Source: an uncultured Acidimicrobiales bacterium (GTDB lineage Bacteria > Actinomycetota > Acidimicrobiia > Acidimicrobiales > SHLQ01). From it: 39,557 nucleotides of DNA. Each line of letters starts with the position of its first letter. Position 1 is the first letter of the stretch. The notes under the pieces were generated by a model, which was given only the letters and a program-made list of their open reading frames with translations, was not told the origin of the DNA and searched no databases. Of the stretch, positions 1 to 39,557 are shown piece after piece. The DNA lies in contig CALLAA010000259.1 of assembly GCA_938002955.1 (NCBI GenBank), forward strand, positions 1 through 39,557. Reading direction: 5' to 3'. Made by a program: the position numbers and the translations under genes.

Positions 1-519
1 ATACGCGACGCACTCGACGGAGCTGGCCACGAACTCACCGCCATCTTGGCCTACGCAGCAAAATACGCGTCGAGCTTCTACGGCCCGTTCCGAGACGCCG
101 TCGACGTAACGATCGCCGATGGCGGAGATCGCAAGGGCTACCAACAAGATCCCCGCAACGGGCGCGAGGCCATGGACGAGATCCGCCAAGATCTCGGCGA
201 AGGTGCCGACATGATCATGGTCAAGCCCGCCATCCCGTATCTCGACATCATCTTGCGAGCACGCCTCGAAACCGACGCCCCAATCGCCGCCTACCACGTA
301 TCGGGCGAATACGCGATGCTCAAAGCCGCCGAAGCCAATGGGTGGATCGACGGTCAAGCCGCAGCGCTCGAATCGTTGATCTCCATCAAGCGAGCCGGCG
401 CCGACCTGATCCTCACCTACCTGGCCCGCAGCATCGCCGAATCCCTTCACGGCTTACGCCCCGCTTTGCCCGCGCCGCCCAAGGCCATCGACCCACCTAC
501 CCCAGAGCTCGAACCATGA
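1..519 (+). CDS. hemB: Porphobilinogen synthase (delta-aminolevulinic acid dehydratase), 3' part
   Basis: The gene is cut by the left edge and read in frame from base 1; 172 residues and the stop are present. HemB condenses two 5-aminolevulinates into porphobilinogen in the cytosol. Visible family signatures are the segment AKYASSFYGPFRDA, whose Lys is the first Schiff-base lysine, and MIMVKPAIPYLDII, whose Lys is the second; they lie 54 residues apart, close to the family spacing. The C-terminus carries a short Pro/Ala-rich tail beyond the usual end. Its TGA overlaps the ATG of hemL by four bases, so the two heme genes are probably translationally coupled. Identity is secure; only the length is unknown. 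Confidence 0.95.
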   Translation: MRDALDGAGHELTAILAYAAKYASSFYGPFRDAVDVTIADGGDRKGYQQDPRNGREAMDEIRQDLGEGADMIMVKPAIPYLDIILRARLETDAPIAAYHVSGEYAMLKAAEANGWIDGQAAALESLISIKRAGADLILTYLARSIAESLHGLRPALPAPPKAIDPPTPELEP

Positions 520-1778
520 ACCACACCAATGAGTCCCTCTTCGAACGAGGCAAGCTCGTTATGCCAGGAGGCGTGAACTCGCCCGTTCGCTCCTTCCGCA
601 GTGTCGGCGGAACGCCGTACTTCGTGGCGAGCGGCGAGGGACCCTACATCACCGACGTCGAAGGCAAGACCTACATCGACTTCGTCCAGAGCTACGGCCC
701 CGGAATCCTCGGGCACGCCCATCCAAAGGTCATCGAGGCAATCACCAAGGCCGCGAGCGCCGGCACGAGCTACGGCGCACCAACACTTGGCGAGGTTGAA
801 CTCGCCGAAGAGATTGCGCGCCGTATCCCGGGCATGGAAATGATGCGCATGACATCGTCGGGGACCGAGGCCGCAATGTCGGCAATCCGTTTGGCCCGCG
901 GTGCGACCGGCCGAAACACGATCATCAAGTTTGCCGGGTGCTACCACGGCCACACCGACTCGCTGCTCGTCGCCGGTGGCAGCGGCGTTGCGAACCAAGG
1001 TCTCGCGGGAAGCGATGGCGTGCCCGACGGAGCCGTGGCCGACACGATCGTTGCGCCGTTCAACGTCATCCCCGAGATCGACGAAACCATCGCTGTCGTA
1101 GCGGTCGAACCCGTTGCGGCAAACATGGGCCTCGTACCTCCGAGCGAAGGCTTCCTAACGGGCCTTCGAGACGCCTGCGACAAGGCCGGCGCCATGTTGC
1201 TGTTCGACGAGGTCATCACCGGGTTCCGGCTCGCCCACGGAGGCGCCACCGAATGGTTCGGCGTACAACCAGACGTTTGGGCATTCGGCAAAGTCATCGG
1301 CGGAGGGCTTCCCGTTGGGCTCTACGGCGGCAGCCGCGAAGTCATGGCACATATCTCGCCGCTCGGCGGGGTGTATCAGGGCGGCACGCTGTCGGGTAAC
1401 CCGCTCGCCACCGCTGCTGGCCTGGCGACCCTCGAGGTCCTCGATCGTGACGCCTACGTCGAGCTCGAGCGGATTGCGAATCGGCTCGCAACCGGCATGC
1501 GCTCCGCGTTCGCCGACGCTGGAGTGGAAGCAATCGTGCCGACCGTCGGCCCGATCGTTGGTCTGTTCTTTGGTACCGACGCGCCGACGAACTTTGACGA
1601 GGTCAAGGTCTTGGCGGAGAACGGTGTGTACCAGAAGTTCTTCCACGAGTGCCTACGCCGTGGTGTAGCGCTCGCGCCTGGCCCGTACGAGATCCTGTTT
1701 CCCGGTCTTGCCCACACCGATGCGGTCATCGACGAAGCCGTTGCCGTCATGGCCGAGGCCGCAGGCGCAATCGCCTAA
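516..1778 (+). CDS. hemL: Glutamate-1-semialdehyde 2,1-aminomutase
   Basis: 420 residues, the usual family length. It converts glutamate-1-semialdehyde to 5-aminolevulinate using PLP, in the C5 route of heme synthesis, and so supplies the substrate of HemB encoded just upstream. The ATG at 516 (ATGA overlap with hemB) is preferred over upstream in-frame starts because it gives the canonical N-terminus with LFERGKLVMPGGVNSPVRSF. Also visible: the PLP phosphate region SSGTEAAMSAIRLAR, the LLFDEVITGFR aspartate motif, and AFGKVIGGGLPVG, whose Lys (about residue 259) should form the internal aldimine. No anomalies are seen. Heme demand from the cytochrome genes downstream makes the neighbourhood sensible. 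Confidence 0.97.
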   Translation: MNHTNESLFERGKLVMPGGVNSPVRSFRSVGGTPYFVASGEGPYITDVEGKTYIDFVQSYGPGILGHAHPKVIEAITKAASAGTSYGAPTLGEVELAEEIARRIPGMEMMRMTSSGTEAAMSAIRLARGATGRNTIIKFAGCYHGHTDSLLVAGGSGVANQGLAGSDGVPDGAVADTIVAPFNVIPEIDETIAVVAVEPVAANMGLVPPSEGFLTGLRDACDKAGAMLLFDEVITGFRLAHGGATEWFGVQPDVWAFGKVIGGGLPVGLYGGSREVMAHISPLGGVYQGGTLSGNPLATAAGLATLEVLDRDAYVELERIANRLATGMRSAFADAGVEAIVPTVGPIVGLFFGTDAPTNFDEVKVLAENGVYQKFFHECLRRGVALAPGPYEILFPGLAHTDAVIDEAVAVMAEAAGAIA

Positions 1779-1825
1779 GAGTTCACCAACGTCGAGCCCG
1801 GACTCACTCGGCGCGACATTTGACC

Positions 1826-1837
1826 GATACTGGACCC
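1826..1837 (+). promoter_or_regulatory. Possible -10 element for a leaderless M16 protease mRNA
   Basis: GATACT at 1826-1831 lies six bases before the ATG at 1838, the normal distance from a -10 box to a transcription start. No Shine-Dalgarno sequence precedes that ATG. This fits a leaderless transcript, common in actinobacteria, but no convincing -35 is present and the match is short. Confidence 0.3.
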
Positions 1838-4819
1838 ATGGTGGACCGGTCGAAAACACACATCTCGCAGCCCGACGAACGGACTGGGAGGGGTGGACGT
1901 GTCACGACCGCTCGCCTACTGGCCGCCCTTGTAGTCGCAGCACTCTTCGCAACAGCCTGCACCCCAGATGAACCAGGCGGGGCCGTCGATGCCGCAACCA
2001 CGACGGTCGCCGAAACGTCTGGCGAGACCACGACGACAGCATCGACGGGAGACGCCGAGCCTTCGACGCCCCAGACCCGAGCGCAGGACTACTCCTTCAC
2101 CGAACCCGTGCCCGACACGACACCGCTACCGATCTCCGACGAGATCCGGATCGGGGTCCTCGACAACGGACTCACCTACTACGTTCGGTCGAACGACAGC
2201 CCCGGCAGTTCGGTGTCCATGCGTCTCGCCGTCAACGCCGGCGGCGTCGAAGAGGATCCGCGCGGTAGTGGAGCCGCACACTTTCTTGAACACATGATGT
2301 TCAACGGCACCGAGAAGTACCCGGGCAACAGCCTCGACGCCGCGCTACGCCGCATCGGCGCGGAAATCGGCCCCGACTTCAACGCATACACAAGCGACAG
2401 CGAGACGGTCTACCAGATCGAGGTCGCCGACCAAGGCGACAACGTCGACGTCGCGTTCGAAGTGCTCGCCCAATGGGCGTCGGCCGCAACGATCGACCCC
2501 GAAGAGGTGCGTCGCGAAGCGCCGATCGTTCGTGAAGAACTCCGTCTCCGAGACGAGAGCGGGCAGGGGATCATCGGGGTCGCGTTCGAACAGGCCTACT
2601 ACCTCCAGACGCCGTTCGAAGGTGTCAACGTGTCCGGTACCGCCGAGTCGGTTAATGCAATCACCGCCGAGGATCTACGGGAGTACTACGACACGTGGTA
2701 CCGGCCAGACAACATGGCCGTCATAGCGGTCGGAGACCGCAGCCTCGACGAGCTCGAGGCATCGATCGTTGCAGAGTTCGCAGGCATCGAAGCGCGCGGA
2801 GAAATCCGGGAAGCACCAGACACCACGGTGACAACCTTGCGTTCCGAGCCGTACATCGAAACGGTGATCGAACCCAGCTACGGCGACTCGTTCATCAGCG
2901 TCGACATTCCCGTGAAGTCGTGGGATCTCAGCACACGCGGCGGAAACGAACTACGACTCACCGAGTTTGTGCTGGGTCAGATGATCAACAACCGACTCAA
3001 CGAAGGTGTCGCCTCGGGTCGTCTTGATCTTCGTCGAGCTGGCGGAGGCTGGTTTGGGTGGAATCGCGACCTGGCCTACATGGGATTCAACGTCGATGCC
3101 GACGACCTCGAAGTAGGCACCGAGGTCTTTATGACCGAACTTCAAGGCAGCATCCAGAACCCATTCACCCAGGCCGAACTCGATCGGGCGGTCGAAGCTG
3201 TCCGTGCTGCTCAAGATGAACGGCTCGCCCAATTCGGAACAACCCAGGACCGCGATTTCGCAAACGATCTCGTCGGCCACTTCATTGGCGGAGCGGACCT
3301 TCAGTCCATCGACGATAGCTACGACCTGGCGGTCGACCTGCTCACCGGGCTCGATCTCGACGCGGTGAACAACCACTACGGCTGGATGATGACCTCGGCC
3401 GCGCCGATCGTGATCATCGTCGGTCCAGACGCCGAGCGCGTCGGCGACGTCGAGAACCATCGAGCCGGCGTCGAACGGGCCGCTCTCGCCACGGTCGAGT
3501 CGTTCAACGACGACATCGAGGAGATCGACGAACTCATCGCAGCTCCCGAACCGGTTCGCGAAACCGACCAGCGCGACCTCGACAAAAACGAAGGCGTCGA
3601 GCTCGTCTTTGCCAACGGCACCCGGGTGCTGTTCTCGCCGTCGACGATCTCGGAGGGTCAGGTTTCTGTCGTGTCGGAGTCGCCCGGAGGACGAGTCCTG
3701 CTCGGCGCTACAGATGGTGCGGTCGCAAACACCGCGGTGGCAACGGTGTCGGCCAGCGGCGTCGGTCCGTGGGACCAGATTCAGGTTCGCCGTTACCTCG
3801 CCGATCAGGATGTGTCGTTCTCGCCGTATCTCGCCGACTTCAGCGAAGGGTTCTCCGGTGGGGCATCGACCGACGATCTCGAGACCTTCTTTCAGCTCAT
3901 GCACATGTCGATCCTCGAGCCGCGAATCGACGACGTCCCGTTCCGTCAGCAGGTCGAGTTCGCTCGCGACCGGACCGAGCAGGTCGGTTTGAACTCCGCA
4001 ACCGCAGCGCAGGTCGCCGTGTCCGACGCTCGGACTGGGGGCGGACCGCTCGTCGCAGCCCCAACGTTGCGCGAATTGGACGACCTCACCCCCGATGACG
4101 CGCAACGTATCTGGGACGACCGCTTCGGGTCGATGGACGACCACGTGATCGTGGTGGTGGGCGATGTCGACGAAGACACCGTGATCGAGCTCGCACGAAC
4201 CTGGATTGGGTCGCTGCCAAATGCTCGCGCTGGCGAGGAGCCACGACAACCACCCCTGCCCGGTGTCGTGATCGAGCGTCTCGCCGTTGGATCGGGTACC
4301 TCTGGCGGTTCGTACCGCCTACTTCACGTGTCGTCCTGGGGTGACGAGACCATTGCGAGCCGAGTGCTCGCCGAGGTCACAACCCGCATCTTGAACGACA
4401 GGATCTTCACGGTCATTCGCGAGGAGCTCGGTGCCACCTATGGCGGAAACGCCCGCATCGAGTTCAGTGAGCCTGGCGACGGCATTGAGCTGTTGGTATC
4501 GATCGACGGCGATCCCGCTCGTATCGACGAGATTGCGGACACTGTGTCGAGCGAACTCGCTGAGCTCCGACAGGGCGCTGTCAGCAACGACGACTTCGCA
4601 GAGGCCGTTGCGGTACTCGAGTCTGAGTACGGCTTCATCAACAACGGCTACATCATTGGATCGTTGTTCGACGAGGCATACCGGCCAGCCGCAGAGGTGA
4701 TGGATCGCCGCTCGGAGTTCTCGGCCCTACAGAACGTAACCAAGACCGACGTCACCAAGTTCTTGTTCGCCATCACCCAAGGCACCGACGTCATCGATGT
4801 CCGTAACGTGCCCGGATAG
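1838..4819 (+). CDS. M16-family zinc metallopeptidase, predicted lipoprotein
   Basis: 993 residues. The N-terminus has a basic stretch, a hydrophobic segment (about 26-40) and a lipobox-like end at Cys41, followed by a Thr/Ser-rich linker, so the protein is probably lipid-anchored outside the membrane. The inverted zinc motif HFLEH is at 148-152, and Glu227 in REAPIV is the likely third ligand. The second half is a further M16-like repeat without HxxEH but with the Arg/Tyr substrate-binding pair in REELGATYG (R861, Y868). This two-repeat arrangement is that of PqqL-like zinc proteases, which degrade peptides. ATG 1838 was chosen because upstream sequence in the same frame overlaps hemL and shows no protein-like character. 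The substrate is unknown. The gene converges on the DUF2752 gene with a 4-bp gap. Confidence 0.9.
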   Translation: MVDRSKTHISQPDERTGRGGRVTTARLLAALVVAALFATACTPDEPGGAVDAATTTVAETSGETTTTASTGDAEPSTPQTRAQDYSFTEPVPDTTPLPISDEIRIGVLDNGLTYYVRSNDSPGSSVSMRLAVNAGGVEEDPRGSGAAHFLEHMMFNGTEKYPGNSLDAALRRIGAEIGPDFNAYTSDSETVYQIEVADQGDNVDVAFEVLAQWASAATIDPEEVRREAPIVREELRLRDESGQGIIGVAFEQAYYLQTPFEGVNVSGTAESVNAITAEDLREYYDTWYRPDNMAVIAVGDRSLDELEASIVAEFAGIEARGEIREAPDTTVTTLRSEPYIETVIEPSYGDSFISVDIPVKSWDLSTRGGNELRLTEFVLGQMINNRLNEGVASGRLDLRRAGGGWFGWNRDLAYMGFNVDADDLEVGTEVFMTELQGSIQNPFTQAELDRAVEAVRAAQDERLAQFGTTQDRDFANDLVGHFIGGADLQSIDDSYDLAVDLLTGLDLDAVNNHYGWMMTSAAPIVIIVGPDAERVGDVENHRAGVERAALATVESFNDDIEEIDELIAAPEPVRETDQRDLDKNEGVELVFANGTRVLFSPSTISEGQVSVVSESPGGRVLLGATDGAVANTAVATVSASGVGPWDQIQVRRYLADQDVSFSPYLADFSEGFSGGASTDDLETFFQLMHMSILEPRIDDVPFRQQVEFARDRTEQVGLNSATAAQVAVSDARTGGGPLVAAPTLRELDDLTPDDAQRIWDDRFGSMDDHVIVVVGDVDEDTVIELARTWIGSLPNARAGEEPRQPPLPGVVIERLAVGSGTSGGSYRLLHVSSWGDETIASRVLAEVTTRILNDRIFTVIREELGATYGGNARIEFSEPGDGIELLVSIDGDPARIDEIADTVSSELAELRQGAVSNDDFAEAVAVLESEYGFINNGYIIGSLFDEAYRPAAEVMDRRSEFSALQNVTKTDVTKFLFAITQGTDVIDVRNVPG

Positions 4820-4823
4820 CGAA

Positions 4824-5318
4824 CTACGTGAACGGCAGGGGAATCGTGCCGACGGAAAGTCGGATGGCCCACAGAACAACAGCGATCGCCAGGTTGATCT
4901 TGGCCACCTTGTAGTCGTTGGATCGCCACCACGCTTGTGCTTTGTCGGGCATCACCAGGAAGAAGCCACTGATCACGATCGCTTGTGCGAGCACGAGCAA
5001 CATCCACGGGTTCAGCACCAGTGAGCCACGGAGGTCGCCGTGCATGACGGCCTTGAGCGCACGTGTACAGCCGCAGCCCGGGCACCAGCCTCCAGTGGCG
5101 AGGCGGTAGGGGCACAGCACCTGGCCCTCCTCGGCGGAGATTTCGGTGAGCGCGGCCGCAGCACAGGTACCGATGAGCACCGTGGCCGGAACGACGCGCT
5201 TCCAGCCGAGTGACTTGGCGGCGTGATGTGTTGGGACGACCGATGATGCGTTGCCCTCGCCCCGCACAGGCTCGATCCACTGGGATCGAACTTCGGGGGC
5301 GGTGAGCTTCACGTGCAT
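4824..5318 (-). CDS. DUF2752 family small membrane protein
   Basis: 164 residues. The signature CPYRLATGGWCPGCGCTRA is at 69-87, with Cys69, Cys79, Cys82 and Cys84, matching the CP(F/Y)R..TG..CPGCG.TRA core of DUF2752 proteins. Predicted membrane segments lie at about 42-60, 103-123 and 141-157. The function of the family is not established; the cysteine-rich core may bind metal or be redox-active (inference). The start is an ATG 12 bases downstream of the cytochrome c stop, so the gene is probably co-transcribed with that cytochrome. The last codon is four bases from the end of the convergent M16 gene. Confidence 0.85.
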   Translation of the reverse strand: MHVKLTAPEVRSQWIEPVRGEGNASSVVPTHHAAKSLGWKRVVPATVLIGTCAAAALTEISAEEGQVLCPYRLATGGWCPGCGCTRALKAVMHGDLRGSLVLNPWMLLVLAQAIVISGFFLVMPDKAQAWWRSNDYKVAKINLAIAVVLWAIRLSVGTIPLPFT

Positions 5319-5330
5319 CGTGACCGAAGA

Positions 5331-6167
5331 TTAGCCCTCGTCGGCGATGAGTGCTGCCCGAGCGGGTTCAAGGTAGGCGGCAACGTCGGCTGCGGTCAGT
5401 GTGGCCGCGTCACGTACGTCGTGGATGCTGAGCTCAGATCCTGCGAGGATTTCCTCGAGTTCGCCGGTTTCGAGCATGAGGTTCATCTGCTCGGCGAGGA
5501 GGAGTTCGCGCTCGGCGGCTTCCTCGTTTGGCTCGAGCTGGGTGCGCTCGTACAACGTGACTGCGAGGAGCTCTTCCATGTCGAGCTCGTTCGATGCGCC
5601 GAGACCAAAGCCGGGCATCTGGCCAGCGACGGCTCGTGGGCGAGGAGAGTCGGCCGAGGAGTAGTTGTTACCGGTTCCAACGATTGCCGAACCCTGCGCA
5701 ATCCAAACGACCTGGTCCTCGATCGAGGTGAACGTGACGTGGACTTCGCCATCGGAGAGAGCCGGACCGATACCGCCGCCGCCTTCGGCGCCGTGGCAGC
5801 CCGAACAGCCAGCTTCGACATAGAGGTGTTCGCCCTCGCCCAGTAGTCCGGTGAGGCCCTGGGGGACACGCTCGAGCGTGCCGACGTACATCGCTGCCCA
5901 AACCGGAAGGGTGAGCAGGACCGGGATGATCCAGTACGGCATCTTCTTGCGAGCTTCGTACGCCTCCACGTAGGGGGCGACCCGAACAGGTTCGGGCTCA
6001 GGGGCGACCTCGGGAACCGGGGCTGCTGCGGCAACCGGTGCTGCTGCGGCGGCTGGCTCGACGGCGGTTCCTGGTTCGGCTGCTGCATCAGCGGCGGGGG
6101 CTTCTCCAGAAAGGGCTGCCTTGCGCTCCTTTGAGCGCTTCAACAGATGTTCAGGGATTTCGGTCAA
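5331..6167 (-). CDS. Membrane-anchored mono-heme cytochrome c
   Basis: 278 residues with a TTG start, chosen because GGAGAGG lies just upstream and because the resulting N-terminus MTEIPEHLLKRSKERK closely resembles that of the subunit IV gene at 8331. Residues 20-65 are an Ala/Pro/Glu-rich linker, presumably cytoplasmic. EARKK then precedes one membrane helix (about 77-96), and the heme domain follows outside, with CSGCH at 121-125 and a likely axial Met184 in GQMPGFG. An acidic helical C-terminal tail follows. Divergent transcription from the bc-type operon suggests it is an electron-carrying partner or subunit of that complex. Cytochrome c identity is firm; the partnership is inferred. Confidence 0.9.
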   Translation of the reverse strand: MTEIPEHLLKRSKERKAALSGEAPAADAAAEPGTAVEPAAAAAPVAAAAPVPEVAPEPEPVRVAPYVEAYEARKKMPYWIIPVLLTLPVWAAMYVGTLERVPQGLTGLLGEGEHLYVEAGCSGCHGAEGGGGIGPALSDGEVHVTFTSIEDQVVWIAQGSAIVGTGNNYSSADSPRPRAVAGQMPGFGLGASNELDMEELLAVTLYERTQLEPNEEAAERELLLAEQMNLMLETGELEEILAGSELSIHDVRDAATLTAADVAAYLEPARAALIADEG

Positions 6168-6171
6168 GGGA

Positions 6172-6179
6172 CCCTCTCC
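6172..6179 (-). promoter_or_regulatory. Shine-Dalgarno deciding the TTG start of cytochrome c
   Basis: On the minus strand GGAGAGGG is followed by four bases and then TTG at 6167-6165. The strong ribosome site supports this unusual start codon. Confidence 0.7.
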
Positions 6180-6198
6180 TCAGTAAGTGCCGAGACGG

Positions 6199-6227
6199 TA
6201 ATAATTTGCGCACCCATTGGAATGCAA
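6199..6227 (-). promoter_or_regulatory. Candidate sigma70-type promoter of the cytochrome c gene
   Basis: Read leftward: TTGCAT (6227-6222), a 17-base spacer, then TTATTA (6204-6199). The predicted transcription start near 6192 would give a short leader containing the GGAGAGG ribosome site. Confidence 0.4.
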
Positions 6228-6294
6228 TGCGTAGCGCGTAGATCAACGGTGAAGCGTACGCCGAGTTTGGGCGTCTGCGGTGCCGAAGTTTCCA

Positions 6295-6306
6295 CGATAG
6301 CTATCG
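6295..6306. promoter_or_regulatory. Perfect 12-bp palindrome, candidate operator
   Basis: CGATAGCTATCG is self-complementary and sits in the divergent regulatory region, about 90-100 bases upstream of the predicted leftward promoter. The binding protein is unknown. Confidence 0.35.
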
Positions 6307-6475
6307 CGTGGATCGTAGGAGGGGACGGTCCACGGCAACCAACCCAGGAGCCGCTTTCGGAGCGACTATTGTCACGCCCGACCGAATGTGGAGAGGAATA
6401 AATTCGCGTGATAAACCCTCGGTCGAGACCAGGGATTGGCCACTGCTGCCCCCTACACTTGTGATTACGTTCACG

Positions 6476-6490
6476 AGCGGTTGCACCGCT
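6476..6490. promoter_or_regulatory. Inverted repeat AGCGGT-TGC-ACCGCT, candidate operator
   Basis: Perfect 6-bp arms around a 3-base centre, 85 bases before the first gene of the bc-type operon. It could be a regulator site or a small mRNA hairpin. Confidence 0.35.
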
Positions 6491-6575
6491 ACTGCTCAAG
6501 AACATGCGAGACTCTGTTTTATCCACGTAATTCCGCCCTCGAGGAGAGCACGACCAAACATGGCTGAGGTTCAAC

Positions 6576-7064
6576 ATGGTTGAGTTCATTGTTTCCCTAA
6601 TTGTCACCGCGCTGTTGCTTGCCGTTTACCACTGGTACGACAAGGTGGCTCCAGCCGACAAGAAGATGACCTGGGGCGAAGCAATGATCGCCTCTGTCTA
6701 TGTCTTCACCGTCTTCTTCTGGGTCTACGGCGTTGTGCCCCACTACTGGCTCGAGTGGGCCGACAAGGGCTTGGGCTGGCGTGCAGATGTCCTGCTCGAA
6801 GGGCCGCACATCCCGCTCATCTCGAACGAAGGCACCGGCGTCATCGCCGCCACCGTCGACGGTGGCAAGTTCTTCCCATTCCGTATCCCGTACCTGATCT
6901 TGCGTGACATCATCGCCGTACTGATCCACGTGGTCTTCCTCGGCGCCAACATCTGGTACTGGAACCACTGGCAGACCCGTGCTGCACGTGCAACCGCACA
7001 AGAGCAGGCGACCGAAGCACCGTCAGAGTTTGGACGTCCGCTTATTCGACAGGGAGCGCGATAA
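6576..7064 (+). CDS. Small membrane protein of unknown function, first gene of the bc-type operon
   Basis: 162 residues with predicted membrane helices at about 3-20, 35-55 and 108-128. Aromatic and histidine residues cluster at helix ends (HWY at 19-21, PHYW at 55-58, WYWNHW at 127-132), as in proteins near quinone or heme sites, but no known cofactor motif is present. I do not recognise the family. GAGG precedes the ATG at a good distance; another ATG 16 bases upstream is out of frame. The stop is directly followed by the GTG of the ferredoxin gene, so the two are translated together. Its place at the head of the operon suggests an accessory or anchoring subunit of the complex (inference). 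Confidence 0.75.
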   Translation: MVEFIVSLIVTALLLAVYHWYDKVAPADKKMTWGEAMIASVYVFTVFFWVYGVVPHYWLEWADKGLGWRADVLLEGPHIPLISNEGTGVIAATVDGGKFFPFRIPYLILRDIIAVLIHVVFLGANIWYWNHWQTRAARATAQEQATEAPSEFGRPLIRQGAR

Positions 7065-7481
7065 GTGTCGGTCACCGACGCAAACCCGCCGATGCCCGAA
7101 TTTCGGGACGATTACGTGCTGCAGGAAGTCGACGCAGCATGGCTTTCGGCTGCCGTTAAGCCAAAGCAGTTCATTCACATCGATCAGTCCGAGTGCATCA
7201 TGTGCGAGGGCTGTGTCGATATTTGTCCGTGGAAGTGCATCCACATGGTGTCGCCGAGCGCTATCGACGAAGCCATCGGCACCGAACAGCCCGGCCTCGA
7301 TCCGTCGGACAACGTCATCTTCACCATCGACGACGATGTGTGCACACGCTGTGCGCTCTGCGTCGATCGATGCCCAACCGGTGTGATCATCCTCGGAAAG
7401 ATCAGCGACCCTGATCCAGACGGCGATTACCACCAACGCACGAACACCCATGGGTACGGCTACGGCATGCGCCTCGGCTAG
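7065..7481 (+). CDS. 2x[4Fe-4S] ferredoxin-like protein of the bc-type operon
   Basis: 138 residues with two classic four-Cys motifs: CIMCEGCVDICP (C44, C47, C50, C54) and CTRCALCVDRCP (C93, C96, C99, C103), plus an extra C58. About 38 residues separate the clusters, longer than in minimal bacterial ferredoxins. The N-terminal 35 residues and the Tyr/Gly-rich tail are outside the ferredoxin fold. There is no signal peptide or helix, so it should lie on the cytoplasmic side, probably docked to membrane partners. The GTG start abuts the preceding stop, with AGGGAG as ribosome site. Fe-S binding is very likely; its partner and direction of electron flow are unknown. Confidence 0.9.
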   Translation: MSVTDANPPMPEFRDDYVLQEVDAAWLSAAVKPKQFIHIDQSECIMCEGCVDICPWKCIHMVSPSAIDEAIGTEQPGLDPSDNVIFTIDDDVCTRCALCVDRCPTGVIILGKISDPDPDGDYHQRTNTHGYGYGMRLG

Positions 7482-7532
7482 TCCCAGAACCATTTACTTC
7501 CACTCAACGCAGAGAATTTCAGGAGCAACCAC

Positions 7533-8315
7533 GTGGCAAAGAACAAGCTGCCGGTTTCGCAACAACTCCAAAAGAAGACCAACGAACTGGTCGATGCAAC
7601 TCAAGGCTCACAAGCCTGGAGTTCGATCTTCCGTCCAGGTTCGATCTTCCGCAAGGGGTACAGCGATAGCCCTCGTAACCGTTCATACGTGATCATGAAC
7701 TCGGTGCTGTACCACTTGCACCCGGTGAAGGTGAAGCGTCACGCGGTCAAGGTCAGCTACACGCTGTGCCTGGGCGGCATCAGTTTCTTCACCTTCATTC
7801 TCTTGACGGTCACCGGCATCTTCTTGATGTTCTTCTACCGCCCAACGGCCGCCCAAGCGTGGGACGACATTTACCAGCTCCAGTCAGCGGTGACGTTTGG
7901 TTTGCTCGTTCGCAACATGCACCGCTGGGCCGCTCACCTCATGGTGTTGTCGGTGTTCTTGCACATGGCCCGCGTGTTCTACCACGGCGCATATAAGGCG
8001 CCACGCGAATTCAACTGGGTGATCGGCGTTATGTTGCTGCAGTTCACCCTGTTGCTGTCGTTCACCGGCTACCTGCTGCCATGGGATCAGCTCGCTCTCT
8101 GGGCGGTGACCGTGGGTACGAACATGATGGGTTACACCCCAGTGTTCGGTGCTCAGGTTCGCTTCGTGCTTCTCGGCGGCGTCGAAATTGGCACAACCAC
8201 ATTGCTGCGTTGGTATGTGCTCCACGTGCTCTTCTTGCCCTTTGTCACTGTCATATTTATGGCCATTCACTTCTGGAGAGTCCGCAAAGACGGCGGAATC
8301 TCCGGACCGCTGTAG
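7533..8315 (+). CDS. qcrB: Cytochrome b6-like subunit of a quinol:cytochrome c oxidoreductase
   Basis: 260 residues, the four-helix N-terminal half of cytochrome b in the split b6/subunit IV arrangement. Heme b ligands are His130/His144 in the second helix (14 apart) and His231/His246 in the fourth (15 apart); the 15 spacing is the b6-type hallmark. CLGGIS at 79-84 resembles the b6 segment that carries the Cys holding a covalent extra heme, so C79 may do the same. It oxidises quinol, presumably menaquinol, inside the membrane. The GTG start at 7533 has AGGAGC upstream. A roughly 70-residue basic region precedes the first helix. Confidence 0.95.
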   Translation: MAKNKLPVSQQLQKKTNELVDATQGSQAWSSIFRPGSIFRKGYSDSPRNRSYVIMNSVLYHLHPVKVKRHAVKVSYTLCLGGISFFTFILLTVTGIFLMFFYRPTAAQAWDDIYQLQSAVTFGLLVRNMHRWAAHLMVLSVFLHMARVFYHGAYKAPREFNWVIGVMLLQFTLLLSFTGYLLPWDQLALWAVTVGTNMMGYTPVFGAQVRFVLLGGVEIGTTTLLRWYVLHVLFLPFVTVIFMAIHFWRVRKDGGISGPL

Positions 8316-8330
8316 GAAGGAACGAAGCAA

Positions 8331-9110
8331 ATGACTGAAATTCCTGAACATCTCCGTAAACGAGCCGCAGAAGCTCGTGCCAAGGCCGAGACCGAGGCTG
8401 CTCCCGCAGCTGAGGCCGCAGCGCCCGCTGCCGACGACGCTCCACAGAGCGAAGCCGCCTCGAAGATCCCTGCGCACTTGCTCGAACGCTCCAAGGCCGC
8501 AAAGACCAAGGCCGCCGGTGGCGCTGTCGAAGCTGCAGGCGCAGCCACCCCGGCAGCTGCTGGTGGCGGTGGTGTTGCGACGGCTGTTGCCGCTGCAGCA
8601 CCTGCTGGTCCAGTCGCCAACACTCAACGCTTGTTGACCGTGGTCAAGTCCGGCTCGATCCAAGACGTCAAGGCAGTCCCGCAGGACAAGGTCCACACCT
8701 GGCCGCACTTGCTCGTCGTCGAGTTCGTTTGCTGCTTGTTCGTCCTTGCGTTCATCTTGATCTTCTCGGTCTTCGTGAATGCTCCGCTGCTCGAACTTGC
8801 GAACTTCAACGAGACCCCGAACCCATCGAAGGCACCGTGGTACTTCCTTGGTCTTCAGGAGCTCTTAGTGCTCTTCCACCCAATGGTTGCCGGTGTGACC
8901 ATTCCCGGAATGGGCATGTTCTTGCTGATCCTGGCTCCTTACATCGATCGAAACCCTTCGATGAAGCCGGAAGATCGCAAGTTCGCAATCTCGTTGCAGA
9001 CAGTGCACCTCATGTACTGGGCCGTACTCGTGATGATCGGATCGTTCTTCCGAGGCCCAGGTTTCAACTTCATCATGCCGTGGTCCGACGGCCTGTTCTT
9101 CGAGTTCTAA
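8331..9110 (+). CDS. Cytochrome b subunit IV-like protein (C-terminal half of cytochrome b)
   Basis: 259 residues. The C-terminal part holds three membrane helices (about 127-149, 188-205, 223-241) and the quinol-site segment APWYFLGLQE at 168-177, the counterpart of the PEWY motif. Before it is an unusual Ala-rich cytoplasmic extension of about 95 residues with two copies of a short basic motif: MTEIPEHLRKRAAEARAK (1-18) and SKIPAHLLERSKAAKTK (44-60). The first copy closely matches the N-terminus of the divergent cytochrome c. The gene follows the b6-like gene by 15 bases with AGGAAGG as ribosome site. With the b6-like and Rieske proteins it forms the catalytic core. Confidence 0.93.
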   Translation: MTEIPEHLRKRAAEARAKAETEAAPAAEAAAPAADDAPQSEAASKIPAHLLERSKAAKTKAAGGAVEAAGAATPAAAGGGGVATAVAAAAPAGPVANTQRLLTVVKSGSIQDVKAVPQDKVHTWPHLLVVEFVCCLFVLAFILIFSVFVNAPLLELANFNETPNPSKAPWYFLGLQELLVLFHPMVAGVTIPGMGMFLLILAPYIDRNPSMKPEDRKFAISLQTVHLMYWAVLVMIGSFFRGPGFNFIMPWSDGLFFEF

Positions 9111-9123
9111 GGAAGGTACGACA

Positions 9124-9999
9124 ATGACAGTCATCGCAATCCTTGCAATCATCGGCCTGATCGCCCTCGCTGGCATCTTGCTCTTCGCCGCATCGCGCCG
9201 ACGCGACGCCGATTCGGCAGTGAGCGAACTCTCCGCCGAGACCCGTCGACGCGATCGCGATCGCGTCAAGGCTTCGGTAGGGGCAGCTGCCGCCGACGCT
9301 GGGCTCAGCGGACGTGATGTCGAGAAGACCACCGCTCTCGAACAGCGCCAAGGCGGCGACCTCGTCGCCCCCGGAAGCGACGCAGATGTCGAACCATGGG
9401 TCGCCCCCGACCCAGAGGTCATCGGGGTCGCCCGTCGCCAGTTCCTGAACCGTGCGATCATCGCCCTGTTCGGTTTGAACCTGAGTGGCTTTGGTGCTGC
9501 CGTTATCGCCCAACTGTGGCCAGGAGCATCCGAAGGCTTCGGCTCGGTCATCACCGTTGGACCAGTTACCGACGTCGTGAACGAAATCCGTGCGAGCAAC
9601 GGCTTCCTGTACCGTCCCGAAGGACGTATGTGGGTGACCGAGTTCCCAGCGGGTGCGCTCGAAAAGGCCGCTGCCGTCTACGCATCGACTCCGGCATGGC
9701 CAGGAATTCAAGCTGGCGTGAAGGCGATCTACCAGAAGTGCCCACACCTCGGCTGTCGTGTTCCTGAATGCGGAAGCTCGCAATATTTCGAGTGCCCGTG
9801 TCACGGCTCGTTCTACAACCAGGTCGGCGAGAAGCGCGGCGGACCTGCGCCTCGCGGCATGGATTTCTTCGAGATGGCTGTCGAAGGTGGAGTCCTCAAG
9901 GTCAACACCGGCAACATCATTGGTGGTCCCGACATTGGCGTGAACACCACCGGCCAAGAGCGTGAAGGGCCGAGCTGCCTCGGCGCTTCGTCGCACTAG
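9124..9999 (+). CDS. qcrA: Rieske [2Fe-2S] iron-sulfur protein
   Basis: 291 residues. Cluster motifs are CPHLGC (C206, H208, C211) and CPCHGS (C224, C226, H227), giving two Cys and two His ligands plus the stabilising disulfide pair. There are two hydrophobic segments: one at the extreme N-terminus (about 2-22) and one at 108-131 just before the Rieske domain, preceded by RRQFLNR, which resembles a Tat-type targeting sequence. Between them is a charged region of about 80 residues. Multi-helix N-termini are known in actinobacterial QcrA. It carries electrons from quinol to cytochrome c. The gene starts 13 bases after subunit IV with AAGGAAGG upstream. Confidence 0.95.
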   Translation: MTVIAILAIIGLIALAGILLFAASRRRDADSAVSELSAETRRRDRDRVKASVGAAAADAGLSGRDVEKTTALEQRQGGDLVAPGSDADVEPWVAPDPEVIGVARRQFLNRAIIALFGLNLSGFGAAVIAQLWPGASEGFGSVITVGPVTDVVNEIRASNGFLYRPEGRMWVTEFPAGALEKAAAVYASTPAWPGIQAGVKAIYQKCPHLGCRVPECGSSQYFECPCHGSFYNQVGEKRGGPAPRGMDFFEMAVEGGVLKVNTGNIIGGPDIGVNTTGQEREGPSCLGASSH

Positions 10000-10015
10000 T
10001 CACATTTCGCAAAAT

Positions 10016-10039
10016 CAGCACACGCAAAAAGCAGTGCTG
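10016..10039 (+). other. Weak stem-loop between the Rieske and di-heme cytochrome genes
   Basis: CAGCAC and GTGCTG form 6-bp arms around an A-rich 12-base loop. There is no following T-run, so it is not a standard terminator; it could stabilise or process the mRNA upstream of an internal promoter. Confidence 0.25.
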
Positions 10040-10054
10040 GACCCGTTGTTCCCC

Positions 10055-10068
10055 TAGATTCAGAGACC
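10055..10068 (+). promoter_or_regulatory. Candidate internal promoter (-10 TAGATT) with leaderless GTG start
   Basis: TAGATT at 10055-10060 is followed by eight bases and then GTG at 10069. No ribosome site precedes the start. The same TAGATT-N8-GTG arrangement occurs at nuoA2 (29628-29644). No clear -35 is seen. Confidence 0.45.
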
Positions 10069-11415
10069 GTGATGATCCTTGCTCAGACCGCCGTGCGCAA
10101 CGTCGGCTTAGTTATCTTCGCCATCGTCATAATTGGCTTTGTCGTATACCTGTTCTTTAACCTCCTCGACTCCAAGGGTGAGGGTGGCGCCGAGATCGAA
10201 CTCGCCGCCAACCGCAAGCCCTACTTCGATGACGACATCCTCGAAACCCGCAAGCTCGACCAGAGCTTGATGTCGGGTCTCGTTCTGCTTGCCGTGATCG
10301 GTATTGCCTTGCCGCTGTATTGGCTCGGCGAGCCAGGACGACATGAGGGATACGTCGAGAACACCCTCGAGCTCTGGACCGAAGATGGTGCAGAGGCATT
10401 CGAAGAAGCGTGTGCGTCTTGCCACGGTGGTGGTGGCGCTGGTGGTATCGCCGCATTCGCAATCACCGAAGCCGGCACAGGCAACTTCGTTGCGTCCGTC
10501 GACTGGGTCGCACCGTCGCTGACCTCGTTGCTCACCCGCTTCTCTGAAGAAGAAGTCATCCACACCCTTAACTTCGGTCGCAACGGCGTCATGCCAGCGT
10601 GGGGCGCCCCTGGTGGCGGTGCGCTCACCGCCCAGCAGCTCGAAATCATCATCACCTACTTGCGTTCGGTTCAAAAGGACGAAGATGCCGTCCAGGCAGC
10701 GGTCTTTGACGGACTCGTCGAAGGTGCTCGCCTCGAATGGGTGAGCCGTGACCCCGAGCTCAGCGCCGAACTGGCAGCTGCGCAACGAACGCTGGCACAG
10801 GCACAGCAAACGGGCGTGCCCGGTGTGATCGAAGAAGCCCAAGCCGGACTCTCCGAAGTGCAAAAGAAGCTCGGCGAGGTCTTTACCACCGACGACATGG
10901 CCGCATGGGTCAACGAGATCTCCGATCCATCTCATGAGGAATACCTGACCTACGGCAAGTTGCTGTTCACCAACCGCGCCGATGCGGGCGGATACAGCTG
11001 TGCACGCTGCCACACCGCTGGCTGGTCATATGACGGAGCCAACGACATCGACCTCAACGGCGACCCGCTCACGCTCGACGCCGACGGCAACCCCGGCTAC
11101 GTGCAAGGTGGTGGCTGGTTCGGTCCAAACCTGACGAACGGCTCCACGCACAGCCAGTTCCCACGATCCGAGCAGATGATCGACTTCATCCGCATTGGTT
11201 CCGAGGACGGCATTCGCTACGGCACCGCCGGACAGGGAAGTGGCCAGATGCCTGGCTTCGCTATTCGCCAGGACGACAGCCTGAACGCAAACGCCCAGGT
11301 CGAACACGTCCGTGAATTCAACGTAGATGTCGCCGGCGAGGACGTAGTCCAGTGGCCGGCCATCCTCACCGAAGAACAAATCGCCGCAATTGTGGCTTAC
11401 GAGAGGAGCTTGTAA
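10069..11415 (+). CDS. Membrane-anchored di-heme cytochrome c
   Basis: 448 residues with hydrophobic helices at about 9-30 and 68-86 and two heme c sites, CASCH (115-119) and CARCH (311-315). Likely axial methionines are M175 in GVMPAWG and M394 in GQMPGFA. An Ala/Gln/Glu-rich helical linker (about 228-272) separates the heme domains. Di-heme cytochromes of this kind act as the c1-equivalent in actinobacterial bcc complexes, taking electrons from the Rieske centre, so that is the likely role. The start is GTG 10069 or ATG 10072; the promoter spacing favours the GTG. The TAA overlaps the next ATG. Confidence 0.9.
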   Translation: MMILAQTAVRNVGLVIFAIVIIGFVVYLFFNLLDSKGEGGAEIELAANRKPYFDDDILETRKLDQSLMSGLVLLAVIGIALPLYWLGEPGRHEGYVENTLELWTEDGAEAFEEACASCHGGGGAGGIAAFAITEAGTGNFVASVDWVAPSLTSLLTRFSEEEVIHTLNFGRNGVMPAWGAPGGGALTAQQLEIIITYLRSVQKDEDAVQAAVFDGLVEGARLEWVSRDPELSAELAAAQRTLAQAQQTGVPGVIEEAQAGLSEVQKKLGEVFTTDDMAAWVNEISDPSHEEYLTYGKLLFTNRADAGGYSCARCHTAGWSYDGANDIDLNGDPLTLDADGNPGYVQGGGWFGPNLTNGSTHSQFPRSEQMIDFIRIGSEDGIRYGTAGQGSGQMPGFAIRQDDSLNANAQVEHVREFNVDVAGEDVVQWPAILTEEQIAAIVAYERSL

Positions 11416-12485
11416 TGCTCTCGACGCTCGCCGCTATCGGCTTTGACCCTGAAATCCGCGGCATCCTTGTTGTCGGCACCGGAGCTGTCGTTCTGTTCGG
11501 CTCCATCTGGTTGATCCTTGCGACCAACTCCGGCATCCGCCTTGCATCGCTGATCGCTCTCGCTGGCTTCTTTGGCTGGATGGCGATCATGGGTGGCTTC
11601 TGGTGGATTCGAGGCATTGGCTACGTTGGTGAATCGGTCAGTTGGCAAGTTCTCGACTTCAACCGAAACGACATCAGTCAGTCGTCGGTCGAACGAGCCA
11701 CCGATCTCCCCGACCCAGCCGATCTCCAGGGTCTTGGCATCCAGGTCGCTCTCGCTGGGCTTGAGTCCGACGACGAAGACGTTGTTGCTGCAATGGGCGA
11801 ATTCACCTCAGAACTCGACATGAGCGATCCGGCATTTGCCGAGATGACCGCCGACGAGATCAACGCCCAACAGGTGCGCAACGCACAGCGCAACGAATCC
11901 ACCACGCTCTCCCAGGTCGTCTCTGTCGCCCCCGACTTTGTCGAGCAGGCGCAAGCGTCCGGTCTCATTCCCGACCTCGATGGCTGGGAGATCATGACCA
12001 CCGGTGAAGCTGGCGAGGCCCAGTCGACGGCCGGTGCCGCGATTCTCGAACAGGACGGCTTCGAATTCGATGCCCAGTCCGAGTTCAAGTTCCTCGACGC
12101 GTTCCGTATTGGTGGAAAGCCACGCCTCGACCGAAACATCGATCTCGACTGCACCTTCTGCGGTGACAACCTGCGCCGCGGCTGGCACTGGATTTCGAAC
12201 TCTGCCCGCATTCTGAACCCGCCGGAGTACGCGATTGTTCAGCTGCAAGCAATCGATGAGCAGGCGCTCATTGTGGAAGAGGGCCAGGCGCCGCCGTTCC
12301 CGACCGTCGATGAAGATGCACCGATTGTCTCTGTCGTCATGATTCGTGACCTCGGCAACCTTCGATTCCCACCGGCCATGGTCACCCTTGGCTCGCTGCT
12401 CATCTTCACCGCTCTTGCGTACATGCTCCACCTGCGCGACCTCGCCACGATGTCGCGCGTCGAAGAATTCGAATCCGAGGCCTAA
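11415..12485 (+). CDS. Membrane protein of unknown function with a CxxC motif, linked to the bc operon
   Basis: 356 residues. Helices at about 15-37 and 42-64 and a third near 320-340 flank a large soluble domain. That domain is rich in acidic residues and Gln and holds CTFC (C246, C249), followed by an aromatic stretch (GWHWIS). The CxxC could bind metal or act as a thiol pair; it lacks the His of a heme c site. I do not recognise the family. The ATG overlaps the stop of the di-heme cytochrome (TAATG), and nuoA follows three bases after its stop, so it bridges the cytochrome and complex I genes. Role as accessory subunit or assembly factor is inference. Confidence 0.75.
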   Translation: MLSTLAAIGFDPEIRGILVVGTGAVVLFGSIWLILATNSGIRLASLIALAGFFGWMAIMGGFWWIRGIGYVGESVSWQVLDFNRNDISQSSVERATDLPDPADLQGLGIQVALAGLESDDEDVVAAMGEFTSELDMSDPAFAEMTADEINAQQVRNAQRNESTTLSQVVSVAPDFVEQAQASGLIPDLDGWEIMTTGEAGEAQSTAGAAILEQDGFEFDAQSEFKFLDAFRIGGKPRLDRNIDLDCTFCGDNLRRGWHWISNSARILNPPEYAIVQLQAIDEQALIVEEGQAPPFPTVDEDAPIVSVVMIRDLGNLRFPPAMVTLGSLLIFTALAYMLHLRDLATMSRVEEFESEA

Positions 12486-12488
12486 GCC

Positions 12489-12959
12489 ATGCAATACCTG
12501 CCGCTCGTAGCACTTATGGTGCTTGGCATCCTGTTTGCGGCAGTCAGCTTTGTTGCTTCTCGGATGCTGGCGCCCAACCGGCCAAACGACAAGAAGAACT
12601 CGGCTTACGAGTGCGGTATCGAGCCGGCGAAGGAAACTCCGGAGCGGTTCCCGGTTCGCTTTTTCCTCATCGCCATGATCTTCATCGTGTTCGATATCGA
12701 GCTCATCTTCTTCTACCCGTGGGCTGTGGCGCACGAGAGTCTTGGCGCATTTGGCTTCTTTGCAATCCTGATCTTTGCCTTCGCCGTGTTTGAGTCGTTC
12801 GTATATCTGATTGGAAACGGCGCTCTCGAGTGGGGCCCCGTGCACCAAGCACGTCGTCTCAAAGCGGCCGTGTCGGCCGAACGCACCACCCGCTCTACGG
12901 TTCGCCGTGTTGGTGGTGAGGGCCGCTTCCCCGATCCCGACGTAACCGAGGCTGCCTGA
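12489..12959 (+). CDS. nuoA: NADH-quinone oxidoreductase subunit A (copy 1)
   Basis: 156 residues with three membrane helices. Conserved NuoA features are the YECGIEP loop and the [16 protein letters not shown] helix with its buried acids. The C-terminal tail of about 35 residues is basic and exceeds the minimal family length. NuoA helps form the quinone-channel junction between the peripheral and membrane arms. It opens the complete 14-gene nuo cluster; nuoB starts one base after its stop. Confidence 0.95.
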
Positions 12960-12960
12960 T

Positions 12961-13560
12961 ATGGGTTTGTTTAAAGACGAGCACAGCGGTCGCACCGTTC
13001 TCGACGACGGTCTTGCCGGCCTGGAACACAACGTCATCACCGCTCGCGTCGAGGACCTCGTCAACTGGTCTCGTGCTCGCAGTCTGTGGCCTGCAACCTT
13101 TGGTCTTGCGTGCTGCGCGATCGAGATGATGGCGACCGGCGCTGGCCACTATGACATGGCCCGCTATGGCATGGAGGTCTTCCGAGCCTCGCCTCGCCAA
13201 GCCGACCTCATGATCGTGGCCGGACGTGTCTCTCAGAAGATGGCACCAGTACTTCGCACCATTTACGACCAGATGGCCGAACCGAAGTGGGTTATCTCCA
13301 TGGGAGTGTGCGCCTCCAGCGGCGGCATGTTCAACAACTATGCGATCGTGCAGGGTGTTGACCAGGTCGTACCGGTCGATGTGTACGCCCCCGGCTGCCC
13401 TCCCGGTCCCGAAACCTTGCTCCATGCAATCTTCACGCTTCACGGCGCGATCGAAACCGGCGAGCTCATGCGACGTCGCAGCGAAAACGGCGGCGGCGCG
13501 GCCATCGAAGTCGCCCAACGCGACGGACAGCCAACACCAGTCTCACTCGGCCGGGCGTAA
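12961..13560 (+). CDS. nuoB: NADH-quinone oxidoreductase subunit B (copy 1)
   Basis: 199 residues. NuoB carries cluster N2, the last Fe-S centre before quinone. Ligand cysteines are C51 and C52 (LACC), C117 (GVCAS) and C146 (PGCPP). [11 protein letters not shown] is also typical. The extra C-terminal 25 residues are Gly/Arg-rich. The gene is followed after two bases by nuoC1. Confidence 0.96.
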
Positions 13561-13562
13561 CC

Positions 13563-14177
13563 ATGGCTGAAGACACCGAGACCACCGAAGAAGAAACCGC
13601 GTCAGACGACACTGAGGCTCCGGCCGAAGAGACCGAGACCGAAGAGACCGACGACACCGAACACGATGGCGCCGACGAGACCGACGAAGACGCAGCGCCC
13701 GACGAGGAACTGCTCTACGGCGTACCCGTCCACCATGCGTTCGGCCAGACCGTCATCTTCGCCGACGCCGAGTCGTACCTCGACCTCTTTGGCGAGCTGA
13801 TCAGCGATGGCTTCCAACAGGTTGTTGACCTCTGTGGGGCCGATTACGCAAACCACGTGCGCAACGACCTCCCCGCGAGTGTCATTCCCGAGCGATTCGA
13901 GGTCGTTGTCAACCTCATCAGTCACGCACGCCGTGAGCGCATCCGCGTTCGCTGTCAGGTTGCCGAAGGCGCATCGATACCGTCGCTCTTCGACATGTTC
14001 CCAGGCACCGAAGCTATGGAACGTGAAGCGTTCGACATGTTCGGTATCGAATTCACCGACCATCCAGACCTCAGCCGCATCTTGATGCCCGAGGAATGGA
14101 ATGGATTCCCGCTGCGAAAAGACTTTGATATGGGCCGTATTCCGGTTCAGTTCAAGGGCGCACCCGGACAGAGCTAG
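13563..14177 (+). CDS. nuoC: NADH-quinone oxidoreductase subunit C (copy 1), acidic N-terminal extension
   Basis: 204 residues. The family core has EREAFDMFGIEF and the C-terminal GFPLRKDF. The first 50 or so residues are almost only Glu, Asp, Thr and Ala, an unstructured strongly acidic extension not found in standard NuoC. NuoC packs against NuoD in the peripheral arm. The extension would be exposed to the cytoplasm; its role is unknown. Confidence 0.93.
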   Translation: MAEDTETTEEETASDDTEAPAEETETEETDDTEHDGADETDEDAAPDEELLYGVPVHHAFGQTVIFADAESYLDLFGELISDGFQQVVDLCGADYANHVRNDLPASVIPERFEVVVNLISHARRERIRVRCQVAEGASIPSLFDMFPGTEAMEREAFDMFGIEFTDHPDLSRILMPEEWNGFPLRKDFDMGRIPVQFKGAPGQS

Positions 14178-14188
14178 GGGATAGTGAC

Positions 14189-15502
14189 ATGACTATTGCA
14201 GAACACACCCCGTCAGAGGCCGAGATCGACGGGCTCATCGGCGGCGCCGAACGCGTCATGAGCCGCGACAACGCGGTCCTACGAATGAGCGAAGCCGAAG
14301 CCGGCGCACTTTCGCTGAGCCCGGAACACGAATTTGGTGATCAGAAGATGATCATCAATATGGGTCCCTCGCATCCGTCTACGCACGGCGTGCTCCGGTT
14401 GATGCTCGAGATGGAAGGCGAGACGGTTCTCCGTTCAAAGCCGATCATCGGGTATCTCCACACCGGTATGGAAAAGACCGGCGAGCAGCTCACCTACCTG
14501 CAAGGTGGCACCAACGTCACCCGCATGGACTACTCGTCGCCGTTGTTCACCGAGCTTGCGTTCTCGCTCGCAGTGGAGAACCTGCTCGGCCTTGAGATCC
14601 CAGAGCGTGCGACCTGGATTCGCATGATGATGACCGAGCTGAACCGCATGGCATCACACCTGTTGTTCATGGCGACCAACGGCATGGACCTCGGTGCCGT
14701 ATCGATGATGATCTACGGATGGCGCGAACGCGAGCCGCTGTTGCGCTTCTTTGAGAAGGTCACCGGCCTTCGCATGAACCACAACTACATCCGTCCCGGT
14801 GGCGTTGCCGCCGACCTGCACGATGGCTGGCAAGAAGATCTGCTCGAGTACCTCGAAATGCTCGAGCCCCGCCTCGATGAGTATCACATCTTGATGAACG
14901 GCCAGCCGATCTGGCGAGACCGTCTCCAAGGCGTTGGTGTGATCAACGAGGCCGAATGCCTCGCACTCGGAACCACCGGCCCAATCCTACGATCGGCCGG
15001 AAGTAGCTGGGACCTGCGTCGAGACATGCCATACCTCGCGTATGACCAGGTCGACTTTGCGATCCCCGTTGGTGAGTACGGCGATTGCTTCGACCGGTAC
15101 GCAATCCGCCTCGCCGAGATCGAAGAGTCGATCAAGATCGTTCGCCAGTGCATCGAGAAGATGCCATCGGGTGACTACCGGGCGCAGAACAAGAAGGTCA
15201 CGCCACCACCGCGTGGCCGAATCGACGAGTCGATGGAAGCGCTTATCCATCACTTCAAGATCTTCACCGAGGGCTTCAAAGTGCCCGCCGGTGAGACCTA
15301 CGCTGCGGTCGAGAGTCCTCGCGGCGAACTCGGCGTGTACATCGTGAGCGACGGCAGTTCGACGCCGTATCGCATGCACGTTCGTGCCCCGAGCTTTGTG
15401 AACTTGCAGACGCTCCCGCACCTGATGGAAAACGGCCTCCTCGCCGATGCCGTCGCCGTCATTTCGAGCGTCGATCCAATCATGGGTGAGGTTGATCGGT
15501 GA
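14189..15502 (+). CDS. nuoD: NADH-quinone oxidoreductase subunit D (copy 1)
   Basis: 437 residues. The 49-kDa-type subunit lines the quinone site; MGPSHPSTHG and IGYLHTGMEKTGE contain the His and Tyr known to contact the quinone headgroup in this family. It ends in DPIMGEVDR, a canonical C-terminus. An N-terminal stretch of about 50 residues precedes the core. AGGGGAT lies seven bases before the ATG. An 82-base spacer with two hairpins separates it from nuoE. Confidence 0.96.
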   Translation: MTIAEHTPSEAEIDGLIGGAERVMSRDNAVLRMSEAEAGALSLSPEHEFGDQKMIINMGPSHPSTHGVLRLMLEMEGETVLRSKPIIGYLHTGMEKTGEQLTYLQGGTNVTRMDYSSPLFTELAFSLAVENLLGLEIPERATWIRMMMTELNRMASHLLFMATNGMDLGAVSMMIYGWREREPLLRFFEKVTGLRMNHNYIRPGGVAADLHDGWQEDLLEYLEMLEPRLDEYHILMNGQPIWRDRLQGVGVINEAECLALGTTGPILRSAGSSWDLRRDMPYLAYDQVDFAIPVGEYGDCFDRYAIRLAEIEESIKIVRQCIEKMPSGDYRAQNKKVTPPPRGRIDESMEALIHHFKIFTEGFKVPAGETYAAVESPRGELGVYIVSDGSSTPYRMHVRAPSFVNLQTLPHLMENGLLADAVAVISSVDPIMGEVDR

Positions 15503-15513
15503 CGTATTGGCTC

Positions 15514-15559
15514 AGCCCCGAAGGGGCTTCCCCAAACCCGAATTTCGCCTGCGGCGAAA
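15514..15559 (+). repeat. Two perfect tri-loop hairpins between nuoD1 and nuoE
   Basis: Hairpin 1: AGCCCC-GAA-GGGGCT (15514-15528). Hairpin 2: TTTCGCC-TGC-GGCGAAA (15543-15559). Fourteen bases separate them, and no T-run follows. The GGGG of the first can alternatively pair with CCCC at 15530-15533. In an operon where most genes overlap, such a structured spacer may act in mRNA processing or stability, setting D versus E/F/G output (inference). Confidence 0.6.
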
Positions 15560-15584
15560 CGTCGCACGCAGCAAAGGTTGTCTC

Positions 15585-16229
15585 ATGAGCCGACTTTCTG
15601 ACGCCAACGTGGCGCTTGCCCACGACATCATTCGTCGCTACCCGCGGCCGAAGTCTGCCCTGATTCCGCTGCTGCATTTGGCACAAGAACAAGACGGTTG
15701 GGTGTCCGATGACGCCATGTCGCACCTCGCCGAATTGGTCGGAGTTACCCCCGCCGAGGTCAAGGGAACCTGCACGTTCTACGAGATGTTCAAGCTGCAT
15801 CCCGTTGGCACCTACATGGTCAACATCTGCACCAACTTGTCGTGCCAACTGCTCGGTGGCGAGGAACTCCTGCACCACGCCGAGGAAACGCTCGGCATTC
15901 GTGCTGGCGGCACGACCGAAGACGGCATGTTCACGATCGAGGACGTCGAATGCATTGCGGCGTGCACCGAAGCGCCATGCATTCAGGTCAACTATCGCTT
16001 TGGGCTTCGCCTGACCCACGACGACTTCGATGACATCATCGCTGCGCTTCGCGCCGGCAACACGCCCGACAAGCTCATTACGTCCAACCCCGGTGAGCCA
16101 ATCCCAAGCCACGGCACGTTGGGTCTCGCCCGCCAGACCATGACCGAAGAGCAAACGGCGCACATCATCGCCCCCGAGCAGATTCACGAAGCACCGGTGT
16201 GGCTCACCGCGGCTGCGAAGGACAACTAA
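15585..16229 (+). CDS. nuoE: NADH-quinone oxidoreductase subunit E
   Basis: 214 residues. The thioredoxin-like [2Fe-2S] subunit of the NADH-input module, with ligands C82 and C87 (CTNLSC) and C123 and C127 (CIAAC). A C-terminal tail of about 50 residues extends past the core. The ATG at 15585 is preferred over in-frame sequence overlapping nuoD because AAAGG precedes it and the N-terminus aligns with the family. Its TAA overlaps the ATG of nuoF. Confidence 0.95.
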   Translation: MSRLSDANVALAHDIIRRYPRPKSALIPLLHLAQEQDGWVSDDAMSHLAELVGVTPAEVKGTCTFYEMFKLHPVGTYMVNICTNLSCQLLGGEELLHHAEETLGIRAGGTTEDGMFTIEDVECIAACTEAPCIQVNYRFGLRLTHDDFDDIIAALRAGNTPDKLITSNPGEPIPSHGTLGLARQTMTEEQTAHIIAPEQIHEAPVWLTAAAKDN

Positions 16230-17659
16230 TGGCCATTGGTGATTACGTTCCACACGCTCCGGGCTACGTCGAGACTCCCGGCACAAAGATCGTTACCTCG
16301 CGCTTCACCTATGAAGACAGCTACACGATGGAGCGCTACGAGGCGACCGGTGGCTATGAAGGCCTCAGGGCCGCGCTGAAGCGCACTCCCGAAGAAGTCC
16401 ACGGCGAGACCCGCGACGCAACGCTTCTCGGCCGCGGCGGCGCTGGCTTCCCGGCCGGAATCAAGTGGGGCTTTTGCCCGCCAGAGGTCTGGCCCCGGTA
16501 CCTGGTTGTCAACGGCGATGAGTCCGAGCCAGGAACCTACAAAGACCGTCTCCTCATGGAGCGAGATCCACATCAGCTGATCGAAGGCTGCCTGATCGCG
16601 TGTTACGCGATTGGCTTGTCGCAGTGCTTCCTGTACGTTCGCGGCGAGATGGCGATCGCCCAGCAGCGGATCGCCGATGCCCTCAACGAGGCGTACGCCA
16701 AGGGGTACATCGGCCAGAACATTCTCGGCTCGGACTTCTCCGTCGACATCGTGCTGCACTGGGGTGCTGGCGCATACATCGTTGGTGAAGAGACAGCGCT
16801 CATCGAGAGCCTCGAGGGCAACCGTGGCATGCCACGCCTGAAGCCACCATTCTTTCCCGCAGCCGTTGGCCTCTACGGTCAGCCCACGATTGTCAACAAC
16901 GTCGAGACGTTGGCGAACCTGCCGTGGCTGATGAACAACTCCGCCGAGGAGTACAAGAAGTACGGCAGCGAAACCTCTCCGGGTACGCGCATGTTCGCGG
17001 TCTCCGGGCAAGTGAAGCGCCCGGGTGTCTACGAGGTCGAGCAAGGCGTCACCACCTATGAGGATCTGCTCTACGGCGACGACTATTGCCAGGGCATGCG
17101 CGACGGGCGCACGCTCAAAGCGTTCGTCCCCGGCGGCGGTTCAGCTCCATGGCTGTTCCCCGAACAAGTGTCATTGCCGCTCGAAGCCCGCCCCGTCGGC
17201 GCAGCCGGAACCATGCTTGGCTCTGGCGCCATCATGGTGATGGACGACTCGAGCTGTGCGGTGAAGTCCGCACTTCGCCTCGTTCGTTTTTACGCTCGTG
17301 AGTCGTGCGGAAAGTGCACGCCATGTCGTGAAGGCACCAGCTGGGAAGAGAAGATCCTCCAGCGCATCCACGACGGTCACGGCCGTCCCGGCGATATCGA
17401 GCTGCTGCTCGACGTCGCCGACAACATTTCACCCGGGCCGTACCCGGTTGCATCGGACGAATCGCAGGGCCTCGAGGCCGTGCCGTTCCCACCGAAGCAG
17501 ACCACGATCTGCCCACTCGGACCATCGTCGGTTGCGCCAATCACGTCAGCCCTTCGCCGCTTCCGCCACGAATTCGACGAGAAGATTGCGATGGCGGTTA
17601 CCACGAACCATCCCGAGATTTCTGTGGACCTCGACAGTAAAACTGAGGTCAGCTCATGA
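16229..17659 (+). CDS. nuoF: NADH-quinone oxidoreductase subunit F (NADH/FMN site)
   Basis: 476 residues. The FMN/NADH site shows GRGGAGFPAGIKW at 68-80 and NGDESEPGTYKDR at 95-107. Cluster N3 ligands are C360, C363, C366 (ESCGKCTPCREG) and C428 (TTICPLG). The gap of 62 residues between the third and fourth Cys exceeds the roughly 40 usual in the family, through a Pro-rich insertion. NuoF oxidises NADH and passes electrons into the Fe-S chain. The ATG 16229 overlaps the nuoE stop. Confidence 0.96.
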   Translation: MAIGDYVPHAPGYVETPGTKIVTSRFTYEDSYTMERYEATGGYEGLRAALKRTPEEVHGETRDATLLGRGGAGFPAGIKWGFCPPEVWPRYLVVNGDESEPGTYKDRLLMERDPHQLIEGCLIACYAIGLSQCFLYVRGEMAIAQQRIADALNEAYAKGYIGQNILGSDFSVDIVLHWGAGAYIVGEETALIESLEGNRGMPRLKPPFFPAAVGLYGQPTIVNNVETLANLPWLMNNSAEEYKKYGSETSPGTRMFAVSGQVKRPGVYEVEQGVTTYEDLLYGDDYCQGMRDGRTLKAFVPGGGSAPWLFPEQVSLPLEARPVGAAGTMLGSGAIMVMDDSSCAVKSALRLVRFYARESCGKCTPCREGTSWEEKILQRIHDGHGRPGDIELLLDVADNISPGPYPVASDESQGLEAVPFPPKQTTICPLGPSSVAPITSALRRFRHEFDEKIAMAVTTNHPEISVDLDSKTEVSS

Positions 17660-17732
17660 GGGGAACGGAGCGAAGCGCAGTGACCATGTCGACTTCGGCA
17701 GGTCTCGACCGGAAGTGTCGAGGAGTGATCGC

Positions 17733-20195
17733 ATGACAACGACTGAACCTGAAGTCGAAACCGGTGTGACGATCAATGTCGACGGTGTCGACGTCGTCGC
17801 CAACAAGGGCGAGCTGCTTATCGATGCCGCCGAGCGCCACGGGGTCTACATCCCGCGCTTTTGCTATCACCCACGTATGAAGCCGGTCGGCATGTGCCGC
17901 ATGTGCCTCGTCGAGGTCGACACGGGCCGCGGTCCCGGTCTCCAGCCGAGCTGCATGCTCACGGTCTCCGACGGCATGACCGTCGTGACCGAAAGCGAAG
18001 TCACCAAGAAGGCACAAGATGGTGTGCTCGAGTTCTTGTTGATCAACCACCCGCTCGATTGCCCGGTCTGCGACAAGGGTGGCGAATGCCCGCTCCAGGA
18101 TCAGACCATGGCGTTCGGTCCTGGTGAGAGCCGTTTCGTCGAAGAGAAGCGGCACTTCCAAAAGCCGATTCCGATCAGCGACATCGTCTACCTCGACCGC
18201 GAGCGCTGCATCCTGTGCGATCGCTGCACCCGGTTTGCAAAAGAAGTTGCCGGCGACCCGCTGATCCACTTCCAAGCGCGTGGCAACGAGACCCAGGTCA
18301 ACACGTTCCCAGAAGAACCGTTCTCGTCGTACTTCTCGGGCAACACCGTGCAGATCTGCCCGGTCGGCGCATTGACCGCAAAGCCCTACCGGTTCAAGGC
18401 TCGTCCCTGGGACCTCACCGAGACGCCGTCGACGGCCACGACCGATTCGGTCGGTTCCCGAATCACGGTTCAGAGCTCGCGCAACGAAGTGCTCCGGTAC
18501 CTCGGCGTCGATAGTGATGCGGTGAACTGGGGATGGCTGAGCGACAAGGAACGGTTCAGTTTCGAAGCCCTCAACTCCGACGCCCGGATCACCGGCCCGC
18601 TCCTGCGCGGTGATGATCTTGGCAACCCCACCGACGATGGCGACCAGCTCGTCGCAGCGTCGTGGCCACTCGCGCTTCGCAAGGCCGCCGAGGCGCTCGA
18701 TGGCGTCGCCCCCGAACGAATTGCCGTATTCGGTGGCGCTCGCATGTCGAACGAATCGCAATACGCCTGGGCCAAGCTCGCGAAGTCTGTCCTCGGTACC
18801 GACAACGTCGATGCGCAGATGGGCGATGGCCTCAGCGCCGAATTGGTCCTCGGCCTCCCACGCGCAACGATCGCCGACGCCTGTGCTCCCGGCGGAACCG
18901 TCCTCGTCATCGGCGTGGACCCCAAAGAGACCCACGGCTCGCTGTTCCTTCGCCTGCGTCACGCAGCCGAACATGACAAGGCCACGATCGTCGAAGTCTC
19001 ACCCACCGCGACCGGGCTCACGCAGTACGCGGCGCACTCGGTTCGCACGGGTCCAGCTCAACTCGCGGAGACCGTTGCGGCGCTGCTCGCCGGCACCGGC
19101 GACGACGCAGCGAGCGCAGCGCTCGCAGGCGACATCACCGTGGTCTACGGACCGGGCACCCTTTCGGCTGACCGTTCCGTCATCGAGAAGGCCATTGCGT
19201 CGATTGCCGAAGCAAAGCCGAACGCCACGTTCCTGCCATGTCTGCATCGCGGCAACATCATGGGCGCACTCGACATGGGACTCGCCCCCGGCCTACTTCC
19301 CGGACGCAACCCGCTCGGCAGCACACCAGCTGGCTGGGACAGTGCACCAACGGGCCACGGCATGGATACCGAAGCAATGCTCCGTCGGGCCGCCGCCGGT
19401 GGTATCGATGTTGCGATCCTGCTCGGCTGCGACCCGCTCACCGACTTCCCGGACGCGAAGCTCGCCGAGCAAGCGTTCAACAAGGTCGAGCACCTGATTG
19501 CCGTCGATTGCCTGCTGAACTTCACCTCGACCGGCGCAGACATCGTGTTCCCCGCTGCCGCGAGCGCCACCGAAGTCGATGGCACCTTCACGAACATCGA
19601 AGGCCGCATTAGCTCGGTGTCTCGCAAAGTCACCCCTCCCGGGACGGCTCGCCCCGACTGGATGATCGCCGCTGAGCTCGCCGCTCAGCTCGGCACCGAT
19701 CTTGGCTTTATTGACCTCGACGAGCTGTGGGCCGAACTCAACGCCGCCTCGGCGCTTCACGCCGATGTGTCGATTGCGGGCATCGTCGACGCTGGCACCG
19801 ACGCTGTTCTGCTCGCTGGATCGTCCGTTTCGGCACCGTCGGCGTCGGGGATCTCGGTTGCCGAGGACGACGGCGGAGCGGGCCTGTCGCTCGTTGTCAC
19901 CCGCAAGATGTACGACGAAGGCACGATGCTCACCTTCTGCCCATCGCTCAACGCGTTGGCTGCTGGAGCGACTGCGGCGATGAACCCGGCCGACATCGAT
20001 TCGGCGAACATCACCATCGGCGGCGATGTCACGCTCGGTAACGATGTCGGGTCGATCACGCTGCCCGTAGTGGCAAACGACGGTGTTGCACCAGGTTGTG
20101 TTGAGGTCGAATTCAATCAACCAAACGCATCGGTGGCGCAACTGCTCGATGTAGGGCGTATCGTCACGACCGTGCGAGTGGAGAATGCGTCATGA
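17733..20195 (+). CDS. nuoG: NADH-quinone oxidoreductase subunit G
   Basis: 820 residues. The N-terminal [2Fe-2S] site has C44, C55, C58 and C74; N5 has H106, C110, C113 and C119; N4 has C159, C162, C165 and C209. The molybdopterin-oxidoreductase-like domain follows, but where its extra [4Fe-4S] cluster N7 would bind (CxxCxxxC and a later Cys), the sequence has A235, D238, S242 and S270, so N7 is absent. ATG 17733 is preceded by CGAGGAGTG and gives a normal N-terminus. A 73-base non-overlapping spacer separates it from nuoF. It shares ATGA with nuoH1. Confidence 0.95.
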   Translation: MTTTEPEVETGVTINVDGVDVVANKGELLIDAAERHGVYIPRFCYHPRMKPVGMCRMCLVEVDTGRGPGLQPSCMLTVSDGMTVVTESEVTKKAQDGVLEFLLINHPLDCPVCDKGGECPLQDQTMAFGPGESRFVEEKRHFQKPIPISDIVYLDRERCILCDRCTRFAKEVAGDPLIHFQARGNETQVNTFPEEPFSSYFSGNTVQICPVGALTAKPYRFKARPWDLTETPSTATTDSVGSRITVQSSRNEVLRYLGVDSDAVNWGWLSDKERFSFEALNSDARITGPLLRGDDLGNPTDDGDQLVAASWPLALRKAAEALDGVAPERIAVFGGARMSNESQYAWAKLAKSVLGTDNVDAQMGDGLSAELVLGLPRATIADACAPGGTVLVIGVDPKETHGSLFLRLRHAAEHDKATIVEVSPTATGLTQYAAHSVRTGPAQLAETVAALLAGTGDDAASAALAGDITVVYGPGTLSADRSVIEKAIASIAEAKPNATFLPCLHRGNIMGALDMGLAPGLLPGRNPLGSTPAGWDSAPTGHGMDTEAMLRRAAAGGIDVAILLGCDPLTDFPDAKLAEQAFNKVEHLIAVDCLLNFTSTGADIVFPAAASATEVDGTFTNIEGRISSVSRKVTPPGTARPDWMIAAELAAQLGTDLGFIDLDELWAELNAASALHADVSIAGIVDAGTDAVLLAGSSVSAPSASGISVAEDDGGAGLSLVVTRKMYDEGTMLTFCPSLNALAAGATAAMNPADIDSANITIGGDVTLGNDVGSITLPVVANDGVAPGCVEVEFNQPNASVAQLLDVGRIVTTVRVENAS

Positions 20196-21415
20196 TTCTG
20201 GCGCAGCAGCAGTACCTGAGCGACTTTGACTGGACCAGCTGGGACCCGGTCTTTCTCGTCGTTAAGGTCGTCCTCGTCTTTTCGATGCTCTTGGTGTCGG
20301 TCATGCTCATGGTGTGGTTCGAACGCAAAGTCGTTTCCGACATGCAGAACCGCATCGGTCCGAACGTTGCTGGCCCGTGGGGCATCCTGCAGACCCTGGC
20401 CGACGGCATCAAGCTGTTCTTCAAGGAAGACCTGACCCCCGACGGTGCGGACAAGTTCGTCTTTAAGCTCTCGCCCTACCTGTCGCTGATTCCCGCGTTC
20501 CTCATGTTTGCGGTCGTCCCGATCGGTGGAAACTTCCGTGACGGCAACGATGGTTCGGTCGAGATCTTTGGACACACGACGTTCCTCCAGCTCGTCGACC
20601 CGCCCATGGGCATCTTGTTGTTCCTCGCCATGTCGGGCCTGGGCATTTATGGCGTCATGCTCGCCGGCTGGTCCTCGGGATCGAAGTACCCGCTGCTCGG
20701 CTCGGTTCGTGCGTCGGCACAGATGGTTTCCTACGAAGCAGCGCTTGGCCTGTCTCTCGCTGCCGTGTTCCTTACCAGCGGCTCGCTGAGCACCAACGAG
20801 ATCGTCGCCAGCCAGGTCGATGGTCGCTTCGGCATCGGCGGTTGGAACGTCTTTAGCCTCGGCTTCATCCCGTTCGTTGTGTTCCTGATCGCTGGAACCG
20901 CCGAGCTGAACCGACCGCCATTCGACTTGGTCGAGGCCGAGCAGGAACTCGTTGGTGGTTTCCACACCGAGTACAGCTCGCTTCGCTTCTCGCTGTTCTT
21001 CCTCGCCGAGTTCATGAACGTCGTCACGATGGCCGCGATCATCGTGACCCTGTTCTTTGGCGGTCCCGACGGACCAATCCTGACCAGCACGTTCGGTTTC
21101 GTGTGGCCGATCCTGTGGTTCTTCTTGAAGGTCCTGGTCTTCTTGTTCATCTTCGTCTGGTTCCGGGCCACCCTTCCTCGCCTTCGCTACGACCAGTTGA
21201 TGGACCTTGGTTGGAAGGTCCTCATTCCGTTCTCGCTCGGATGGTTCCTGATCCTCGCCGCTATTCGCGTCGGTCAGAACGAAGGCTGGAACCTCTGGAT
21301 CGTCATTCCGGTCGGCATCACCGTCATGGGACTTGGCGCCGGACTGCTTACCGCCGCCATTCGTAACGCCAGGGCGAACCGATCGAACGCAGACTTCGTG
21401 GAGGAGTACGGCTGA
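20192..21415 (+). CDS. nuoH: NADH-quinone oxidoreductase subunit H (copy 1)
   Basis: 407 residues, with a C-terminal extension over the roughly 325-residue minimum, as is common in actinobacteria. Conserved quinone-channel features are intact: WFERK with E44 and R45, QNRIGPN, and [16 protein letters not shown] with E248. It is a membrane-arm protein joining the quinone chamber to the proton path. Start and stop overlap nuoG and nuoI. Confidence 0.95.
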
Positions 21416-22110
21416 TGGGATACCTCGAGGGATTTGCCGTCACCTTCAACAAGCTCTTTGAAGAGCGTGTTACTGGTGAATACAAGGCCAAAGGCGAAGG
21501 CGAAAAGCGTGACAAGCCAGAACGCTTTCACGGTCGTCACGTACTGAACCGATACGAAGATGGCATGGAGAAGTGCATTGGCTGCGAGCTCTGCGCCGGT
21601 GTGTGTCCAGCTCGCTGCATCTACGTGCGCGGCGCCGACAACCAGCCCGAAAACCCCGTGTCTCCCGGCGAGCGTTATGGCTACGTCTATGAGATCAACT
21701 ACTTGCGCTGCATTCACTGCGACCTGTGCGTCGAGGCCTGCCCGACGCAAGCAATCACCGAATCGAAGCTGTTCGAGTTCTCGTTCACGAACCGCCAAGA
21801 TGCCATTTACACCAAGGACGAACTCGTTGTTGGCGACGACGGCATGCCCCAGAAGCTTCCATGGGAAGACTGGCGCGAAGGCGACGATGCCCTGACTTCA
21901 GGTTGGATGCGAGCCACGTCTCCAGGTGGTTCGGCCGCCTACCAGAACACCGTTGCGTGGTCCGGCGAGCTCGGTTACGGCGTGCGTGCTCCCGAACAAG
22001 GCCAGGCCGCAGACGCTGCGCCCACCGACGTCGAAGCCGCAGACGTCGACGCCGCAGACGCTGACGGTCACGATTCACACGGTCATGATTCAACCGGTGG
22101 CGGTCACTGA
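21415..22110 (+). CDS. nuoI: NADH-quinone oxidoreductase subunit I (copy 1), His/Asp-rich tail
   Basis: 231 residues. Two [4Fe-4S] motifs (N6a/N6b): C54, C57, C60, C64 and C99, C102, C105, C109. After the core, about 35 residues are Ala/Asp-rich and end in a run of HDSHGHD type with a terminal GGGH, a possible metal-binding tail. Single-base overlaps join it to nuoH and nuoJ. Confidence 0.95.
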
Positions 22111-22751
22111 TGAGTCTGCAACTCTTTTCCTTTCTCCTCGCCGGCCTCATCGTGCTCACGGGAGCGCTCGGTGTCGTGTTTGCCCGCAACCCCGTGCACG
22201 CCGCGCTGTTCCTGATCCAGACCCTCTTCGGAGTGGCCGTCGAGTTCTTGGTCGTCGAGGCACACTTCCTCGCTGCGATTCAGGTGATCGTCTATGCCGG
22301 AGCGATCGTCATCTTGTTCCTGTTCGTCATCATGCTCCTCGGTGTGGATACTGCGGAGAACCTGCGGGTTGATCCACTTGTCGGTCAACGTTTTGCGGCG
22401 ATCATCACCGGCGGTGCAATCCTCGGACTCCTCCTCGCCGTGATCAACTCCGTCGATGGAGTCACCGGCAACCCGGCGTCGCTTCGGGCGGTCGATCAGA
22501 ACTCGATCACCGGCGAGACGATCCCCAACATCAACCAGCTGGCCGAAACCGTCTTCACCACGCACGTGTTCGCATTCGAGGTCACGGGCCTACTGCTCAC
22601 CGTCGCCGTCGTTGGCGCCGTCGTTATGGCGCGTCGCATTCCGGGCGCATTGCAACCACTACCCGATATTCCCGCCCTCGGCGGTTCTGACGACGAAGAC
22701 TCCGACGTCGATGCCGATGTCGAAGACGTCGACGTGGCCGGGGAGGCGTAA
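22110..22751 (+). CDS. nuoJ: NADH-quinone oxidoreductase subunit J (copy 1)
   Basis: 213 residues with five predicted helices and the GAIVILFLFVIMLLG segment typical of NuoJ, whose flexible helix takes part in coupling. The last 25 residues are very acidic (Asp/Glu/Val). Its ATG overlaps the nuoI stop. Confidence 0.93.
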   Translation: MSLQLFSFLLAGLIVLTGALGVVFARNPVHAALFLIQTLFGVAVEFLVVEAHFLAAIQVIVYAGAIVILFLFVIMLLGVDTAENLRVDPLVGQRFAAIITGGAILGLLLAVINSVDGVTGNPASLRAVDQNSITGETIPNINQLAETVFTTHVFAFEVTGLLLTVAVVGAVVMARRIPGALQPLPDIPALGGSDDEDSDVDADVEDVDVAGEA

Positions 22752-22755
22752 CACC

Positions 22756-23061
22756 ATGGAACTCACGCCCACGTACTACCTCATTCTCTCGGCCCTGCTC
22801 TTCTCGATTGGTTCCGTTGGACTTCTCGTCCGCCGAAACCCACTCGTGATGTTCATGTGCGTCGAACTTATGTTGAACGCCGTCAACTTGACCTTCGTCG
22901 GGTTGGCCTGGGGCCTCAACGACATCGGCGGACAAGTCGCCGTCTTCTTTGTCATGGTCGTCGCCGCAGCCGAGGTCGTTGTCGGCCTCGCCATCGTTGT
23001 TGCGATCATGAAGCGCCGCGACGGCGCGACCGCTGACGACCTGTCGGTGTTGAGGGGCTAG
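22756..23061 (+). CDS. nuoK: NADH-quinone oxidoreductase subunit K (copy 1)
   Basis: 101 residues, three helices, normal size. The two membrane glutamates of the family are present in CVELMLNAVN and AAAEVVVGLA. ATG 22756 was chosen over upstream in-frame sequence because that would run into nuoJ. nuoL follows two bases after the stop. Confidence 0.95.
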   Translation: MELTPTYYLILSALLFSIGSVGLLVRRNPLVMFMCVELMLNAVNLTFVGLAWGLNDIGGQVAVFFVMVVAAAEVVVGLAIVVAIMKRRDGATADDLSVLRG

Positions 23062-23063
23062 TA

Positions 23064-25376
23064 ATGATCAACTTCGTATATCTCGTCGCCCTCTTCCCGC
23101 TCGTCGGGTTCATCACCCTGATGGCGATCGGCCGCCGCTTGGGCGAGCCAGCAGCCGGCTACTTGGCCACCGCCGCCGTCGGCGGTTCGTTCCTCTCCGC
23201 CGTTATTACGTTCTTCGGTCTCGTCGCACGCGACGAGGAAGATCGCCAAGTGACCAAGACCGTCTTCGAATGGGTCCCGGTCGGCGACTTCTCTGTCGAT
23301 ATTGCGTTCCTCGTCGATCCGCTGTCGGTGGCGATGATCCTGTTCGTGACCGGAATCGGCACCCTCATCCACCTGTACTCGATCGGGTACATGCACGGCG
23401 ACGAGAACTTCTCAAAGTTCTTCCTGTACCTCAACATGTTCGTCTTTGCGATGCTCATGTTGGTGCTCGGCGACAACCTGTTGCTCACCTTCCTTGGCTG
23501 GGAAGGTGTGGGCGCATGCTCGTACTTCCTCATCAGCTTCTGGTTCCACGAAGAAGCGAACGCGACCGCAGGCAAGAAGGCCTTCGTCACCAACCGTGTT
23601 GGCGACTGGGGTTTCATGGTCGCAACGTTCTTGGCCTTCGCCAAGGTCGGCTCGATCGATTACCTGACGCTCAACGGCGCAGCTGGTTCGATGAGCACCG
23701 GTGTCGCCACCGGCCTTACCTTGCTCCTCTTCATTGGAGCGATGGGTAAGTCAGCACAGTTCCCGCTCTACTTGTGGCTTCCCGACGCAATGGCTGGCCC
23801 TACGCCCGTTTCGGCGCTCATTCACGCAGCGACCATGGTGACCTCAGGCGTCTACTTGCTGACACGGGTCAACGGCGTTCTCTATGAGGCAGCGTTCTGG
23901 TCCACCAACCTCATTGCCTGGGTTGGCGTCGGAACCGCGCTGTTCGCAGCGACGATCGCTGTTGCACAGAACGACATCAAGAAGGTTCTTGCGTATTCGA
24001 CGGTTTCGCAGCTCGGATACATGGTGCTCGCTGTTGGAACAGGCGCTTACGTCGCCGCGATCTTCCACATGATCACCCACGCCTTCTTCAAGGCATTGTT
24101 GTTCCTTGGTTCGGGCTCGGTTATCCACGGCATGGACAACGATCAGGACATGCGCCGCTATGGCGCCCTGCAAAAGCTCATGCCGATTACCGCTGGCACG
24201 TTCATCATTGGCTGGCTCGCCATTGCCGGTGTGCCGCCGTTCGCGGGCTTTTGGTCCAAGGACGAGATTCTGCTCGGTGCATGGGACATTGGTGGGCTCA
24301 ACGGCAAGCTCCTGTGGTTCTTTGGTCTGATCACCGCGCTGCTCACCGCCTTCTACATGAGCCGCCAGGTCTTCATGACCTTCTTTGGCCGCTACCGCTT
24401 TGCTGACCCCGATCCTTCCGAGATCGATGCAGCATGGGCGGCATATGTTGCCGACGCTGACGAGTCCGCAACCACTGCTTCGGCCGCAGCAACCGAAGCC
24501 TCCGAGGCACACGCCGCAGCCGTCGTCGCCCTCGACGAGGCGCGCGAAACCTACGCAACAGCCAAGATCGACGCTGCCAAGGCAAGCGAAGACGAACAAG
24601 AGGCTGCAGATAAAGCCGTCGAAGCTGCCGACGCAGCGATCGCCAAGGCCAAGACCGCCGAAGAGTCAGCCAAGGCATCTATGGACGAGACCGCCGAGCT
24701 CGCAGGTGTCGCAGCCTCCGCGCTCGATACGGCGAAGTCCGGTGATCGCACGCGAGTCCCTGCCGCTGTCGGTAGCGCACCAGACGCTGGAGCTGCGAGC
24801 GACTTCTTGTCCGAAGACGTCGCTGCCCGCGCTGACCATCACCCACACGAATCACCATGGCAGATGACGACACCGCTGATCGTGCTCGCTGGCCTCAGCA
24901 TCGTCGGTGGTGCGCTCAACCTTCCGTTTACGAAGGGCCTGCATTTCCTCGGCCACTGGCTCGAGCCAACCCTGGCCCATGAACACGTCGTCAACGCGAG
25001 CGCCGCAACGAAATGGCTGCTTGCCTTCGTCGCTATCGGCGCTGGAGCGATCGGCATCTTCGCGGCGTACTCGGTGTACCTGAAGAACAAGGCGAACCCG
25101 GCCGATATCGAGAAGAAGATTCTCGCCGATGCATGGGGATACGACACTGCGGTGAGCGCCTTCATGGGTGGGCCGGGTGCGAAGCTATTCGACGCGATTG
25201 CGTGGTTTGATGCCAACGTCATCGATGGCGTTGTCAACGGAGCCGCCACGGTGGTTCGTGACAGCGGCGGCATGGTCCGCAAACTCCAGACCGGTTACGT
25301 GCGCACCTACGCGCTCGGCATCTCGGCTGGTTCGGTAGCACTTCTCGTTTGGTTCTTGGTGAGGACAGCAGCATGA
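23064..25376 (+). CDS. nuoL: NADH-quinone oxidoreductase subunit L (copy 1), large Ala-rich insertion
   Basis: 770 residues. Antiporter-like proton-pumping subunit with GWEGVGACSYFLI, KSAQFPLYLWLPDAMAGPTP and FHMITHAFFKALLFL. Residues about 450-595 form a hydrophilic linker, mostly Ala with Glu, Lys and Asp, that looks like a long helix or coiled coil, ending at the normal HPHESPWQM segment. Most NuoL have only a short loop there. The stop shares ATGA with nuoM. Confidence 0.95.
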   Translation: MINFVYLVALFPLVGFITLMAIGRRLGEPAAGYLATAAVGGSFLSAVITFFGLVARDEEDRQVTKTVFEWVPVGDFSVDIAFLVDPLSVAMILFVTGIGTLIHLYSIGYMHGDENFSKFFLYLNMFVFAMLMLVLGDNLLLTFLGWEGVGACSYFLISFWFHEEANATAGKKAFVTNRVGDWGFMVATFLAFAKVGSIDYLTLNGAAGSMSTGVATGLTLLLFIGAMGKSAQFPLYLWLPDAMAGPTPVSALIHAATMVTSGVYLLTRVNGVLYEAAFWSTNLIAWVGVGTALFAATIAVAQNDIKKVLAYSTVSQLGYMVLAVGTGAYVAAIFHMITHAFFKALLFLGSGSVIHGMDNDQDMRRYGALQKLMPITAGTFIIGWLAIAGVPPFAGFWSKDEILLGAWDIGGLNGKLLWFFGLITALLTAFYMSRQVFMTFFGRYRFADPDPSEIDAAWAAYVADADESATTASAAATEASEAHAAAVVALDEARETYATAKIDAAKASEDEQEAADKAVEAADAAIAKAKTAEESAKASMDETAELAGVAASALDTAKSGDRTRVPAAVGSAPDAGAASDFLSEDVAARADHHPHESPWQMTTPLIVLAGLSIVGGALNLPFTKGLHFLGHWLEPTLAHEHVVNASAATKWLLAFVAIGAGAIGIFAAYSVYLKNKANPADIEKKILADAWGYDTAVSAFMGGPGAKLFDAIAWFDANVIDGVVNGAATVVRDSGGMVRKLQTGYVRTYALGISAGSVALLVWFLVRTAA

Positions 25377-27055
25377 TCAATTCGCTTCTTCTCGCCGCTG
25401 AGGCTGCAGGTCCGGTGAACTTCCCCGTTCTGACCGCGCTTGTCGTCATTCCGTTCCTTGGGGCTATCGCTATCGCCGTCGTCCCCGCTGCCCGCATCGA
25501 GGCTCACCGCCTGATCGCACTGATCGCAACCGTGATTACGGGAGCGATGAGCATCTGGGTGCTGGCCGAGTTCAACAAGGACGACTCCGGGTTCCAGTTC
25601 GCGAACGACGACCCGAACGTTTGGGTCGAGAGTCTCGGCATTCGCTGGGACCTCGCCGTCGACGGGATCAGTTTGTTCCTCGTCGTGCTTACGGGCATCT
25701 TGTTCCCGCTCGCAATCCTGGGCGTCTCACCTGAACACAGCCCGAAGAACTACTTCGCCTGGATCGTCGCGCTCGAAGCTGGCGTCATGGGCGTGTTCCT
25801 CACCCGCGACTTGTTCTTCTTCTTCGTGTTCTTCGAAGTCGTGCTCGTGCCGATGTACTTCCTCATTGGTAGCTGGGGCCACGGAAACCGTGTCTACGCC
25901 GCGACCAAGTTCTTCCTCTACACGATGTTCGGTTCTGCCCTGATGCTCGTCGGCATCTTGGCGATCGTCTTCTTGCACGAGGACGCGACTGGCGTCACGA
26001 CGTTCAACCTCGTCGAGATCGCCGAAGGTCAGAACTGGGGCGTCAACACCGGCCGTTGGATCTTCCTTGCGTTCGCCCTTGCGTTCTCGGTAAAGGTTCC
26101 GATCTTCCCGGTGCACACCTGGCTTCCCGACGCACACACCGAGGCGCCCACCGCAGGGTCGGTCATCCTCGCAGGCGTGATGCTCAAGCTGGGCACGTAC
26201 GGCTTCTTGCGGTTCGGTCTCTACCTCTTCCCCGAGGCAGCCACCTGGTTTGCCCCGGTCATGATGATCCTCGGCACGATCGGCATCATCTACGGCGCTG
26301 TTGCCGCAACGATGCAGAAGGACCTGAAGCGCCTCGTTGCCTACTCCTCTGTTGCCCACCTTGGCTTCATCGTGTTGGGAACCTTTGCGATCACGACCGA
26401 AGCCCTCGTTGGATCCGTCATGCAGATGGTCAACCACGGCCTCTCCACCGGTGCGCTGTTCTTCCTCGTTGGTTGGATGTACGAGCGTCGCCACACCCGC
26501 GAAATCTCCCAGCTGGGTGGCCTTCAGAAGTCCGCTCCCGTCTTTGCTGCGGCGTTCACCCTCGTGATGCTGTCGTCGGTCGGCTTGCCGGGCCTCAACG
26601 GTTTCGTCGGCGAATTCTTGATCCTGCTCGGTGCCTTTGTCGCCAGCCCATGGATCACGTCGATCGCAGCTACGGGCGTCATTCTCGCCGCCCTCTACCT
26701 GCTATGGGCATACCAGCGTGTGTTCCACGGCCCAGCCGAGGGCGAGAACGCAGAAATGGAAGACCTCAAGGTCTCCGAGGGGCTCGTGCTCCTTCCAATG
26801 CTGGTGCTCATCGTGTTCTTGGGTGTGTACCCAAAGCCCATGCTCGAGCGAATTGAGCCATCGGTCGACGCCTTGATCGCCCACATCGACGAGAACGTCG
26901 ATACCTGGACGGAACCGCAGCGTGAAGTTCTGGCTCCGTCCGATGACCATGGCGACGACCATGGCGACGATCACAGTGATGATGACGACCATGGCGACGA
27001 TGACCACGGCGACGATGACCACAGTGATGACGATCACAGCGAGGACGGCGAATAA
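25373..27055 (+). CDS. nuoM: NADH-quinone oxidoreductase subunit M (copy 1), Asp/His-repeat tail
   Basis: 560 residues. Antiporter-like subunit with FFFVFFEVVLVPMYFLIG and KVPIFPVHTWLPDAHTEAPT, holding the conserved Glu and Lys of the proton path. The last 37 or so residues are irregular repeats of DDHGD and DDHSD. ATG 25373 overlaps the nuoL stop; nuoN follows with a one-base overlap. Confidence 0.95.
   Translation: MINSLLLAAEAAGPVNFPVLTALVVIPFLGAIAIAVVPAARIEAHRLIALIATVITGAMSIWVLAEFNKDDSGFQFANDDPNVWVESLGIRWDLAVDGISLFLVVLTGILFPLAILGVSPEHSPKNYFAWIVALEAGVMGVFLTRDLFFFFVFFEVVLVPMYFLIGSWGHGNRVYAATKFFLYTMFGSALMLVGILAIVFLHEDATGVTTFNLVEIAEGQNWGVNTGRWIFLAFALAFSVKVPIFPVHTWLPDAHTEAPTAGSVILAGVMLKLGTYGFLRFGLYLFPEAATWFAPVMMILGTIGIIYGAVAATMQKDLKRLVAYSSVAHLGFIVLGTFAITTEALVGSVMQMVNHGLSTGALFFLVGWMYERRHTREISQLGGLQKSAPVFAAAFTLVMLSSVGLPGLNGFVGEFLILLGAFVASPWITSIAATGVILAALYLLWAYQRVFHGPAEGENAEMEDLKVSEGLVLLPMLVLIVFLGVYPKPMLERIEPSVDALIAHIDENVDTWTEPQREVLAPSDDHGDDHGDDHSDDDDHGDDDHGDDDHSDDDHSEDGE
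26938..27052 (+). repeat. Low-complexity DNA encoding the Asp/His repeat of NuoM1
   Basis: Irregular repeats of 9-18 bases built from GAC/GAT, CAC/CAT and GGC or AGT codons. The repeats are imperfect at DNA level but regular at protein level, suggesting slippage-driven growth followed by coding selection. Confidence 0.7.
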
Positions 27056-28548
27056 TGCTCGCACAAACAACTATCGCCACACCTGACGTCGACGTCGCGA
27101 TCCTGCTTCCGATGCTCTTTATGGGCGTCGGCGGTTTGCTCATCTTGACGATGACCTCGGTGAAGAAGGACCTGCCCGCATGGTTCATCACCGGATGGAC
27201 GCTCGCTGCATGCACCGGTGCGGTCATCTCGGCGATCTCCTTGTGGGGTCGATACACCGACGAAGGTCCGTCGTCCACCATTGCCAACAGCGTTGGGTTC
27301 GACGGATTCTCGATCTTCTTGACGATCGTGATCGCTCTCGCCGTCATCATGGCGTCATTGCTGGCACACACCTACCTGATCCGTGAGCAGCTCGAAGGCG
27401 TCGAACTCCACGTTCTCCTGTTGCTCTCGGGAACGGGCGGGCTGATCATGGCCTTCGCCAACGACCTGATCGTGTTCTTCCTCGGACTCGAGACGCTTTC
27501 ATTGGCCGTGTACATCCTCGCTGCCATGCACCGCCGTCGTTTCGAATCGCAAGAGGCCGGCATGAAGTACTTCGTGCTCGGTGCGTTCAGCTCGACGTTC
27601 TTGCTCTACGGCATCGCCCTCATCTACGGAGCGACCGGAACCACCAACCTGGTCGAGATCAAGACGTTCCTCGATACCCAAGCGTTGGTGCAGGACGGAC
27701 TGCTGCTCGGTGGCCTCGCCCTCATGATTGTTGGCTTGGCGTTCAAGGTTGGCGCCGTACCGTTCCACTCCTGGACTCCCGATGTCTACGAGGGAGCGCC
27801 GACACCGGTTGTTGCCTACATGGCATCGGGCGTGAAGGCCGCCGGTTTCGCTGGCTTGTTGCGCATCTTGTCCACCGGCTTCCAAGCGGTCGTCGACGAC
27901 TGGGTTCCGGCAATGGAAGTTATTGCAGCGCTCACCCTGCTCATTGGGTCGATCACCGCAATCGTGCAGACCGACGTGAAGCGCATGCTCGCCTACTCCT
28001 CGATCAGCCACGCCGGCTTTATCTTGCTCGGCGTTCTGGCGGCGAGTGAGCGGGGAACAGCGGCGGCCTTGTTCTACTTGGCGTCCTACACATTCCTTGT
28101 CGCCGGCACCTTCGGCGTGCTCACCGTGCTCGGTGGGGAAGGGGACAACAACTTCTCCTTCGACGCCTTCAAGGGCCTCGGTAAGCGCAAGCCGCTCTTG
28201 AGCTTTGCCTTCATGGTGTTCCTGCTCGCACAGGCTGGCGTGCCGCTCACCAGCGGCTTCTTCGCCAAGTTCGGTGTTATCGCCGCCGCCGTCGACGCAG
28301 AGAACTACTGGGTTGCCATCGTCGCAATGATCGCCGCCGTGATCGGTGCATATCTCTACATCCGCATCCTGATCTCGATGTTCCTCGAAGACGGTGACGA
28401 CGACGCAGAGGTGCTCGCCATTCCTCGCTCGATCGGTGTCGTGATCGCGGCCGCAGTTGTTGTCACCGTGTTGTTTGGCATCTTCCCGGGCATCCTCGAC
28501 GGCTTTGCTCAAGACGCCCTGGCGCAGCTCACCGCTTCTGGGAGTTAG
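27055..28548 (+). CDS. nuoN: NADH-quinone oxidoreductase subunit N (copy 1)
   Basis: 497 residues, normal length. Antiporter-like membrane subunit with FFLGLETLSLAVYILAA, KVGAVPFHSWTPDVYEGAPTP and VKRMLAYSSISHAGF. It ends the first nuo cluster; a small membrane protein follows after three bases. Confidence 0.95.
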   Translation: MLAQTTIATPDVDVAILLPMLFMGVGGLLILTMTSVKKDLPAWFITGWTLAACTGAVISAISLWGRYTDEGPSSTIANSVGFDGFSIFLTIVIALAVIMASLLAHTYLIREQLEGVELHVLLLLSGTGGLIMAFANDLIVFFLGLETLSLAVYILAAMHRRRFESQEAGMKYFVLGAFSSTFLLYGIALIYGATGTTNLVEIKTFLDTQALVQDGLLLGGLALMIVGLAFKVGAVPFHSWTPDVYEGAPTPVVAYMASGVKAAGFAGLLRILSTGFQAVVDDWVPAMEVIAALTLLIGSITAIVQTDVKRMLAYSSISHAGFILLGVLAASERGTAAALFYLASYTFLVAGTFGVLTVLGGEGDNNFSFDAFKGLGKRKPLLSFAFMVFLLAQAGVPLTSGFFAKFGVIAAAVDAENYWVAIVAMIAAVIGAYLYIRILISMFLEDGDDDAEVLAIPRSIGVVIAAAVVVTVLFGIFPGILDGFAQDALAQLTASGS

Positions 28549-28551
28549 CCC

Positions 28552-28977
28552 ATGCGCCTCTCACGTGATGAGGCGCGCGAAATAGCGGCCACGGCCATCA
28601 TGTTGGCCATTGGCCTGCGCCTAGTCGCTGGTTTATTTCAGGTCCTCGACGAGATCGACCGCGGATGGACGTGGTCCTCGCTGCTCGGCCGTATGGTGTC
28701 GCCGGTTACGGCAACGCTCGGATTGCTGACGATCGGACTCGTGCTGCTGCTCGTGTTGTCGCCGCCGGGGAGCATCTCCATGCGTTCCAACCGTGTGGCT
28801 ACGGCGCTCACGGCGACCGTCGCAAGCCTCGGTATTGCCGGCGTGTTCAACGAGTTCGTCTTTAGCCTCGGCACGTGGCAGCAGCGGTTTGGCCGCGTGA
28901 GTCAAGAGCTACTGATCGCCACGCTTCTCGCCGGAACCGGCTGGTTCCTGCTCAAGAACTTCGATCCTGAGCGCTGA
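28552..28977 (+). CDS. Small membrane protein of unknown function at the end of nuo cluster 1
   Basis: 141 residues with about four predicted helices (12-30, 50-70, 82-104, 118-134) and a short cytoplasmic-looking N-terminus. No cofactor motif is seen and I do not recognise the family. Its start is three bases after nuoN1, so it is the last gene of the operon before the terminator at 29077. Possible roles are complex I assembly or an unrelated passenger; nothing in the sequence decides. Confidence 0.7.
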   Translation: MRLSRDEAREIAATAIMLAIGLRLVAGLFQVLDEIDRGWTWSSLLGRMVSPVTATLGLLTIGLVLLLVLSPPGSISMRSNRVATALTATVASLGIAGVFNEFVFSLGTWQQRFGRVSQELLIATLLAGTGWFLLKNFDPER

Positions 28978-29076
28978 CTGACCTTCGCCGCGGTCGCAAT
29001 CCGTCACAGGCTCACAGGCAACCCTTCGGGATGGCTGTTCGTCGATGCTCGGCGGTTGGCCATCGGCGCAAAACGA

Positions 29077-29108
29077 CACGTGCCCTCGGCCGAGGCCGAG
29101 GGCACGTG
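29077..29108. terminator. Bidirectional transcription terminator
   Basis: A perfect 14-bp stem, CACGTGCCCTCGGC (29077-29090) with its complement (29095-29108), around a CGAG loop. It lies between the end of the + strand nuo1 operon and the end of the minus-strand ferredoxin gene. On the minus strand it is followed by TCGTTTT; on the plus strand no T-run follows. Confidence 0.85.
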
Positions 29109-29132
29109 AACAAACGAACGAAATCGTGGCGA

Positions 29133-29393
29133 TTAGGCCTCGAGGAAGATGCATTCTCCTGGGCACTCTTCGGCCGACTCGATGGTCGCCTCGATCAGTG
29201 CATCTGGCACACGTGCCATACCTTCGGAGCCAGCGGGGTTGTTCGTTCCATCGAACAACTTCTCTTCGCCGTAGTTTTCGGCGGTCTCCTTCACGTAGAA
29301 CAAGCCATCGTCTTGTCCAAAGAACACTGCGGGTGCAATCTCTTCACAGAGGCCGTCTCCGGTGCACAAGTCTTGATCGATCCAAACCTTCAT
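29133..29393 (-). CDS. Small [3Fe-4S]/[4Fe-4S] ferredoxin
   Basis: 86 residues. C10 and C16 sit in CTGDGLCEEIAP and C77 and C81 in CPGEC, the pattern of the small acidic actinobacterial ferredoxins that serve P450s and other oxidoreductases. An ATG nine bases further out is rejected as start because GGGAG (29407-29403) touches it directly but lies at the right distance from the ATG at 29393. It is divergent from the second nuo cluster, which lacks the NADH module, so it may donate electrons to that complex (inference). Confidence 0.9.
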   Translation of the reverse strand: MKVWIDQDLCTGDGLCEEIAPAVFFGQDDGLFYVKETAENYGEEKLFDGTNNPAGSEGMARVPDALIEATIESAEECPGECIFLEA

Positions 29394-29402
29394 AGCGATC
29401 AT

Positions 29403-29407
29403 CTCCC
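29403..29407 (-). promoter_or_regulatory. Ribosome binding site fixing the ferredoxin start
   Basis: GGGAG on the minus strand is nine bases from the ATG at 29393 and directly adjacent to the alternative ATG at 29402, so the inner start is favoured. Confidence 0.65.
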
Positions 29408-29454
29408 ATACTGCTGGTGTCGCGTCACTTCTAGCATAGTGCTCGGGCGGTTTA

Positions 29455-29559
29455 TTCCGTGGCTTGAGCCGACGTTCCGTGGTGGCGAACTGTCAGATAG
29501 ACGAGCTGTGACCAAAACACCGGTGTTTCCGTAGCGAGAATCAGCCAGAAGTGTCGCTA
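29455..29559. promoter_or_regulatory. Cluster of candidate operator repeats between ferredoxin and nuoA2
   Basis: TTCCGTGG occurs at 29455-29462 and 29475-29482, exactly 20 bases apart, with a related TTCCGTAG at 29527. A perfect 14-bp palindrome AAACACCGGTGTTT is at 29515-29528. An inverted repeat TAGCGA-N16-TCGCTA spans 29532-29559. All lie in the 239-base divergent region, suitable for regulating both directions. Confidence 0.45.
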
Positions 29560-29603
29560 TTCCCGATACATTCGTGACGTCCGTAACGCTGCCTTGTCTG
29601 GTC

Positions 29604-29633
29604 TTGGCGGCGCCAAAAGTCGACAGTTAGATT
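29604..29633 (+). promoter_or_regulatory. Promoter of the second nuo cluster
   Basis: TTGGCG (29604-29609), an 18-base spacer, then TAGATT (29628-29633), followed by eight bases and the GTG of nuoA2. No ribosome site is visible, which suggests a leaderless or near-leaderless mRNA. Confidence 0.5.
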
Positions 29634-29641
29634 GAGCCTTC

Positions 29642-30007
29642 GTGTCCGATTTCCTTCGCACTTATCTTGTAGTCGCCATCTTCGCCGGTCTCGGCGTGTT
29701 GTTGGTCGGGGCCTTCCTGGGCCTCGCCAGCATTTTCCGACCCGATAAGCCAAACGAACAGAAACTCGAAAACTACGAGTCCGGCGTCGAACCGACCGGC
29801 TCGATGTGGAGCCAGGCCAACATTCGCTACTACGTCTTTGCGCTGTTGTTCGTCCTGTTCGACGTCGAAGCCGTCTTCATCTTTCCGTGGGCATCGCGCC
29901 TCGAGGCCTACGGCTTGTTCGGCCTGGTCGAAATGGCGATCTTCGTGTTCATCTTGCTTCTCGGCCTGGTTTACGCCTGGCGGAAGGGAATGCTCAAATG
30001 GGTCTAG
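29642..30007 (+). CDS. nuoA: NADH-quinone oxidoreductase subunit A (copy 2)
   Basis: 121 residues with three helices, YESGVEP and [17 protein letters not shown]. The YECG cysteine of copy 1 is Ser here. The GTG start lacks a Shine-Dalgarno and follows TAGATT by eight bases. It heads the 11-gene nuo cluster; its last codons overlap the nuoB2 start by ten bases. Confidence 0.94.
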
Positions 30008-30501
30008 TCGAATCCGGCAAGCTGCCCAAGCCTCTTACGGGCTTGCTCAACATGAGCCGCAAGTACTCCCTTTGGGTGTACCAGTGGGGACTTGCGTGTT
30101 GCGCGCTCGAGATGGGCGCAGCGTTTGCGTCCCCTCGTTACGACGTGATGCGTCTCGGGGTCATCCCGTTCCCGGCCAGCCCGCGCCAAGCTGACCTCGT
30201 GGTCATCTCCGGCACGGTCACCGACAAGATGGCACCATCGATCCGTCGTCTGTACGAGCAGATGCCCGATCCGAAATACGTCATCTCCATGGGATCTTGC
30301 GCCAACTGCGGCGGCCCCTACTGGGATAGCTACTCGGTCACCAAGGGTGTCGATCAGATCGTTCCCGTCGACGTATACGTACCCGGCTGCCCTCCACGTC
30401 CTGAAGCGCTTCTCGAGGGCATCGTCATGCTCCAAGAACGTATTCAGAACGAGGACATGCAAGAGCGGTGGACCCAAGAACCGATCGTGGTGGGTGCATG
30501 A
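29998..30501 (+). CDS. nuoB: NADH-quinone oxidoreductase subunit B (copy 2)
   Basis: 167 residues with N2 ligands C34, C35 (LACC), C101 (GSCANC) and C131 (PGCPP). An additional Cys follows C101 in GSCANCGG. The ATG at 29998 lies inside the end of nuoA2. It is shorter than copy 1 and lacks the Gly/Arg-rich tail. It shares ATGA with nuoC2. Confidence 0.96.
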
Positions 30502-31193
30502 GCGACGAAACAGCTGTCGAAGAAACTGAAGCCGACGTCGTCGCAGAGGTAGACGAAGCGCGCGAAGCCCTCGTCGCCACCCTCGCTGAGGACCTTGGCG
30601 ACGGCATTGTCGAGACCTTCATCAAGCCAGGCGACGACGTGTGGGTACGCGTCACCCGAGAGGCGTGGGCCGAGACCGCAAACACCTTGCGCTTCGGAAT
30701 GGGCTTTGGCTACTTCAACTTCCTGTCGGCCATCGACTGGCAGCCGTCCCCCTATGGACGCGACATGGATTCACAGGTCGATCTGACGCTCAACCCACCC
30801 GAGGCTGAAGAAGCAGACGACGAACCAGCCACGCTCGAAACGGGATACGCCGGTGGCGATACCCGCTTTCAGGTCTTTGCCCGGGTGAACGACATCACGT
30901 CCGAGCGAGCCATCACCGTGAAGTGCGATATTCCCGACGATGATCTGTCCATCCCGACGTGGATTCCCGTGTACCCGGGAGCGAACTGGCACGAGCGTGA
31001 AGCCGCCGAGATGTTTGGCCTCACTTTCATTGGTCACCCAAATCCACGCAAGCTGTACCTGCCAGGTTCCTTTGAGGGATTCCCGATGCGCAAAGACTTT
31101 GCGCTGCTCGCCCGTCGAATCAAGCCATGGCCAGGCATCGTCGACGTCGAGCAGATGCCCGGCGAAGACGACGAAGATGGAGATGCGTCATGA
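30498..31193 (+). CDS. nuoC: NADH-quinone oxidoreductase subunit C (copy 2)
   Basis: 231 residues with [12 protein letters not shown] and [11 protein letters not shown]. An acidic N-terminus and an acidic internal stretch ([13 protein letters not shown] near 99-111) are additions to the core. It ends in an acidic tail. ATG 30498 overlaps the nuoB2 stop, and its own TGA overlaps the ATG of a 39-codon repeat frame rather than nuoD2 itself. Confidence 0.94.
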
Positions 31194-31309
31194 CCGCCTG
31201 CATCACGACCACCGGCCTTGACGATTTGAGCGCTTCGGAGGATTCAGTGACCGCCTGCATCACGACCACCGGCCTTAACGATTTGAGCGCTTCGGAGGAT
31301 AGAGCATGA
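31190..31309 (+). CDS. Possible 39-residue protein made of two tandem repeats, between nuoC2 and nuoD2
   Basis: An ATG overlapping the nuoC2 stop opens a 39-codon frame whose TGA overlaps the nuoD2 ATG, so it fills the whole spacer with the ATGA coupling used throughout the operon. The product is two 19-residue repeats, [19 protein letters not shown] and [18 protein letters not shown], then RA, each with one Cys. There is no membrane segment and no known motif. Each repeat ends in GGAGGAT, a strong ribosome site for the next start (GTG 31247, ATG 31306). It may be a real small protein, or a duplicated translation-coupling leader kept for its ribosome site. Only the reading frame is certain. 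Confidence 0.4.
   Translation: MTACITTTGLDDLSASEDSVTACITTTGLNDLSASEDRA
31191..31300 (+). repeat. 57-bp-period direct tandem repeat, two copies
   Basis: Copies at 31191-31243 and 31248-31300 (53 bases each) differ at one position (G31220 versus A31277) and are separated by TCAG; the second is followed by AGAG. The period is a multiple of three. Near-identity points to a recent duplication or strong constraint. Confidence 0.95.
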
Positions 31310-32481
31310 CCGCGACGAGTGAGTCAGAACAGCTCCGGTACATCGACCAGCAAGCCGCTGACGCCCGCGTCAACGTCGAGATCGAAACCGAGGGGATGAC
31401 CCTCAACCTCGGACCGCAGCACCCGGCTACCCACGGCACGCTTCGCATCATCGCGAAGCTCGACGGCGAACAGGTCGTCGCAGCCGAGCCGGTCATGGGA
31501 TACATGCACCGCGGCTACGAGAAGCTCGCTGAGGTGCGGACCTTCCCGCAGGTCACCACGCTGATCAACCGCATCGACTGGACCGGCAGCTTCGCAAACG
31601 AAACGCCGTTCATCCTCGCTGCCGAAAAGCTGATGGAAGTCGAAGCGCCACCTCGCGCCCAGTACATCCGCACGATCTTGCACGAGATGAGCCGCATCGC
31701 GAACGTCATGCTCGGCATTGGCGATATGGGCGTCCAGGTCGGTGCTGTTACGCCGGTCTTCTTTGCCTTCCGCGACCGTGAGTACGTGCTCAACCAAATC
31801 GAAGCTGTCACCGGTGGTCGCTTCCACCCGAACTTCGACCGCATCGGTGGTTTGAAGGACGATCTTCCCGCTGGCTGGATCCAGAACACGAAGAACGCCA
31901 TGGAGAAGGTCGAAGACTTCTGCGACCAGATCGAAACGCTGATGTACGGAAACGAGCTCTTCCAAGCTCGTACCCGCGGCATCGGCATCATTCCCAAGGA
32001 CATCGGCCTCGCCTACGGCCTGTCCGGGGTAAACATCCGTGCATCGGGTGTCGACTGGGATGTCCGGCGTGACGCAATGCCACACGGTTTGGTCTACGAC
32101 CAGGTCGACTGGAAGGTGTACACCCACCCCGATGGCGACTGCTACAGCCGCATGTGGGTTCGCCTGCAAGAGGTGCGCGAAGGCGCGAAGATCGTGACCC
32201 AGCTCCTGAACCAGATTCCGAGCGGACCGATCATGGCCAAGGTGCCTCGCATCATCAAGGTTCCCGCTGGCGAAGCGTTCGTCGAGACGGAGAACCCGCT
32301 CGGCGTGATGGGCTACTACGTGATCTCCAAGGGCGACCTCAACCCGTACCGGGTGAAGATCCGTTCTGCATCGTTCAACAATGTCTCGATCACGCCGTGG
32401 TTGCTGAAGGGCGTGTACGTGCCTGACATCATCGCCATCCTCGGGTCGCTCTATTTCATCCTGGGAGACATCGACCGATGA
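31306..32481 (+). CDS. nuoD: NADH-quinone oxidoreductase subunit D (copy 2)
   Basis: 391 residues. LGPQHPATHG and MGYMHRGYEKLAE keep the quinone-site His and Tyr; the C-terminus is GDIDR. It is shorter than copy 1 and has HRGYEKLAE in place of HTGMEKTGE. GGAGG of the second repeat is seven bases before the ATG. nuoH2 follows directly with an ATGA overlap: nuoE, F and G, which separate D and H in cluster 1, are absent here. Confidence 0.95.
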   Translation: MTATSESEQLRYIDQQAADARVNVEIETEGMTLNLGPQHPATHGTLRIIAKLDGEQVVAAEPVMGYMHRGYEKLAEVRTFPQVTTLINRIDWTGSFANETPFILAAEKLMEVEAPPRAQYIRTILHEMSRIANVMLGIGDMGVQVGAVTPVFFAFRDREYVLNQIEAVTGGRFHPNFDRIGGLKDDLPAGWIQNTKNAMEKVEDFCDQIETLMYGNELFQARTRGIGIIPKDIGLAYGLSGVNIRASGVDWDVRRDAMPHGLVYDQVDWKVYTHPDGDCYSRMWVRLQEVREGAKIVTQLLNQIPSGPIMAKVPRIIKVPAGEAFVETENPLGVMGYYVISKGDLNPYRVKIRSASFNNVSITPWLLKGVYVPDIIAILGSLYFILGDIDR

Positions 32482-33497
32482 TTGCCCTCGCCTACTGGGT
32501 AGAAACCATCTTCCGTTCGCTCGGCGGCCTCGCAGCAGTTCTGTTGCCCGCTGGCCCGATCGTCTACATCTTCTTGTTCAAGATGATGAGCTTTATGCAG
32601 AGCCGCCTCGGTCCGACCGAAGCTGGCCCTGCCGGAACGCTCCAGCTCATTGCTGAGGTCGGAAAGTGGATCCAAAAGGAAGACATCTTCCCACGCAAAG
32701 CCGACCGTTTGGTCTTTGCTGCTGCACCGTTCGTGGTGCTCGCAAGCTCCTTCCTGCTCGTGCTCGTCGTCCCATTTGGGCCTGACGCCTGGTTCGTCAA
32801 CCTCGACACCGGTATCTACTTTGCGCTCGCGGTGTCGTCGGTGTCGGTTATCGGCATCTTGATGGCCGGCTGGGCATCGGCATCGAAGTACTCGATGCTC
32901 GGTGGCTTGCGTGCTGCGGGCCAGCTCATTGCGTACGAACTTCCGCTCGTGCTCGCAGTTATGGGTGTTGTCATCCAGGCCGGAACGCTCAACATGCAAG
33001 ACATCGTGCTCGCACAGGCCGAGGGCGAGATCTTCGGCTTTGGCGGGATTGGTAACCCGTTCATCTTGACCCAGTTCCTCGGCTTCGTGATCTTCATGAT
33101 TGCGATGCAGGCCGAGCTCACCCAACCGCCGTTCGATATGCCGGTCGCCGAATCCGAGCTCGTTACCGGTTACATGACCGAGTACTCGGGTATTCGCTTC
33201 CTGCTCTTCTTCATTGGCGAGTTCGCGACCGCGGGCATCTTCGGCATGATTGCATCGGCGCTGTTCCTCGGCGGCTGGTGGGTCCCTGGCCTCGACCCCG
33301 ACTCGAACCTGTTCAACATCCTCGGCCCGGGAATCATGATGGCCAAGGTGATGGGCGTCATGTTCCTCGTCTTCTGGTTCCGATTTACCTACCCACGTTT
33401 CCGTGAGGATCAGCTGCAGCAGCTGGCGTGGAAAGTTCTGATTCCGCTCTCGCTGGTCAACATTGTGATCACGGGCATCTTGAAGGTGGCGTTCTAA
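32478..33497 (+). CDS. nuoH: NADH-quinone oxidoreductase subunit H (copy 2), divergent quinone-channel residues
   Basis: 339 residues, standard length, with [11 protein letters not shown] and [22 protein letters not shown]. Against copy 1 several conserved residues have changed: ER (E44 R45) is L33 F34, GPN is GPT, NR before PPFD is TQ, and E248 is V223. These positions line the quinone channel, so substrate binding or coupling may differ. The reading frame is intact and overlaps both neighbours. Confidence 0.93.
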
Positions 33498-34030
33498 TGG
33501 GCATCGTTCCCGGCATGATCAAGGGGCTTGGCGTCACTGCCAAGACCGCCTACGAGACGATCTTCCCCGATGGGCCGCTGAAGCCTCCGAGCCCCTCAAA
33601 GGGCGCGGTCACGGTTCAGTACCCGCACGAGAAAGAGACGCCATCACCGCGTGCTCGTGGTGTTATTGCCCTCGAAGAAGAGAACTGCACGGCGTGCATG
33701 CTCTGCGCCCGTGAGTGCCCGGACTGGTGCATCTACATCGAGGGCCATAAGGAAAAGGCTCCGCCGCGTCGTGCTGGCGGCAAGCCACGTCAAAAGAACA
33801 AGCTCGATCGCTTCGACATCGACTATGCGCTGTGCATGTACTGCGGGATCTGCGTTGAGGTCTGCCCATTTGATGCTCTGTTCTGGAGCCCGGAGTATGA
33901 GTACTCCGAGCCTCGTATTGCCGACCTTCTTCACGACAAGAGCCGCTTGGCTGAATGGATGGAGACGGTTCCCGACTTCGAGAGCTACGAGAGTGGTTCT
34001 GAAGCAAAGGTTCGAAAGGTTCCTCGATGA
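33497..34030 (+). CDS. nuoI: NADH-quinone oxidoreductase subunit I (copy 2)
   Basis: 177 residues with two [4Fe-4S] motifs: C64, C67, C70, C74 and C113, C116, C119, C123. A basic insertion ([17 protein letters not shown]) lies between the clusters. It lacks the His-rich tail of copy 1. In a complex without NuoEFG, NuoI would be the likely entry point for ferredoxin electrons (inference). ATG 33497 overlaps the nuoH2 stop. Confidence 0.95.
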
Positions 34031-34743
34031 TCGCGGCCCTTACCCTTGCTCAAGAAGTTCTCACCCGCTCCGAGTTCACCGACGCGCTACCGCAGAACAT
34101 TGCGTTCGCGATCATTGCCGGCGTCATGTTGTTCTCGGCGTTCAAGATGGTCACGACCGGCAACGTCGTGCACGCGGCCCTGTACCTGATGATCGTGCTC
34201 GCCGCATCGGCTGCGATCTTCATCTTGCTCGGATCGGACTTTGTCGGCGCCACACAAATCTTGGTCTACATCGGCGCCATCATTGTTCTGTTCTTGTTCG
34301 GCATCATGCTCACCAAAGCCCAACTCGGTGACGACGACTCGGTCTCGTCGGAACGTCGAGGCATGGGTGCTCTCGTTGGCGTGCTGCTCTTCGTTGTCAT
34401 TGGCTTTGCGCTCGTCGACACCTACGAGAACATCGAAGTCGAGTTCAGTGACCCCGAACCGATTGCGTTCACACCGACAACCGCCGATGTCGACGACTTG
34501 CCAACGCCGGTCATCGAAGCGCTCGGACTCGAAGGCCGTACCGGCGAGGTCGAGATTACCCAGGCCGACTTCGACTCGCTCGAGCCCGAAGTGCAACGTC
34601 GCGTTCCCGGCGCCGAAGTGTTTGGCAACAACAAGCAGATCGCCGACGCGATCTTCAGCGACTACATCGTCCCGTTCGAGGCAACCTCGGTACTGCTCCT
34701 CGCAGCATTGATCGGTGCCGTCGTAGTGGCCCGGAAAGAGTAG
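34027..34743 (+). CDS. nuoJ: NADH-quinone oxidoreductase subunit J (copy 2)
   Basis: 238 residues with [15 protein letters not shown] and a final helix at about 218-234. A hydrophilic acidic loop of about 80 residues (near 138-215) precedes the last helix, as in copy 1 but longer. ATGA overlap with nuoI2. Confidence 0.92.
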
Positions 34744-34755
34744 GTATCTGCTGTC

Positions 34756-35055
34756 ATGATGCTCAACCAATTCCTCCTGCTCGCCGCCGTGCTGTTCTGC
34801 ATAGGCGTGTACGGCGTGCTGACCCGCCGCAACGGTGTGCTCGTTCTCATGTCTGTCGAGCTCATCTTGAACGCGGTGAACATCAACCTGGTTGCCTTCG
34901 GAGCGTTCCGTGACAACGTTCAGGGCGATGTCTTCGCAATCTTTGTAATCGCCGTCGCAGCCGCTGAGGTTGGCGTTGGCTTGGCCATGGTCCTGCTCAT
35001 GTACCGAAACCGCAAGAGCACCGACTTCACCGAACTCGACATGTTGAAGGGCTGA
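34756..35055 (+). CDS. nuoK: NADH-quinone oxidoreductase subunit K (copy 2)
   Basis: 99 residues, three helices, with the conserved glutamates in SVELILNAVN and AAAEVGVGLA. Two consecutive ATG codons (34756 and 34759) could start it; the first is given. Twelve bases separate it from nuoJ2. Confidence 0.95.
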   Translation: MMLNQFLLLAAVLFCIGVYGVLTRRNGVLVLMSVELILNAVNINLVAFGAFRDNVQGDVFAIFVIAVAAAEVGVGLAMVLLMYRNRKSTDFTELDMLKG

Positions 35056-35060
35056 TGTAG

Positions 35061-37370
<2,310 letters not shown>

Positions 37371-37398
37371 CTCGTAGTCACAAAGCAGGAAACAGATC

Positions 37399-39045
37399 AT
37401 GGAATTTTTTAGGGAATGGGGCCTGACGGCCGCAATCTTCTTGCCGCTCGTCGGTGTCCTCGTGATGATGTTCATCGACAAGAAGGACGAGGCGATGCAC
37501 AAAGTCATCGCGCTCGGAACGTCGTTGGCGATCTTCGGAATCGGCATCGTCTTGTTGTTCGACTTCGACTACGACCGTGCTGGCGAGATGCAGTGGACCA
37601 AGCAGGTCGACTGGATCAACATCATCAAGGCCGAGTACCTGATCGGTATCGACGGCATGTCGTTGCCGCTGTTGATGCTCACGTTCTTGATCACCCCGCT
37701 CGTGATCATCTACTCGTGGAACCACTTCCCGGCGCCGCACAACCCCAAAGCATTCCTCATGCTCATCTTGGTGTTGCACACCGGCATGATCGGCACGTTC
37801 GTTGCCCGTGACCTCGTCTTGTTCTTCGTGTTCTTCGAGGTCGTTCTGCTGCCGATGTTCTTCATGATTGCGGTTTGGGGCGGCGAGGATCGCAAGTACG
37901 CATCGCTCAAGTTCTTCCTCTACACGCTCTTTGGTTCAGCGCTCATGCTCGTGAGCTTCTTGGCGCTGTTCTTCCTCGCCGGTGGCGAGACCTTCAGCAT
38001 TGCTGGTCTGGCCGATGCGGTTGCCGCCGCCTCTGAGGATGAATTCAGCCGGAACGCTCAGCTGTGGATCTTCGGTGGCATGCTCCTCGGCTTTGGCATC
38101 AAAGTGCCAATGTTCCCCTTCCACACCTGGCTTCCCGACGCTCACACCCAGGCCCCGACGCAGGGTTCGGTCATCCTCGCTGCGGTCCTGCTGAAGCTCG
38201 GCACGTACGGCTTTGTCCGCATCGCCATTCCAATCCTTCCCGAGGCTGCCGTTGTTTGGGCGCCATGGATTGGCCTGCTCGCGGTCATCGGCATCATCTA
38301 CGGAGCGCTCGGCTGTCTGGCCCAGACCGACATGAAGCGTCTCATTGCGTTCTCCTCGGTGGCGCACATGGGCTACGTCATGCTCGGCATTGCCACGCTC
38401 ACCGACTGGGGCATCAACGCTGCGGTCTTTGGCATGGTCGCTCACGGCTTGATCACCGGCATGTTGTTCTTCGTTGCTGGTTCGATCAAGGAGCGTTACC
38501 ACACCCTCGAGATCAAGCGTCTCGGTGGACTTCTTCTGCAGGCTCCACGTATGGGCTGGATTCTCGGCTTCATCTCGATGGCATCGCTTGGCCTTCCCGG
38601 CTTGGCCGGATTCTGGGGTGAGTTCCCCGCGATCCTTGCCGCCTACAACCCAGCGAACGGTCTGCCCGTAGGACTCTTCCGGGCCTACATGGTCATCGCT
38701 GCCCTCGGAACGGTCCTCGCTGCTGGCTACTTGCTGTGGCTGCTCCAGCGCACCGCATTTGGCACACCGTCCGAAGAGTTCGTCGACAACCCAGAAATCA
38801 CCGACACGCATCGTGAAGAGTGGCTGGCGTGGACGCCGTTGCTCGTCCTCATCTTGCTCTTCGGTTTGGTACCGGGTCTGATCTTCAACGTCACCGACCC
38901 AGCGGTCGAAGCCCAGCTCAGCGACTGCCTGTCGGTCGACGCTGGTTCCGACAAGGCCAACTTCGATGTTGGACTGTGTGAAAAGGAAGGCGTCGAAGCG
39001 GCGCTCGCAAACCTCGGCGTCGTCTCGACGGCGGACGGAGAGTAA
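37399..39045 (+). CDS. nuoM: NADH-quinone oxidoreductase subunit M (copy 2)
   Basis: 548 residues with FFVFFEVVLLPMFFMIA and KVPMFPFHTWLPDAHTQAPT. The C-terminal tail has two Cys 18 residues apart (SDCLSVD and VGLCEKEG) that could form a disulfide if outside the cytoplasm. It lacks the Asp/His repeat of copy 1. AGGA lies nine bases before the ATG; the 28-base spacer is the longest non-coding gap in this cluster. Confidence 0.95.
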   Translation: MEFFREWGLTAAIFLPLVGVLVMMFIDKKDEAMHKVIALGTSLAIFGIGIVLLFDFDYDRAGEMQWTKQVDWINIIKAEYLIGIDGMSLPLLMLTFLITPLVIIYSWNHFPAPHNPKAFLMLILVLHTGMIGTFVARDLVLFFVFFEVVLLPMFFMIAVWGGEDRKYASLKFFLYTLFGSALMLVSFLALFFLAGGETFSIAGLADAVAAASEDEFSRNAQLWIFGGMLLGFGIKVPMFPFHTWLPDAHTQAPTQGSVILAAVLLKLGTYGFVRIAIPILPEAAVVWAPWIGLLAVIGIIYGALGCLAQTDMKRLIAFSSVAHMGYVMLGIATLTDWGINAAVFGMVAHGLITGMLFFVAGSIKERYHTLEIKRLGGLLLQAPRMGWILGFISMASLGLPGLAGFWGEFPAILAAYNPANGLPVGLFRAYMVIAALGTVLAAGYLLWLLQRTAFGTPSEEFVDNPEITDTHREEWLAWTPLLVLILLFGLVPGLIFNVTDPAVEAQLSDCLSVDAGSDKANFDVGLCEKEGVEAALANLGVVSTADGE

Positions 39046-39048
39046 CCA

Positions 39049-39557
39049 ATGTCCGTACTCGCTCAGGTCGAACCGTTCGTTCGGCCAGCAATCGACTGGC
39101 ACGCCGTTGCCCCCGAGCTCATCCTGCTCGGGTTCGGCGCGCTGCTCACGCTGCTCGACGCAATCTTCCTCGAGCGTGGCCGCAAGATGACCTCGGCGTT
39201 GGCCGGTATTGCCCTGCTCGTCACCATGGTCCCGATCATCACCCTCGCCATCGACGGTGCCGATCGTTCGATGTTCGGCGGCGCATACGTCGTTGACAAC
39301 TTTGCGCTCATCATGAAGGCGCTCTTCTTGTTGTCGGGCTACGTCGTGGTCTTGTTGTCCACGAACTACATCGCAGAGGGCGACTACTGGGAGAACGAGT
39401 ACTACTCGATGCTCCTCGCGTCGATCCTCGGCATGATCGTCATGTCTTCGGCCCGCGACCTCATCACGATCTTCGTGGCCCTCGAGCTCCTGTCGATTCC
39501 CGCCTATCTCATGGCGACGTGGCGCAAACGTGACCTTCGCTCGAACGAGGCCGGTCT
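39049..39557 (+). CDS. nuoN: NADH-quinone oxidoreductase subunit N (copy 2), 5' part
   Basis: The first 169 residues are present and the gene runs off the right edge. DLITIFVALELLSIPAYLMATWRKRD holds the conserved membrane Glu of NuoN. It starts three bases after nuoM2. It completes the A-B-C-D-H-I-J-K-L-M-N order of the second cluster. Confidence 0.93.
   Translation, partial: MSVLAQVEPFVRPAIDWHAVAPELILLGFGALLTLLDAIFLERGRKMTSALAGIALLVTMVPIITLAIDGADRSMFGGAYVVDNFALIMKALFLLSGYVVVLLSTNYIAEGDYWENEYYSMLLASILGMIVMSSARDLITIFVALELLSIPAYLMATWRKRDLRSNEAG

Follow-up and report, generated by a model that had tools for sequence, protein, structure and literature searches.

Between nuoC2 and nuoD2 of the second complex I operon in the window (i.e., the whole stretch of 39,557 nucleotides analysed here), a 39-codon mini-ORF is found which shares an ATGA with the gene on either side and contains a plain internal 57-nt duplication. 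Judged from sequence comparison, it probably acts as a ribosome relay that would restore translational coupling after expansion of an ancestral overlap of the two genes; the coupling itself we infer. A relay derived from a duplicated start-plus-ribosome-site module had been proposed in a preliminary description of this DNA and is supported by comparison, in that all eight nuoC-nuoD gaps of at least 22 nt are bridged by such a frame, and 13 of 15 gaps with overlaps at both ends are bridged by a single frame against 4.1 expected, the remainder being double relays. Restored coupling is a more economical claim than the boosted output of NuoD2 that had been considered there.

The frame between nuoC2 and nuoD2

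The window, contig C259 of an assembly of 270 contigs that is 89.5% complete, carries two successive complex I operons. According to Pfam, the first comprises nuoC1, nuoD1, nuoE1, nuoF1, and nuoG1, and the second, located further along, nuoB2, nuoC2, nuoD2, and nuoH2. The genes nuoD2 and nuoH2 share a direct ATGA overlap at 32478-32481; therefore, unlike the first operon, the second is without nuoE, nuoF, and nuoG between them. The features of the nuoC2-nuoD2 junction are as follows.

30498..31193, + strand: nuoC2 (Pfam PF00329), upstream partner; its TGA stop (31191-31193) lies within the ATGA at 31190-31193
31179..31182, + strand: GGAG, predicted ribosome site of the mini-ORF within the end of nuoC2, from the sequence; anti-SD pairing -6.4 kcal/mol
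31190..31309, + strand: putative relay mini-ORF, 39 codons plus stop, with a -4 overlap with nuoC2 and with nuoD2, from the sequence and from homologous frames in genome G009 and, more weakly, G010
31191..31243, + strand: repeat copy 1, starting with TGACCGC and ending with GGAGGAT
31237..31242, + strand: GGAGGA, predicted ribosome site before the in-frame GTG at 31247; anti-SD pairing -9.5 kcal/mol
31248..31300, + strand: repeat copy 2, 52/53 identical to copy 1
31294..31299, + strand: GGAGGA, predicted ribosome site of nuoD2; anti-SD pairing -9.5 kcal/mol
31306..32481, + strand: nuoD2 (Pfam PF00346), downstream partner

Both the repeat and the frame had been noted before, and both are confirmed. 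The two 53-nt copies, with a spacing of 57 and one mismatch, are evident in the sequence and are recovered by Tandem Repeats Finder, in which the nuoC2-nuoD2 array scores 213, the runner-up among the 16 rows for the window being 85. The frame is joined by ATGA to nuoC2 at 31190-31193 and to nuoD2 at 31306-31309; its stop TGA (31307-31309) is contained in the latter motif, the ATG of which is the nuoD2 start. Because the mini-ORF and nuoD2 lie in different reading frames, the former was rejected as an extension of NuoD or NuoC. The statement that each copy begins as a start codon plus TGACCGC holds insofar as copy 1, copy 2, and nuoD2 all open with (A/G)TGACCGC; the TG, however, belongs to the start codon. 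As had also been stated, each copy closes with a strong ribosome site, and the two GGAGGA motifs are located 4 and 6 nt upstream of the next GTG or ATG. All three starts (31190, 31247, and 31306) are preceded by ribosome sites, with pairing energies of -6.4, -9.5, and -9.5 kcal/mol, respectively, computed with a generic anti-SD. Of 200 shuffled versions of the mini-ORF region, 197 form more stable RNA folds than the actual sequence, and RNA structure as the function of the region was rejected on this ground.

The observation is real, with chance being excluded. An assembly artefact is argued against, because the two copies differ, because a homologous two-copy frame is present in the assembly of G009, and because the first 20 nt of the frame are present in G006.

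The nuoC-nuoD junction in related genomes

The comparison within the genus included 11 genomes; eight gave a NuoD-like match, and seven of these carry a nuoD2 orthologue. A search for a nuoD2 or nuoC2 orthologue in G001, G005, G007, and G008 found none. In G006, the nearest relative (NuoD2 identity to the window 0.997 over 350 residues), the contig ends 20 nt into the mini-ORF frame, before the copy number is visible. The frame of G009 has 47 codons and contains an 18-residue unit twice, and that of G010 has 43 codons, with the unit present once, together with four 5-residue repeats; either frame has ATGA at each end. Between this genome and G009, both units align with one 3-nt gap, which was equalled by 0/1000 shuffles, and the alignment of the peptides was matched by 0/2000. 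The likeness to the G010 frame is weaker (7/1000 dinucleotide and 20/1000 codon shuffles were as good), and the peptides of this genome and G010 do not align (894/2000 shuffles as good). The mini-ORF is absent at the nuoC-nuoD junctions of G002, G003, G004, and L047 (a locus from another collection), in which the two genes overlap directly instead, and it is likewise absent at 7/7 junctions read from other genera of the family. Absence of the repeat from close relatives, named beforehand as a possible refutation, thus applies by half: these relatives are without the repeat, but the direct overlap that they have kept leaves nothing to bridge.

The trees of nuoD and nuoH are in conflict over the placement of G004. 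Those based on protein and on codon positions 1+2 allow a single origin of the frame in this genome, G006, G009, and G010 (supports 86 and 71), while the all-positions tree places G004 beside this genome (support 67). The NuoC tail of G004, which ends on the nuoD ATGA, is a possible remnant of the frame. A second NuoD2-like gene, 76% identical, is present in the G004 bin (G004:C113, L010). A 31-nt match of 87% to the repeat unit is located in the same bin (G004:C5:2010-2040, L029) at the 3' end of an rplD-like gene with the acidic tail TTEAGLDASSASEEEE; spreading of the repeat unit into protein tails was rejected, this match (E 9e-4) being probably a matter of composition.

For the wider comparison across Acidimicrobiia, a strong NuoD2 match was found in 137/218 genomes of the order; eight of them were already in the set, 120 junctions were added, and nine of the lowest-ranked were left out. 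The order-level loci were joined with 80 further loci (L045 was dropped as a copy of G010) and with those of the genus and the family. Of the 213 records examined, five were unscorable, and the remainder represent 183 unique nuoC-nuoD junctions. As a rule, nuoC shares an ATGA or GTGA with nuoD in relatives: 167/183 junctions overlap directly, seven have gaps of 0-12 nt, and nine have longer gaps. All eight gaps of at least 22 nt are bridged by a frame that begins at -4 within the stop of nuoC and reaches the start of nuoD, where it ends at +4 in seven cases and at +7 in L180, the frame of which overlaps nuoD by 7 nt and not by 4. The 14-nt gap of L182 has no bridging frame. L120 was scored from its ATG start; an in-frame TTG would shorten the gap to 25 nt, with the bridge ending 40 nt past the TTG. 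The eight bridged junctions fall into five sets with mutually unrelated sequences.

Set 1: this genome, G009, and G010
Set 2: L120
Set 3: L225 and L227 (G163 and G076, genus g64)
Set 4: L210 (G207)
Set 5: L180 (G200)

Bridging frames at other nuo junctions and their origin

In a scan without coding filter, the same architecture is found at nuoD1-nuoE1, nuoF1-nuoG1, nuoB2-nuoC2, nuoD-nuoH, nuoH-nuoI, and nuoI-nuoJ, where the junction labels rest on Pfam for the window and L052 and on likeness to these for the other loci. Several bridges of this unfiltered scan lie plainly inside known genes, and the scan was not used for the bridging statistics. Two of the frames belong to the first operon of the window.

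15499..15588, + strand: second mini-ORF, nuoD1-nuoE1 (GTGA at the start, ATGA at the end), 29 codons, with two short palindromes; neighbours by Pfam
17656..17736, + strand: third mini-ORF, nuoF1-nuoG1 (ATGA at both ends), 26 codons; neighbours by Pfam

The palindromes of the nuoD1-nuoE1 frame are AGCCCC-GAA-GGGGCT and TTTCGCC-TGC-GGCGAAA. In G001, the corresponding frame is a triple tandem repeat.

The nuo-region loci comprise 472 gene pairs with 158 gaps of 13-250 nt, 17 of which are strictly bridged and 141 unbridged, as counted with a simple and crude gene caller. By placing the start of nuoE1 too far downstream, this caller missed the nuoD1-nuoE1 frame of the window. Where a gap has an overlap of the ATGA/GTGA type at both ends, it is bridged by one frame in 13 of 15 cases, against an expectation of 4.10 under a null that excludes in-frame extensions; 13 such bridges were reached in 0/20,000 simulations. 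The 15 gaps are not fully independent, since some rows are related species. In L058 and L066 (nuoD-nuoH), there are two serial mini-ORFs with ATGA at both ends of each, on account of which the ATG-to-ATG distance is 1 mod 3. On 40 other contigs of this genome (391,659 bases, about a tenth of the genome), 1/65 gaps is bridged, and in G003 (378,241 bases) 3/62, one of these being nuoB2-nuoC2. Bridging is rare there; therefore, the excess is seen in nuo operons and not at gaps at large.

If a segment spanning an ATGA overlap were duplicated, the new frame would resemble the downstream gene at its start and the upstream gene at its end; it would reach the second ATGA only when the duplicated length is 2 mod 3. 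Some frames in other species clearly arose by such a duplication of the stop/start junction. A junction repeat is present at no more than 10/1000 shuffles in 15/30 frames tested, in a test that is slightly favoured by the fact that both windows compared contain RTGA by construction. The plainest junction repeats are those of L118, L225, L227, L120, L063, and L052. In L118 (nuoD-nuoH), the C-terminal residues of NuoD are repeated at the end of the mini-ORF, which is a plain gene-junction duplication; the end of nuoC is repeated in L225 and L227, ribosome site and start are repeated in L120, and L050, L052, L054, and L063 (nuoD-nuoH) are junction duplications. At the nuoC2-nuoD2 site, the junction footprint is weak (123/1000 shuffles; 19/1000 under other settings), and for the window frames at 15499-15588 and 17656-17736 it is not significant in the shuffle test. 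For this reason, we only presume birth by junction duplication here, where the first expansion in this clade would have been of that kind, whereas the internal 57-nt duplication is plain.

Length change that keeps the frame is ongoing at nuoD1-nuoE1. This genome and the contig of G006 orthologous to it, at 95% identity, share the same 29-codon frame; the G006 bin also contains another contig, more diverged, on which the frame has 43 codons and an internal repeat. The two nuoD1 loci of this bin (G006:C199 and G006:C349; L011 and L017), with 43 and 29 codons in their mini-ORFs, are 89-93% alike; either the bin is mixed or the second copy is genuine.

Proposed relay, rival explanations, and known systems

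The proposed scenario would start from the ancestral ATGA/GTGA overlap of nuoC and nuoD, an arrangement by which translation is coupled through termination-reinitiation. Extra DNA bringing its own start and ribosome site would have expanded the overlap in the clade to which this genome belongs, and the expansion would be tolerated because the stretch is an open frame from the ATGA of nuoC2 to the ATGA that starts nuoD2. On finishing nuoC2, a ribosome would start again at 31190, translate the 39 codons up to the stop at 31309, and from there begin nuoD2, with the coupling as the presumed trait under selection. The second copy (57 nt) arose later, when the entire start-plus-SD unit was duplicated in frame.

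That the frame encodes a translated micro-protein, e.g., an accessory complex I peptide with a 19-residue repeat, is unlikely. In its favour, frame and unit are common to this genome and G009 at the DNA and the peptide level, and divergence is lower than at the silent sites of nuoD. The frames differ at 15/72 aligned positions between G009 and G010 and at 37/105 between this genome and G009, and the 4-fold sites of nuoD are 47-50% identical among these species (0.47 for G009 and G010). By this measure, the DNA of the mini-ORF is more conserved than nuoD silent sites, which a mere relay does not require; in part, this conservation is accounted for by the ribosome sites. The frames of genus g64 (L225-L227; pN/pS 0.18/0.39, control 5%) likewise lean to the micro-protein and hint at protein-level constraint. 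On the other side, pN/pS in the genus of this genome is about 0.9 on 24 and 35 codons, with few sites, and is no different from random change: the values are 0.34/0.39 for this genome and G009 and 0.20/0.22 for G009 and G010, and the number of nonsynonymous changes was equally low in 27% and 49%, respectively, of the draws of a random-mutation control. Codon usage and GC by codon position of the mini-ORF are unlike coding, though the real frame is still the most coding-like of its three; the adjoining nuoC2 and nuoD2 ends are coding-like. Its peptide has no Pfam match and does not align with that of G010, and the frames of other lineages are unrelated in sequence. A pN/pS near 1 together with codon usage that is not coding-like fits with a frame that is kept open rather than with a protein. 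The Cys-containing micro-subunit put forward in the preliminary description thus finds no support in pN/pS, which had been advised there as a check, in codon usage, or in distribution, the frame being absent from the relatives named above and 167/183 nuoC-nuoD junctions overlapping directly; its Cys is replaced by His in G009 and G010.

Could the duplication be neutral and without effect, nuoD2 starting independently from its own strong ribosome site? The GGAGGA upstream of nuoD2 (-9.5 kcal/mol) and the many unbridged gaps elsewhere are in line with this, but the bridging of 8/8 nuoC-nuoD gaps of at least 22 nt and of 13/15 gaps with overlaps at both ends against 4.1 expected, with double relays as the remainder, makes it distinctly improbable. 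That the element is a mobile dispersed repeat of the MIRU kind, which inserted itself into the ATGA overlap, is to be regarded as highly improbable. It would share the architecture that the excerpts consulted on MIRUs describe, in which a short repeat is inserted at a start codon and its internal ORF has -4 nt coupling; however, in a search of this genome (89.5% complete) at E up to 10, no second copy was found, the next match of the 116-nt element having E 0.4 over 21 nt, and no insertion of the unit at another site was seen. For the palindromic nuoD1-nuoE1 frame, the matches elsewhere are all short (best E 0.013), and 15/30 frames tested repeat their own junction.

Beyond the relay at nuoC2-nuoD2, a wider proposal is conceivable, albeit doubtful. 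Junction duplication would time and again give rise to relay mini-genes, which at their beginning resemble the gene that follows and at their end the gene before; operons for multi-subunit complexes would be forced to keep these frames open and would be a cradle for micro-proteins, and in this genus the relay peptide may begin to be retained for itself. If the relay reading itself is right, an insertion between coupled genes would be tolerated when it is in turn a coupled frame, a rule that natural genomes would have tried out repeatedly; evolution, in addition to reporters, could then serve to test the distance rule for termination-reinitiation. A duplication of 2 mod 3 across an ATGA overlap would be a simple birth route for short operon ORFs, the resulting frame being translatable at once and protected by the neighbouring genes. 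Annotation pipelines may be expected to miss or misread relay frames.

The earlier claim that no nuo operon with such an element had been described is to be qualified. In a search of titles and abstract openings with few subscription journals, neither such a frame in a nuo operon nor junction duplication as a source of bridging frames was found; the general architecture, however, is described for mycobacterial MIRUs. Coupling at ATGA overlaps is established: according to the excerpts consulted, 13/14 tested overlapping pairs are strictly coupled (PMC6728339), and in six pairs a spacer of ~20 nt left almost no coupling (PMC10666635). The same -4 overlap is found here, at both ends of the mini-ORF; different from such direct coupling is the interposition of a very short third frame, or of two in L058 and L066. 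Leader mini-cistrons and intergenic small ORFs, reported in excerpt to aid downstream translation (PMC4833913, PMC8092293, PMC8708949), are alike in that a short ORF influences or promotes translation of what follows, whereas the nuoC2-nuoD2 frame overlaps a long gene by 4 nt on either side and has its start-plus-SD unit in duplicate. In the part consulted of a 2025 review (PMC12548453), MIRUs are characterized as repeats of apparent mobility, which insert at start codons and carry an internal ORF with -4 nt coupling; between senX3 and regX3, the units measure 77 and 53 bp (PMC4213456, likewise in excerpt). As far as these sources go, common to both systems are a short repeat unit between co-directed operon genes (57 nt in two copies at nuoC2-nuoD2), the -4 spacing of an internal ORF (here ATGA at both ends, with coupling presumed), and tandem copies as in senX3-regX3. 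The nuoC2-nuoD2 element differs from MIRUs in being without dispersed copies in its genome (next E 0.4 over 21 nt; assembly 89.5% complete), and in several other species the frames copy their own junction and not a common element. Summarizing, the type of element is known in outline, and what appears to be new is its recurrence in complex I operons, the occurrence of serial relays, and birth by local junction duplication.
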